Shown here: positions 1 to 55,393 of the stretch, piece after piece
Layout: every line of letters begins with the position of its first letter
Position numbering within the stretch: position 1 is the first letter of the stretch
From: a bacterium
GTDB taxonomy: Bacteria; Bdellovibrionota; FAC87; UBA2466
Direction of reading: 5' to 3'
DNA: 55,393 nt
Assembly (NCBI GenBank): GCA_009927045.1
Contig: RFNT01000117.1
Span: forward strand, 1 to 55,393
Notes under the pieces: model-generated
Databases searched by the model: none
The model's input: the letters and a program-made list of their open reading frames with translations, nothing else
What the model was told of the DNA's origin: nothing
Program-made: the position numbers and the translations under genes

Positions 1-2043
1 AGCCACTTCACGAGTGGCTTCCACTTCACTTTCCGCAGGCGCATCAAATCTCTGGGTGCGCTCTAAGTTCAAAGCCTTCTTAGCTGCGCTCAGTGAAAGC
101 TTGAGCTGTGCTAAATCAGTAAAATGGCTTTTAGGAATATTCTCCTCATCTAAAATAACCACTTCATCTGTTGCTGTGTTGTGTTCTCCCGCAATAAACA
201 CTGTATCCAATGGAATTGAAATTCCTTTCAGCGCTAGAGCATTCCTCACCCGCTGATCATTAAAGATTTCAACAGCCACTCGAGCGTTGGGAGCTCCTCG
301 GTGTCCTCCGCAAGCACCGCAATCTAAAGCTGATGCATACGCATTGTTGGTGGTACTACTGCCATGGCCACACAATAATACGAGTCTCCCAAAGTTTTTG
401 AGAAGCCCCATGATTCTCAGTGAGTTCTCCGCAATTGCGATCTGATCAGGCATCGGGATTCCCAGTTGGTAAGAGCCCACTGGTTGGGCCTCCCGAACTT
501 CAACCACAGGGACCGTTTGAGGTTTCTCACCCCACAACCGCTGAAAACTCTCCTTTACTTTCTTTAAGCCAGTAGGAGCCCAACTTTTTAAAAACATAGA
601 AAAGAAACCTAGGCCTCCAAACGTTTCCACCATTGCAAAAGGAGATACCGAAGTGTTCTTTACTTCGTGAAGAGCGTGTTCCAATGCAACTTCAGCCTCT
701 TTCTGACTCAAGTATTTGGCCGCTTGATAGCGGTTGGGATTTTTGAGTGACTCGCGTACCAAGTATTTGGGGCGAATCAAAACCGGGCACTGAGCAGCGA
801 TTTCGGTTTCAACAAACCCCTGGTGTGCAAGTGGCACTGCAAAGAAGCCCGCGAAGCCGTAAGTATCGAATCGTCCTTGATGCTCCAGATTTCTTCTGAA
901 CGCTTCAGAACGAACATCGATACAAAATACCGCCTGGGCCTGAGGTCTTAATTGGCTCGAGTTTTCCAGAGACAAGCTGAGTTCTTTTGCGTCTCCGAGC
1001 TTTTTCAACAAGCTCTCTCTATAGTTTCGCTCGTAAGCCTCAAGCCAAATGAAGCCAGCTCCAGACGTCCTTGGTCCAGCTGATTCTCGAAAAGTGAGTT
1101 GTTCCTGCGCTCTTTGAACCATCCCTTCCCAAGGATTTCTTTTGACCCACTCATCGGCAAATACCTGTTGGGCACCCACGACATCATAAGCAAGACGGAC
1201 AGCCAGAAAATCATAAAGTGGCTTCAGCTTTTCTTCATTGGAGAAAAAGTTCAGATCCCGACCTAAGTTGGCCATCAGACCCGCCCATCCAGGTGAAGCT
1301 GCAAAGTGCCGACTCAAATAGTCTCTCAGAAACTGGACTGGAATCCCCAAGTCGGCAATCATTCTTTTTATAGCCAAAAGGCTGTCCACGGGAAGGTTTT
1401 TCACGTAATCGCGAAAACCTTCCACTCCCGCTCGTTCAAAACTCTCATCATAAATAACCAGGCTCTTCCAAGCGTTATAAAACCCTTGCTGCTTTCCGGG
1501 CATTGCCCAAGCCGCTTCTCCCCTATCAAAGTAGGCTGCACACCACTTGCTGATTTCCGCCTGCATAGCGGGATAGAGCTTAGTCGCCGTCAATTGGTCC
1601 GCCCATTCACTGAGCATTAAAAACACTTCCTGCAGAGGCTGTTCTGAAGTGCTAGACTTTTCATTTTTAGCTTCTTCAATCAAGAGCTGAGATAGCTCCG
1701 CAGGAGACATGGAAGGATCGAGTTGCTCGACAGTATTCACTAAGTCCTTGGTGGTGATTCTACCCTTCTTGAACTGCTCATGGAAAAAGCTTAAGTCCGC
1801 AACACCACGAGCATGAAAAGTCTTCCGAGCTACTTCAACTGCTTCTGAAAAAGGAAGCTTTTCAAATCCCTGAAGGGGGTTCACAGCGATAAAGTTCGCT
1901 AATGGCCAAATGGGAGCTACTTGCTCACAGGCCTCTAAAATGGCTTGCTCTACACTGACAACTGAATCTTCTTGCTCTCTGCGGTCATTTAGAGTGAGCA
2001 CTCTCAGCGTATTTTTTGTAGCTGTTATGTTTTGAGTAAACAT
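1..2043 (-). CDS. dabA: Inorganic carbon transporter subunit DabA (3' end outside window)
   Basis: DUF2309/DabA family: the cytoplasmic, carbonic-anhydrase-like subunit of the DAB inorganic carbon pump, which works with a NuoL-like membrane subunit to trap CO2 as bicarbonate. I translated the minus strand. The frame is open from an ATG at 2043, with a GAGGGAG ribosome site just upstream, to the window edge (681 codons, C-terminus missing). The four zinc-site residues are visible: Cys374 and Asp376 in VFCIDVRSE, His560 in LLCGHGSS and Cys575 in ALDCGACGG. The 15-residue His-Cys spacing is the same as in the characterised Halothiobacillus enzyme. It lies 31 bases downstream of dabB on the same strand, the usual pairing. 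Family assignment is firm; physiological direction is inferred from the family. Confidence 0.95.
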   Translation of the reverse strand, partial: MFTQNITATKNTLRVLTLNDRREQEDSVVSVEQAILEACEQVAPIWPLANFIAVNPLQGFEKLPFSEAVEVARKTFHARGVADLSFFHEQFKKGRITTKDLVNTVEQLDPSMSPAELSQLLIEEAKNEKSSTSEQPLQEVFLMLSEWADQLTATKLYPAMQAEISKWCAAYFDRGEAAWAMPGKQQGFYNAWKSLVIYDESFERAGVEGFRDYVKNLPVDSLLAIKRMIADLGIPVQFLRDYLSRHFAASPGWAGLMANLGRDLNFFSNEEKLKPLYDFLAVRLAYDVVGAQQVFADEWVKRNPWEGMVQRAQEQLTFRESAGPRTSGAGFIWLEAYERNYRESLLKKLGDAKELSLSLENSSQLRPQAQAVFCIDVRSEAFRRNLEHQGRFDTYGFAGFFAVPLAHQGFVETEIAAQCPVLIRPKYLVRESLKNPNRYQAAKYLSQKEAEVALEHALHEVKNTSVSPFAMVETFGGLGFFSMFLKSWAPTGLKKVKESFQRLWGEKPQTVPVVEVREAQPVGSYQLGIPMPDQIAIAENSLRIMGLLKNFGRLVLLCGHGSSTTNNAYASALDCGACGGHRGAPNARVAVEIFNDQRVRNALALKGISIPLDTVFIAGEHNTATDEVVILDEENIPKSHFTDLAQLKLSLSAAKKALNLERTQRFDAPAESEVEATREVA

Positions 2044-2074
2044 TCTGTTTCTCCCTCAGTTTAAAGTTTTATTT

Positions 2075-3751
2075 TCAATGATAGGTCTGGATATCCTTCT
2101 CCAGAGCTAAGGTTTCGAAACTCGGCATCAACTTGGTTTTACCCAGGACTTTTAAAATGATTTTTCTCCAAGCTTGCTCCACATAAAAGTGATTGAGACA
2201 CAAAACGTAGAGCTTCTTAGACCACTCTTGCTCCTGGGAAAGCCGTGCCATTTCAACCATCACATAGACAGCAATGAATACGACAGCGGTTAAAGCGACC
2301 ACAGCAGGATTCAAGTCTCCCACTAAGCCCACTGTTTCATCAGCTCCCAAAACTGGCCCTAACCACTGAGTAATGGCTCCTAAAAGAGTCCAGTAAAGTA
2401 CCATCCCACCAAAAGAGATGACTGAAGTCGCCAAGAGCGATCGCACTCCGCCCGAGCTTCCCACTACTGGTGCTAGTGCCTGCAAAGCACTGATCCACAA
2501 GAAGAGACACAAGAAGAGTCCTCCAGGTTTCGCGTTTACATCGATACTCAACACCAAAATGCTGGTAACAAGAATTACAAAAGCAATCAGACCAGCGATT
2601 AAACGAGAAGCAAGTGAGGTTTCTGTCACGGGCTGCTGATTTCCGTACATAATGGGTTTGAGGTCCACTCGACCAGCAGCACTTAAAAATGCATGCGCCT
2701 TGTAGTACCCGTGCATGATCAAGTGCAAAACTGCGGCGGCAAAAGCGCCCAGCCCACATTGCATCATCATGTATCCCATCTGAGCAATGGTGGAGTATGC
2801 AAGTGACCGTTTTGCATCGGTTTGAACGAGATAAATCAAACCACCGAACAAAGCAGTCAACGCCCCCAGGATGAACAGCAAGTGAAGCGCAGTGCTGGCA
2901 TGTCCGACCAGGGGACTCAGTCTCACAATGAGAAACCCACCCGCATTAATAATCCCTGCGTGCATGAGCGCTGAGACAGGTGTGGGAGTTTCCATCGTAT
3001 CTGGCAGCCAAATGTGGAATGGAAATTGAGCAGATTTCGTCATCGCACCCAACACATAAAAGGAGCCGAGCACAGCAAATGGATTCAACGACATTCCCAA
3101 GAATTGAATCGGATCCCAGCTTCCATGATTCCGGGCGATTTCGAAAATATCTTTCAATTCGAATGTGCCGAAGACCGTATATGTGAGAACCAAAGCAGCA
3201 ACGAGAAATAAATCACCCAAACGACTGATTACGAATTTTCTCCAGGCCGCTTTCTGGGCAGATTCACGTTCGGAGAAATGGAGTAAGAGCTGATGCACCC
3301 CCGAACTCACTAAGAACCAAGAAAGAGTCAGCCCCAGAAGATTTCTACTGACCACAAAGAGGGTGACTGAAAACAAAACGAAAGACAGCCAGCTAAAGAA
3401 CCTTCCTTGGTTTGGGTCCCCATCTAAATATCTGACTGAATATCTCTGAACGATAAGACCAATACTAGTGATGAGCAACACAGAAAGAACTGAGAGCCGA
3501 TCAATCCAGACACCAATCGAGAAGTGAAACCCAGCAGGGTCCCCTAGAATTGCATAGATGCGATCAATCGATCCTTCGGTAATCACGCCGTAACCAAGCC
3601 CAATAGCCGCTAAGAAAGCAATGGCTGCTCCGCCAGCAGATATTTTTCGCATCAGGGGAGCATTTTCTTTGAGCTTTAAAAATCCCAATACCGAGACAAA
3701 AAGGGGCGTTCCAAGAACTGCTAACGCTGCGACCGAGAATAGTGAATCCAT
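2075..3751 (-). CDS. dabB: Inorganic carbon transporter membrane subunit DabB (NuoL-like)
   Basis: Polytopic membrane protein of the proton-conducting NuoL/MrpA (Proton_antipo_M) family, 558 residues and about 14 predicted helices. The antiporter core is seen around residues 120-340, including MTKSAQFPFHIWLPDTM and PTPVSALMHAGIINAGG. It carries Lys and His residues typical of the proton path. The protein is too short for a Complex I NuoL with its lateral helix, and no other nuo genes are present; its pairing with dabA identifies it as DabB, which couples cation influx to DabA. I prefer the ATG at 3751 because GGAGGAG lies six bases upstream; an upstream alternative start at 3778 has no such site. 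Confidence 0.92.
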   Translation of the reverse strand: MDSLFSVAALAVLGTPLFVSVLGFLKLKENAPLMRKISAGGAAIAFLAAIGLGYGVITEGSIDRIYAILGDPAGFHFSIGVWIDRLSVLSVLLITSIGLIVQRYSVRYLDGDPNQGRFFSWLSFVLFSVTLFVVSRNLLGLTLSWFLVSSGVHQLLLHFSERESAQKAAWRKFVISRLGDLFLVAALVLTYTVFGTFELKDIFEIARNHGSWDPIQFLGMSLNPFAVLGSFYVLGAMTKSAQFPFHIWLPDTMETPTPVSALMHAGIINAGGFLIVRLSPLVGHASTALHLLFILGALTALFGGLIYLVQTDAKRSLAYSTIAQMGYMMMQCGLGAFAAAVLHLIMHGYYKAHAFLSAAGRVDLKPIMYGNQQPVTETSLASRLIAGLIAFVILVTSILVLSIDVNAKPGGLFLCLFLWISALQALAPVVGSSGGVRSLLATSVISFGGMVLYWTLLGAITQWLGPVLGADETVGLVGDLNPAVVALTAVVFIAVYVMVEMARLSQEQEWSKKLYVLCLNHFYVEQAWRKIILKVLGKTKLMPSFETLALEKDIQTYH

Positions 3752-3810
3752 GTAGGGCTCCTCCGTGTAACCTTGCAATCGATAATACGGAAGAACCCTA
3801 GTTTAGTAAA

Positions 3811-3840
3811 AATAGATAAATATTATTGGTGTTATCGTAT
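3811..3840. promoter_or_regulatory. Candidate regulator site upstream of dabBA
   Basis: AATAGATAAAT at 3811-3821 followed by TTATCGTAT at 3832-3840 forms an imperfect dyad (GATAA ... TTATC). The same 11 bases occur once more, in the terC-LysR gap at 9062-9072, again followed by TTATC. The spacer differs (12 versus 8 bases). I infer that the nearby LysR-type protein may bind both, which is untested. Confidence 0.35.
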
Positions 3841-3848
3841 AAAACGAA

Positions 3849-5218
3849 TCAGCTTTCTCCGAGGACCGCTTTGAGTGTGGCAAGATTTTTTTGATACTCA
3901 GCCAAAGCCTCTACTTCCCGGACAGCTGCGTCGGCAGTAGCTTGTTCGCGAATGTTTACAAAGAGTTGGTTGCTGTCGCCTTGTCGGAACCGGATCCTTT
4001 CGCCCTGCTCCAACTTTCTGGCTAACTCCGTTTCGCGATGAGTGAGATCCGATCTTAAAGCAGCCGCATTTAAAGCCGAACGAGAATCCCAGAGTTCAGT
4101 TGCAATTTTATCTCGTAAAAAACGCTCTTGGAGCTCCAGTCGCATTCCAGTTGCGATGGCACTGTCTTCGCGACCTCCAGCGATATTGGCCTGCAGAGGA
4201 ATTTCTAGCACGATACCCGCATCGAGCCGGGGATCATTACGGGTGGGATCACCTTGTTGGATGCTTTTGGCTGCCTGTAGCTGAACGTCTATTCGAGGGG
4301 CAGCCTGATTCGAGGCTAGATCTCGCTCGATGGCATTCTGCGCTTTCAGCATTTCAAAACGCTTCAATTCGGGACGCTTCTGTAGAGCTTCTTCCACTCC
4401 TGCTTTAGGCTCTTCGTTCCTGTCGGGAACAGGAATCGTGCTTCCCATCTGCTCGTCGCCCGCAAGCAATGGGTTTCCTTGAGCATCTCGCCAAAATAAT
4501 GATAAATCAATCGTTGCTTGTTGAAGCGAGCGCTCAGCACTTACCAATTGGGACTTTCTCTGAAGAATAGCTCTTTCGTTATCCCGTCGCTCAAACTCAG
4601 GTAAGTCTCCCGCTTTGACTCGTTCTTTCAACCCTTTGTCGCGTTCCTCTGCAATCCGCAGCAGCTCCTGATAAATTTTTACTTTGAGACTTGCTGAAAC
4701 CCAGTCCCAATACCGATGTGTTGCAGTCCGTATGGACTCAATCCGCTGCTGCAGAACCTGAAGATCCGCCACAGTCAGTCCTAACGTTGCTTTTTGAATA
4801 TTGGCTCTTCGCCGATCCAATGGACCATCTCGCCAATAGGAATGGCGAGCCCCGCACGCAATTCACCTGCTGGGTTCGTCACCATTTTTCCATCATAAAT
4901 AGGAAAATCACCGATTCCTAAGCGATACCCCGCAAATAAAGAAGCCCCCCAGAGCGTGGTCGGTTGCTCCAAGACGGAATCTACCGTTTTATTTTCGTAA
5001 TACCCTAACAGAGTGCTTCCAGCTCGAGTCCGCCATTGAATATCAAAAGCACCTTCAGAGGCGCGAACTTCACCTTGTGCGGATTCAACATCTTTGCGGG
5101 CACCTTCTAATAAGGGATAGCGGTCGCGCACCGACTGGAGCACCTCAGAGAGTGACAAAGGCTTACAATGAGCCAGAGAACTGAGTCCAGCAAATAAAAT
5201 GATCGTTATCCGAAACAT
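3849..5218 (-). CDS. TolC-family outer membrane channel, frameshifted as sequenced
   Basis: Outer-membrane efflux protein that would complete the exporter with the adaptor and ABC genes immediately upstream. The 5' part (5218 to about 4825) has a signal peptide ending near SSLAHC and the usual N-terminal region. The 3' part (from about 4825 to 3849) holds the helical OEP repeats. The frame breaks near 4825: LRAGLAIPIGEM continues in the other frame as GPLDRRRANIQKA, the conserved family sequence. Restoring one G in a GG run (GATGGTCC to GATGGGTCC) rejoins them. An ATG at 5218 or a GTG at 5221 could start the protein, four to seven bases after the HlyD stop. Either an indel error or a real lesion; I favour error. 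Confidence 0.8.
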
Positions 5219-5224
5219 CACTTC

Positions 5225-6292
5225 TTAAGTTCCCTTTTCAGATTTACCCAACGGAACCACCATGTTTTTTCCAGGCTCTGGAAAACTGGGCGGAAATCCG
5301 TTGAACCGACGCCAGAGTTCGTAACCTAAAGTGACTCGATTGAGGAGCACCCAACCGATGGCTCTTACGCCTTGTCTTAGGTAAGTCCCGTCAGGCCAGG
5401 GTTCATTCTCCAGTGGAATGAGGACCACTCGAAATTTTCCGTTGCCGCTATCGCTCGGATCAATAAGTGTGATTTTTCCACCATAAGTGCCATAAGCAGC
5501 GCCCGGCCAACCACTGAATTGGATCGCAGGCCAGCCTTCAAATTGAAGCCGCACTTCGGCTCCATCTCTGAGCAGAGGAACGTCATTTCCATCGATCCAA
5601 AGTTCAACCGCTCTTGAATCCGTGTCTGGAACGATACTGGCTAGGAATTGTCCTGCTTTCACGATTTGAGCCCCCTGCCCGGAAATCACTCGCTGGATTG
5701 TTCCTGCGATGGGGGATTTTACAGATTGGGTCATTTGACGTGCCAAACGAACATCCATACGCGCCAGTTCAGCAGAAGCATTTGCTTCATCGACCAAAAA
5801 CTTGGTGTACTCTAAATTTGCCTGTTCCAGAGCTCGGCGTGCGCTCAATCCTTTTTCGACGAGCACCTTTTGCCGATCTAAATTGATTCGCGAGGTTTGA
5901 ACCGCTGCTTCTGCTGCCATCACTCGTTTGCCCAAAGCATCTCGCTCCTCTGCAAGGCGTTTCAGAATTTCGGGATCATTATCCGTAAGTTCCACAATGA
6001 GATCCCCTTCTTTTACTTTAGTTCCCTCCACTACATGCCATTTTTGAATGCGCCCATCCACAGGAGCGCTGATGTCTTGGATCCGATCGTTTGGGGAATA
6101 CCCAATCACTCTTCCAGAACCTCGTGCGGTCTGTTGCCAAGGCAAAACAATGAGAGCAATCCCCAAAAACACAAAAAGCCCAATGAAGGCGCCAAAAAAG
6201 CGTTGATAATTTCTGGAACTACTCACTAACTGGAGCGCCTTGGGAACCGGTTGGACTCCTTTAATTTGAAATTTTTCAATGGGTGCAGCCAT
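5225..6292 (-). CDS. HlyD-family membrane fusion (periplasmic adaptor) protein
   Basis: Adaptor linking the inner-membrane ABC exporter to TolC, 355 residues. One transmembrane helix lies at about residues 35-52 (FIGLFVFLGIALIVLP). A biotinyl-lipoyl half-motif follows (SAPVDGRIQKWHVVEGTKVKEGDL), then a coiled-coil hairpin at about 110-190, then the returning lipoyl half (VKSPIAGTIQRVISGQG) and a beta-barrel region. The start codon shares one base with the stop of the ABC gene (TAATG) and the stop lies just before tolC, so the three are one translationally coupled operon. No RTX or peptide substrate gene is visible nearby, so the cargo is unknown. Confidence 0.88.
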   Translation of the reverse strand: MAAPIEKFQIKGVQPVPKALQLVSSSRNYQRFFGAFIGLFVFLGIALIVLPWQQTARGSGRVIGYSPNDRIQDISAPVDGRIQKWHVVEGTKVKEGDLIVELTDNDPEILKRLAEERDALGKRVMAAEAAVQTSRINLDRQKVLVEKGLSARRALEQANLEYTKFLVDEANASAELARMDVRLARQMTQSVKSPIAGTIQRVISGQGAQIVKAGQFLASIVPDTDSRAVELWIDGNDVPLLRDGAEVRLQFEGWPAIQFSGWPGAAYGTYGGKITLIDPSDSGNGKFRVVLIPLENEPWPDGTYLRQGVRAIGWVLLNRVTLGYELWRRFNGFPPSFPEPGKNMVVPLGKSEKGT

Positions 6293-7958
6293 TATGCTGA
6301 CCTCCGCTGAGTCAGTGAATCCAATGAAATAATCACTTCACACCGTTTAGCCAAATTCATATCGTGGGTTGCTAAGACCAAAGTCCAAGGGGCTTTGGGA
6401 TCGAGTAATAGCTTGAGGGCTATTTCTCGGGATTTCTCATCCAAATCATCCAGGGTTTCATCCACGAGGACTAAGCGAGGTTTGGTAACAATCGCACGAG
6501 CCAGAACAATGCGATGGACTTGCCCCACAGAGAGAGGACGCCCCTCTCCACTCAACTGGGTATGAATGCCTCGAGGTAGCTGAGTGATTTCATCTAGGAG
6601 CCCCAACTGGGCCAATGCTGCCCGCGCACTCTCTAGGGTGACTTCAGGGCGTCCCATACGAATATTATCCAAAATGGTGTCCGAAAGAACTTCCAGCCCC
6701 CTCACAAGCGCTATTTGATCTCGTAAACTTTCTTTGGAAACATCTCGGTAATCATTGCCGTCAATGAGAACTGCGCCGCTCTTGGCATCCGAATGCCAAA
6801 AAGCAAATCCACGAGGGTAGTTTTTCCTGAGGAGTTGGAACCTAAGAGAGCAACTCGAGAGCCTGGTTCAATTTTAAAAGACACTTGTTTGAAAATAGGA
6901 TCTTGAGAGTCATAGGAGTAAACCAAATCACGAGCTTCCAATCCAGCTGGGCCATGACCTCCCTTCAACTGGATTCCCGTTCCCTGTTCCAGCGGTAAAT
7001 TGAAAAGACCGTCCAACTTATCTAACGCGGCAATGAGATCATAAAAGGCTTCTAAATGTTTTTGAAATTTGGCTAAAGACCCCAGAGCAGTCGTTACGAC
7101 AATTTCTGCTGCTACTAATTGTCCAAGAGTCAGTTGGCTCTTGATCACCAAATAGGCACCCAGCCCCAGAAGTGCTGAGCTTGCGACTGCTTGCAGGGCC
7201 AATGACCCCAAGACCTGTCTCATCAGTATTTTGAAGTGATCACTCCTAGCTCCCAAATAACCTTGAACTACTTCATTTGCTTTTTCTAAAGCCAAACCGC
7301 GTGCTGCTTGGGACCTAAATAGAATCGGGCGTGCCGCCAGATCCTCTAGCCAAGCAGCAACGCGATATTTCTGCACTGATTCCTCAGAACTCGTGAGCAG
7401 AGCTCCACGACCCAATCCAAAAAGAATAATGCCTACAGTGGCGACTAAGACAATCGCAAAGGCCAGCAGGAACCAATGGTAAAAAGCGAGTAAAACGAGT
7501 CCCAGAACGATTTGCAGCAACAATGCAAAGCCATCGAGCAAAAGCGTTGCTCCACTTTTTTGAACTGTAAGAACATCGAAGAACCTATTGACCAATTCCG
7601 GAAATCTATTTTTGGAGGCGCCTTCTAAGTGCAGACGCGGAATCCGATAAGCAAGTTCCAGAGCCACTTGTGTAAAAAATCGTTTTTGAAATTGCTCTAC
7701 TATACGGATTTGAATCGCTCTCAAAAAAGCAGCTGCTGAGAGCCCCACAAAAACTGCCAAAACTAGAAAAAGAACGGGTTGGCTCAAAGAACCAAAGTTC
7801 ACTGTACTGACGAGAGTCTGAACGCCCACAGGGATGGCTAAGGACAAAACTCCAACACCCATGCCATACGTAAGAATGACCGCAATTTCAGACCGCTCCC
7901 CGCTCAACATGGAAACGAGTAATTTGGTCGGTGATATTTTGTGTCCAGGCTCTGCCAA
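6292..7958 (-). CDS. ABC exporter (membrane and ATPase domains fused), frameshifted as sequenced
   Basis: Type I exporter half-transporter. An ABC membrane domain fills about residues 1-300 and an ATPase domain follows, with Walker A GSNSSGKTT, signature-like LSVGQVHR and Walker B RLVLVDET followed by a D-loop. The signature and Walker B deviate from consensus (LSVGQ rather than LSGGQ; VDET rather than LDEP), so activity may be unusual. The frame breaks near 6784, just after Walker A: FGIRMP continues in the other frame as SGAVLIDGNDYRDVS. Adding one A to CCAAGAGC gives the expected MPKSGAV. The TTG start at 7958 has AGAGG six bases before it. No N-terminal peptidase domain, so not a bacteriocin-type exporter. 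Confidence 0.8.
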
Positions 7959-7979
7959 AGCAACCTCTTTTACTTCTTA

Positions 7980-8006
7980 AGTATCGGTTTTTTTGAGTGA
8001 AATATT
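7980..8006 (-). promoter_or_regulatory. Repeated upstream element (copy 1, ABC exporter operon)
   Basis: The 14 bases AGTATCGGTTTTTT (plus-strand reading) start here and recur at 9034; both copies are followed by AATATT. In both cases the element lies 22-24 bases before a minus-strand start codon. The GATACT on the minus strand could be a -10 box, but no good -35 sits at the usual distance. Confidence 0.35.
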
Positions 8007-8026
8007 GACCTCGGTGAACTCCCGGT

Positions 8027-9010
8027 TTAGCGCTCCGCGCCACTTCGCGCTTTTACCCAAGAAACAGCGATGGAACCACCAATCAGACACACGATGATGC
8101 CCAGTGACCAAGTCACTGGAAACTTGCCATCAAAAGCTGGGTTGAGCCACGCCATTTTGAGTCCAACAAAAACTAAAACAGCTGCTAATCCATACTTAAT
8201 ATAACGAAACTTTTCGAGCGCTCCAGAAAGCATAAAGAACATCGACCGAAGGCCTAGAATCGCAAAAATATTCGAAGTAAAAACAATGAGTGGCTCACGG
8301 GTGAGAGCAAAAATGGCTGGCACTGAATCAATCGCAAACAGGATATCGCTCACTTCGATGAAAAGCAGAGCTAAAAATAAGGGGGTAGCGTAGCGAACGC
8401 CGTCTCTTTTGATGAAAAACCGACTGGGAGCAGCTGAAGGATCTATTCTAAAGAGCCTTCTCAAAAACTTCATAAACCATACGCGCTCCGGATCCATCAT
8501 TTGGGATTCCGAGAAAAACATTTTAATTCCAGTAACTATAAGAACCAGTCCAAAAAACACGACCACGGCATGGTAAGCCATGAGTTGAGAGCCCAATGCA
8601 ATGAAGAGAGCCCGGAACAAAAGTGCTCCTAATATTCCAAAAAAGAGTACTCGGTGTTGGTATAACCGAGGAATCCCAAAATAGGAGAAGACAATGGCAA
8701 AGACGAAAATGTTATCCACTGCCAACGATTTTTCGACGACAAATCCAGTTAAAAATTCGAGCGCCAGTTGCTTCGCTTTAACCAGCCCCTCTCCGGCATC
8801 CCCTAACTTAGAAATACAATAAAAGTAAAATCCGATATTGAAGACGCCTGCCAGCAGGAACCATGTCAGCGTCCAAAGCGAAGCTTCCCGGAAGGTAACC
8901 TCATGGGCTTTTCGATGAAAGACTCCAAGATCGAGGGCAAGCATCCCAAGAACAAAAATAGTAAAGCCTAAGTAAAACCACCAATATTCAGAAAAAGGAA
9001 AAATAAGCAC
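8027..9010 (-). CDS. TerC/Alx-family membrane protein (probable Mn2+ exporter)
   Basis: Polytopic TerC-family protein, 327 residues and about nine helices. The two family acidic motifs are present: VEKSLAVDNIFVFAIVF and EVSDILFAIDSVPAIFALT. Family members (Alx, MeeF, YkoY) export manganese and help metalation of secreted proteins; which activity applies here cannot be told from sequence. GTG start at 9010 with GAGAGAAGG seven bases upstream. Transcribed divergently from the LysR gene, and its upstream region shares a 14-base element with the ABC exporter operon, suggesting co-regulation. Confidence 0.9.
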   Translation of the reverse strand: MLIFPFSEYWWFYLGFTIFVLGMLALDLGVFHRKAHEVTFREASLWTLTWFLLAGVFNIGFYFYCISKLGDAGEGLVKAKQLALEFLTGFVVEKSLAVDNIFVFAIVFSYFGIPRLYQHRVLFFGILGALLFRALFIALGSQLMAYHAVVVFFGLVLIVTGIKMFFSESQMMDPERVWFMKFLRRLFRIDPSAAPSRFFIKRDGVRYATPLFLALLFIEVSDILFAIDSVPAIFALTREPLIVFTSNIFAILGLRSMFFMLSGALEKFRYIKYGLAAVLVFVGLKMAWLNPAFDGKFPVTWSLGIIVCLIGGSIAVSWVKARSGAER

Positions 9011-9033
9011 TTTCAGCCTTCTCTCAAATATTG

Positions 9034-9056
9034 AGTATCGGTTTTTTCCTTGAATA
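9034..9056 (-). promoter_or_regulatory. Repeated upstream element (copy 2, terC)
   Basis: Second copy of AGTATCGGTTTTTT followed by AATATT, 24 bases before the terC GTG. See the copy at 7980. Shared position relative to the start codon argues for a promoter or operator rather than chance. Confidence 0.35.
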
Positions 9057-9062
9057 TTTACA

Positions 9063-9086
9063 ATAGATAAATTTCCTGTTATCTAT
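9063..9086. promoter_or_regulatory. Inverted repeat in terC-LysR gap, likely operator
   Basis: Perfect 8-base dyad ATAGATAA - 8 bases - TTATCTAT, ending 11 bases before the LysR start codon. LysR-type proteins commonly autoregulate from a dyad in the divergent gap. The left arm with flanks (AATAGATAAAT) recurs upstream of dabB. Confidence 0.5.
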
Positions 9087-9097
9087 CACAAAAAACA

Positions 9098-9982
9098 ATG
9101 AATAATTGGCTCAATTATCACCATCTCTATTACTTTAAAACGATCGCTGAGGAGGGCAGTGTCTCCAAAGCCGCTGAAAAACTTCGTTTGGGACAACCCA
9201 CCCTCAGCGCCCAATTAAAACAGTTCGAGGACCATCTAGGAATCCAGCTCTTTGAGCGCCAACACAAGAAGCTCATCCTGACTGAGCAAGGCCAAGTTGC
9301 TTTGGACTATGCTCGGAATATTTTTAAGATGGGGTCCGAATTGATGGAAGTTTTGAATGACCGGTTAGTCCCTCACAAAACTTCTGTCCAAGTTGGGGCC
9401 TTAGATAGTGTTGCCAAACAAGTGATAGTTCAATTGGCCAAGCACGCCTATAAGACCAACGATTGTTTGATTTCGCTGGTGGAGGGCAAGTCCGATGAAT
9501 TGCTGAGAGAACTGGTCGCTCATCGCATTGATATCCTTGTTACGAATTTTCTACCTTCTGGTATTCATGCCAAAGGGTTATTTCACCGAAGTTTGATCAA
9601 AAAAAGCATTGGAATTTACGCGGCTCCCACATTCAAGCGACTCAGAAAAGATTTTCCAAAGTCCATTACGGGCCAACCGATGATTCTCCCAACCTACGAC
9701 AGCAAGCTCCGTTATGATTTAGAACACTGGAGTCAGACACAAAAGATCGCTCTCAACGTAGTCGCTGAGAGCCAAGATATTGCTGTTAAGAAATTGATGG
9801 CTGTCAGTGGCATCGGCCTCATCCCGGCCGCAGCTCATGCGGTGACCCGTCAAGTTCTAGCGGGTGAATTAGTCGAGCTCGGGGAACTTCCTGGGATTTT
9901 TGAAGAACTTTTCTTGGTAAGCGCTGGCCGAAAAATTGAAAATCCCATTGCTGCGCAATTGATGAAGACTTTTCAAATATAG
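9098..9982 (+). CDS. LysR-family transcriptional regulator, NhaR-like
   Basis: 294 residues. The N-terminal winged helix-turn-helix is clear (YYFKTIAEEGSVSKAAEKL, then QPTLSAQLKQFEDHLG and LFERQHKKLILTEQG). It is followed by a LysR effector-binding domain. NhaR-type members begin with the same NWLNYHHLYYF run; that subgroup responds to Na+ or ions in E. coli, and related regulators sit next to dab loci in some heterotrophs (family knowledge). The effector is not deducible. Likely autoregulated through the dyad at 9063-9086. No ribosome site is evident before the ATG. Confidence 0.9.
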   Translation: MNNWLNYHHLYYFKTIAEEGSVSKAAEKLRLGQPTLSAQLKQFEDHLGIQLFERQHKKLILTEQGQVALDYARNIFKMGSELMEVLNDRLVPHKTSVQVGALDSVAKQVIVQLAKHAYKTNDCLISLVEGKSDELLRELVAHRIDILVTNFLPSGIHAKGLFHRSLIKKSIGIYAAPTFKRLRKDFPKSITGQPMILPTYDSKLRYDLEHWSQTQKIALNVVAESQDIAVKKLMAVSGIGLIPAAAHAVTRQVLAGELVELGELPGIFEELFLVSAGRKIENPIAAQLMKTFQI

Positions 9983-10051
9983 TTTTTTTCAATCCACTTA
10001 ATTGAGTTTTTCCATTTTATTGGCCTTGCCCGCTTTTTTTATACTGTGGGT

Positions 10052-10402
10052 ATGATTCAAATTACTTTTAAAAACTTGGAACGGTCTGAACTTGCTCAAG
10101 AGGCAGTGCAGGATCGTCTGCATGAGGCTTTAGAGCGCTTTCCGGACTTATCTCAGGCTAAGCTGCTTGTCACTCTTGCAATGGAGAACTCCCCTCGTCA
10201 AACCGGACCTGATCTGTTTCGAGTTAAATTGCGAGTCTCCGGCGGCAAGTACCATGGGGTTATTCTTGAAAAAGAAGCCTCTAGTTTGTATGCAGCCTTG
10301 GCGGAAGTGAACGAACATCTCTTGGAACGACTGAATCGGTTTGGTGATAAATTCCGAGTCAAGGCCAGAACACGAGAACGAAAACTTCTGATTTCTCAAT
10401 AA
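10052..10402 (+). CDS. Ribosome hibernation factor, HPF/RaiA (S30AE) family
   Basis: About 116 residues, short HPF size without the long C-terminal dimerisation domain. The S30AE fold pattern is visible: an N-terminal strand IQITFKNLERS, helix with AVQDRLHEALERFPDL, a strand with KLRVSGGKYHGVILEKEA and helix SLYAALAEVNEHLLERLNRF. Such proteins bind the 30S decoding centre and silence ribosomes in stationary phase. An ATG at 10052 or GTG at 10046 could start it. A TATACT box at 10040-10045 lies only six bases before the ATG, so the message may be leaderless. Confidence 0.82.
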   Translation: MIQITFKNLERSELAQEAVQDRLHEALERFPDLSQAKLLVTLAMENSPRQTGPDLFRVKLRVSGGKYHGVILEKEASSLYAALAEVNEHLLERLNRFGDKFRVKARTRERKLLISQ

Positions 10403-10460
10403 TCAGGGCTGACGGACATGCTCAAACTGTATTCACCCAAATTATTCAATAGTTTCCCGT

Positions 10461-10485
10461 GTATTCTCCACCACATTGAGAATAC
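10461..10485. promoter_or_regulatory. Inverted repeat in HPF-receiver gap
   Basis: GTATTCTC - 9 bases - GAGAATAC, a perfect 8-base dyad between the two convergent genes. No T run follows on either strand, so it is an operator candidate or a weak terminator. Confidence 0.3.
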
Positions 10486-10521
10486 GACCAAATTTTCAGC
10501 TCTTTTCCGCTGAGTTCTTGT

Positions 10522-10549
10522 GGCCATTCTCAGCTAGCGAGAAGTGGCC
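10522..10549 (-). terminator. Possible hairpin terminator after the receiver gene
   Basis: GGCCATTCTC pairs with GAGAAGTGGCC with one bulge, starting five bases past the receiver stop. A T run is missing, so termination is only possible. Confidence 0.3.
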
Positions 10550-10553
10550 TGTA

Positions 10554-10937
10554 TTATGCACTTTCTTCTGATAATTCTTGAACCTTTTGAAGAAACTCAT
10601 CCAGATCGATGGGCTTCTTTAGGATCACCGTATTTCCTTGCGCAATCGGCATTCTCTTTTCGGAGGTTGCACTGATGATTAAGGTGGGTAAGTCTTTGAA
10701 TTGATCTGAGTTATTTTTTTTATCAAGGAATTGCCACCCGTCCATAATGGGCATCATCAGGTCGAGGACGAGAACTGAAGGGCGGCTTTTCATGTGTACC
10801 AATAACTCCCAAGCTTCTTTACCGTTGCAAGCGGTATCCACATCATACCCCTCCAAACTTAAAGCCACTTTGAGTAGTTCTCGGATATCGGTATCGTCCT
10901 CAATCACTAAGAGTTTTTTTGATTTCTCGCTTCGCAT
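10554..10937 (-). CDS. Single-domain response regulator (CheY-like receiver)
   Basis: 127 residues, receiver domain only, no output domain. Acidic pocket EDD at 13-15, phosphoacceptor Asp59 in VLVLDLMMP, a Thr/Ser in IISATSE and the conserved Lys in ILKKPID. It would be a phosphorylation relay or a protein-interaction switch. It is divergent from the phosphoacceptor-only protein at 11152 and separated by about 210 bases that contain no other clear gene, so a shared regulatory region is likely. The partner kinase is not identified; the hybrid-free kinase at 23777 is a candidate only by proximity. Confidence 0.9.
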   Translation of the reverse strand: MRSEKSKKLLVIEDDTDIRELLKVALSLEGYDVDTACNGKEAWELLVHMKSRPSVLVLDLMMPIMDGWQFLDKKNNSDQFKDLPTLIISATSEKRMPIAQGNTVILKKPIDLDEFLQKVQELSEESA

Positions 10938-11151
10938 CTGTGGGTCTCAAAATAGCTCGCGTCTTGTTTTAGTAAAGCGAATTCCAAATTCTTTTTTTAA
11001 AGTGCGCTGGTTGCAAAATGAAAGATGGCCTTTCAGTTTGCAAGATCTCAAACAACGAAATGATCGGTTCTGCTGCTCTGAGGTTGGGCACGGCTTGTGC
11101 ACATCTGACTCCAGAACAAAAAAAACAACACTGCAGGGGGATTCTTTCGAG

Positions 11152-11382
11152 ATGACATCACCACATAAAAAAGACAAGCCAGTATGCCTCAATATTCTTT
11201 CGCACACGCTTAAAACACCCCTCACCAGTCTGAAGCTTGAGCTTCAACTCGCGCTGAGAAGACTGAGTGGGCAGGAAAAGCTTTCAGAGTCAGAGCATCA
11301 GTTAAAGGACTCGTTAGAGTTCTCACTTGAAAGAACCAATATTATGATCCAAATGATTTGTCTCGTTTTAGGGGAGGCCTGA
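11152..11382 (+). CDS. Phosphoacceptor (HisKA/DHp)-only protein
   Basis: 76 residues from the ATG at 11152, which has AGGGGG about 12 bases upstream. The sequence is essentially a HisKA dimerisation/phosphotransfer domain: H-box LSHTLKTPLTSLKLELQ with His18, then a second helix. It closely resembles the H-box region of the full kinase at 23777 (SHELKTPITALKLQLQ). There is no ATP-binding domain and no sensor, and the stop is followed after one base by the ATG of the NtrC-type gene, so the pair is co-translated. It may be a phosphorelay shuttle or the remnant of a kinase. The frame also extends further upstream without homology. Confidence 0.6.
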   Translation: MTSPHKKDKPVCLNILSHTLKTPLTSLKLELQLALRRLSGQEKLSESEHQLKDSLEFSLERTNIMIQMICLVLGEA

Positions 11383-11383
11383 T

Positions 11384-12784
11384 ATGCAAGTATTCATTAT
11401 CGATGACGAACCGGAAATTTCCCGCTCTATGGCACATATTATTGCACCCTTCAAGCTCCAGACGAGCTGTTTCAATCATACAGCGACTGTTTTATCAGCA
11501 ATGAAAGAGACCCCCCCTGATTTGGTCTTCTTGGATTACCGCCTAGGAAGTGAAAGTGGCCTGGCACTCATTCCACTCATTCTCCAAGAAAATCCTTCTG
11601 CCTATATCGTCATGATGACTGCTTTTGCTAGTTTTGAAGTCGCTCTTGAGGCCATGAAGTTAGGAGCTAAAGATTTTCTTAAAAAGCCGTTTTCGCTGGA
11701 GGAAGTAGAAATCATTGTGAAACGCTTCACCGAGCTTTCAAATCTGAAAAATCGTCTCAAGAATTTAGAAGAGGAATACGGGACGGATCAAATTCTTCTG
11801 GAATCGAAAAACCCGAAAGTGAAGGAACTGTTGAGGTTGGCAAAAAAGGCGGCTCAAAGTCAATCGGTAGTGCTCATCACCGGGGAAAGTGGTTCTGGTA
11901 AGACAGAGCTGGCGAAGGCCATCCACAGTTGGTCTTGCCGCCAACAGTTTCCTTTTGCGACCGTAGCCTGCCCTACATTAAGTGCTGACTTACTTGAGAG
12001 TGAACTGTTTGGACACGTCAAAGGGGCCTTTACAGGTGCAGTAGCCCACCATCAAGGACGTATTGCCAAGTGTGAGGGCGGAACGCTTTTTTTAGATGAA
12101 ATTGGAACCTTGCCACTCAGCCTGCAACCCAAACTGCTTAGATTCTTACAGGATTTTTCTTACGAACGGGTAGGAGATACCACAACTCATAAAGCAGACG
12201 TGCGTATTATTGCAGCGACGAATGCGGATTTGGCAAGTTTAGTCAGACAGGGAGTTTTTCGAGAGGACTTATTCTATCGGTTGAATGTGATTGAGCTCCA
12301 TTTACCGCCCTTGAGGGAGCGACCGGAGGACATCGAAGCGCTTTCACAGATTATTTTGCTCAAATTGTGCAAGAAACATGGGCGAGCCCCGATTCGCCTT
12401 ACTCAAACTGAACTGAGATCGCTTTCACAGCACCCGTGGCGTGGAAATATTCGGGAGCTCCATAACACTCTGGAGCGGGCCTTGATTTTTTCAAATGAAG
12501 GCGAGCCACTGCAAATTCATTATCAACCTTCTCTTCTCCCCACACAAAGCGCTCCCACAATTCAGGTTGGAGGTCCTCATACACTAGAAGAAGTTGAAAA
12601 GGCTCACATTGAAGCAACTCTCGCAAGGTTGGATAGCATCGAGGAGGTTTCACAAGCGTTAGGGATCAATCCCTCAACCCTCTGGCGAAAAAGAAAGACC
12701 TATGAAGAGCAAGCTAGATCCGTATTTCCTGGTGATGACTCCAAGGTGGGCACTCCCTCATCAGATCCGGGGACCATGCATTAA
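11384..12784 (+). CDS. NtrC-family sigma54-dependent response regulator
   Basis: 466 residues in three domains. Receiver (1-120) with Asp51 in VFLDYRLG. AAA+ domain (about 140-370) with Walker A GESGSGKT, the sigma54-contact loop GAFTGA, Walker B GTLFLDEIG and the arginine-finger segment LPPLRERPEDI. C-terminal Fis-type helix-turn-helix with VSQALGINPSTLWRKRK. It activates promoters read by sigma54 RNA polymerase when phosphorylated. The start has GGGGAGG upstream and follows the phosphoacceptor-only gene by one base. Its 3' end overlaps the convergent wecB by 71 bases. Targets unknown. Confidence 0.95.
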   Translation: MQVFIIDDEPEISRSMAHIIAPFKLQTSCFNHTATVLSAMKETPPDLVFLDYRLGSESGLALIPLILQENPSAYIVMMTAFASFEVALEAMKLGAKDFLKKPFSLEEVEIIVKRFTELSNLKNRLKNLEEEYGTDQILLESKNPKVKELLRLAKKAAQSQSVVLITGESGSGKTELAKAIHSWSCRQQFPFATVACPTLSADLLESELFGHVKGAFTGAVAHHQGRIAKCEGGTLFLDEIGTLPLSLQPKLLRFLQDFSYERVGDTTTHKADVRIIAATNADLASLVRQGVFREDLFYRLNVIELHLPPLRERPEDIEALSQIILLKLCKKHGRAPIRLTQTELRSLSQHPWRGNIRELHNTLERALIFSNEGEPLQIHYQPSLLPTQSAPTIQVGGPHTLEEVEKAHIEATLARLDSIEEVSQALGINPSTLWRKRKTYEEQARSVFPGDDSKVGTPSSDPGTMH

Positions 12785-13898
12785 CTGCATGCCACCAATA
12801 TTTCAGTACTGTGGCAATTCCCTCGGCTGCGTGACCATCCCCAAATGGGCTATTTCCTGTCCAAAACGGTTTTGAAGTGAATTCTCCTCGAAGAACAGCA
12901 TTTTGAAATTGAGAAATAATAGAATCCGCTTGAGTTCCCACTCGAGAGGCAAAGGGTGTTTCGAGTGCCTCTGGTCGTTCCGTATCTTCTCTCAGAACAA
13001 ACGTCCGAATTCCCAGTGAGGGCGCTTCTTCTTGTAAGCCACCGGAATCTGTCATCACGCAAGAGGCGTTTCGGAGGAGATACACCAGTTCACTGTAATC
13101 CAGGGGCGGAATAAGACTCACCCCCGCTTCCCCTTCTAGATTCTGATGCGCACTTTGAGAGACTAAAGGATTCGGGTGCACTGGGATCACAAATCGATAG
13201 TCCTTAAAATTCCGGGCTAAATATCGAATCGCCTGAAAAACACGGTCATGCGCCTCGCCAAAATTTTCCCGACGATGGGCTGTGACTAACACCAGTTTTT
13301 TGCCATTGAATAAAGGATCCAAGTGGGGAAACGATCGGTTTTTGAACCATTCCAACCTTAGTGCATCGATACTGGTATTCCCCGTAATGAAAGTGAACTT
13401 CTCCTCCACGCCTTCTCGCATCAGGTTTTTTCTGGAGCGTTCTGTGGGACAAAAGTGGAGATCGGCAAGGCATGAAAGCATTTTCCGATTCATTTCTTCC
13501 GGAAAAGGTGAAAAGTTTTTTCTAGTTCGCAGCCCTGCTTCGATATGGCCAATCGGAACCTTATGAAAAAAGGAGACCCAGGCTGCAACTACGGCAGAGA
13601 CGGTATCTCCCTGGACTAAGAGCAAATCCGGATTAAAATCCTGAAAAACATACGGTAATGCTCGCATGCATTCAGCAGAAATTGCTGAAAGGCTCTGGTT
13701 GGGCTGCATCAGGCCCAAATCCCAATCGGACTCCATTTCCAGATTTCTCAAGAGCTGATCCAACAAATCTCGATGTTGACCCGTCACACACACTTTTAGC
13801 TCAATCGAGTCCTCCTTTTTAAGAACGCGATAAAGAGGCGCTAGTTTGATGGCCTCGGGACGGGTACCCATCACCATCAGTACTCGAGCAGTGCGCAT
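12714..13898 (-). CDS. wecB: UDP-N-acetylglucosamine 2-epimerase (non-hydrolysing)
   Basis: 394 residues. Converts UDP-GlcNAc to UDP-ManNAc. Motifs: MVMGTRPEAIKLAPL at the N-terminus, VCVTGQHRDLLDQ, VQGDTVSAVVAAW, HIEAGLRT, FPEEMNRK, TAHRRENFG, VHPNP and MTDSGGLQEEAPSLG, including the Asp, Glu and His positions of the family. The ATG at 13898 has GAGGAGA upstream and lies two bases after the preceding stop; longer upstream starts would overlap that gene. It is the last gene of the exopolysaccharide operon and supplies the ManNAc donor that the NfrB-type synthase of E. coli is known to need. The C-terminus is about 20 residues longer than usual. Confidence 0.93.
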   Translation of the reverse strand: MRTARVLMVMGTRPEAIKLAPLYRVLKKEDSIELKVCVTGQHRDLLDQLLRNLEMESDWDLGLMQPNQSLSAISAECMRALPYVFQDFNPDLLLVQGDTVSAVVAAWVSFFHKVPIGHIEAGLRTRKNFSPFPEEMNRKMLSCLADLHFCPTERSRKNLMREGVEEKFTFITGNTSIDALRLEWFKNRSFPHLDPLFNGKKLVLVTAHRRENFGEAHDRVFQAIRYLARNFKDYRFVIPVHPNPLVSQSAHQNLEGEAGVSLIPPLDYSELVYLLRNASCVMTDSGGLQEEAPSLGIRTFVLREDTERPEALETPFASRVGTQADSIISQFQNAVLRGEFTSKPFWTGNSPFGDGHAAEGIATVLKYWWHAVNAWSPDLMRECPPWSHHQEIRI

Positions 13899-13900
13899 TT

Positions 13901-15184
13901 TTAATTCTCCTCGATAAAATAATGTTTCACGACTGCTTCGGTTTGAGGTTTTCCAATGAAGCTGAATCCGGTGTCCAGTGGTCCGTGCAAATGAGGATCT
14001 ATTGAAAGATCCCAAAATACCACCCCCCGAAACCATTCCCACTTGGGTTTCCAAAAGGATTGAAGAAGCGCTTCATAGGCAGCTGCTTGATCCGAGATAT
14101 TGATAGGTCCCCTGTCCTCCCCGACATACCGGAACGGATTCACATAGCCTTTCGTCACACTTCTGAAGCCGACTTCCTTCAAAATAGCAACTTGTGGCTC
14201 CCCCACGACTGCTTCTATCTCAAAGAGCGCATTATCCAACTGAGAAGCATACCGATCCGATGCCTGTTTGAGGTCTTCAATGAGGTCACTCAGCCGCTCG
14301 GGCTTTTTTTGGTCTTCGGTGGCAAGCGATCGATACATATCGATGCCAATAGCATCGAGCCCCTTCCAGAATTCGACCAAGTTTTTCCAAACTTCTTTTT
14401 CTTTAGGATCAGTCCGATTGGCTAAATCTACGATCCGGTAGCGCCATCGAGCGAGTTCACCTCCAAACTCATCGATTCCCGACTCAGCGGCGATGATCTT
14501 GTCATCAGTGAAGTTGATGTCATACATAATCCTTGTCGTCGGGGGAAGCTTCGTACGGGCATAGGCCAGGAGCTTAACCCACTGAGCGGGGAATCCATGG
14601 GGGTACTCTTTCCACTGATCTTCAATGCCTACGGTCATTGAGTATAATTCAGCTCCGAGCGTAAACTCTTCAACTTTTGTCTGAGCTGAAAGTAAAAGAT
14701 AGATATCCAAATAGGTTTTAAAAGACTCAAACCAGGCATTTGGATTCACTGGCTGAATATTTCCATGCCACCACTCCTTTTTAGTTCCATCCGGTAGCAC
14801 TTCCACAAAAGGTGTCCGTCCATTGGAATCGACCACAAAAAAGATAGGACGCATCCCGACTGTCATTTCCTTGCCATGAATATACTGTATCAGCCGGGTG
14901 AGTCGTTTTCGTTCGTCGGATCGATTTTCTGGAGGAGTCATCGGCTTTAATTCGGAGTTTTTTGGATGCGTCATGATCGCTCTAGGAGTCAACACCAGGT
15001 GCCTCACTCCAGCCTGAAAGGCCCTATCCACCATTTCTTGAGCTGCTGTTTTACTCCCACCGTCGGCAGAAGCATCGAAAATATACCCATCTGCCTCTGT
15101 GAGGGTGGCACCCTTCACGAGGGGTATGTCCAGTGCGAATCCGATTGCGTGCACACCCAGGATGAAAAATAACATTGCTTTCAT
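13901..15184 (-). CDS. Secreted glycoside hydrolase, GH113-like TIM barrel
   Basis: 427 residues with a short signal peptide (MKAMLFFILGVHAIGFA). TIM-barrel glycosidase resembling GH113 beta-mannanases. The likely acid/base Glu is in FTLGAELYSMT and the nucleophile in VAILKEVGFRS; the family-typical ending is seen as RGVVFWDL followed by DTGFSFIGKP. Acting in the periplasm, it would hydrolyse the polymer made by the operon's synthase, as hydrolase domains do in Pga, Pel and cellulose systems. A family acting on beta-mannosidic links fits a ManNAc-type product. Substrate is inference. It lies three bases after the upstream gene and two before wecB. Confidence 0.8.
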   Translation of the reverse strand: MKAMLFFILGVHAIGFALDIPLVKGATLTEADGYIFDASADGGSKTAAQEMVDRAFQAGVRHLVLTPRAIMTHPKNSELKPMTPPENRSDERKRLTRLIQYIHGKEMTVGMRPIFFVVDSNGRTPFVEVLPDGTKKEWWHGNIQPVNPNAWFESFKTYLDIYLLLSAQTKVEEFTLGAELYSMTVGIEDQWKEYPHGFPAQWVKLLAYARTKLPPTTRIMYDINFTDDKIIAAESGIDEFGGELARWRYRIVDLANRTDPKEKEVWKNLVEFWKGLDAIGIDMYRSLATEDQKKPERLSDLIEDLKQASDRYASQLDNALFEIEAVVGEPQVAILKEVGFRSVTKGYVNPFRYVGEDRGPINISDQAAAYEALLQSFWKPKWEWFRGVVFWDLSIDPHLHGPLDTGFSFIGKPQTEAVVKHYFIEEN

Positions 15185-15187
15185 AGT

Positions 15188-16942
15188 TTACCTCTCTTGT
15201 TCTGAAAAAAGATTGACTGCGTAGATTGCTCCATAAACACTTTGAATGTACTGACCCTCAAACCGCTTCCCGGAATCAAAGAATTCTCCGCGAACATGCA
15301 CCCAACGTTGGCTCTCAAACATCCCTGAACTTAAATAGGCAACATTTCTCTTGGGATCGTAATAGCCATATTCCAGGTCCACACTCACTGGAATACTTTC
15401 TTTATAGGTAACTAATAGAGTCCCCTGCAGTCGCTGAGCCGTTTGGTAAATGACCAACCGAAATTTTACGTCTCGGCTTTCGCCGAGATAAACTCCGCTG
15501 ATATCGGAAATGGATGTGCGGTTTTCATCTGTAAAGGCAAGATAGGAACGTGTTTTTTTTCCTTCAATTGGCGAAGTAAGCTTTGAAGTAAAGAAGGTTC
15601 CCTGAATCCGCTTTTCCCCCGCTTCTGTGGTAATTACAAATCTCATAAAGAATACTTCGTTCACGGGATTAGAAAAGTTCGGGTCGGTCACTTCATAATG
15701 GACGGCCTCCCATTTTTTTTGTTTGCTATTGTAGAGCACATGAAAAAAGCTGAAATCAGCGGACACTTCTCCCCCGTATCGCACTGAAAGGCCCATAAAG
15801 AACTTACCGTTCCCGATGTGCACTAGATTGATCAAACCGGGTTTATCTCGTACCGTCACCTCATAAGAGCCCTCAATTTCCTCAGTCAGGCCAGCAACCA
15901 GCAAAGAAATTCGGCTAACAAACTTCTTCATTTCCTCAGCTGGTTGATTGAGGCCTAGCTTTTGATACTCCTCCATTAATCGATCAGATATTTCCCCAAG
16001 TAACATCAACTGAGATTCTGGAATCGGCTTATCTCGATACAGGGTGATTATAAAACTTCCTAGTTCGGTTATTTGGCTGGATAAAAGCGCTGGGATCAGC
16101 TCTTTGGCCAACGCAATATCAAAAACGTTTTCCTGCGTGAGAATCTTAGAGACAATCGTGATGATCAAATAACCGGGTGCCGTCAGCACATTAAATGGGA
16201 TGGTTTGATTCAGCGTTTTTAGGTTAGTCGATAAAACAATTCCCCATTGGAGAAAGGTTTCAAGTTCAGTGTGTTGGGTCGCTCTCAACACTTCTTCACT
16301 GAGAAATCCCACAATGGCTTGAATCGCCGTCATTGAGCGAACGCTCTTCATGATTCCTAACATTTGATCGGAGCTGATTTCATTTTTTATTTTGATCAGA
16401 CGCTGTACACTGCTCGCCTGTAATTGCTCAAATGCCTCCACGACATAGGCCTCACTTTTGAGATCGATGATTGCCGCCAAGCTAAAGCATGCCCGCTCAT
16501 ACCAATGGAGCAATCCCTCTCGGTCGGTTACGAGGACCAGTAATTTCAAGTGTTGGCCCGCAATCTGATAGCGCGTTGAGTTTTCACTCCAACTAAAAAA
16601 GTGACTTATGAATTCTGTGGGTTCCTGATCCAATCGAAGCCACTTGATGCCTTGCCGTGTGAGGACCCAGCCCAGTTTTTTCACAACCTGATTGGATATT
16701 TCATCCACACCATGGCTGACAGCAATCTTTTCCAACTCATTCAAAATTTGGATATAGGGAAAAAGTTGCTCTTTCGCGGTGAATGTTGGGGCAAATCGTT
16801 CAATATCTTGCACCACGACCAAAAAATCAGGCCGCCCTATTTTTGCCTTTTCCAGAAGGGCTTGGGGTGATGCAAGTTCATCACTGAACAAAGGAAGTGA
16901 AAGAATGGCTGCCGCTAGTGTAAGGACTTTCAAACTCTTCAT
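15188..16942 (-). CDS. Secreted protein of unknown function in exopolysaccharide operon
   Basis: 584 residues from the ATG at 16942, which overlaps the stop of the previous gene (ATGA). A signal peptide (MKSLKVLTLAAAILSLPLFS) is followed by a helix-rich region to about residue 360 and a beta-rich C-terminal half with repeated strand patterns (SGVYLGESRDVKFRLVI; VRGEFFDSGKRFEGQY). I do not recognise a family. Position inside a tightly coupled six-gene operon points to a role in export, anchoring or modification of the polymer. It could replace the TPR scaffold that large NfrA proteins carry, but that is speculation. Confidence 0.75.
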   Translation of the reverse strand: MKSLKVLTLAAAILSLPLFSDELASPQALLEKAKIGRPDFLVVVQDIERFAPTFTAKEQLFPYIQILNELEKIAVSHGVDEISNQVVKKLGWVLTRQGIKWLRLDQEPTEFISHFFSWSENSTRYQIAGQHLKLLVLVTDREGLLHWYERACFSLAAIIDLKSEAYVVEAFEQLQASSVQRLIKIKNEISSDQMLGIMKSVRSMTAIQAIVGFLSEEVLRATQHTELETFLQWGIVLSTNLKTLNQTIPFNVLTAPGYLIITIVSKILTQENVFDIALAKELIPALLSSQITELGSFIITLYRDKPIPESQLMLLGEISDRLMEEYQKLGLNQPAEEMKKFVSRISLLVAGLTEEIEGSYEVTVRDKPGLINLVHIGNGKFFMGLSVRYGGEVSADFSFFHVLYNSKQKKWEAVHYEVTDPNFSNPVNEVFFMRFVITTEAGEKRIQGTFFTSKLTSPIEGKKTRSYLAFTDENRTSISDISGVYLGESRDVKFRLVIYQTAQRLQGTLLVTYKESIPVSVDLEYGYYDPKRNVAYLSSGMFESQRWVHVRGEFFDSGKRFEGQYIQSVYGAIYAVNLFSEQER

Positions 16943-18732
16943 GGCAGACTCCCTTCGATGGGCGGCAGGCGCAGAAGAGCCGGCGCTTGAGCAGTCCATT
17001 CTTCCATATTGATAAATCGATACCCCAATCGCTGAATTCCTTGAATGAGATCAACGATGTGTCTTCCATCTCCTGGATAGTCACCCAGCCCCTCCTCTTG
17101 GTTAGGCAAGACCAGAACTGGGTGGACAAACAACGAGGCCCAGTGATCCCTCAGAACACGATTCCTTCGAGCGGAATCCAACATTTGCGTTGGATTTTGT
17201 GTCATATAGACCTGTTCATTCAGAAACGGCTGAATATTTCCTAAGTTCTCTGGAAGGAGTCGTTGGCCATACACATCTCCCCAGATTTCGTATGGAAACA
17301 TCTGCCCACTGGGTAGGAGATTTTCAGGGTAGCTCACACGGAGATCATTCAAGTATCGCCACCGTTGAGCAGCACCCGCAGCACCCGCAGCACCCGCTTG
17401 ATTATATGTTAAGCTGAGCGGAAGGCGCTGTGCTTGCTCTGCTTGGAACGGGAAGTACGTTACCCGCCCGATTCCCCAAGCAAATAGTTGGCCGAAGAGA
17501 ATAAAGTCCAAGGGTGAAGCCTGGTAATGAGGGGTTAACCAAACAGAAGGCAGAACTCCCGCCTTTTCAAAGAGGGTTTGGCCATCTGTTAAACGATTTA
17601 CTACATAGGAAATGGAATCTTCCGGAATGGGCCGATTGTTGACACCATCCCAAAATTCAAAATCATCCCCTGACATGCCATTAAATGGATTTTTTTGCTT
17701 TCCATATTGGTGAGTGACCCCATGAAAAATAATACTGCCTCCCGACTTTTTTGAGTCATTCAGAAACTCAAGAAAGAATGGCCTTTGAAGTAGCGTTACC
17801 ATACTTTCTGCTGGATCATCGACTCTGGATAGAAGAGGGTCTGAAAAGATAGGGATCACCGAGATTCCGAATGGGATTCCACATTTTTCAAAGGTTGTTT
17901 TATAGGCGTTGAGTTGCCACAGCGGGAGATTTGGATGAATGTCTTCAAAGCGTACAATTGCGGGTCGTTCCTGGGGGTAGAGCGGAGGTTCCTGCAGCAA
18001 ATCAAAAAGCAGATCCGTAAGAATGAGATATCGGTCCTTTTCATGCATAAAAGAAAAGGGACTATCTGCAATGAAAAACCTGTTTTTATTTACAATCACA
18101 TATGGGGCTCTTTGCCCAGTGCTAGAATGTTCAGCCCAAGCAAGCACATGGCTTTCTGTTGAGTCCGCCTGTTCTACTTTCAACAAAACCATCTCAAAGG
18201 CGGCTTTGAATTGATCCGGATGTTTTCGATCAAATTCCCCATATTTTTCGAATCGTTCCCCTTTGTATTCAAAATTTTTGAAAAATCCGGGTTTGCCCTT
18301 CGGGTCTTTTTGATCCCAATCGAGTTTTGACAGTCCTTGATAGGATACATTCCACAATCCAAGCAAAACCTCGGGAGCTAGCTTCCAAATGTGATAGCCC
18401 ATCCAAAGCACTTGCTTTTGAGTGGCCACAAAGTCTGACAAGAATGCTGGGGGAATACTGGAATTGAAGTGCGTGCCCAAGTAGACCAGCGCTTCACACT
18501 TTTCAACTTGCCCTGCGCGGTACTTATGAATAGGAAACACAATCTGCTGCCAACGAGGGAAATGCCCGAGCAGGTTTTGAAGAAAGAGAGCATGGATTCT
18601 TCCAATCGGGACACCCCCGCTCTGACCATCCACTTCATCATAAACGATTTGAATGCAAGGGGTTGGATTGAGTCCGTAACTCACTTGAGAAGTCAGCATA
18701 ACCATCCCGAAAATGAACGCCACTTTCATCAT
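16939..18732 (-). CDS. Secreted polysaccharide deacetylase-like protein (DUF2334)
   Basis: 597 residues with signal peptide (MMKVAFIFGMVMLTSQVSYG). The DUF2334 deacetylase-like domain occupies roughly residues 260-560: the metal-site Asp is in AIVRFEDIHP and the His motif in IIFHGVTHQYG. The N-terminal part resembles a Rossmann-like accessory region (ALVYLGTHFNSSIPPAF). It probably removes acetyl groups from the nascent N-acetylhexosamine chain, the role of the PgaB N-terminal domain. The ATG pair at 18732/18729 overlaps the stop of the synthase. A (GAA)3 tripeptide run is encoded by a 9-base tandem repeat. Deacetylase activity of this family is little tested. Confidence 0.8.
   Translation of the reverse strand: MMKVAFIFGMVMLTSQVSYGLNPTPCIQIVYDEVDGQSGGVPIGRIHALFLQNLLGHFPRWQQIVFPIHKYRAGQVEKCEALVYLGTHFNSSIPPAFLSDFVATQKQVLWMGYHIWKLAPEVLLGLWNVSYQGLSKLDWDQKDPKGKPGFFKNFEYKGERFEKYGEFDRKHPDQFKAAFEMVLLKVEQADSTESHVLAWAEHSSTGQRAPYVIVNKNRFFIADSPFSFMHEKDRYLILTDLLFDLLQEPPLYPQERPAIVRFEDIHPNLPLWQLNAYKTTFEKCGIPFGISVIPIFSDPLLSRVDDPAESMVTLLQRPFFLEFLNDSKKSGGSIIFHGVTHQYGKQKNPFNGMSGDDFEFWDGVNNRPIPEDSISYVVNRLTDGQTLFEKAGVLPSVWLTPHYQASPLDFILFGQLFAWGIGRVTYFPFQAEQAQRLPLSLTYNQAGAAGAAGAAQRWRYLNDLRVSYPENLLPSGQMFPYEIWGDVYGQRLLPENLGNIQPFLNEQVYMTQNPTQMLDSARRNRVLRDHWASLFVHPVLVLPNQEEGLGDYPGDGRHIVDLIQGIQRLGYRFINMEEWTAQAPALLRLPPIEGSLP
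17369..17397. repeat. 9-base tandem repeat, three copies
   Basis: GCAGCACCC occurs three times in a row (17369-17395), in frame within the DUF2334 gene and encoding Gly-Ala-Ala repeats on the minus strand. Copy-number change would alter a surface loop without breaking the frame. Confidence 0.8.
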
Positions 18733-20090
18733 AGACTCACCCGAGATGGTGCCATTGCAGTCCCAAAGTTTTTAGGCAGTTCATGCTGGGTTTTTACCCA
18801 GAGGGAGGGCTTCTGCATCCACTGACTCATCCAGTAGTTTTTCAGTGCGCGAAAGCTTGCAAGACCATTCACCCAGACCGAAATGGGATACCTAAGAATC
18901 ACCCAAAGAGCCTGGCGACGTCCATATATCTTTGCTGCCGAAGTGGCACGGTGAAAGAGCCGATTGAGAATCACCAGGATATTACAAAAAAGTAGCGCCT
19001 TCAGAGCCCGTGGGTTGGGGGCCAAGTCAATGACCCCCAACAAAAGCGTCGGCAAGAGCAGGAATCCGCAAAATCCAGCACTGTTTCCCAGGAGAGCTTT
19101 TCTGTCTCTGAGCAGGAAGATTCGATTGGTCAAATTCCCAAACCAACCTAAGTGTGTTGGAGATTGGAGTGTAATCCCCTCAGTCCATCTCGCCTTTTGA
19201 CGAACAGCCATTCCTACCGAATTGGGAAAAAACTCACGGGTAGCTACCCAATTTTTTTCACCAGAACGTTCCTGGTAAAAATGGCACGCAAACACCTGGC
19301 GCAGGCCCAGACTAAAAGCTCTGATACCGAGTAAGTAATCCTCCGTTAAACACTGGGACTCGAGTAGCTTTCCTCCCGTGGCTTGAACCATTTTTTCCAA
19401 AGCAGCACGGGTGATTGCCATTCCGACCCCAGCAGATGGCACGGACGCACAAAGCCGATTCCGACACAAAAGTTCTCGGGTATGCGCTTCTGCAAATTCA
19501 TCCATATAAGACGCACCTACAGAAAATGAGCGAGGAACCTGCAGCGAAAAGACAGGAAGCTGAATGAAGTCGTAGTCATTAGAATATTTATTGATCAAAG
19601 CCAAAGAGCGGGGATGGATGATGTCTTCGGCATCCTGAAACACAAAAATATCAAAAAGAGACTTGGTTTCCTTTCGCAGTTGATCCACCATTTCATTGAG
19701 TAAATGGCCTTTGGAGGTCGGACCCGGAATAGAACTCAGCAGTATCCGGATTTGGGGGTTCTGCAGCTGTGCTTGGGTGACTGCTTGTAAAGTGGGCCAG
19801 TCATTCGGATAACATCCCACAAATATTTGATAGTTTTTGTAGTGAATGTGCTGGCTATTCCCCAACAGCATTTGGGTAATAACACTCTCCTCACGCCATG
19901 TTGGGATGAGAATAGCGATTTTCCGTTCTGGTTGCGCTTGTATTTCAAACCAGTCTTTTTGTGTGAGAGCCTGAGGGCGTATTTTGTGCCAGAAAATGAG
20001 ATAATCAATCCAGAGGCTGTCTAAATTCCAGACCAAGTAAACCAGTGACAAACTGATGAAGGCCCATTGAAATCCAGTAAGCTCAGTCAT
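18729..20090 (-). CDS. NfrB-like processive glycosyltransferase, lacking the c-di-GMP-binding C-terminus
   Basis: 453-residue GT2 membrane synthase. It matches the NfrB (N4 glycan receptor) family along its whole length: IPTWREESVI, FVGCYPNDWPT, PGPTSKGHLLNEM, FQDAEDIIHP (the DxD-type site), YMDEFAEAHTRELL, VPSAGVGMAITRAAL, CLTEDYLLGIRA and the QxxRW-type motif AVRQKARWTEGI, then LLRDRKALLGN. Helices flank the catalytic domain. E. coli NfrB polymerises ManNAc and has a C-terminal MshEN-type c-di-GMP receptor of about 270 residues; this protein stops at KTQHELP, just before that part. ATGA overlaps join it to both neighbours. Function is a confident family inference; product identity is less sure. 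Confidence 0.88.
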   Translation of the reverse strand: MTELTGFQWAFISLSLVYLVWNLDSLWIDYLIFWHKIRPQALTQKDWFEIQAQPERKIAILIPTWREESVITQMLLGNSQHIHYKNYQIFVGCYPNDWPTLQAVTQAQLQNPQIRILLSSIPGPTSKGHLLNEMVDQLRKETKSLFDIFVFQDAEDIIHPRSLALINKYSNDYDFIQLPVFSLQVPRSFSVGASYMDEFAEAHTRELLCRNRLCASVPSAGVGMAITRAALEKMVQATGGKLLESQCLTEDYLLGIRAFSLGLRQVFACHFYQERSGEKNWVATREFFPNSVGMAVRQKARWTEGITLQSPTHLGWFGNLTNRIFLLRDRKALLGNSAGFCGFLLLPTLLLGVIDLAPNPRALKALLFCNILVILNRLFHRATSAAKIYGRRQALWVILRYPISVWVNGLASFRALKNYWMSQWMQKPSLWVKTQHELPKNFGTAMAPSRVSL

Positions 20091-20782
20091 AGAAATCCCC
20101 CCACTGTTGCAAGCAGACGGAATCCTTCAAAACCCGAATCTTGGAACGAAATCACATGAGCAGCTGAGACAGCAGCACAAAAACTCTGTTCACACACCCT
20201 CAAGCGAACACTGGGGCGAATTCCCGATTGGATATTAGATGGGCCGCCTCCTTGCCAGAGCGACCAAAATGGCTCGAGATAGAGATCCGTAGACCCATTT
20301 GCAAGCATCTGAACTTGGATGCCCACACGAGAGAGCGCCTGAACACCCCAAAAGGCGTCTTCCTCTACCGCCATCAACACTTCGGAATAGGGCTCCAAAA
20401 AAACTGCCCAAAGGGATTGGGGTGCTAATTTCCAACTTAAAGTGTCGCCGAAGGCCGTTAAAAAGCGCCATTGGGATTTTGTCTTCATGCGATGTTCAGC
20501 AAAACACCTGAGATGTGGCACGCTCCAGGAAACTCCGGGTGCAAAGTAAGGCTCCCAATTTCCTGTGGGACCCACCGACATTTCTGCCCCCGCTTGAAGA
20601 AAGGGTTGAACACTTTGTTCGGGAAATAATGACATTCGTGCAAACGTACCGGAGTGAAATGGCTGAACTTGAGCCTCCAGAACACCTTCGCTATAAAACT
20701 CGGTTCTCACTGCAGCAGCGCTTCCCTCTATTTGATAGATCGCTAGAAACCCAAGGAGTATTTTTTTTACGTGGTTTGCCAT
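20087..20782 (-). CDS. NfrA C-terminal-domain-like outer membrane protein
   Basis: About 231 residues. A likely signal peptide (MANHVKKILLGFLAIYQIEG, cleavage after the SAAA) precedes a beta-strand-rich body with alternating aromatic residues and a final strand ending LLATVGGFL, all typical of a small outer-membrane barrel. It resembles the C-terminal barrel of NfrA/YaiO-type proteins but lacks the large TPR part of E. coli NfrA. It is the first gene of the exopolysaccharide operon and overlaps the synthase start by four bases. The start is uncertain: ATG at 20782 or TTG at 20800, neither with a strong ribosome site. Confidence 0.65.
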   Translation of the reverse strand: MANHVKKILLGFLAIYQIEGSAAAVRTEFYSEGVLEAQVQPFHSGTFARMSLFPEQSVQPFLQAGAEMSVGPTGNWEPYFAPGVSWSVPHLRCFAEHRMKTKSQWRFLTAFGDTLSWKLAPQSLWAVFLEPYSEVLMAVEEDAFWGVQALSRVGIQVQMLANGSTDLYLEPFWSLWQGGGPSNIQSGIRPSVRLRVCEQSFCAAVSAAHVISFQDSGFEGFRLLATVGGFL

Positions 20783-20940
20783 CAAAAGAAGAGAGTGCAA
20801 CCCCTATGCCTGAGGGGATTGCGCCGCAAGTGCTGAGACAAAACTGCTTTTTGCAACTTCTCCATTTCATGTCGCGATCCGGAACAGGATCAACTGAGCC
20901 CAGCACCCCTCTGGTATGTGGGTTGCACGTTGTCCCCCAC

Positions 20941-21483
20941 ATGGCTCGACGAAAAAAAACTCGAAGTGGGGCAGAAATTCGAAGCCTAGTAGGTGCCAAA
21001 AGATTTCAGGAACCCATCTGGTGGCTCGCTGTTCTACACAAAAATCAGGTCCAAATTTTTTCCTTCTCACCCATTGAGCATCAACTCTGCCCATTATGGA
21101 AACGAGAAGAAAAAGACTTTCACGACCTCATCGCTCGTCGGTTGCGAGGGTCTGCCGGACGAACTCAAGAGAGTTTTTCCTGGAGTGCAGGAGGTCATCA
21201 AACAGGACATCGCCGCCACAGTTATTCCTCGGCTACACCCCCCAAAAAAAGAGCCTCTCAAACTTTACTAGCGGCAGGAGCGCATTTTGTGAAACAGGAA
21301 TATAGAAAGCGAAAATTTGATCATCTCGCTCTCGTCGCTAACCCTGCTGTTTACGGAACCTTCAAAGAACTCTTAGGCGCCCGTTTAGCTAAAAAAGTCA
21401 CTTTACATGCTCCAGCACTTCCCAATTACTTAAGTTCCCGTCAGCAGGAAAAGCAGTTGCTTTCCTTGATGGCAACCGAATGA
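20941..21483 (+). CDS. Host-attachment/BaeRF-family protein
   Basis: About 180 residues from the ATG at 20941. Resembles the 'protein required for attachment to host cells' family, related to archaeal release-factor eRF1 domains: WWLAVLHKNQVQIFSF at the start, GSAGRTQES in the middle and the ending FDHLALVANPAVYGTFKELL with a final ...KKVTLHAPALPNYL. Cellular role is poorly known; members cluster with stress and ribosome-rescue genes. Here it is followed by DUF2267 and ftsH. An upstream extension of the frame to 20515 would overlap the NfrA-like gene on the other strand, so I reject it. No clear ribosome site supports the start. Confidence 0.65.
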   Translation: MARRKKTRSGAEIRSLVGAKRFQEPIWWLAVLHKNQVQIFSFSPIEHQLCPLWKREEKDFHDLIARRLRGSAGRTQESFSWSAGGHQTGHRRHSYSSATPPKKRASQTLLAAGAHFVKQEYRKRKFDHLALVANPAVYGTFKELLGARLAKKVTLHAPALPNYLSSRQQEKQLLSLMATE

Positions 21484-21496
21484 GAAAGGACACTCC

Positions 21497-21934
21497 ATGA
21501 CGAGTCTCGAATCCAATCTAGAAAAATCCTATATCTGGCTCAATTTTCTCCAAGCCGAACTCAACATGCCCAAGAAAACTGATGCCTATAAGCTGCTTAA
21601 AGTAGTCTTGCACGAATTGAGAGATCGCCTTCCGGTGAACGAAGCCGCACAACTCGGAGCACAACTCCCCATGCTCATTCGTGGGCTCTATTATGAGGGG
21701 TTTCGACCCAAAGAGGTGAGCCGTAAAGACAAGAGCTTAGATCCTTTTCTTAAAGCCGTTGAAAAGAAAATGCCTCGTTTTTATCCGAAGCCCCCCAGCG
21801 AACTGCTTCGAGGGGTGTTTTCACTGCTCAATGAGTACGTAAGTCCTGGTGAAATTCAAGATGTGAAATCTTGCTTCAGCCAAGAAGTTCGGGATTTTTG
21901 GCCAGTGCCTTCAAAAAAGAAAAAAGCTGCTTAA
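21497..21934 (+). CDS. DUF2267 protein
   Basis: 145 residues, all alpha, matching DUF2267: IWLNFLQAELNMPKKTDAYKLLKVVLHELRDRLP, then EAAQLGAQLPMLIRGLYYEGF and a second helical half ending in a Lys-rich tail. Function unknown; in many genomes it accompanies BaeRF-type and stress genes. The ribosome site AAAGGA precedes the ATG. Its stop directly abuts the ftsH start (TAAATG), so the two are translationally coupled. Confidence 0.85.
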   Translation: MTSLESNLEKSYIWLNFLQAELNMPKKTDAYKLLKVVLHELRDRLPVNEAAQLGAQLPMLIRGLYYEGFRPKEVSRKDKSLDPFLKAVEKKMPRFYPKPPSELLRGVFSLLNEYVSPGEIQDVKSCFSQEVRDFWPVPSKKKKAA

Positions 21935-23768
21935 ATGAAAAAACCCCAGCATCTCAAGAGTCCAATCCCCTTTTTTTTGGTGATTTTCGGCATCTTTCTT
22001 TTTTTAAATGTGTGGGTTAGCAAACAAGTCACTACTGCTATCCCCTACAGCGAGTTCCTCACACACGTTCAAACAGGAAAATTGAAGCAAGTGAGGATTT
22101 CCAAAGACACCCTGCTGGGAGAACGACTTGAGCCGGACTCTTCAGGCAAACGACTCTTCACCACCCAACGAGTTGACGATCCGAGTTTGATAGGCTTACT
22201 GCGAGAAAAAAATATCAGCTTCACTGCAGAGCCAGAAATGGGGGTCTGGATGAAAATCCTGCTTTGGTCGATCCCACTCGTTCTTTTGATTCGATTCGGT
22301 AGCCTCCTCTTCCGTCAAGGATTGGGAGATTCCCGCAGGGGCATTTTGGGCCTCACTCGGTCACGAGCAAAGCTTTTTGTAGAAAAAGGATATCACGACA
22401 ACATTTGAGGATGTAGCCGGCGTGACCGAAGCAAAAGAAGAGTTGAGAGAAATCGTACAGTTCTTGGCAGATCCTCGACAGTTCACTCGGTTGGGTGGCC
22501 GAGCGCCCAAAGGCGTTTTGTTAGTCGGTCCTCCTGGGACGGGAAAAACCCTTTTAGCCCGAGCGATTGCGGGAGAAGCTAAAGTCCCTTTTCTTTCTAT
22601 CAATGGCTCGGAATTTATTGAAATGTTTGTGGGCCTCGGAGCCGCCCGAGTTCGTGATTTATTCCAACAAGCTCGCGACCTGGCCCCTTGTATCTTATTT
22701 ATTGATGAAATTGATGCCGTAGGAAAAGTGCGCGCGGGAGCAATCCTGACTGGCGGCAATGAAGAAAAGGAACAAACCCTGGGACAACTCCTTGCAGAGA
22801 TGGATGGCTTTGATAGTTCTAAGGGCGTAATTATTTTGGCAGCTACCAACCGTCCTGAAATTTTAGACCCAGCCCTTTTAAGAGCTGGCCGTTTTGATCG
22901 CCAAGTACTTATTGATAATCCCGATCAGCGAGGCCGACTGCAGATCTTGCAAGTCCACTGCAAAAACATTAAAGCAGATCCCCAGCTTTCGCTTGAGCAT
23001 ATTGCTTCCCTCACTCCTGGATTTTCTGGTGCTGACTTGGCGAATTTGGTCAATGAAGCAGCTCTCTTTGCTGTTAGACGCAACGGGGATTTGGTCACGG
23101 AAAGTGATTTCGACCATGCCATTGAGCGGATAGTTGCTGGATTAGAGCAACGCTCAAAAATTATGCATCCGGAAGAAAAGCGACGGATTGCTTTCCACGA
23201 AATGGGACACGCAACCGTTTCCCTCACTCTCGGACCTTCTGAGAAAGTCCATAAAGTCAGTATTGTCCCTCGGGGACTCGGGGCCTTGGGCTATACTATC
23301 CGCCGCCCCACAGAAGACCGATACTTGATGGACGAGCATGAAATGCTCAAAAAAATTGCAGTTCTTTTAGGTGGACGTGCGGCCGAGGTTCTTTTTCTAA
23401 AATCAACGTCCACTGGCGCAGCAGATGACTTAGTCAAAGCAACCGATCTCGCTCGAGCGATGGTCACTCGATTTGGGATGAGTGAAGCCATCGGGCTCAG
23501 TGTTCTTGAAGAAAAAGAACTAACTTATTTAGCCTCCCCACAGCTTCCTCGAATTTCCCCCTACAGTGAAGAAACCGCAAAAAGTATCGATCACGAAGTC
23601 AAAAGTATTTTAGAAAAGGGATTACGTTTAGCTTTGAAAGAACTCAATACCTATAGAACCTTCATTGAACAGGGAGCTCTCGAGCTGATTCGAAAAGAAA
23701 CGTTAGAGGAAGAAGATGTAGTTCAGTTGTGGGATCAGCACGTTCAATCTGCAAAAGTCAGTGCATAA
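21935..23768 (+). CDS. ftsH: ATP-dependent zinc metalloprotease FtsH, frameshifted as sequenced
   Basis: Membrane AAA+ protease of about 610 residues. Two transmembrane helices flank a periplasmic part (residues 15-125). The AAA domain has Walker A GPPGTGKT, Walker [13 protein letters not shown] and the arginine-finger region; the peptidase has HEMGH (zinc site) and the later Asp in [15 protein letters not shown]. The frame breaks near 22388, ahead of the AAA domain: KLFVEK continues in the other frame as [20 protein letters not shown]. Removing one A from the A5 run at GTAGAAAAAGG restores it. Probably an indel error. It could be a second, stress-linked FtsH, given its DUF2267/BaeRF neighbours and a C-terminus shorter than usual. 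Confidence 0.88.
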
Positions 23769-23776
23769 CCCTAGCT

Positions 23777-24850
23777 TCAGACTGGAAACGACATCGAAAA
23801 AGAAGTACCTTCTCCTTCCTTAGATAAGCACTCAATGGTTCCTCCATGAGCTTGAACCACTTGTTTAACGATAAAAAGCCCCAGGCCCAACCCAGAAACC
23901 GTTTTTTCGGTTTCAGAGCTTCGATGAAATGGAGCAAAGATGTTTTCTTGTTCGCTCTGTGACATTCCCGGTCCATTATCTGAAAACACTATTTTCAATA
24001 CTGAGTTTTCCTCTTTTAAAACAACACGGACTGTGGAACCTGGTGCATACTTCGTCACATTACTGATGAGGTTAATAAATACTTGCTCCATTCTAAAGGG
24101 ATCACATTTGAGCCATGGAGACCCCTCCTGTTCACACACTAGAGTACAACCTGCTGATTTTAATAGCGGTCTATATTCTTCAATCACTTGTTGAATCACC
24201 TCTTGAAGATCACAGTCTCTAAGTTGAAGTTGCAACGCTCCTCGAGCGCCTCGAGTGATATCTAATAATGACTCTACCAAGCGGGTAAGACGTAGGATCT
24301 GCGTGTCCATCGACTTCAGCGCTGTTTTTAAGGACACAGCTGACTTTGTGGAATCCTGCCTTTGAAGCAGTTGCAGCTGAAGTTTCAAAGCCGTGATAGG
24401 GGTTTTCAACTCGTGTGAAGCAATGGAAAAAAAATCATCTCGAGCCTGAATCGCAAGACCCAACGTTTTTTTACTTTCTAAGGCATCGTCATTTGCAATC
24501 TGGAGTGCTTTGAGCGCCCTGTTTTTTAGTCGTAGCGAATTTTTTTCACGCCCAATCAATATTCCAAAAAGAATCCCAAAAAACACAAAGAGGGGAACTT
24601 CCCAAACTTGGGTGGATGGAATTATTTGCCAATACAAAGTAAACCAACACCCTAACACCACACTTAAAATACCGGCTCCTATACCCCCAAACCAAACACT
24701 GAAAAATCCTGCAGGATAAAGAAAAAAGAAAGGGTGTTCATAGAAAGCTTGGTTTGCCGCGCTTCCTAAATACAGTGCTAAAGCCGTCAGTCCTACTGCG
24801 AGCGAGTAACTCTTAAATAGCTGAAAAATATAATAATTTTTTGTGGGCAC
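23777..24850 (-). CDS. Membrane histidine kinase with DUF4118-like sensor region
   Basis: 357 residues. A four-helix membrane region (about 15-105) resembles the DUF4118/KdpD-type segment (LYPAGFFSVWFGGIGAG). It is followed by a coiled linker, HisKA with IASHELKTPITALK and a HATPase domain with N-box NLISNVTKYAP, DNGPGM and GLGLGLFIVKQV. GTG start at 24850. Convergent with ftsH, with only eight bases between. No response regulator adjoins it; the orphan receiver at 10554 is a candidate partner by type only. The H-box is strikingly like that of the small protein at 11152. Confidence 0.9.
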   Translation of the reverse strand: MPTKNYYIFQLFKSYSLAVGLTALALYLGSAANQAFYEHPFFFLYPAGFFSVWFGGIGAGILSVVLGCWFTLYWQIIPSTQVWEVPLFVFFGILFGILIGREKNSLRLKNRALKALQIANDDALESKKTLGLAIQARDDFFSIASHELKTPITALKLQLQLLQRQDSTKSAVSLKTALKSMDTQILRLTRLVESLLDITRGARGALQLQLRDCDLQEVIQQVIEEYRPLLKSAGCTLVCEQEGSPWLKCDPFRMEQVFINLISNVTKYAPGSTVRVVLKEENSVLKIVFSDNGPGMSQSEQENIFAPFHRSSETEKTVSGLGLGLFIVKQVVQAHGGTIECLSKEGEGTSFSMSFPV

Positions 24851-24902
24851 AGCAGGAACTTAGGCTTTTTACTGCTGTGTGTCAATGCCTATTTACGACT
24901 TT

Positions 24903-26135
24903 TTAGTTCGTGTACTGCCCTTCATCCAACTGGCGTTCTGCTTTTGCAACTACACAAGCCACCACCGCATCTCCGGTCACATTGACTGCAGTTCGAGACA
25001 TGTCCAAAAACCGGTCGACTGCCATAATGATCCCAATGCCTTCCACGGGCAGTCCCACTTGCTGAAACACCATTGCCAACATAATGAGTCCCACTCCAGG
25101 AACCCCAGCAGTCCCAATCGATGCCAAAGTGGCCGTAAAAATCACTACGATGTTTTGGTAGAATGTCAGTGGAACTCCGTACACTTGCGCAACAAAGACA
25201 GTGGCCACGCCTTGCATAATTGCAGTCCCGTCCATATTGATCGTAGCTCCCAATGGAATCACAAAAGAAGCAATGGAGTTGGGCACGCCCAATTTTTTTT
25301 CTACCGTCTCTAAACTCACGGGAATAGTGGCATTACTGCTAGAAGTACTGAATGCAAAAAACATGACCCGACTGAATTTTTTGATAAAACTCAGAGGGCT
25401 CAGCCCTCCAAAAAGCTTTAAAACGGCGGAATATACAAAAGCAAAATGAATGCAAAGTGCAAAAAGCACGGTAAAAAAGTATTTCCCCAGCGGAACAATG
25501 ACTTCAAAACCCTGCTGAGAAAATACTTTTGCAATTAAGCAAAAAACACCTATGGGTGAAAAACTAATCACAATATCCACAAGCTTCATAAGAATTTCAT
25601 TCAAGTCTGAAAACAGCGAAAGGATGCGCTCTCCAGACTTCCCTGAGAGACTGATTGCCGCCCCTAAAAACAGAGAAAAAAGAATGATTGGGAGCATATC
25701 GGCTTGCGCAAAGGCTTCTATTGGATTTCTAGGAAACATTTGAACGATGGTTTCAATTAAAGAGGGGGCCTGTTGTGGGGTAAAACTGGATTGGGTTTGG
25801 AGTTTGAATCCATCTCCTGGACGAATGAGCCAAGCCATGATCAAACCAATCGTCACAGCGACTAATGTGGTCCCTATGAATAGCCCAACCGCTCGTCCTC
25901 CCACGCGCCCCAATTTTTTGATATCGCCTAAACCAGCAACTCCACACACTAAAGACACAAAAACGACGGGAACCACCAACATTTGGAGGAGGCGGAGGAA
26001 AATCTCTCCTCCCACGGATAAAATCCCCTCCACCAGGAATCCTTGCACTGCAGGAAAAAGGTTCAAAAGCCACTGGTGAAGGATCAATCCTGTCAACGCT
26101 CCGAGCCCAAGCCCGATGAAGATTTTCTTCGTCAT
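24903..26135 (-). CDS. Dicarboxylate/glutamate:cation symporter (DAACS family)
   Basis: 410 residues from the ATG at 26135. Sodium/proton-coupled transporter of the GltP/DctA family. Hallmarks are the serine-rich stretch AFSTSSSNATIPVSLE, the NMDGT motif in ATINMDGTAIMQG and AVDRFLDMSRTAVNVTGD near the end, which contains substrate-contact Asp and Asn positions. About eight helices plus re-entrant loops. Substrate (aspartate, glutamate or C4-dicarboxylate) cannot be fixed. Divergent from the tolC gene at 26168 across only 32 bases. No ribosome site is obvious. Confidence 0.92.
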   Translation of the reverse strand: MTKKIFIGLGLGALTGLILHQWLLNLFPAVQGFLVEGILSVGGEIFLRLLQMLVVPVVFVSLVCGVAGLGDIKKLGRVGGRAVGLFIGTTLVAVTIGLIMAWLIRPGDGFKLQTQSSFTPQQAPSLIETIVQMFPRNPIEAFAQADMLPIILFSLFLGAAISLSGKSGERILSLFSDLNEILMKLVDIVISFSPIGVFCLIAKVFSQQGFEVIVPLGKYFFTVLFALCIHFAFVYSAVLKLFGGLSPLSFIKKFSRVMFFAFSTSSSNATIPVSLETVEKKLGVPNSIASFVIPLGATINMDGTAIMQGVATVFVAQVYGVPLTFYQNIVVIFTATLASIGTAGVPGVGLIMLAMVFQQVGLPVEGIGIIMAVDRFLDMSRTAVNVTGDAVVACVVAKAERQLDEGQYTN

Positions 26136-26145
26136 AGGGCGACAG

Positions 26146-26153
26146 AGTATACT
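26146..26153. promoter_or_regulatory. Palindromic -10 box shared by divergent genes
   Basis: AGTATACT is its own reverse complement, so each strand reads TATACT. It ends about 14 bases before the + strand ATG (26168) and about 11 before the - strand ATG (26135). Both transcripts would have very short leaders. Symmetric -10 boxes are known to give divergent transcription; use here is inferred. Confidence 0.45.
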
Positions 26154-26167
26154 AGAATCGTCATTCG

Positions 26168-27418
26168 ATGAACGCCTTTTATGCATTCTTAGCGGGGCTT
26201 TTGCTGGGGGTTCCCGCTCAAGCCATCCCCTCGGCCATTTCGCTCCAAAGTGCTTACTCAGAAGCTGTAAAAAAAACAGAAGTCGTCCCTCAACAAGAGG
26301 AGGCCATTAAGCAAGCTGAGGAGAAATACCGGCAGGCTTTTGGCTCTATCTTGCCTACCATCTCGGGGCTAGCCTCTTATCAGTGGCAGGCGGCTGCGGG
26401 AGGAGGGGCTTTTTCCCCGAATCGACAACCTTTGGTGCGGGTTTCCGCCCAGCAACCATTATTCAGAGGCTTGAGAGAGTTTGCGGCACTCAAACAAACT
26501 CGGTTTTTACAAGAAGCCGCTCAACAACAGAAAGAGTTTGCGCTGAGGCAGCTCTTCAATGATGTGACCCAACATTTTTATTTAGTGCTTTCTCTGGAAC
26601 AAGAAATTCTCAACATTCAAAGTCAAATCACAGCTTTGGAAAAACGAATTTCGGATCTCAAGCAACGCATTAAAATTGGACGCTCCCGATTGACGGAATC
26701 CCTCACCGTTCAAGCGTCCCTCAGTACTTTAAAAGCGCAACTCGTACAAACCGAGGGGCAATTGAAAGTGGCTCGAGAGACGTTCAGTTTCACTACAGGC
26801 CTGCCAGACTCTTCTAAACTCCAAGATGGTCTTTCCATAAAACTAAAAGTTGCACCTGTTGAAACTTATTTGGAGACTTTGAATAAACGTCCGGAACTCA
26901 AAATGCGGCAGCTGCAGTATGAAGCAGCTGATCAGGGAGTGAGCATTGCTAAAGGAGCTCATCTGCCGAATATTGATCTCAATGGAAACTATTACTTCAA
27001 ACGCTTTGGCTTTTTTGATCAAATCCCTTGGGACTTTGGAATTTCTCTTACGTTGCCGATTTTAAATGGCGGGATCTTGTCTTCCCGAGTCTCAGAAGCC
27101 AATTCTTTAAGAATGCAAGCGGAGCTTGAAGTGTTGAAGGCTAAACGTGCAGCCATTCAGGAAATCCAATCCCTTCATGCGACAGTTCAGGCAGATTTAG
27201 AACAACTCAGTGCCCTCACTGAAGCTAGAAACCTCAACGAGGCCAACTTCAAGCAACAGAATCGTGAGTATAGAAATGGGCTTGTAAACAATTTAGAGGT
27301 CTTGCAAGCACTCACAGCTTTTGAAGAATCCAAAAGAAATTTAGATCGAGCCCAATATCAAACAAAAATTGATTATTTGAAATTAGAAACTGCGACTGGA
27401 AACCTGCCGCAGCCCTAG
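26168..27418 (+). CDS. TolC-family outer membrane channel (RND partner)
   Basis: 416 residues with signal peptide (MNAFYAFLAGLLLGVPAQA). Two OEP repeats with long alpha-helical, coiled-coil-rich segments, for example ILNIQSQITALEKRISDLKQ, and strand markers near LFRGLREFAALKQ and PILNGGILSSRV. It forms the outer-membrane duct for the RND pump that follows 15 bases later. Intact, in contrast to the frame-broken TolC at 3849. Confidence 0.9.
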   Translation: MNAFYAFLAGLLLGVPAQAIPSAISLQSAYSEAVKKTEVVPQQEEAIKQAEEKYRQAFGSILPTISGLASYQWQAAAGGGAFSPNRQPLVRVSAQQPLFRGLREFAALKQTRFLQEAAQQQKEFALRQLFNDVTQHFYLVLSLEQEILNIQSQITALEKRISDLKQRIKIGRSRLTESLTVQASLSTLKAQLVQTEGQLKVARETFSFTTGLPDSSKLQDGLSIKLKVAPVETYLETLNKRPELKMRQLQYEAADQGVSIAKGAHLPNIDLNGNYYFKRFGFFDQIPWDFGISLTLPILNGGILSSRVSEANSLRMQAELEVLKAKRAAIQEIQSLHATVQADLEQLSALTEARNLNEANFKQQNREYRNGLVNNLEVLQALTAFEESKRNLDRAQYQTKIDYLKLETATGNLPQP

Positions 27419-27433
27419 GAAAGAGCGGTTCTT

Positions 27434-30400
27434 ATGTCACTCTCTGAAATTTCTATCAAAAGACCCGTTTTCGCATGGATGTTGATGGCTTCGCTCATTG
27501 TATTTGGAGGCATCTCATTCAATCGCATGGGGATGAGTTTACTGCCCGATGTCGACTTTCCCGTCATTTCTGTCGGACTCAGCCTTTTGGGGGCGGCTCC
27601 GGAAGTGATGGAAACGGATGTCGTGGATGTGGTCGAAAATTCCTTGAGCACCATTCAAGGGGTCCAGCTCATCTCTTCTACCTCACGCAAAGGCTCCGCC
27701 AATGTCACGATTCAATTGGATTTAGATAGAGACGTCGATTTAGCCATGCAAGATGTTCAGGCTAAAATTTCTGAATCCATGAGAAAGCTCCCCAAAGAGC
27801 TGGATGCACCTACCATCTCAAAAACAAACCCGGATGATGCTCCTATCATGTGGCTGACAGTTGAAAGCGAGAATCATCCGTTGCGAGAGCTCATGCAATA
27901 TACTCGCGACCACTTGCAACAACATTTTGCGACCACTCCGGATGTAGGAGATATCAATTTCGGGGGCTATGTCGATCCCAATTTGAGGGTCTGGGTATCC
28001 GCGCAAGAACTCGCACGATATCAACTCACTGTGATGGATGTGATCACGACCATTCAAAATGAACATAGCGAAGTCCCCGGAGGCTGGATTGAAGAAGGTG
28101 GTAAGGAATACACCATTCGCACGATGGGGGAAGCCACTTCGGTCAGTGAGTTTGAGAAGCTTCCCATCATCACTCGGGGTGGTGCACCTAACTTCATGCC
28201 TATCCCTTTGGGCAAAGTCGCCAAGATAGAACAAGGCCTGGCAGATATTCGCAGGATCAGTCGAGGACGCGGAAAACCTGCAGTTGGCCTCGGGATTCGC
28301 AAACAACGGGGTGCGAATGCTGTGAAAGTAGCTCAAGATGTTCGAAGAAAAATTGCTCAGTTAGAGAAAAAGCTTCCTGAGGGCATGAAGCTTTCTATCA
28401 ATTTTGATAGCACTCAATTCATTGAAGAAGCTGTTCACGAGCTGAACTTCACCTGGTTCTTTCAGCCTTACTGACTGCTTTAGTGTGCTGGGTGTTTTTA
28501 GGATCCTGGTCCTCAACTGTTAACGTTTTGCTCTCCATCCCCACTTCAGTCGTTGGAACATTCATTGTTCTCTACTTCTCTGGGTTTACACTCAATACAT
28601 TCACACTTTTGGGACTGAGTTTAGCGATAGGGATCGTAGTGGATGATGCCATCATGGTTCTTGAGAACATCATTCGCTATCGTGAAAAGGGTCTGGCCAA
28701 AGAAGAAGCAGCCCTAGTCGGTTCAAAAGAAATTACGTTTGCAGCATTAGCAGCAACGCTTTCGATTGTAGCTATTTTTCTCCCGGTAGCCTTCATGAAA
28801 GGCGTGATTGGTAAATTCTTTTTCCAGTTTGGCGTCACTATGACAGTTGCTGTACTTTTATCGCTCTTAGAGGCACTCACTCTCACCCCCATGCGATGTG
28901 CGCAGTTTTTGGAAGCAGGCGAGCGAAGCACTCGGCTCGGGAAGCTCTTTGAATCGTCCTTGGGTGCCCTGAGAGCTTTTTACGAGCGCACTCTCCAAAA
29001 AGTGATTCAGCAGCCCTGGACGACTTGTGGAGTTTCCATTCTGTTTTTCCTTCTCAGTTTAGTTTCTATTAAGTTTCTTAAGAAAGAATTTTCGCCTGCG
29101 CAAGACCAAGGGCGCTTCATGATTCGAGCACAAACTCCTATTGGATCCAATATCGCTTTTACTGATGCCAAATTTAAAGAGGTAGAAACTTACTTAGAAA
29201 AAAGAGCTGACATTGAACGCTACTATGTAGCAGTCGGTGGCTTCGGAGGAACCGACGTCAATGCGGGTATTATTTTTATTACCATGAAACCGCAGGGACA
29301 ACGGGGGATCGATCCTCAGCTCAAGCGAGAGCCAACTCAGCAGGATCTGATGAATCTGGTTCGAACGGATCTGAATCAAATCACAGACCTAAAAGTGACA
29401 GTCCAGGATCTTTCCATGCGCGGTTTTGGTTCCGGCAGAGGGTTTCCATTTGAAGTGAGTATTCAAGGGGCAGACTGGAAGCAACTTGGTGAGCTTTCTA
29501 AACGGCTTATCGATGAAATGAATCAGTCGGGGTTAGTGACGGATTTAGATTCCGATTATTTAGTTGGAATGCCCGAACTCCAAGTGATTCCTAACCGGGA
29601 AAAGGCCTCGCAACATGGTGTGAGTTTGGCAGCTATTGGGCAAACTGTAAGTGCGCTCATGGGTGGCATTATTGTAGGCCAATACAGTGAAGGTGGGCAT
29701 CGGGATGATATCCGACTAAAAATATTAGATGAGGGAGGAACACGCCTAGAACGATTGAATCGTTTGAAGATTCGAAATAACAGGGGAGAATTGATTCCGT
29801 TGTCCTTTGTAGTGAATATCGATGAGAGCCCCAGCCTTTTGAGTATTGCAAGACGTAACCGGCAGCGAGCCGTTTCTGTTTACGGAAATATCGCATCGGG
29901 AAAATCCCAACAGGAAGCGATTGAAGTAGCCGTTCAAAAAGCTAAAACTTTTTTTCCAGATGGATACATTTTAGAAGCTACTGGGAGCTCTGAAGATTTG
30001 AAGAAGACGTTTCAGGGACTTATTTTTGCTTTAGTACTTGGGCTTGTGGTGGCTTACATGATCTTAGCTTCTCAATTCAATAGTTATGTGGATCCCTTAA
30101 GTGTCTTGATTGCCCTCCCCTTCAGTATTTCTGGAGCTCTGTTAGCTCTGTTAATCACTGGGCAATCACTCAACATGTACAGCATGATTGGGATTGTGCT
30201 GCTCATGGGCATCGTCAAAAAGAATTCGATTCTCTTGGTAGACTTCACGAATCAAGTCCGCGCTGAGAAGAAAACCGATCTCCGCTCTGCACTGCTTGAA
30301 GCGTGTCCTATCCGGTTGCGGCCCATCCTGATGACTTCCATTGCTACGATTGCTGGAGCTATCCCCCCTGCCCTGGCCTTGGGCCCAGGAGCAGAGAGCC

Positions 30401-30501
30401 GGGTGCCGATGGCTATTACGGTGATTGGGGGCGTTTTAGTTTCTACCCTCCTGACTCTGTATGTGGTTCCCTGCGTAGTTCAGCTATTGAAGAGGAATTG
30501 A
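27434..30501 (+). CDS. RND multidrug-type efflux transporter (HAE-1 family), frameshifted as sequenced
   Basis: About 1,020 residues, full AcrB-type length. Helix 4 has the proton-relay Asp pair in AIGIVVDDAIMVLENII and helix 10 the conserved Lys in GIVKKNSILLVDF; the porter and docking domains lie between. The frame breaks near 28457: HELNFT should continue LVLSALLTALVCWVF. Adding one C (ACCTGG to ACCCTGG) restores it, consistent with an indel error. No periplasmic adaptor (AcrA-type) gene lies between or beside tolC and this gene, so the adaptor must be elsewhere or the only nearby HlyD protein may serve. The gene ends overlapping fhs. Confidence 0.85.
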
Positions 30502-32174
30502 AGTCCGCCTTCCCCAATGCTATACGAATTCTCAATATGCATTTATCTTTATCCGAACTTTCTAAAAAAGCTGGAATTCCTTTTGATCAATTAGAGCCCA
30601 GAGGGCATTTTTCTGCAAAGCTACCCTTGCAGCTTTCGCTGAGATCCAAACGCACTCAACCTGGAAAACTGATCTTAGTCACAGCGATGAGTCCGACCCC
30701 CGCAGGAGAAGGAAAAACTACTACGGCGATTGGTTTGAACGATGGTTTTTGGAAGCTGGGAGAAAATGCAATCGCGTGTCTGCGTCAGCCCTCGTTAGGG
30801 CCTGTATTTGGACAAAAGGGGGGAGCAACTGGGGGAGGAAAAGCGCAATTATTCCCTACTGAAGATATTAACCTTGGCTTCAATGGAGATTTTTCGGCCA
30901 TTGAAAGTGCCCACAATCTCCTCGCGGCTTTAATTGATAATCATATCTATCACGGAAATACGTTGCAGTTAGATCCGCATTCTGTCACTTGGCGACGTGT
31001 TTACGATATGAATGACCGAGCTTTACGTTCCATTGTTTCTGGACTTGGAAAGGGCAATGGCGGTGCTCGGGAAACGGGTTTTGATATCACTGCTGCCTCG
31101 GAAATCATGGCGATCTTATGCCTTTCTGTAGACTTTTCTGATTTGAAACATCGCTTAGGCCAAATAGTTATTGGTCAAACGTTTGCGGGAAAGCCAGTAC
31201 ATGCGAAAGATCTAAAAGCCGTCGGTGCAATGACTGCTTTACTGAGACATGCAGTGAAACCTAACTTAGTCCAGAGTTTGGAAGGTAACCCTGTATTAGT
31301 CCACGGCGGTCCTTTTGCAAACATCGCCCACGGGTGCAGTTCCGTTATCGCCACTCAACAGGCACTCCAACTAGCTGACTATGTCATTACGGAATGTGGT
31401 TTTGGGGCTGATCTCGGGGCCGAAAAATTTCTTCACATCAAGTGTCGCCAAGCGGGCCTTTGGCCACATGCTGCAGTGGTCGTAGCAACTGCTCGTGCCC
31501 TCAAATACCACGGAGGTGTGAAAGTAGCAGATTTAAACACTGAAAATTTGACTGCAGTCCAAGACGGCTTGGCAAATCTCAAGCGCCATGTTGAGAATTT
31601 GCGACAGTTTGGTCTCCCCGTGGTGATCTCCATCAATCGTTTCCCATCGGATACTTCGAATGAACTCGCACGGATTCAGGAAGAAGGAAAGCGATGGGGT
31701 GCCGAAGTCGTGGTTTCCGATCCTTTCGGAAATGGCGGTGCGGGTTGCGTTCCCTTAGCTGAAGCCGTTCGAGGAATACTAGCTAATCAGAACCAAGCTC
31801 CTGTCCCACAGCCGCTCTATGATTCTCAAATGCCGTTAGTTCAAAAAGCAGAGGCAGTTGCGACTCGCCTGTACGGAGCGAAAAAAATCAGTATCTCTCC
31901 AGCAACTAAGAAAACTTTAGAGAAATGGGAACAACAAGGGTACGGTCACTTGCCCATTTGTATGGCAAAAACCCAATACTCTTTTTCCTCCGACAGCAAA
32001 AAACTAGGGGCTCCTTCGGAACATGAACTTCAAATCCAAAGTGTGCGGCTTTCTGCAGGAGCTGGCTTTGTTGTGATGATCTGTGGCGATATTCTATTGA
32101 TGCCCGGGCTTCCCAAGGAGCCCGCTTCTGAGGAGATCGATTGCTCGCATGAAGGATTGATTACTGGCCTTTAA
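30498..32174 (+). CDS. fhs: Formate-tetrahydrofolate ligase
   Basis: 558 residues. Makes 10-formyl-THF from formate, THF and ATP. Motifs: VTAMSPTPAGEGKTTTAIGL (P-loop), RQPSLGPVFGQKGGATGGGKAQ, NLGFNGDFSAIESAHNLLAA and DMNDRALR. The C-terminus LMPGLPKEPAS fits the family. I choose the TTG at 30498: AGAGG sits five bases upstream, it overlaps the RND stop (TTGA) and it gives the normal distance to the SELSKKAGI helix. A later ATG at 30537 has no ribosome site. Coupling to an RND gene is odd and may only reflect compact gene packing. Confidence 0.92.
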   Translation: MKSAFPNAIRILNMHLSLSELSKKAGIPFDQLEPRGHFSAKLPLQLSLRSKRTQPGKLILVTAMSPTPAGEGKTTTAIGLNDGFWKLGENAIACLRQPSLGPVFGQKGGATGGGKAQLFPTEDINLGFNGDFSAIESAHNLLAALIDNHIYHGNTLQLDPHSVTWRRVYDMNDRALRSIVSGLGKGNGGARETGFDITAASEIMAILCLSVDFSDLKHRLGQIVIGQTFAGKPVHAKDLKAVGAMTALLRHAVKPNLVQSLEGNPVLVHGGPFANIAHGCSSVIATQQALQLADYVITECGFGADLGAEKFLHIKCRQAGLWPHAAVVVATARALKYHGGVKVADLNTENLTAVQDGLANLKRHVENLRQFGLPVVISINRFPSDTSNELARIQEEGKRWGAEVVVSDPFGNGGAGCVPLAEAVRGILANQNQAPVPQPLYDSQMPLVQKAEAVATRLYGAKKISISPATKKTLEKWEQQGYGHLPICMAKTQYSFSSDSKKLGAPSEHELQIQSVRLSAGAGFVVMICGDILLMPGLPKEPASEEIDCSHEGLITGL

Positions 32175-32179
32175 TCTCG

Positions 32180-32779
32180 TTAAAAGGCTTTCTTAATGAG
32201 CGTTTTGGCGTCCTTTAAAAGTGCGGACATTTGGCGACTGTCCTCGGCATCATAATAGCCTCTAATTCGTGCCATATGGTCGACCAAAACAAGCTTTGGA
32301 CTGTGCGTGAGATCCACACCCTCTACTTCAGAGGGAACTTTGAGACCTTCTTGAATCCATTTTTTTACATCGGCATAAGGCCCGGTTAAAAAATACCACT
32401 TAAAGGGATCTGCTTCCCACTTTTTAGCATACTCCGCTAGCCGCTCTGGAGTATCCGTCATCGGATCAATCGTTACTGAAACCATTTGAAAACGGTCTTT
32501 AAACAGAAGCGCCTTAGAAATTTTCTTCGCTTCCATCGTGATCAAAGGACACTGGCTGGTGCATGCCGTAAAAATGAAATTCCCCACCCAAACTTTACCT
32601 TTTAAGGAGTCGAGAGTGATTGATTTTCCAGAGCGATCGGTCAACTGGAACTCCGGAACTTCCCCGTAAATTTTGAGTTCATTTACTTTGAAGCTTCCAC
32701 GAGCAGTTAATACAATCACCGCCACAATCGGCATAGCCACTACCGAGAGCACCATAGCTGGAATTACTTTAATTTTCAT
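32180..32779 (-). CDS. SCO1/SenC-type copper chaperone
   Basis: 199 residues from the ATG at 32779, which overlaps the ABC permease stop. N-terminal membrane anchor or signal helix (PAMVLSVVAMPIVAVIVL), then a thioredoxin-like fold with the copper site CTSQC (CxxxC) in FTACTSQCPL and the distal His in LTHSPKLVLV. It delivers copper to the CuA centre of cytochrome oxidase. It ends the ctaA-ctaB-ABC operon, matching that role. Confidence 0.92.
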   Translation of the reverse strand: MKIKVIPAMVLSVVAMPIVAVIVLTARGSFKVNELKIYGEVPEFQLTDRSGKSITLDSLKGKVWVGNFIFTACTSQCPLITMEAKKISKALLFKDRFQMVSVTIDPMTDTPERLAEYAKKWEADPFKWYFLTGPYADVKKWIQEGLKVPSEVEGVDLTHSPKLVLVDHMARIRGYYDAEDSRQMSALLKDAKTLIKKAF

Positions 32780-33552
32780 CGAACTGCCTCTCGCTTCTGA
32801 TTCATATTGAGAACACAAGCGACTAAAAATACGATTCCAAAAGCAAAAAGAATGGTCAGTGGCAGAAGAACTTCAGGCTCTCCCGAAACCCCCGCCAGAG
32901 CAGATTTCAGGGCTGTCATGCCATATGTGAGAGGGTTTATCCACATCAAGGGTTTGATGAACCATGAAGCAGATTCCAGAGGAAAAAAGGCGCCTGACAG
33001 GAGCCACATCGGAAACAAAACTAAATTCATCACTGCATGAAAGCCCTGAACAGAGTCCAACTTCCAAGCGAAGAAAAAGCCCAGTCCCGTCATGGAAAAA
33101 GAGATCATAAAAATACTGAGCAAGACCCAAGCGAGTTGATTCCAGCTGAGATCAAAGCCCGCTAAAGGAGCCAAACTAAGAAATACGAGTCCCTGAAAGA
33201 AAGCAATGAGCGCTCCCCCGACCACCTTACCTAGAACAAGCCCCAGAGGAGAAAGTGGCGAAACAAGAACCGATTGAAGAAATCCTTCATTACGGTCTTC
33301 AATGACAGAAATAGTGGAGAAAATAGCAGTGAACAGTAACGTCAGAATGAGATTTCCCGGAAAAAAATATTTTAAAAATTCTCGTGTTTCCTGACCCATT
33401 CCAGAGGGGAAAGCAGCTTGTAATCCAGTGCCCAAAAGTCCCCATACAATCACTGGCATTGCAAGACTGCCAATAATACGACTCCTTTGGCGGTAAAATC
33501 GAATGAGCTCGCGTCGCAAGAGCGTGGTGGAACCTGTGAGAAGCAGCTTCAT
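32776..33552 (-). CDS. ABC-2 type transporter permease
   Basis: 258 residues, about six helices of the ABC2_membrane family: FLQSVLVSPLSPLGLVLGKVVGG and LLSGAFFPLESASWFIKPLMWINPLTY are typical. It pairs with the ATPase encoded immediately upstream (4-base overlap on both sides). Its place between ctaB and sco suggests export of heme, copper or an assembly factor for the terminal oxidase, but DrrB-type permeases also export drugs; substrate unknown. Confidence 0.9.
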   Translation of the reverse strand: MKLLLTGSTTLLRRELIRFYRQRSRIIGSLAMPVIVWGLLGTGLQAAFPSGMGQETREFLKYFFPGNLILTLLFTAIFSTISVIEDRNEGFLQSVLVSPLSPLGLVLGKVVGGALIAFFQGLVFLSLAPLAGFDLSWNQLAWVLLSIFMISFSMTGLGFFFAWKLDSVQGFHAVMNLVLFPMWLLSGAFFPLESASWFIKPLMWINPLTYGMTALKSALAGVSGEPEVLLPLTILFAFGIVFLVACVLNMNQKREAVR

Positions 33553-34490
33553 GCGGCCCCTCCCTGCTCAGCTCCAAACCTTCTTCCTGTTAAGTGGATA
33601 AAGAGATCTTCAAGCGTGGGCTTTCCCAAAGTGACTGATAAAATTTGATGGGGAAAAGCTTCTATGAGCGAGGGAATGAATTGAGCTCCTGCAGACTTTT
33701 CTATGCGCAACTCCTCATCTACTTGTTTCACCGGCACTGAAAATTTTTTCTCAATAGCTTCCTTCAGGGCTTGCGGCTTTTCTGATTTTAACGCAATCAC
33801 ATCTCCACCCAACTGCTGCTTCAGTTCAGCGGGTGTTCCCATCGTAACCACCCTGCCGTGATCCAAAAAGAGGGTCCGGCTGGAGGTCTCCGCTTCATCC
33901 ATGAGATGGGTGGTAAAAAGAATCGTTAATCCATCCTGTTTCCTCAGTTGATCCAAATAAGTCCACATTTCTCTACGAGAAACTGGATCTAATCCAGTTG
34001 TCGGTTCATCCAAAATGAGGAGCCGCGGTTCGGCTACTAAACTCTTGGCAATCTCCACGCGACGTTTCAGTCCGCCTGATAATTTTTCTGTTTTTTCTCC
34101 TGCACGATCCTGGAGATTGAAGCGTTGTAACAGATCTCTCACTTTGTTTTTTAATCGAGCGCCCGAAAGCCCATACAATTTTCCGTGGTAGAGAATGTTT
34201 TCTTCCACACTGAGTTTTTTATCTAAAGCCGGAGACTGAAAAACCACTCCGAGATGCGGTCGGATCTGGTCAGGATGAGTCACTCCGTCTTCCCCCCAAA
34301 ACAGCACTGTGCCACTCTGAGGTTTCAAGAGCGTCGAAAGGATTTTAAACGTAGTGCTTTTTCCCCCACCATTGGGACCCACTACACAGAAAAGTTCCCC
34401 TTGATTAATGTTAAAAGAAACCTTTTGAAGGGCCGCTCTCTCCCGATACGCATAGGAAATCTCTTCGATTTGTATCCATGACCGACTCAT
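33549..34490 (-). CDS. ABC transporter ATP-binding protein (DrrA/CcmA-like)
   Basis: 313 residues with Walker A GPNGGGKST, signature LSGGLKRR, Walker B LLILDEPTTGLDP and the switch His in FTTHLMDEAE. A C-terminal extension (about 220-313) of the DrrA type follows. Partner of the permease at 32776; start overlaps the ctaB stop by four bases, so it is co-translated with the heme genes. Confidence 0.93.
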   Translation of the reverse strand: MSRSWIQIEEISYAYRERAALQKVSFNINQGELFCVVGPNGGGKSTTFKILSTLLKPQSGTVLFWGEDGVTHPDQIRPHLGVVFQSPALDKKLSVEENILYHGKLYGLSGARLKNKVRDLLQRFNLQDRAGEKTEKLSGGLKRRVEIAKSLVAEPRLLILDEPTTGLDPVSRREMWTYLDQLRKQDGLTILFTTHLMDEAETSSRTLFLDHGRVVTMGTPAELKQQLGGDVIALKSEKPQALKEAIEKKFSVPVKQVDEELRIEKSAGAQFIPSLIEAFPHQILSVTLGKPTLEDLFIHLTGRRFGAEQGGAA

Positions 34491-35359
34491 AGGAGGGTTC
34501 CTACCATGAGAAGCCCTAACGCGGGCAAATAGAGAATAGAAACAATAAATAACCAGCGAGCGCCGATTCTATTTTTCTTCCAACTCAGAAAAATCCCAGC
34601 GAACAAAAAGAGACATCCCAACCCCAACGCTCCCCACAAATAAGTTTCTGTAGTGAGCTTCCATACAGATGGAAGTAATGTGAGAGGCACTAGAGCCAAA
34701 AGATAAGTGATCACTTGTTTGGTGACTTCCTCGCCGCGTTGATCGGTGACCGATAAAATAGGTAAGCTCGCCCGAGCGTAATCATCTCGATAGAGCCAAC
34801 CAATGGCCAGAAAGTGGGGGATTTGCCACAAAAACAGGAGTGTAAAAATCCAAAGTCCAAGCACTCCAAATTGTCCCGTTGCCGCTGTATATCCCATTAA
34901 GGGAGGGAGAGCGCCCGGGACTGCTCCAATGAGAGTTGAAAAAGCAGTGGTTTGCTTTGAGGGCGTGTACATCCCTATATATGAAAGTACAGTGAATGCG
35001 GCCAAAACGGCTGTGAGTGGATTTACCCCAAACACCAAAAGGATCTCACCCAAAACGAGCAGAAAAAAACCTAGAACATGGGCATGGCGTTCCTCCACCC
35101 GGCCTGCGGGTAGTGGACGCTGATGCGTGCGATGCATTTTTGCATCGATTTCCTTTTCTACGATTTGATTAAAAACGCCGGAGGCGCCCCCCACTAAACC
35201 AAGCCCAAGCAGCAAGGATACAAAAGTAGGCATCGAAAAAGGGTGGCCGTTAGTGCCCAATAAAAACCCCCAAGCCGCCATCACTAAAGAAAGGAAACAA
35301 ATGCGCGGTTTGGTGAGATCCACCAAATCCAAAATCATTTTTTTGGATATAAGAGTCAT
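34487..35359 (-). CDS. ctaB: Protoheme IX farnesyltransferase (heme O synthase)
   Basis: 290 residues, UbiA prenyltransferase family, eight or nine helices. First Asp-rich motif NQIVEKEIDAKMHRTHQRPLP; second acidic loop region in LYRDDYARASLP. Adds a farnesyl group to heme B, giving heme O for the oxidase. Its start overlaps the ctaA stop by four bases. Confidence 0.95.
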   Translation of the reverse strand: MTLISKKMILDLVDLTKPRICFLSLVMAAWGFLLGTNGHPFSMPTFVSLLLGLGLVGGASGVFNQIVEKEIDAKMHRTHQRPLPAGRVEERHAHVLGFFLLVLGEILLVFGVNPLTAVLAAFTVLSYIGMYTPSKQTTAFSTLIGAVPGALPPLMGYTAATGQFGVLGLWIFTLLFLWQIPHFLAIGWLYRDDYARASLPILSVTDQRGEEVTKQVITYLLALVPLTLLPSVWKLTTETYLWGALGLGCLFLFAGIFLSWKKNRIGARWLFIVSILYLPALGLLMVGTLL

Positions 35360-36333
35360 ACTACGGGTAATACCGGTGTTGCGACAGGCGCCACTTGCTC
35401 CGCTGCTCCATCACGCGCCTCTCGTGCTGCCCGAAAAAGCTGCACCGTCAAAGCTACCGAGCTAGCCAAACAGAAAGCTCCCACGACCAAGTGGATAGTT
35501 GTTAATGGCAAGGGACGTCTCAACCAGATCACCATGGCTCCTAACATGACTTGAACCCAAACAACTCCCATCAAGGCACCCGCGTAAAGCATCAGCGTAA
35601 ATTGCCGCCAGTAGAGTCGATACACTCGAGCCACCAAAGCCGCTACTAACCCCACCATCACAAAAGCTCCCATCCGATGGGCATAGTGAATAGCCACCGG
35701 AAAAGTCCAATCAGCAGGCATCCACCGTCCGAAAGAAAGTGGAAAATCTGGAATAGCAAGTCCTGCTCCGAAATGTCTCATCGTAGCGCCTAAAAGGAGT
35801 TGAATAAAAAATCCAGCAACGACTGATACCCCTAACCAACGCACTGGGAATTTGGAAACGTCTCGAGGAGCCGCCAGTGACACGGTCCAAAAATCCGAAG
35901 TCACTGTCATAAGAACGACTGCTGTACAAAAATAAGTTTGTGCAATCGATGCATGGGCAATGGAAACTGCCTTGGGCAATAAGAACAATACTGTCAGCCC
36001 TCCTAAAAGCGCTTGGAACAAAACTAAACACGCAGCAAATACGGCTAATTTTTTCACCCACGGACGCTGTTCCAGCTTCCAAACCACGATGCATTGGATG
36101 AGCGTTAGCAGAGCGACAAAACCCGCAATCAAACGATGCCCGTGTTCATAGAGCACTCCACCCACCATGGGAGGAAAGAACTGACCAAAAGAGAGCGGCC
36201 AATCGGGAACTGCAAGGCCTGATCCTGTGCCAGTGACCAAAGCACCCGCAGCCAACAAGATCACAGTACAAAATGCAGTCAGTGCTGTGATTCGAGAAAC
36301 CCAAGGATGCGTTGGAGCGTTAGGGCGACTCAT
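35356..36333 (-). CDS. ctaA: Heme A synthase (COX15/CtaA)
   Basis: 325 residues, eight helices in two homologous halves. Heme-ligand His residues are in the paired motifs: GGVLYEHGHRLIAGF and IAHASIAQTYF in the first half; AIHYAHRMGAFVM and TIHLVVGAFC in the second. Oxidises the C8 methyl of heme O to heme A, which implies an aa3-type oxidase elsewhere in the genome. The start overlaps the small upstream gene by 14 bases. Confidence 0.95.
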   Translation of the reverse strand: MSRPNAPTHPWVSRITALTAFCTVILLAAGALVTGTGSGLAVPDWPLSFGQFFPPMVGGVLYEHGHRLIAGFVALLTLIQCIVVWKLEQRPWVKKLAVFAACLVLFQALLGGLTVLFLLPKAVSIAHASIAQTYFCTAVVLMTVTSDFWTVSLAAPRDVSKFPVRWLGVSVVAGFFIQLLLGATMRHFGAGLAIPDFPLSFGRWMPADWTFPVAIHYAHRMGAFVMVGLVAALVARVYRLYWRQFTLMLYAGALMGVVWVQVMLGAMVIWLRRPLPLTTIHLVVGAFCLASSVALTVQLFRAAREARDGAAEQVAPVATPVLPVV

Positions 36334-36592
36334 AGCGTGTTACCTCTTTTTTAAACTCAATGGGTTCAGGGCTCGGGCTTTTGTAAGCTCGAGTCAAAAT
36401 TAAAAACACCAGTGCCGGAATGAGAGACCAAATCAAGAGAGATTGTTTATGCTGGGGATTTTTAATTTGGCGGATAAGCCAAACACTTTCAACGGCTACA
36501 AAAGCAAATACAGCAATAAACAGGACGAGCAGAAAAATAAAATCCCCCCTCTGAATTTGAAAACTTACAAAGTCAGATAGGGGGGACTTCAT
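36320..36592 (-). CDS. Small membrane protein resembling the COX2 transmembrane hairpin
   Basis: 90 residues with two helices (about 17-38 and 51-66). The sequence between, with Q-K-N-P-Q-H-K and IWSLIPALVFLILT, resembles the N-terminal hairpin of cytochrome oxidase subunit II, but there is no CuA domain. First gene of the ctaA-sco operon. It could be an assembly factor or a minor oxidase subunit; function is not known. No strong ribosome site was found. Confidence 0.65.
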   Translation of the reverse strand: MKSPLSDFVSFQIQRGDFIFLLVLFIAVFAFVAVESVWLIRQIKNPQHKQSLLIWSLIPALVFLILTRAYKSPSPEPIEFKKEVTRYESP

Positions 36593-36618
36593 ACTACCAA
36601 TTATTATCCAGACGTTTT

Positions 36619-37269
36619 TTAAAGAATAAAGTCTGCAGTGCCTTTATCGGTCACTTTAACTTTCATTTCTTTTTCGCCCAATTTCTCATGCCATACAGCC
36701 ACTGTGTGTTCACCTGCGGGGACTCCCGTGATAGTGAACTTACCGTCTTTGTCAGTGACTGCGAAGAAAGCGTTGTCAAAAACGCCTACTACGGAATTCA
36801 TCCAACCGTGAACATCACATTTGAATTTGATGAATTCAGCTTTGGTGAATTTCTTTTCGATTGGGGCAGCACCAGCGACCATTCCAGCGTTGAATCCTTG
36901 GCTTTTTCCACTTTTTGCATTCACGTTGTGCATGGTGGGATCACTGTTCATGATTTTAAGTGGTTGTCCAACGAGTACGCCCACTGCATGAGGAGCATAA
37001 ACACAGCCTTTTTGATCAATTGTGGCTGCGGGACCCGGAGTACCCCCAGCAGGAGCTCCTTTTACGTATACAAAAGCATTTTGAAGCTTGGTCGCTTGAA
37101 CTTGGACCACTTCATTTGGAGCTTTGTTTTTGGGGCAATTAGGATCTGCTTTGTTCATTTGAGCACCAGCAGGCATCCCTTTGGCTTTCGGTGCGGTCAC
37201 CGAGCCGGTAATATCTGCTGCAAAACTCACCATGGTAAATACTGAGATTAAGCTAAGTAGGACTTTCAT
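36619..37269 (-). CDS. Secreted cupredoxin-like protein with carboxypeptidase-regulatory-type tail
   Basis: 216 residues from the ATG at 37269 (GAGGAGA upstream); a longer frame to 37485 is rejected as it overlaps nadE. Signal peptide MKVLLSLISVFTMVSFA. The type 1 copper ligand pattern is seen: His in DPTMHNVNAKS and Cys, His and Met in KCDVHGWMNSVVG. A C-terminal segment (TDKDGKFTITGVPAGEHTVAVWHE) matches a CarboxypepD_reg-like beta domain. Resembles methylamine-utilisation/plastocyanin-like proteins. It may carry electrons to the oxidase whose assembly genes follow. Five Cys or more in a Lys/Pro-rich stretch (ADPNCPKNKAP) could add binding. Confidence 0.75.
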   Translation of the reverse strand: MKVLLSLISVFTMVSFAADITGSVTAPKAKGMPAGAQMNKADPNCPKNKAPNEVVQVQATKLQNAFVYVKGAPAGGTPGPAATIDQKGCVYAPHAVGVLVGQPLKIMNSDPTMHNVNAKSGKSQGFNAGMVAGAAPIEKKFTKAEFIKFKCDVHGWMNSVVGVFDNAFFAVTDKDGKFTITGVPAGEHTVAVWHEKLGEKEMKVKVTDKGTADFIL

Positions 37270-37333
37270 AGGTTCTCCTCTAGGTTGAATAAAGTACCCG
37301 ATACTATAGGGGGTAACGCCTTGCTCCGGCAAG

Positions 37334-38963
37334 TCATTTGTCAGTGTAAGACCGGCAAGTAATGGGGATGCGGCGGCCGCTCCCAAAAGCTTTTGCGCTG
37401 ACTCGCAACACCGGGGGAAACTGGTGGCGTTTAAATTCGGAAACACGATGAAGTTGAGCAAAGGAACTGACCCACTTTTCCTCAAATCCAGCTGCCAGGA
37501 GTTCCTCGGGCCCCTTTTTATCCACTAGGCAGGCATCCACCAGAACATCCAAGACTGCATAGGGGGGCAAAGAGTCCTCATCTTTTTGATCCGGCCTGAG
37601 TTCGGCGCTGGGCGCCCTCTCAATGACCCGAAGCGGCAAAACCTCCGCAGAACGATTGCACCCTAGCGCTAAGGCCCTCACTTGCGTTTTGGTGAGATCT
37701 CCCAGCGGGGCCAAAGCCCCAGCGCTGTCTCCATAAAGCGTGGAATAGCCCGTAGCGATTTCACTCTTGTTGCTCGTATTTAAAAGCAACAACTGCTTTT
37801 CATTACAAAGAGCCATCAATACGGCCATTCGGATCCGTGGCTGAAGATTTTCAAGCGTGAGTCCAGAGGGACGAAGAGCTGCGAGAGTGGTCTCATAAGC
37901 TTGAAATACCGGCTCAATGGAGATTTCTTGAAAAGCAATTCCCAAACGTTGAGCTAAAGTTCTCGCATCTTCTCGACTGGCAGATGAAGTGAATCGGCTC
38001 GGTAAACTCACTCCCCAAACGTTTTCTTTTCCAAGAGCCGCCACTGCTAAGACAGCGGCCACGCTACTGTCGATGCCACCGCTCAAGCCAATGCAAGCTC
38101 GGCGCTGATGGGTTTTTTTTAAAGTAATCTTGCACGCCTAAAACTAAACTTTCCCATAACCAATCTTCAGAAGTAGCGGGGGGCGTGGAGATACCCGAAC
38201 TCACCCCAGACTCCCAAGTGATGGTGTGAGTTTTAAATGCGGGGGCTCGAGCCACTATTTCACCTTGAGCGTTTGCAATTAAACTCGAACCATCAAAAAT
38301 CAGCTCATCGTTTGCCCCCACTTGATTGCAGAAAAAAACAGGACAGTTCAACTCTTTAGCTACATCGCCCACTAATTTCTGGCGCACTTGAGGTTTTCCC
38401 AGTTCAAACGGAGATGCCGAAAGAACAAACAGCCCATTCAACCCCTGAGCTTTTAATTCTTTGAGCGGGTCTTCGAGATACTGAGTTTCGAGAAAACCGG
38501 ACTGATTCCAAATATCCTCACAAATGGCTAATCCAAACCGCTGGCCTTTCCACTCAAAACTTCCAGGCCGTGTTCCAGCCTCAAAGAATCTGTCCTCTTC
38601 GAAAATATCGTAACTGGGCAAAAGGCGTTTGTGATAAACGCAGATTTCTTTTTGGTCCCGATAGACGAATGCACTGTTATAAAATTTCTTACCGAATCCA
38701 GACTGATTCATCGCAAGCGCTCCAACAATCACAGTCAGCCCAGAAGAATTTTTCCGAATGGTTTCTAATGCGGTTTGATTTTCTCGATACAAGCGCGGGT
38801 AAGCCAGCAGATCCCGAGGGGGATAGCCAATCACAGCAAGTTCAGGAAATAAGATCCCGTCGCAGCCTGCGATCTTGGCCGCTTCGAGATGTCCCAAAAT
38901 CAACTGAAGATTTTGCTGAACATCGCCTACTCGGGGGTTGAATTGTGCAATTTGGAGTTTCAC
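37334..38963 (-). CDS. nadE: Glutamine-dependent NAD+ synthetase, frameshifted as sequenced
   Basis: About 542 residues. N-terminal nitrilase-type glutaminase with Glu (PELAVIGYPP), Lys (CVYHKRLLPSYD) and Cys (LAICEDIWN). C-terminal synthetase has the ATP loop GLSGGIDSSVAAVLA and NTSNKSEIATGYSTLYGDSAG. Converts deamido-NAD to NAD. GTG start at 38963. The frame breaks at the A8 run near 38112-38119: VQDYFKK should continue THQRRACIGLSGGIDSS. Removing one A restores it. Since NAD synthesis is essential, this is the best evidence that breaks in this window are sequencing indels. Confidence 0.92.
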
Positions 38964-39069
38964 AAGCGCCAGCGGTTATAACCCAGTCCCCAGGAATTGC
39001 AACCGGGCGGCTTTTGACCTTGTGGGCTTTATCCAATAAAATAGAACTCTTTAGCGGATAGGCACCGAT

Positions 39070-40087
39070 TTGGTCATACATATCTATATTGTTCTGATTC
39101 CCCTGGTTCTTCTCTTGGGAGCTCTGTTTGCAGCTGCGGAAGCAGCATTATTTTCTTTGAGTCAAACCCAATTGGAGTCCTTACGACGCTCACGCCCAAG
39201 CACTTACCGCGCCATCAATGCCCTGATTCGACGACCAGATGAGCTTTTGTCTACCATCGTAGTGGGTAATGAAGCATTGAGTATTTTAGTGGGGACTTTT
39301 GTAGTCTCCCTTTTGGAATTCTATTTTGGAAAATGGAATGAAACAGCAACCTCTTTGCTGGGATTCTCACGTCGACTTTCTTGCTGCTCCTTTTTCAGAA
39401 ATTTTACCCAAAGTGCTCGCATTTCGAATGCCAGTACTGACTGCATCTCTTTTGGTTCATCCAGCAACTTGGATCCATGCATTCCTCACCCCATTCAGAA
39501 AACTACTGCAGGGGATCGCTAAGAGAACCATTCAATTGTTTGGACTGAGTACAGCTCCTCCTGCTGCTCTTTCTGAAAAAGATTTTTTAACACTCGTTGA
39601 AGTGGGTGCTGAGACAGGAAGCTTAGAACGCGCTGAAACGGAAATGATTTACAATGTGTTTCACCTAGGCGACCAAACAGTTTCTCACGTTATGACTCCG
39701 TGGAAATCTGTTTTTCAACTCTCCGATCAACTCAATGTTCAGGAAGTGCTCGCCAAGGTGAGAACAAAAACATTTTCGCGCATTCCCGTAGTCGCCAAGA
39801 AAGATGGACACTTAGTAGGCGTCCTGTACACAAAAGAACTTCTCAACCTGCTTCTTACAACACCACAAAAAGCTCAGGAAGAATATCTCTCGAGTGCCAT
39901 TTTTCCACCGTACTATGTTTCAACGCACAAAAAAGTATCCCGTCTCTTCAGGGAATTTAGAACTAAAAAAGTACACATGGCGATTGTAGTTGATGAATAT
40001 GGGAGACACTTGGGTGTAGTCACTCTTGAAGACATACTGAATGCTATTTTTAAAACCCAGCTCAAGACCACGGAGAACATGCCATGA
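39070..40087 (+). CDS. CNNM/CBS/CorC-type protein (first of a pair), frameshifted as sequenced
   Basis: About 340 residues. CNNM (DUF21) membrane domain with FAAAEAALFSLSQ, then paired CBS domains from about residue 190 (SHVMTPWKSVF; SRIPVVAKKDGHLVGVLYTKEL) and VVDEYGRHLGVVTLEDIL. The C-terminal CorC_HlyC domain is absent. Two one-base losses seem to break helix 3: adding a G to CTGGGATT (near 39362) and a T to CTTTTTCAG (near 39397) yields TSLLGILTSTFLLLLFSEILPKV, a sensible helix. TTG start at 39070 with GGATAGG upstream. Proposed Mg2+/Co2+ or Na+ transport role is family-level. Confidence 0.78.
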
Positions 40088-41322
40088 TGCCACTCCTCGG
40101 CTTAGGTTTTTTCGTGCTCGTAGCCCTGCTTCTCGAGGCTTTCTTTTCAGGATCTGAAATTGCTTTTATTTCTGCTAGCCGTCCTAAACTTTACAAAAAA
40201 GCCAAAGAAAATATCCCTAATGCTCTTCTCGCAAAATTCTTGATTGCCAAGCCCGAACGGCTTTTTTCAACCACGGTGGTGGGAACGAATCTCTGTATGA
40301 ATTTAGTCACCACACTGGTTACGCTTTATACCATTCAAAGATATGGAATTGATAATGGTTGGATCAGTGCAGTCCTTCTCACTCCTCTCATACTGATTTT
40401 CGGAGAGTTTATTCCAAAATACATTGCACGGTCGCGAGCAGATGATTTAGTGCTGCGCTTGGCACGCCCGTTAAGTTTTGCAAGCGTGGTACTTTCTCCG
40501 CTCACCAAAGTTTTTGGGTTCTATGCAAAACTTCTAAAAGCATTGTTGGGGGAAAATACAGACAAGAGCTTTTTCCTCTCTCGAGAGGAAATTCAGGCAG
40601 CGCTTCCGTCAAGCCGCGGCTCTGACGTTACTCAGGCAGAGCGAAAACTCATTGCTCGAATTCTCAATTTTAATCAAATGACTGTGAAAGAAATGTTCAG
40701 GCCTTTGATTGAGGTTATTGCTGTAGAACAAGATCAGCCACTTGCTGAAGCTGTAAGGCTTTTTACAGAATCAGGGCATTCTCGATTACCGGTTTACGAA
40801 GAACGTATTGATAACATTGTGGGCGTTATTCAAGGATTTGATTGTTTAAGAGCTGCTGATTTACAGCAACCAGTTAAAAGCGCGATGCAGCCAGCGCTGT
40901 TTGTTCCTGAAAGTAAGCCTGTAGATGAATTACTGAGTGAATTGAAGACTCGTCCCATGGCTATTGTAGTGAATGAATTTGGTGGAGCAGATGGAATCAT
41001 TACCATGGAAGATGTGATGGAAGAAGTCGTAGGGGAAATTGAAGATGAATACGACGAGCCCCCGCAACTTTACCGGAAGAGTAGCGAGAATACTTATATT
41101 GTTTCCGCTCGAATTGAAATGGACGACTTACGAGAACTGCTCAGGCTTCCTTTGCCAAGTGATGAAGATTACCAAACCCTAGGTGGATTCTTGCTGAAAC
41201 ACATGCAAAAGATTCCCAAGAAATGGGACTCCACCCTCATTGATGGGGTGGAGTACATCATTCAATCTGCAACCGATAGATCAATAGAAGAAGTTTACCT
41301 CATTGTTCACCAGCGCCCGTAG
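40084..41322 (+). CDS. CNNM/CBS/CorC-type transporter-like protein (second of pair)
   Basis: 412 residues, complete. CNNM domain ([31 protein letters not shown]), two CBS domains (about 195-320: [17 protein letters not shown] and [20 protein letters not shown]), and a C-terminal CorC_HlyC domain ([23 protein letters not shown]). Homologues act in magnesium homeostasis or tolerance to divalent metals; older 'hemolysin' names are misleading. Its start overlaps the stop of the first paralogue (ATGA). Confidence 0.92.
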
Positions 41323-41336
41323 GGATTATAACCAGA

Positions 41337-42872
41337 TCATTTTCGAAGATAGAGTGAATACACCTGGTTCCAATTATTTTCTATCTGTCCCTCTTGTGAG
41401 TACTGCTCTTGAAATTTTTTTCGTTCCTGATCGGAGGAGAACAGAACGCCCACATTAAATCCAACATTTTTTTCCACTTCTCCTCTACGAAGAACAATAT
41501 ATTGTGGTTGGAATTTTTCAACTGCACCAAAAAACCAACTCAACTTCCCCGACTTTCTCATTTCGAGGATTTCGGGCGATACTAAACCGGCTAAATCATA
41601 AACATGATTGCAGTCGGAAAAAAATCCAATGTACCCAATGGGTTCTAACATCACGGAACGACAGCCTGCCTTTTTTAAAAATAGTCCGAGATGAAGACCA
41701 GGGGAGTTCAGATCTCCTAAAACGAAAAACCCCGAATATCCAATAATGTGCATCAGTAGTATCCCGCCGTACACCCCTAAGACAATCGCGCTCGATATGG
41801 GTTTGCGAACCAGTTCAATCAGAATGGGTGTCATAACACCGAAAAAAATGAAGCACGGTATATGGCCGTACCATGGATACACTCCCGCTCCACCCAATGT
41901 TAGAAATAAAGAGTAGGTCAGTAAATACAGAAAGGCTCCCAGAAGCGCTGTTTTTTGATTGGTTCTCATAGCTCGCCACCGCAATACAGCAGTGAGAACC
42001 GCACCCAAAAAGCTCGCGTGATAGACCAGTTGAAATACCCACTTATATTTTTGAGGCCACGGGAAATTCAACCTCAGTAACTGATAAACTTTCTCTAGCC
42101 AGACCTTATAAAACATTGGACTGATAAAATTTATTTCACTTTGGAAACTTCCCTTAGCCAGCATCGAATGGGGGAAATAATAGCCGTATTTCTTTTTGCA
42201 AATCCAAAGGCACCCCAGAGTCAAAAAACTAACAACAACACCTGCAGTGAAAAGAGGCCTCCATTTTCTTTCCTGGTTAAGAAATAAGTAGGCTAATCCA
42301 AAGGAGCCGATAAAAAATACTGCGTCTAATCTTAATAACAGTATTGCTTGGGCTAATAACACAACCATTAACCACTTGTTTTTCGTTTGTTCATTGCTCA
42401 CAAGTGCAATCCAAAACAACGCACAGAAAAGGATGAGTGGGCCCGTCTCCATGCCCATCGTAAAAAAATCAGCGGTGCTTGGAGCTAGAATCAAAGCGAA
42501 AAAAAGAAGCACTGATAAAAATCGTGAACCCGGAAACCAGTATCGACTCCACCAATAAAGTCCTAGAAGTCCCATCATGCCCCCAAAAAGGGAGATCAGA
42601 TTACCTTGAGTTTCATCCGATATTGGGAGCAGAAATATCCAAGTCGTTAATAGGGCCCACAAAGGTGTTGTCGTACCCAAAACGTTTTGATCTTGGTTAA
42701 ATACAAGACCGATTCCTCGGACCAAATTCCGAGAATGTCTTGCAGTAATAAATGAATCATCTATTACGGTCTGCCTTTGAACTAAATAGGGAATGGCCAG
42801 TAAAAGAGTTGCCAAAACAGCCAGCAGTACCAGTGTTGTTCTTTTTAAATAATAGGTTTTAGAAAAAGGCAT
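41337..42872 (-). CDS. GT-C membrane glycosyltransferase (AftB/PMT-like)
   Basis: 511 residues from the ATG at 42872, about 11 helices. The first periplasmic loop has the GT-C acidic site with family-like context: VIDDSFITARHSRNLVRGIG, followed by VFNQDQNVLGTTTPLWALL. This resembles AftB-type and other lipid-linked-sugar transferases. A soluble C-terminal domain of about 100 residues contains PQYIVLRRGEVE. It probably adds a sugar to an envelope glycan or lipid in the periplasm; acceptor unknown. Convergent with the CNNM gene, 14 bases apart. Confidence 0.8.
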   Translation of the reverse strand: MPFSKTYYLKRTTLVLLAVLATLLLAIPYLVQRQTVIDDSFITARHSRNLVRGIGLVFNQDQNVLGTTTPLWALLTTWIFLLPISDETQGNLISLFGGMMGLLGLYWWSRYWFPGSRFLSVLLFFALILAPSTADFFTMGMETGPLILFCALFWIALVSNEQTKNKWLMVVLLAQAILLLRLDAVFFIGSFGLAYLFLNQERKWRPLFTAGVVVSFLTLGCLWICKKKYGYYFPHSMLAKGSFQSEINFISPMFYKVWLEKVYQLLRLNFPWPQKYKWVFQLVYHASFLGAVLTAVLRWRAMRTNQKTALLGAFLYLLTYSLFLTLGGAGVYPWYGHIPCFIFFGVMTPILIELVRKPISSAIVLGVYGGILLMHIIGYSGFFVLGDLNSPGLHLGLFLKKAGCRSVMLEPIGYIGFFSDCNHVYDLAGLVSPEILEMRKSGKLSWFFGAVEKFQPQYIVLRRGEVEKNVGFNVGVLFSSDQERKKFQEQYSQEGQIENNWNQVYSLYLRK

Positions 42873-42961
42873 GATCTTGTGCCCATGTATTTTAACATGG
42901 GCACGGCAAATTATAAGATTGAATGAGGACTTGATTGAGTCGGCGCCTTTGGCGCCGACCA

Positions 42962-43444
42962 TTACCAGTCGAAATTCAATTCTTCGTCAAAATCCTCAAC
43001 GCGATCCAAGCTCACTCCACCATCTTCCCGAAAAACTCCACTGCTAGAAGGCGAAGAAACACGAATCCCTGTATCGTACTCCAGGTTTTCATTCTCCGAT
43101 GGATAGGCGTAAGGATCATCTTGCTGTTCTTCGCTATAAGGTTGGTAGTCGACCATGTTTTTTGGTCTTCTCCCACGACGACCCCTGGGTTTAGAAAAAG
43201 CAGGGTTCTTTGCTTGCTCTGCTTTTCTTTTCTCAATAGTGGCCAGCAACTTTTCGGAGATTTTCTTCTTGCTCTCCTCAGCACTGGCTACCGGAGCCGC
43301 CATCACCTGAACAGGCTTGATGGTTTTTGTTTTAGCAATACGAACCGCTGGTTTTGTTTTTGGCGCCAGCTTGGTTCGTGGCTTTTTTGTTACTTTGGCT
43401 TTTTTAACGCCTCTGCCGACTTTTGACTTTACAGCTCTGGCCAT
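42962..43444 (-). CDS. Basic protein with AT-hook-like motif and acidic tail
   Basis: 160 residues from the ATG at 43444 (GGAGGGGG upstream). A Lys/Ala/Pro-rich N-terminal half (VKSKVGRGVKKAKVTKK) is followed by a coiled-helix (KKKISEKLLATIEKRKAEQA). An AT-hook-like GRRGRRPKN lies near residue 100, and an acidic tail ends DRVEDFDEELNFDW. Such charge polarity is seen in eukaryote-like DNA-binding architectural proteins and in CarD-associated factors. Family not recognised. It is divergent from an H1-like gene across a 180-base AT-rich gap. Confidence 0.7.
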   Translation of the reverse strand: MARAVKSKVGRGVKKAKVTKKPRTKLAPKTKPAVRIAKTKTIKPVQVMAAPVASAEESKKKISEKLLATIEKRKAEQAKNPAFSKPRGRRGRRPKNMVDYQPYSEEQQDDPYAYPSENENLEYDTGIRVSSPSSSGVFREDGGVSLDRVEDFDEELNFDW

Positions 43445-43562
43445 AAGCCCCCCTCCCATGACCCAGTACTGCGATCAGATTTTTTTACTGTTATATGTCA
43501 GTCTTAAAAGACGATTACTTAAGATCCAGTGATAATGGGTTTTTTCTTTAAAATCAATATTA

Positions 43563-43586
43563 AAACTCGACAAGCCATTCGAGTTT
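43563..43586. promoter_or_regulatory. Inverted repeat before the H1-like gene
   Basis: AAACTCGA - 8 bases - TCGAGTTT, a perfect 8-base dyad ending 39 bases before the ATG at 43626; a T7 tract follows after a few bases. It could be an operator, or a leader hairpin acting as an attenuator. The ribosome site GGAGGAAC then lies a few bases before the ATG. Confidence 0.45.
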
Positions 43587-43625
43587 AGGCATTTTTTTCC
43601 AATAAATTTTTTATTCGGAGGAACT

Positions 43626-43946
43626 ATGGCCAAGAAAAAAGCAGCGAAAAAGAAATCGCGCAAGGCAGCAAAAAAGAAAACAACTAAGAAAAAAGTCGCA
43701 AAAAAGAGACCTGTTAAGAAGAAGAAAGTTGCTAAAAAGAAAGCTGTGAAGAAAAAAGCAGCGAAACGATCTTCTCCAAAACGCGCTCCTAAAAAACGCC
43801 CCGCACCAAAAACTGCAGCTCGAAAACCTGCAGTGGAAGTGGTTGAAGAGGAAGAAGGCATGGTCACCACGGTGGCTGGCCTAGCTTCAGGATTTGGAGC
43901 TTCTTCGCTCTATCAATCCCATCAAGGGAACGGTTTCGAAGAATAA
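43626..43946 (+). CDS. Histone H1-like Lys-rich protein
   Basis: 106 residues. Residues 1-70 are almost entirely Lys, Ala, Arg and Pro in repeats such as KKKVAKKRPVKKKK. The C-terminal 35 residues are different (acidic EVVEEEEG, then a Gly/Ser-rich end). This is the composition of bacterial H1-like (Hc1, AlgP-type) nucleoid proteins, which bind DNA without sequence preference. Good ribosome site GGAGGAAC. Followed by a strong bidirectional terminator. Low-complexity sequence prevents firm family assignment. Confidence 0.8.
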   Translation: MAKKKAAKKKSRKAAKKKTTKKKVAKKRPVKKKKVAKKKAVKKKAAKRSSPKRAPKKRPAPKTAARKPAVEVVEEEEGMVTTVAGLASGFGASSLYQSHQGNGFEE

Positions 43947-43964
43947 AACCTGTGGATTGTTTTT

Positions 43965-43995
43965 AAAAGGCACTCTGTAAAGAGTGCCTTTTTTT
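43965..43995. terminator. Bidirectional intrinsic terminator
   Basis: GGCACTCT - GTAA - AGAGTGCC, a perfect 8-base stem with A4 before it and T7 after it. It sits between the convergent H1-like gene and cinA (whose stop is at 43994) and can end transcripts from either side. Confidence 0.9.
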
Positions 43996-45244
43996 ATTTG
44001 AGAAACTTTCTAACGGCATTGAGAGCAAAAGAGGCCGCTCCCCACTGCAAAAGAGCTCGCGACCGTGGGGGAAGTCCAATGCGCTCTGTCAGCAGTTTTC
44101 CTTCCCTATTGGCCACCGCAATCCAGACAGTCCCGAGAGGCTCATCTGCTGTTCCTCCTGTGGGACCCATGTAACCGGTAATTCCAAGAGCAATGTCACA
44201 CCCACTTTTTGCCAAGGCCGCTTGGGCTAATTGAACAGAACACTGCTGAGAAACTGCGTCAGTGGATTGGTTTAGCCTGATGCCTAACATGTCTTGTTTA
44301 GCAGCGATTTGATAAGTCACAAATCCTCCCCACACCCAATCAGAAGCTCCAGAGATTTGAGTGAGTCTTTGGACGACAAGCCCGCCAGTGCACGATTCAG
44401 CACACACGATATTTTTCTTTTTTGATTTCAGCAAATCAAGAACCCAAGTTTCAAGATCTCTATCCTCTCGACCATAACAGAACGGCTCCAGCCGAGATTC
44501 GATTTCAGGTTTCCACTTCTCAATGAGGCTCTTTCTTTTCTGAGGATCCGGAGCATGACAATATAAATAGAGATAATTCTCCGGAAAGCGAGTCCGGTAT
44601 CCCAACCACATACCGTCAGGCAGCGAAGACTCTATCGGGTCCATCAATCGCTGAACCTCCGATTCTACAATTCCAATACAACGCCACACACAGCTTTCAA
44701 CTTCGCCTGAGACAGGAGAATTTCTTTTAATTACTGACATCACACTGTGATGAAACATGGGCTTCATTTCATCGGGAACTCCTGGAAGGAAAAAAAACTG
44801 GCACTGCCCCAATGAAATTCTGAACCCTGGCGCTGCTCCCACAAAGTTGGGAATCACTTCACTACCCTCGGGCACTCGCACTTGCTTCAAGGTCTGTTCA
44901 GTCAGCGATCTTTGGCGCGAATTGAGATAGGCAATGAGTCGTTCTCGAGAGGCAGGATCTTCTACCAATGGCTTTTGAATCAACTCGGCTACTACTGCCG
45001 CGGTAATGTCATCGGATGTGGGCCCTAAGCCACCAAAACAAACCACTACGTGGGCGCGAGCAGCCAACTCGCCAATGGCTGACTGGATGGCTTTTTTTTC
45101 ATCGGGAATCACATTCTGGCGGGAAAGACGGAACCCGTTTTCAAAAAGCGCCCCTCCAACAAAAGCAGAGTTCGAGTCCGCTATTTTTCCAGTGAGTAAC
45201 TCATCTCCGATGGCTAGAGTTTCAACAATGAGCAGACTATTCAA
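43994..45244 (-). CDS. cinA: CinA-family NMN deamidase/competence-damage protein
   Basis: 416 residues, the long two-domain form. N-terminal MoCF-like domain: IGDELLTGKIADSNSAFVGG and VVCFGGLGPTSDDITAAVVA. C-terminal CinA deamidase domain: CAESCTGGLVVQRLTQISG and GITGYMGPTGGT. Long forms may combine ADP-ribose pyrophosphatase and nicotinamide-mononucleotide deamidase activities, recycling pyridine nucleotides. The TTG start at 45244 is the one that fits the alignment; AAAGGAC is about ten bases upstream. It follows the Cys-rich gene by 19 bases on the same strand. Confidence 0.92.
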   Translation of the reverse strand: MNSLLIVETLAIGDELLTGKIADSNSAFVGGALFENGFRLSRQNVIPDEKKAIQSAIGELAARAHVVVCFGGLGPTSDDITAAVVAELIQKPLVEDPASRERLIAYLNSRQRSLTEQTLKQVRVPEGSEVIPNFVGAAPGFRISLGQCQFFFLPGVPDEMKPMFHHSVMSVIKRNSPVSGEVESCVWRCIGIVESEVQRLMDPIESSLPDGMWLGYRTRFPENYLYLYCHAPDPQKRKSLIEKWKPEIESRLEPFCYGREDRDLETWVLDLLKSKKKNIVCAESCTGGLVVQRLTQISGASDWVWGGFVTYQIAAKQDMLGIRLNQSTDAVSQQCSVQLAQAALAKSGCDIALGITGYMGPTGGTADEPLGTVWIAVANREGKLLTERIGLPPRSRALLQWGAASFALNAVRKFLK

Positions 45245-45263
45245 GAGAGGACTGTCCTTTCAG

Positions 45264-45650
45264 CTAGGATTTTTTTCGAACGATCACTTTCTTTTCAAGT
45301 TTCTTTCGTTCTTCCTCACGCACTTTTGCAGCTTCCAGCTTTCTTGTTTCCATTTCGGAGTGAAGTACTTTTAATTTTTCTAACCACTTGGGTAACTCTT
45401 CCACATCCGTTACTTGAAAGCGCACCATTTCTTTTAAACAACTCGATGCCACGAGCATTTTTTTTCCTGCTCGATTTTTAATGACAAATAAATCCATGGC
45501 ATGTGGCTCTCCACACAATTCACAGCCATGAGGTTCCTCGTAACAATGGCCGCTCACGCACGTCACCAAAGGTGTCCCTTCAATGAAAGCTTGCATGCGC
45601 ACTGCCATTTTTCTTCTCAAGCGCTCTTTTTCAAGTGGATCCAAAGCCAT
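45264..45650 (-). CDS. Small Cys/His-rich protein, unknown function
   Basis: 128 residues. A likely zinc-binding region: CVSGHCYEEPHGCELCGEPH (residues about 31-50) has four Cys and several His, and a fifth Cys is in ASSCLKEM. A charged coiled-coil tail follows (MEIR-type heptads, KVREEERKKLEKK). Family not recognised. It is in a candidate operon with cinA. Could be a nucleic-acid or protein-binding zinc protein. Confidence 0.65.
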   Translation of the reverse strand: MALDPLEKERLRRKMAVRMQAFIEGTPLVTCVSGHCYEEPHGCELCGEPHAMDLFVIKNRAGKKMLVASSCLKEMVRFQVTDVEELPKWLEKLKVLHSEMETRKLEAAKVREEERKKLEKKVIVRKKS

Positions 45651-45748
45651 AACGGGCTACAGGTGTACCAAAGGGTCTGTTCTGAATCAACTTGAAGGGT
45701 ATTTGCTCGCCTACTGGCGTTTAAAGGGGACTCGTGTTAGGAGCGGGT

Positions 45749-46546
45749 ATGGCTGATTCTCGCCCTATTGGTGTTTTTGATTCGGGCTTAGGCGGCCTCT
45801 CAGTTTTGAGAGAGTTGAGCTTAGCAATGCCCCAAGAGCGTTTCATTTATTTAGGTGACATCGCTCGACTGCCTTACGGTACCAAATCCCAAGCAGTTGT
45901 ATCTAAATATTCAATATCTTGTGGGAATTTCCTGGTTCAGCAAGGGATCAAAGCGCTCGTAGTGGCTTGCAATACGGCTTCAGCACTCGCTTTACCTCTC
46001 TTGCAACAAGAATTAGGGATTCCCGTAGTGGGTGTGATTGAACCCGGTGTTTCTGCGGCGTTATCGGTGCCCTCTGAGGAAACCATTTTAGTCTTGGCAA
46101 CGGAAGGAACGGTAAAAAGCGAAGCTTACTTGCAGGCGTTTGCTCGTAGAAATCCTTCCCGGCACGTGATTCAGCTGGCCTGTCCGCTGCTTGTACCTTT
46201 AGCTGAAGAAGGCTGGTTTGAGCATTCCATTACGGAGTCCGTGATCCGAACTTATTTATCTCAAGTCAAAGCACATTCCTATGGAGTCGTTTTATTAGGA
46301 TGTACTCATTATCCACTTTTAGAAAAAAGTTTCTCTCATGTTCTTGAATCTGGAAAACAAAGTGTTCATGGCGCTCATATTCTCGCCCAAGAACTGCATC
46401 AGTTACTTCGAGAAAAAAACTTACTGACCTCTCAACCCAATACCCAGGGAATTCAGTTTTTCTCTACCGATCGAATCAAAACATCACTCCCTATCCTTCG
46501 AGCACTTTTTCAGGAAGATATTCACTTTTCGCTCGTAGATCTTTAA
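45749..46546 (+). CDS. murI: Glutamate racemase
   Basis: 265 residues from the ATG at 45749, with AGGAG seven bases before; a GTG at 45734 has no site. Interconverts L- and D-glutamate for peptidoglycan. Both catalytic cysteines are present: VVACNTASALALP and LLGCTHYPLL, along with the GVFDSGLGGLSVL start and GDIARLPYG. Next to sppA on the same strand, nearly abutting (one base gap). Confidence 0.95.
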   Translation: MADSRPIGVFDSGLGGLSVLRELSLAMPQERFIYLGDIARLPYGTKSQAVVSKYSISCGNFLVQQGIKALVVACNTASALALPLLQQELGIPVVGVIEPGVSAALSVPSEETILVLATEGTVKSEAYLQAFARRNPSRHVIQLACPLLVPLAEEGWFEHSITESVIRTYLSQVKAHSYGVVLLGCTHYPLLEKSFSHVLESGKQSVHGAHILAQELHQLLREKNLLTSQPNTQGIQFFSTDRIKTSLPILRALFQEDIHFSLVDL

Positions 46547-46547
46547 T

Positions 46548-48821
46548 ATGTGTCCCATGAAATCAATTTTGAATGGGCTTTTGAGTTTTTTTGTTTTTGC
46601 TTGCCCTCTTTGGGCTCAAGAATCCCTGCAAATGGGTACTTCGGTTTCGCATTTCTACGAAGCTCGCTCCACTTTTGTGAATCCCGCCGCCTTGGCGTAT
46701 CAAAGCCAACTCAACGGAACCGGTTTATTGTCCTCTTTCTCTTGGGCGTGGCAAAGCTCTCCGAATGAATTTGGTGTTGGTTTGTCCTGGGGAAACTGGG
46801 GACTTGGGCTTGAGAGAGAGCGTTATTCACTTGCTAGCAGTTTAGCTTTTGGACCTTACCTTTTTGGCGGGACTCGAATCGTTTGGAATGGGAATCGGTC
46901 ACCTCAGCTCGATCTCGGTTTGCAAATCCGTCCGAATACTTGGATTGCGGGAGGAATTCTGGCAAACCAAACTCAGACTGCAGTGGGACTCACTCTCCGT
47001 CCTCTTGAATCTCTGATGCTTCAAGCGGATTTTGAAACTCCCACTGAAAAACCTGGTTCTCGTTGGAACACTCAACTGCAAGCGCTTTGGGAATTACGAA
47101 CAGGTCTTTCTATTCTGGGGGGATATGCCAACGAAAAGAAGACCTATGTCGGCTTCCAGTTAGACTTGGGACGAACTTCACTGTTTACTGTAGGCCAATC
47201 CCAACCTGCCGAACGCGCAGTGGTCTCACACGCACAATTTGCTTTTTATCAAAAACCTTCTGCTTTCGAAGGTGCCCAAGCATTACACCTCAAGATCGAT
47301 GGTGATTTGGAAGAACGAGGAGAGGTTCGAAGCTTTTTCTCCTTGGGCACCGATTCTTTCTCAGAAGTTTTATGGAAGATCAAAAAGTGTCGTGAAAATA
47401 ATTCCGTAAAAACTATTTATTTAGAATTAGAATCTTTTCCACTAGGAATGGGCGCCGCTTCTGAGCTTTTTGAAGCTTTATGGAAAGCGCGACAATCTGG
47501 AAAAAAAATACATGTCAGCTTGGGAAATGCCCGGTTGAAAGAATACCTCATCGCCTCCGTTGCCCATCAGATTGCCTTGGCACCCTCGGGAAGCTTGGAA
47601 CTCTTAGGTCCCAAATCTGAACGATATTACCTCAAAGGAACGCTGGAGCGCGTGGGAATAGAAGCTGAAATGGTCGCAAAGGGGGCTTATAAAAGTGCTC
47701 CCGAAATGTTCACTCAGAAAAAAGCCAGCGAAAAAAGCCGAGAAAATATTTTTGCTACTTTGAAAGAGGCTGAAGCGGAACTCACTGAAATGATTCAACG
47801 GAGCGGCCGAATCTCTGCTCCGCAATGGAAAAAAGCCAGAGAACTGGGAGTGCTATCCAATTTAGAAGCGCTTGAACTCAAACTGATTGATCGAGTCGCT
47901 GACGCTCCGGAATCTTTTAGACAAATTGCTGATGAACATCACATGCGAAGCAGCCTTCAAGAGGGCTCATCGCGTTTGGCTTTGAAGCCCAAAATTGCTT
48001 TGGTGATAGCAGAAGGGGATATTATTCAAAAAAAGTTCAAGTGGTTGGGTTTAGTGGGCAGTTCCCAGATCACTCCGGAGCAGGTTCGGGAGCAATTGGA
48101 ACAGGTCGTGAATGACCCCTTAATCGAAGCAGTGGTTTTTCGTATTTCTTCCGGAGGAGGAGATGTTCTTGCGAGCCAATTGATTGCTAATCAGTTGAAA
48201 GTTCTCAACTCCAAAAAACCTGTCGTCATCAGCATGGGGGATGTGGCTGCTAGTGGCGGTTATTTTCTGTCTGTTCCGGCATCGAGTGTTTACGCCTCTC
48301 CGTTAACGCTCACCGGTTCGATAGGAGTCTTTGCCGGAAAGCCAAGTTTTGAGGCGCTCTATAAGAAAATTGATTTGCAGAAAGAGATTCTAACACTCGC
48401 TCCATTTCCGGGCCTCTATGATGAAGCCCGTCGTTGGTCTTTAACTGATCGAGCGGTGATCGAACGGCAGGTAAATCATTACTACAAAAATTTCGTAGAT
48501 TTTGTTGCAGTTCATCGTAAGTTAGCAACTACTGAAGTGGAGCGTTTCGCACAAGGTCGTGTTTGGTTAGGACGCAAAGCTCAGCAACTCAAGCTCGTCG
48601 ATGCTTTGGGCGGACCGATTGAAGCTTTTGAAAAAGCTCGAGATCTGGCGGGACTTAAAGACTTTGAAATCAAGATCATATATCCAAAGATTCCCTTTTT
48701 TGAATCTCTCAACCCATTGTCAGGGGTATCACAAAGCGTCACTCCTCTTTTGAAAGAACTCAAGCCGGCTCTGCTCTCTGACCAACCGCTTCTTTATTGG
48801 TCAAGTGAAACTCTGCGATAA
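46548..48821 (+). CDS. sppA: SppA signal peptide peptidase fused to an N-terminal outer-membrane-barrel-like region
   Basis: 757 residues (ATG at 46548 or 46557). Signal peptide SILNGLLSFFVFACPLWAQ. Residues about 25-245 look like a beta-barrel or FadL-like repeat of short strands (GVGLSWGNWGLGLE; GLQIRPNTWIAGGI). Then come two S49 peptidase domains: the catalytic Lys near residue 378 in MVAKGAYKSAPE and the Ser near residue 569 in GDVAASGGYFLS, about 190 residues apart as in 67-kDa SppA. The barrel-like part would place or sense the peptidase at the outer membrane. Starts one base after murI stops. Confidence 0.85.
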   Translation: MCPMKSILNGLLSFFVFACPLWAQESLQMGTSVSHFYEARSTFVNPAALAYQSQLNGTGLLSSFSWAWQSSPNEFGVGLSWGNWGLGLERERYSLASSLAFGPYLFGGTRIVWNGNRSPQLDLGLQIRPNTWIAGGILANQTQTAVGLTLRPLESLMLQADFETPTEKPGSRWNTQLQALWELRTGLSILGGYANEKKTYVGFQLDLGRTSLFTVGQSQPAERAVVSHAQFAFYQKPSAFEGAQALHLKIDGDLEERGEVRSFFSLGTDSFSEVLWKIKKCRENNSVKTIYLELESFPLGMGAASELFEALWKARQSGKKIHVSLGNARLKEYLIASVAHQIALAPSGSLELLGPKSERYYLKGTLERVGIEAEMVAKGAYKSAPEMFTQKKASEKSRENIFATLKEAEAELTEMIQRSGRISAPQWKKARELGVLSNLEALELKLIDRVADAPESFRQIADEHHMRSSLQEGSSRLALKPKIALVIAEGDIIQKKFKWLGLVGSSQITPEQVREQLEQVVNDPLIEAVVFRISSGGGDVLASQLIANQLKVLNSKKPVVISMGDVAASGGYFLSVPASSVYASPLTLTGSIGVFAGKPSFEALYKKIDLQKEILTLAPFPGLYDEARRWSLTDRAVIERQVNHYYKNFVDFVAVHRKLATTEVERFAQGRVWLGRKAQQLKLVDALGGPIEAFEKARDLAGLKDFEIKIIYPKIPFFESLNPLSGVSQSVTPLLKELKPALLSDQPLLYWSSETLR

Positions 48822-48888
48822 TCACCTGAGCCTGATATACTGAAGGTCTATTCTGTTTGGCTGAATCAGCTATCTTAATTGGAGACCC

Positions 48889-49512
48889 ATGGTGAGAAAA
48901 TTCTTGTCAACCGTTTCAAATTTTATTTGGAACATTTGCACCTTTGGTTTCCAAAAAAAGTATGAGGTGCCGCGCTACGGAATGTATCGAAAGCTTGAGA
49001 ATTTATTTTCTTCTGAAAATAATGAGGTTCTCTCCATCAGCCACTCCAATCATTTAGCTAAAATTATCGGCTTGAAAAACTTCAAAATCACAGAGGCTAA
49101 TTATCCCCAATCTAATATCTTAAATTTAAAATATCCCGATAACACTTTTGATTTCGTCATATCTGATCAGGTTTTTGAACACATTGATGGCGATCCTCAA
49201 AAAGCTTTTGATGAGTGCATGAGGGTTTTGAAAGTGGGCGGGATAGCCGTTCACACCACTTGTTTTATGACAGCCTATCATGGACCTGGCGATTATTGGC
49301 GTTGGTCATTCGAAGGCTTAAAAAAGTTGGCTAAAGACCATCTAGTGATACAAGCTGAGCAGGCCGGGAGCCCGGTAGTTCACTTGTTAAATTTTCTTGG
49401 GCTTATTTGGGCAAAGGTTCCTGACTGCAAGTGGCACCCCTTTAATTACCTTTGCAGAATCAATTGGCCCTCTTGGAGCAATACCGTTTGGGTAGTAGCT
49501 AAAAAAAGATAA
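48889..49512 (+). CDS. Class I SAM-dependent methyltransferase
   Basis: 207 residues with a Methyltransf_11-type core. The acidic SAM loop appears as NLKYPDNTFDFVISDQVFEHI and the post-motif ECMRVLKVGGIAVHTT. The usual GxGxG motif I is degenerate (EVLSISHSNH), so it may be a divergent or small-molecule/lipid-type methyltransferase, like those linked to glycosylation loci. A TATACT box at 48836-48841 may drive it. Abuts the diguanylate cyclase gene. Confidence 0.75.
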   Translation: MVRKFLSTVSNFIWNICTFGFQKKYEVPRYGMYRKLENLFSSENNEVLSISHSNHLAKIIGLKNFKITEANYPQSNILNLKYPDNTFDFVISDQVFEHIDGDPQKAFDECMRVLKVGGIAVHTTCFMTAYHGPGDYWRWSFEGLKKLAKDHLVIQAEQAGSPVVHLLNFLGLIWAKVPDCKWHPFNYLCRINWPSWSNTVWVVAKKR

Positions 49513-49524
49513 GTGATCGGCGTT

Positions 49525-50877
49525 ATGAACCCATTCTCCAAATTCAAACAATCCGTCATTTTTATGAGTCCTACCGATGAAATGCGTCACCCTTATGAAG
49601 CCCTGCTGGAAAAAATTTCAGTGCATACCGAATGGGTTTCCTCATTTAAAGAACTCACAACAATCACCGAAGTACAGCCTTTAGCGGTGATTATTGATAT
49701 TGATCCGCTGAGCCGCCCCCTCGAGCCACACTTAGAAAGTGTGCGATTTCAGTTTCCCAAATCAGAACTGATTGCGCTCTCAAGCACAGATTCTGCGACT
49801 ACTGCGCTTTTGGTGATTCGATCTGGATTTGCTGATTTCTTACTAAAACCCATCAGTCCGGAAGAGCTCCTGTGGTCAATCAAAAAATCGATACAAAGGC
49901 TGGAAGTTTTTCAGAAGTTTGAAGAGCCCGAAACTCACTTGGTCAGAGCCCTTTCCCAGATTTCGAGTTGCTCCACTCCCTCTCTCGTGCGTCTCACCAC
50001 TCTCGAATTTTTGAAAGGTTATTTTGATTCGAAGGGAGCTGCTTGGCTTTCCCTCAAGCCCACTCCGTCCATTTTGTGTTCGTTTCCTAAAGGCTTTGAT
50101 GAAAAAGCCATTCTCTCTTCTCTTTCCTCAAAAAACTTTAAGGTTTCAGCCCCTCCAGCTATGACTTGGTCATCTCAGCTCCTCAGAAATCAGGTGTTTT
50201 TATCCTGCTTTGAGGGCAACCAAGCTCTGTACCTCTGGAGTATTGAAAAAGCAGTTACGGAAGACCAACTGTTGATGGCTAAAACACTTCTTGAGCACGC
50301 AGAATTATCTTTGCTTAATCTTGAAAAGTTCGAGGAAATTAAACACCTCTCTTTTGTAGATGAATTAACAGGCCTCTACAACTCTCGTTACTTAAAGTAT
50401 GCTCTGACCAACGCGATCAATCGTTCCAGATCCAAAAACCGAAACTTTGGAGTGCTTTTCATCGATGTCGATCATTTCAAATCCATCAACAATAAGCACG
50501 GACATATCGTTGGCAGTGATTTTCTGATAGCCATTGGTAAGTCCGTTCGGAACAGCGTTCGAGAAAACGATCTGGTTTTCAGGTACGGGGGAGATGAATT
50601 CATCGTTATTTTAGGTGATACTGAACTCGAAGGTGCTAAAGTTATAGCCGAAAGAATTCGTTCGGGAATTGAAAAACGCCTTTTCTCTATCCAACAATTG
50701 AAGTTACAAACAACAGTCAGTATCGGAATTGCAATGTTCCCCGAACATGCACAAACCCAAGAAGCCTTGCTCCAACTGGCAGATACCGCGATGTACTCGG
50801 CCAAAGAACGCTCTAGGAATGTGGTAGAAATCTACCGTCCTGAAGAGATGAAGAAACCACAAAAAGTGGCCAGCTAA
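49525..50877 (+). CDS. Receiver-like/GGDEF diguanylate cyclase
   Basis: 450 residues from ATG 49525 (a GTG at 49513 is possible). N-terminal receiver-like domain: Asp in VIIDIDPL and Lys in LLKPISPEELL, but the acidic pocket is weak. A middle GAF-like region follows, then GGDEF from about residue 285: ELTGLYNSRYL, IDVDHFKSINNKHGH, and active site RYGGDEFIVIL. The I-site RxxD is present as REND, five residues before GGDEF, so product inhibition is expected. It makes c-di-GMP. The NfrB-like synthase in this window lacks the c-di-GMP receptor domain, so no direct link is claimed. Confidence 0.9.
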   Translation: MNPFSKFKQSVIFMSPTDEMRHPYEALLEKISVHTEWVSSFKELTTITEVQPLAVIIDIDPLSRPLEPHLESVRFQFPKSELIALSSTDSATTALLVIRSGFADFLLKPISPEELLWSIKKSIQRLEVFQKFEEPETHLVRALSQISSCSTPSLVRLTTLEFLKGYFDSKGAAWLSLKPTPSILCSFPKGFDEKAILSSLSSKNFKVSAPPAMTWSSQLLRNQVFLSCFEGNQALYLWSIEKAVTEDQLLMAKTLLEHAELSLLNLEKFEEIKHLSFVDELTGLYNSRYLKYALTNAINRSRSKNRNFGVLFIDVDHFKSINNKHGHIVGSDFLIAIGKSVRNSVRENDLVFRYGGDEFIVILGDTELEGAKVIAERIRSGIEKRLFSIQQLKLQTTVSIGIAMFPEHAQTQEALLQLADTAMYSAKERSRNVVEIYRPEEMKKPQKVAS

Positions 50878-50942
50878 CCCCCCTCAACCCTGTTTCTTGA
50901 TTCGTCCCTCAACCTCTGATAGAAGACTCTCTTCAATATTGT

Positions 50943-51018
50943 GGGCGGGTAGCTCAGCTGGGAGAGCATCAGGCTGGCAGTCTGAGGGTCGTGGGTTCGA
51001 TCCCCATCCCGTCCACCA
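50943..51018 (+). tRNA. tRNA-Ala (anticodon GGC)
   Basis: 76 bases, full cloverleaf including encoded CCA. The 7-base acceptor stem GGGCGGG/CCCGTCC has the alanine identity pair G3-U70. D-arm TAGCTCAGCTGGGAGAGC, anticodon loop CTGGCAG (GGC) and T-arm GTGGGTTCGATCCCC. Lies between the GGDEF and PLD-like genes; no terminator seen. Confidence 0.97.
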
Positions 51019-51077
51019 ATTCCACCTTTAGAATACACCCCTTTTAAGGCCCAGTACTTGCTCCGTAGGTTGCCAGG

Positions 51078-53573
51078 ATGTGGGTAACCATGCGAAGCCT
51101 CAAAACTCATCGGTTTAAACTGTACAGAATGCTGACAATCGCTGGGCTTTTTTTGCTGCCTGTGCGGCTCTTAGTAGGGCTTCCGGAAGTTGAGGTTGTC
51201 AAAGGAAATGCCGGTAGCGCGGATCAAGCCATAAAAACACTCTACGTAGCAGCACCTTCCAGCAATACCAGCCCCGAACTCAACAAGCTTATTTTTACTG
51301 AGAACCTCGTGGAAGTAGAGGCTCAAGCCATTGATAGACTCATCCGGGATCCATCAGTTCCCAATTCGGAAAAGGAAGTCACCCTAGTTCGCTATACGTT
51401 AGGCCACCCAAAAATCACAGAAGCTTTGATCCGGGCTAAAGAAAGTGGCGTTCGAGTAAAGTTGATCACAGATCTCAACCCGGTCATGGAGGGAGATTTT
51501 TCGAATATCCAGGGTAATATCACCTCAGCTTTCTCTAAAGCAAAACTGAAAGACCCTGAAAAAAGCCCCGGGGCAAAAGTGATCAGTGATCTCCTTGCAG
51601 CGGGATTCGAGCTTAAAAAGGATATTCTTTCCCAACCACTCTATAATCCAGAATTGGAGCGCAAACCCATCATGCATGAAAAGGCGCTACTCCTTCGTGC
51701 AGGTCCTAAAAAGAATCTGTTTTTCGGTACCGCCAATTTAGCTCCCAACCCTCGGTATAATCGTATTTTTGAGGTCGAAGATGCCGCTTTTTTTGATGCC
51801 TATCAAAAACATGTCGCTGATCTGGAAGATATTTACAAAAAGGGCAAGGAAACTAAGGAAATCGCAGACAATCCCAGAACCTTAATTCAGTTTCAAGATG
51901 GCTCCAGCATGGAACTAGCTTTTACCGATGGGAAACACAATCCCAATGAACGAATTTCCGAGATCTTAGAAAATAATCAGTTAGAGCACATAGTCCTTTC
52001 CCACTTCGTGATCACCCACCGAGATTTTTTAGAATCTCTCGGAGAAGCCATGCGAAAAAATCCAAAAGCGACTGGGTTTGCAGTGGCGGATGATCGCTTC
52101 GCCGCGCTGAGAGGTTGGGGCTTGGGAGCGGCGCTCACTGGCGTCGATGTTTTGGATCCGTTTCATCGAAAAACAACGGGCCTAACGCCCGAAGCATTTA
52201 ATCGCATTGAGAGCTACGTGTATCAACGCCCTGCAATTGATCCGGAAACCGGAAAGCTGCGGATAGAGCGCAGTGAAGAAGGTCCTCCAGCGGCTCGCCA
52301 TGTTTGGCACGACAAAACGACTCTGATTGATTTCATTGACTCCCAGGGCAAGCCCCAAACTGCAGTGTTCACTGGTAGCTTTAACTTAAGCAACAATGTC
52401 GCCAATTCTGAATTCCAGGTTCAACTGAATTTGCCTAGAGATTCCTGGCTAAGAAAAGCAGTCAATCACAGTGTCGTTCATGTAGCTCAGAGTGAGCCCC
52501 AATGGGCCGTTCCAAATTTAGAAGCCTCACTTCGAAATGCGATGGGGCTGGTATTTGGCCTCACTGACATAGAAATCTCAAGAGAACTGAGCCAAAAGCT
52601 TCTTAAATCAATAGACGAACGTAACTTTGAAGGTATGAGGCAGCACATTTCCCAAATTGGCTCCCTCTCCACACAGCTTTCTTGGAAGCTAGACCCAGAC
52701 TCCAAAACCGAACGCTTAAAACAATTCGTAGATTTTCTAACGTGGTATGAAAAACACATCCCCCCATCCAAAGCCGAGTTAGAAGTAAGGGCCCAAAGAA
52801 TCATTGGAACTGCGCTCGTTATTTCTCAACCCAAAATGGCTGATCATTTGAAAGCGATTATTTTGAGCAAAGTAATTGATCGGCCACAATTAACCATTCA
52901 ACAGCATCAATCTCTTCTCAATGGCGCTTTTAAACAGCTCGGCTTAGGAGAAATCAATCCTTGGTCGGGCATGAAGTCGACACTGCTTTCGATTGAGTCT
53001 ATTTTTTCTCCGGAATTTATGAAAGCATTTGAGACTGAGGGTCCCCATCAGGAAAAAGTACTACAAGCACTTCAAAAAGCTTTAGATTCTAATGATGCAA
53101 GCTGGAAAGGTCCTGCTTTTCCAACGCTCATCAAGGCTTTAAGCTCTGAAAAAGATGCTTCGGTGCTCACGGTTTTAACAAATGGAATGATTACCACCGA
53201 CGCCCTTGCACAGGTATTGGATTGGTTGGATTCAAATCGCTCTCGTTTGAATATTGAAAATCCGTTGGTGGAATTACCTAAGGGCCACATTATGGATACG
53301 AGCGATAAAGAAAAACTAGAAAATCGGCTCACTAAATTGTTTACTTCGCAGGCGAAGCGAGGAGTGGTTGCAAGCTTCGTCCAAAGCGAGGATCCCAATC
53401 TGATATCCATTTTAAATAAAATTAAAAGACAACAGAATAGTGAACTGGCCGAGTTTGAAATCAAAGTGCCCAGCAAAAGAACTCAGAAAAATCGACCGGA
53501 TGGTGAAGTTGAGTACGAACCCATCCAAACTCAAAATTGTACTTCTTTATTTGGGCTCCTCTCGAGCTTTTAG
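51078..53573 (+). CDS. Secreted phospholipase D-like protein with two HKD-type motifs
   Basis: 831 residues (ATG at 51078, or 51090 with AGGATG before it). Signal-like N-terminus (MLTIAGLFLLPVRLLVG). First HKD motif HEKALLL with GTANL downstream (about residue 200), second HDKTTLI with GSFNLSNN (about residue 410), so the PLD fold is complete. Residues 480-831 are helical with repeated leucine-rich segments and no recognised domain. PLD-fold proteins cut phosphodiesters in lipids or nucleic acids. As a secreted protein it may act on envelope or prey lipids, but substrate is unknown. The 3' end overlaps the SDR gene by about 27 bases (convergent). Confidence 0.85.
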   Translation: MWVTMRSLKTHRFKLYRMLTIAGLFLLPVRLLVGLPEVEVVKGNAGSADQAIKTLYVAAPSSNTSPELNKLIFTENLVEVEAQAIDRLIRDPSVPNSEKEVTLVRYTLGHPKITEALIRAKESGVRVKLITDLNPVMEGDFSNIQGNITSAFSKAKLKDPEKSPGAKVISDLLAAGFELKKDILSQPLYNPELERKPIMHEKALLLRAGPKKNLFFGTANLAPNPRYNRIFEVEDAAFFDAYQKHVADLEDIYKKGKETKEIADNPRTLIQFQDGSSMELAFTDGKHNPNERISEILENNQLEHIVLSHFVITHRDFLESLGEAMRKNPKATGFAVADDRFAALRGWGLGAALTGVDVLDPFHRKTTGLTPEAFNRIESYVYQRPAIDPETGKLRIERSEEGPPAARHVWHDKTTLIDFIDSQGKPQTAVFTGSFNLSNNVANSEFQVQLNLPRDSWLRKAVNHSVVHVAQSEPQWAVPNLEASLRNAMGLVFGLTDIEISRELSQKLLKSIDERNFEGMRQHISQIGSLSTQLSWKLDPDSKTERLKQFVDFLTWYEKHIPPSKAELEVRAQRIIGTALVISQPKMADHLKAIILSKVIDRPQLTIQQHQSLLNGAFKQLGLGEINPWSGMKSTLLSIESIFSPEFMKAFETEGPHQEKVLQALQKALDSNDASWKGPAFPTLIKALSSEKDASVLTVLTNGMITTDALAQVLDWLDSNRSRLNIENPLVELPKGHIMDTSDKEKLENRLTKLFTSQAKRGVVASFVQSEDPNLISILNKIKRQQNSELAEFEIKVPSKRTQKNRPDGEVEYEPIQTQNCTSLFGLLSSF

Positions 53574-54362
53574 TCCAGCCATCCCAATAATCCACGGAAT
53601 CAATTGGGGCCAGTATTGGTTAATCCATAGGATGAGCTTCCCATGCATGGTGATCACTTGCTGAGCTTTTCTCTTTCTGATGGCCTTAAGAATTTCTTTC
53701 ACAGCTGCGGGAGTACTCATGCGAATCCAGCCCGGAATCGGGTCCGGATGCCCAGCTTTTAATATGCCCTGATTATCAACTCGCCGAATATCAGAATCAA
53801 CAAACCCAGGGGCGATATGCGTCACTGCTATTCCCCGGGATTTCCACTCGTATCGTAGCGCTGTTGCTAAAGCCCTGATACAGAATTTGCTCATGGTATA
53901 GGCGGAATTTCCAGGCAATGGAACAAACCCGGCTACACTACCAATCAGGACTAACTGTCCTTGTGTACTTTCAAGGGCTTTTTCGGCTGCATAGACCGTG
54001 TTCAAAACCCCAAAGACATTGGTTTCTAATTGTACGATAATCTTCGATACTGAGGTCACTGACATTTCCAGCCACCCCGAATCCCGCATTGGCTATGGCA
54101 ATATCTAGTTTTCCAAAAGACCGAAGACAGTGCTCAACAGCGGTTACAAGATCTTGAGGCTGAGTGACATCTCCCGCTAAAATTGAAATCTGTTGGCCCG
54201 AGGGATCGAGTTCCTCTGCCAATTCTTTGATTTTATCTTCACGCCGAGCCAACAAAAACAAGAAGGCCCCTTGTGAAAAAAGCTGTTAGCTAACTCATAA
54301 CCGATTCCTGAAGAAGCCCCCGTGATGAGAACAACTTTTTTTTCTAAGGTTCGATGAGCCAT
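53547..54362 (-). CDS. Short-chain dehydrogenase/reductase, frameshifted twice as sequenced
   Basis: About 270 residues if repaired. NAD(P)-binding TGASSGIG at the start, NAG in AIANAGFG and catalytic YTMSK with the upstream Ser in LIGSVAGF. Two frame breaks: near 54270, where adding one G to GGGGCC gives SFFHKGAFLFLLARRED; and near 54045, where RTIRNQC should read ...QLETNVFGVLNT. ATG 54362 overlaps the stop of the preceding gene (TGATG). C-terminal region (LWINQYWPQLIPWIIGMAGL) is hydrophobic, so membrane-linked as in SDR retinol-type members. Substrate unknown. Confidence 0.78.
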
Positions 54363-55393
54363 CACTCACCTCGTTTTTTCTGTAAACGAATTCGCCCTAA
54401 CCATTCTAACTGATCCGTCTGCGCAAACATATCAAAGGCCTGGAGTTCAAACAGTTCTAATCCATTAGACTTAAATTCAATGAGATCTCGAGCAAAACTT
54501 TCCAAGCTACAAGACATGTATACCAGTTCTGTTTTTTGAATGCGTTGGAGAGTGTTTATCAGAACAGAACGAGCCTCGCCATGAATTCCTCGACGACTTG
54601 GATTGGCAATGATCACATCAGGCTCAGAGAACCTCACTGGAACTTCTTGCAGACACTTCTCTACTAAACCACATTGAATAGATACTTTTTGATTCAATCC
54701 GTTTTTTTCTGCATTGAGTTTGCCCAATTGGATCGCCTCACTATTTTCCTCAACGCTCAGCACATTCTCAAAAACTCCCCCCAGAAGACATGAGATAGGT
54801 CCCAAACCGGAGAAAAGATCCCAAGCCACTTGCCTTTTACTTTGCTTTTCTCCAATGGCTCGAATTCTTCGATATATATTCTCCGCTTGCCAGGGATTGA
54901 CTTGAAAAAAACTAGTAGGCCCCAACTCTAGCGTAATATCGGAGATTTTTTCTGAAATACTCTGTTGCTGCGTCAGAAGGAGTGTCTTCTCACCCCAAAT
55001 GGCATTGCTTGTTCCCTGGTGAATATTCATAGCCACCACTTGAATGGGCAGCTCTTTCTCCAGCAAGCGCTGGGTGATTTCTGAAAGTTCCCTCTCCATG
55101 GGCTTAGCGACTACCCAAGTCATCATCAACTCCGTACCTTCCTGATTGCTTCGAGCAATGAGATATTTGAGATGACCCACTTGCTGAGTTTGATCATAGG
55201 GTTGTAATCCCGAACTTTCGAGAACGGGATGGAGCAGTTTCAGAAGCTTTCTCAAAGGTGCAGTGTGAAGAGGACAAGAAGTGAGATCAGGACCCAAATC
55301 ATGGGTGCCCGGAGTATACAGACTGAATCTGAACCGACTGGGTGCTTTTCCGTGTTGATTCGAAGCAGGGCCCACAACCAATTTAAAAACAGT
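54362..55393 (-). CDS. 23S rRNA (uracil-5-)-methyltransferase, RlmC-like (5' end outside window)
   Basis: At least 343 residues; the frame is open at the right edge, so the N-terminus (with the iron-sulphur Cys run) is not seen. Class I methyltransferase of the TrmA/RlmC/RlmD group: SFFQVNPWQAENIY, SAM loop WDLFSGLGPISCLLGG, NPSRRGIHGEA (consensus NPPRRG) and the nucleophile Cys in YMSCSLESFARDL. It methylates U in rRNA. The short central insertion favours RlmC over TrmA or RlmD, with moderate certainty. Overlaps the SDR start. Confidence 0.87.
   Translation of the reverse strand, partial: TVFKLVVGPASNQHGKAPSRFRFSLYTPGTHDLGPDLTSCPLHTAPLRKLLKLLHPVLESSGLQPYDQTQQVGHLKYLIARSNQEGTELMMTWVVAKPMERELSEITQRLLEKELPIQVVAMNIHQGTSNAIWGEKTLLLTQQQSISEKISDITLELGPTSFFQVNPWQAENIYRRIRAIGEKQSKRQVAWDLFSGLGPISCLLGGVFENVLSVEENSEAIQLGKLNAEKNGLNQKVSIQCGLVEKCLQEVPVRFSEPDVIIANPSRRGIHGEARSVLINTLQRIQKTELVYMSCSLESFARDLIEFKSNGLELFELQAFDMFAQTDQLEWLGRIRLQKKRGE

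Follow-up and report, generated by a model that had tools for sequence, protein, structure and literature searches.

The synthase encoded in the window (the whole 55,393-nucleotide stretch of DNA analysed here) ends just behind its glycosyltransferase core, at the point where E. coli NfrB continues into an MshEN-type c-di-GMP receptor domain. Judged by comparison with its relatives, this short synthase is the native form in the phylum and not a broken copy of a longer protein. It is a membrane-bound, probably processive family-2 glycosyltransferase (GT2) and probably builds an external sugar polymer. Its gene lies second in a row of six on the minus strand, in the order barrel-like protein, synthase, DUF2334 protein, secreted protein, GH113-like hydrolase and WecB (Table 1). 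The synthase is a natural receptor-less counterpart to NfrB, which makes the role of MshEN testable by comparison, and the cluster points, in one genus, to expression rather than allostery as the means of control.

Table 1. Features of the cluster and its surroundings (positions in the window)
Feature	Positions	Strand	Remarks
NtrC-type response regulator: receiver, sigma54-activator AAA+ and Fis-type HTH domains	11384-12784	+	convergent neighbour
WecB, UDP-GlcNAc 2-epimerase (non-hydrolysing)	12714-13901	-	TIGR00236, 376 bits, cut-off 210
GH113-like glycoside hydrolase, exported	13901-15184	-	Pfam E 2.4e-16
Secreted protein, no known family, 603-aa ORF	15188-16942	-	N-terminal signal-like segment
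DUF2334 protein	16939-18732	-	Pfam E 6.2e-37; 4-nt overlap of its start with the synthase stop
NfrB-type GT2 synthase, short form without MshEN	18729-20090	-	453 aa, ATG start
Small barrel-like exported protein, candidate outer-membrane pore	20087-20782	-	4-nt overlap with synthase start
sigma54-type -24/-12 element AGGCAT-N5-TTGCA (20811-20796)	20783-20811	-	14 nt before ATG at 20782, first gene of the cluster
Divergent sigma54-type element TGGTAT-N5-TTGCA	20912-20940	+	14 nt before ATG at 20941, Host_attach-like gene

Residues 2-443 of the synthase align with residues 10-482 of E. coli NfrB (the annotated K-12 protein, NC_000913) at 31% identity (BLASTP, E 5e-69). The motif KTxHxxP, here KTQHELP, occupies residues 433-439 and leaves 14 residues to the C-terminus, in agreement with the earlier note, which had traced the similarity from the first membrane region to this motif. 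A further 263 residues of E. coli NfrB past the aligned part, MshEN included, are absent from the synthase. The GT2 signatures are DAED at position 153, TED at 249 and QKARW at 298, and the only Pfam matches at E≤1 are two GT2 models, the best being named Glyco_tranf_2_3 (E 9.7e-39). The synthase scores 287 bits against the NfrB model NF008411 (c-di-GMP-activated glycosyltransferase), far below the cut-off of 1170, and thus falls below that equivalog. The best-scoring NCBIfam models are those of the PRK14716.1-3 group (NF011305, NF011306 and NF011307), which are themselves short, having 442-486 positions, and which align over 430-434 residues of the synthase. All the features of that group, namely the glycosyltransferase core, an end near KTxHxxP and no receptor, are present, although with a score of 357.6 against a cut-off of 409 the protein stays below the curated thresholds and outside the equivalog. 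A search of PDB sequences gave no match at E≤1.

The same Pfam library detects MshEN in E. coli NfrB at residues 542-628 (E 3.8e-14), where the earlier note had expected it, as well as in the long forms from Thalassospira and Burkholderia. It finds neither MshEN nor PilZ, the domain of BcsA-type cellulose synthases, in the synthase, and no MshEN, PilZ, GGDEF or EAL domain at E≤1 in any of the six cluster proteins. A relaxed version of the published MshEN pattern is likewise absent from all six reading frames of positions 12701-20900. This is a blunt test, because the pattern misses the Pfam-positive Burkholderia NfrB and the stand-alone MshEN protein of this genome. A receptor encoded by another gene of the cluster, which would have told against the earlier reading, was sought by both searches and rejected. 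The secreted protein had been offered as a possible partner in regulation; its candidacy as a c-di-GMP receptor is weakened, because it has an exported type of N-terminus and matches no family, whereas c-di-GMP is cytoplasmic.

A search covering 368 genomes from this phylum recovered the synthase in 57. Near-full-length rows number 53, from 50 genomes, and MshEN is missing from every one of them; nine further rows are fragments or weak matches. The open frames of the 53 span 444-557 amino acids, save one of 855 (G338). In that protein the synthase part ends at KTDHRFP and is followed by 367 further residues, which have no MshEN by Pfam and start with a signal-like stretch, so that the whole looks like a synthase fused to an exported protein; it was rejected as an example of a long NfrB. 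The search for a longer gene in relatives, proposed in the earlier note, therefore turned up only the short form and this fusion. Besides the window there are 52 near-full-length rows; neighbourhoods were obtained for 49 of these, and in 48 of the 49 the synthase was called as an open reading frame (the ORF caller passed over it in L067). The end point lies 4-36 residues past KTxHxxP in 45 of these 48, and the motif itself is missing in two (L081 and L092). The catalytic motifs are nearly invariant across 49 rows, with TED and QxxRW in all of them and D[AS]ED in 48.

A longer NfrB might in principle have been cut by a recent indel or an assembly error, the more so as two other genes of the window are split (at about 22400 and 28475), showing that indels do occur in the assembly or the genome. 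However, the relatives end at the same place, the next gene lies over the stop and the MshEN pattern is absent in six frames. The synthase stop and the start of the following gene share 4 nt, an arrangement repeated in 29 of the 46 relatives in which the following gene has the same orientation, and this leaves no room for the remnant of a longer gene. Truncation or frameshift is ruled out by this overlap together with the shared end point, and an indel origin of the short form is extremely improbable.

The rest of the cluster is conserved to varying degrees. Taken as neighbourhood counts and not as strict orthology, since the models were built in this analysis and iterated on the same loci, and with many of the phylum stretches ending at contig ends, the 48 loci with a called synthase carry the barrel-like protein in 43 cases, DUF2334 in 38, WecB in 30, GH113 in 26 and the secreted protein in 12. 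For the loci that reach 19 kb or more, 26 in number, the corresponding figures are 26, 23, 18, 14 and 8. In 34 of the 48 phylum loci the barrel-like gene immediately precedes the synthase gene in the same orientation. The barrel-like protein has no Pfam match, and its profile shows a weak match (70.9% probability) to the C-terminal barrel of NfrA. The secreted protein has no Pfam family, and profile comparison reveals no relation to either the TPR part or the barrel of NfrA; the same kind of comparison finds no relation between GH113 and DUF4434 (4.8%). Single-sequence structure models of the secreted and barrel-like proteins have mean pLDDT values of 37.8 and 37.1, too low for the models to be of use, the modelled stretches having begun one residue before and one residue after the likely start methionine, respectively. 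In the low-confidence model of the secreted protein the N-terminal part is helical and the C-terminal part is beta. WecB is the expected source of UDP-ManNAc. It is not the sole such enzyme in the genome, since Epimerase_2 has three matches, two of them elsewhere. We take the DUF2334 protein to be polysaccharide-deacetylase-like. The combination of WecB with a deacetylase-like and a hydrolase-like protein hints at a polymer of ManNAc whose chain is modified during its export, the roles of the DUF2334 and GH113-like proteins being read solely from their family names.

The closest known counterpart is the N4 glycan receptor system NfrB-NfrA-YbcH of E. coli. Both have the same GT2-membrane unit through KTxHxxP, the dependence on WecB in E. 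coli is paralleled by the linkage to WecB here, and an outer-membrane barrel partner is plausible here too. In contrast to E. coli NfrB, the synthase of the window is without MshEN. NfrA is of TPR type, whereas the cluster has the small barrel-like protein, and none of the cluster proteins gives a Pfam match to an NfrA-type TPR region or to the NfrA_C barrel. YbcH, or DUF4434, was not found in the cluster by Pfam, and the GH113-like protein stands in its stead. The DUF2334 protein, the 603-residue secreted protein and the NtrC-type neighbour are extras with respect to the E. coli system. Another close counterpart lies on a plasmid of Comamonadaceae OTU4NAUVB1 (L103), whose cluster has WecB, DUF2334 and a short synthase (515 residues) without MshEN but retains the pore with TPR and NfrA_C parts and DUF4434.

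A sigma54 promoter has the core GGYA-N6-TTGCW. The window contains exactly two such cores, one in each direction, both in the gap that separates the cluster from the divergent Host_attach-like gene. This number equals chance (2 seen against 2.04 expected), and the evidence therefore lies in the placement of the cores and its repetition. L027, a locus from a genome of the same genus, has two as well and no more, at the corresponding sites, and L028, from another genome of the genus, has one, before the cluster. Three of these five matches precede the cluster and two the divergent gene, and in each of the five exactly 14 nt separate TTGC from the start codon. The intergenic sequence is otherwise poorly aligned among the genus members, and the element and its spacing are kept. 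The spacing was rejected as a genome-wide rule, as among the 57 other sites only 2 are followed by a start codon after exactly 14 nt; the variant GGCA-N6-TTGCW itself occurs at 58 sites in the genome, against 20 for a reversed control. The gene for RpoN, the sigma54 factor, is present in the genome. With a GG-N10-GC core containing TTGC, RpoN and a nearby enhancer-binding protein all found, the element is a predicted sigma54 promoter. A transcript starting 12 nt downstream of the -12 element would be almost leaderless.

The earlier note had named transcription, through the convergent NtrC-type neighbour, as one way in which a synthase without a receptor might be regulated. This gains support within the genus, where the element is found in all three members examined and the regulator gene is kept, with 70% identity and in the same place beside the cluster, in L027, the one relative with enough flank. 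It fails beyond the genus: the element occurs near the cluster in 1 of 46 other phylum loci, and the regulator was not found adjacent to the cluster in the rest of the phylum loci, which limits sigma54 control to the genus. As a phylum-wide feature the element was rejected because of its absence from 45 of the 46 loci, and for the same reason sigma54 control cannot be the general answer of the phylum.

These observations can be combined into a mechanism. WecB would supply UDP-ManNAc as the putative substrate, which the synthase would polymerise at the inner membrane as part of an Nfr-like exopolysaccharide secretion cluster. The exported DUF2334 and GH113-like proteins may shorten the chain or remove acetyl groups from it, and its exit through the outer membrane may be provided by the small barrel-like protein. 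The synthase has no built-in receptor and would be active without c-di-GMP, and in the genus the output would be set mainly by the amount of synthase made. The NtrC-type response regulator would activate sigma54-dependent transcription from the promoter before the cluster and probably also drives the divergent sigma54 promoter. The domain content, the conserved cluster, the absence of truncation and the conserved elements are observed. The explanation as a whole, with a short receptor-less Nfr-like synthase, export of a ManNAc polymer and NtrC/sigma54 control of expression in the genus, appears somewhat more probable than its negation. Transcription, which is partly supported by the sequence comparisons, is the best-supported level of control in the genus.

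Other forms of control have to be set against this. Adaptors that convey c-di-GMP in trans exist for other GT2 systems, and the synthase could be acted on in this way by the product of a distant gene, either a PilZ protein or a stand-alone MshEN. The genome does have four GGDEF, four PilZ and three MshEN matches, one of the last being a stand-alone protein of 227 residues. That protein is encoded on another contig with no cluster gene linked to it, no gene of this kind lies in the cluster, and none of the MshEN, PilZ and GGDEF genes of the genome is linked to the cluster, one GGDEF gene lying 30 kb from it within the window. A pattern search for the published 24-residue c-di-GMP motif gives no match in the stand-alone MshEN, although the pattern also misses a true MshEN from Burkholderia. 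Control in trans appears unlikely. Alternatively, the synthase might be unregulated beyond ordinary expression, as would suit a cluster with no receptor anywhere and the lack of a shared promoter element outside the genus. The preservation of the element and its spacing within the genus, in otherwise poorly conserved sequence, speaks against such constitutive synthesis, and we doubt it.

PgaC and PgaD bind c-di-GMP at their interface. The synthase itself could bind the nucleotide at a site of that sort, or at another that no model recognises. BgsA of Sinorhizobium meliloti, also a GT2 exopolysaccharide synthase, has no predictable c-di-GMP domain and yet binds c-di-GMP through a C-terminal tail of 139 residues, so that a missing domain prediction is no proof that binding is absent (PMC5567048). 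The tail of the window synthase, and the tails of those 45 relatives, are too short for a domain of the BgsA type, no small membrane partner resembling PgaD came to notice, and direct binding seems quite improbable. The regulator is another conceivable target, with c-di-GMP acting on transcription. BerB, a sigma54 activator that acts with RpoN on exopolysaccharide output in Burkholderia, itself binds c-di-GMP (PMC5552954), and both the NtrC-type gene and the sigma54 elements are conserved here. The regulator of the window has a receiver domain (Pfam E 7.4e-21), however, which indicates input from a kinase, and a response to c-di-GMP at this point is given little credence. Control by the amount of synthase made is retained as the preferred reading for the genus.

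NfrB homologues have been surveyed before by Junkermeier and Hengge. That survey lists 1,841 homologues, mostly from gamma- and betaproteobacteria and occasionally from alpha, delta and epsilon groups, of which 1,705 have a conserved MshEN and, by difference, 136 do not (PMC8669469). These 136, together with the short NCBIfam models, show that NfrB-like synthases lacking MshEN were already known. A limited search of the literature found no account of the phylum-wide absence of MshEN, of a cluster that contains DUF2334 and GH113 but no TPR protein, or of the sigma54 elements.

A maximum-likelihood tree built from 64 synthase cores unites the 49 rows of the phylum in a single group (100/98). Opposite this group, short forms from sphingomonads branch beside the rest, and L103, the short form from Comamonadaceae, is attached with weak support (89/67). 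Forms whose C-terminal part is long cluster together, and the rows bearing MshEN are nested among short Pseudomonadota rows. The simplest reading of this tree, which is midpoint-rooted and thinly sampled outside the phylum (best matches and plasmid records), would be that MshEN was added within the Pseudomonadota and not lost in the lineage of the window. Because of this nesting, the synthase may be better described as never having had the receptor than as being without it, and the c-di-GMP switch would, if the reading holds, be dated as an addition to an existing machine. We suggest more tentatively that the phylum cluster could represent an older receptor-less Nfr design, having a short synthase, a small TPR-less pore, its own deacetylase and hydrolase and control by expression, to which MshEN was added later in the Pseudomonadota together with the TPR-type NfrA. 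Checked by Pfam and by motif, MshEN is Pfam-positive in E. coli, L104, L105, L109 and L110 and just below the cut-off in L106; L111 has a related GspE domain and L108 a weak match, and in L014 the motif alone is seen. The Variovorax form L112 (562 residues) lies among the long forms and has half of the published MshEN motif, and therefore looks like a secondary truncation.

The divergent operon carries a sigma54-type element of its own, with the same 14-nt spacing as at the synthase cluster. The element and its spacing before the operon are common to the window and L027, a locus from a genome of the same genus, and the two operons may therefore be co-controlled. The FtsH-like gene (21935-23768) is divided between two frames of 157 and 448 aa, with a break near 22400; its counterpart in L027 is a single 624-aa ORF. 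The break is possibly an assembly indel or a genuine frameshift. An RND-type efflux pump gene (27434-30501) is likewise split into two frames, with its break near 28475, the second such case in the window.

The gene with a GGDEF domain on the contig of the synthase is likely to encode a diguanylate cyclase. The stand-alone MshEN protein encoded elsewhere in the same genome lacks the ATPase part.

Features of the divergent operon and of c-di-GMP-related genes in the same genome
Feature	Position	Strand	Remarks
Divergent operon	20912-23768		Host_attach/baeRF-like gene from ATG 20941, then 145-aa gene, FtsH-like gene
Receiver-like start + GGDEF domain gene	49513-50877		Same contig as synthase, 30 kb away
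Stand-alone MshEN protein, 227 aa	L037 1573-2256	minus	Window's own genome

The ORF at 10747-11382, which stops 1 nt ahead of the NtrC-type gene, weakly matches the HisKA (phosphoacceptor) part alone (E 2.3e-5), and no ATPase domain was found in it. No similar frame was seen at the corresponding place in L027.

Some members of the phylum (L063 4086-7031, L035 4271-7234) have a DUF2334 protein of 840-1000 aa, with an additional N-terminal part that weakly matches the GH113 model. In several Pseudomonadota NfrB clusters (L105, L110, L111, L112) a gene annotated as BcsB/cellulose synthase immediately precedes the synthase.
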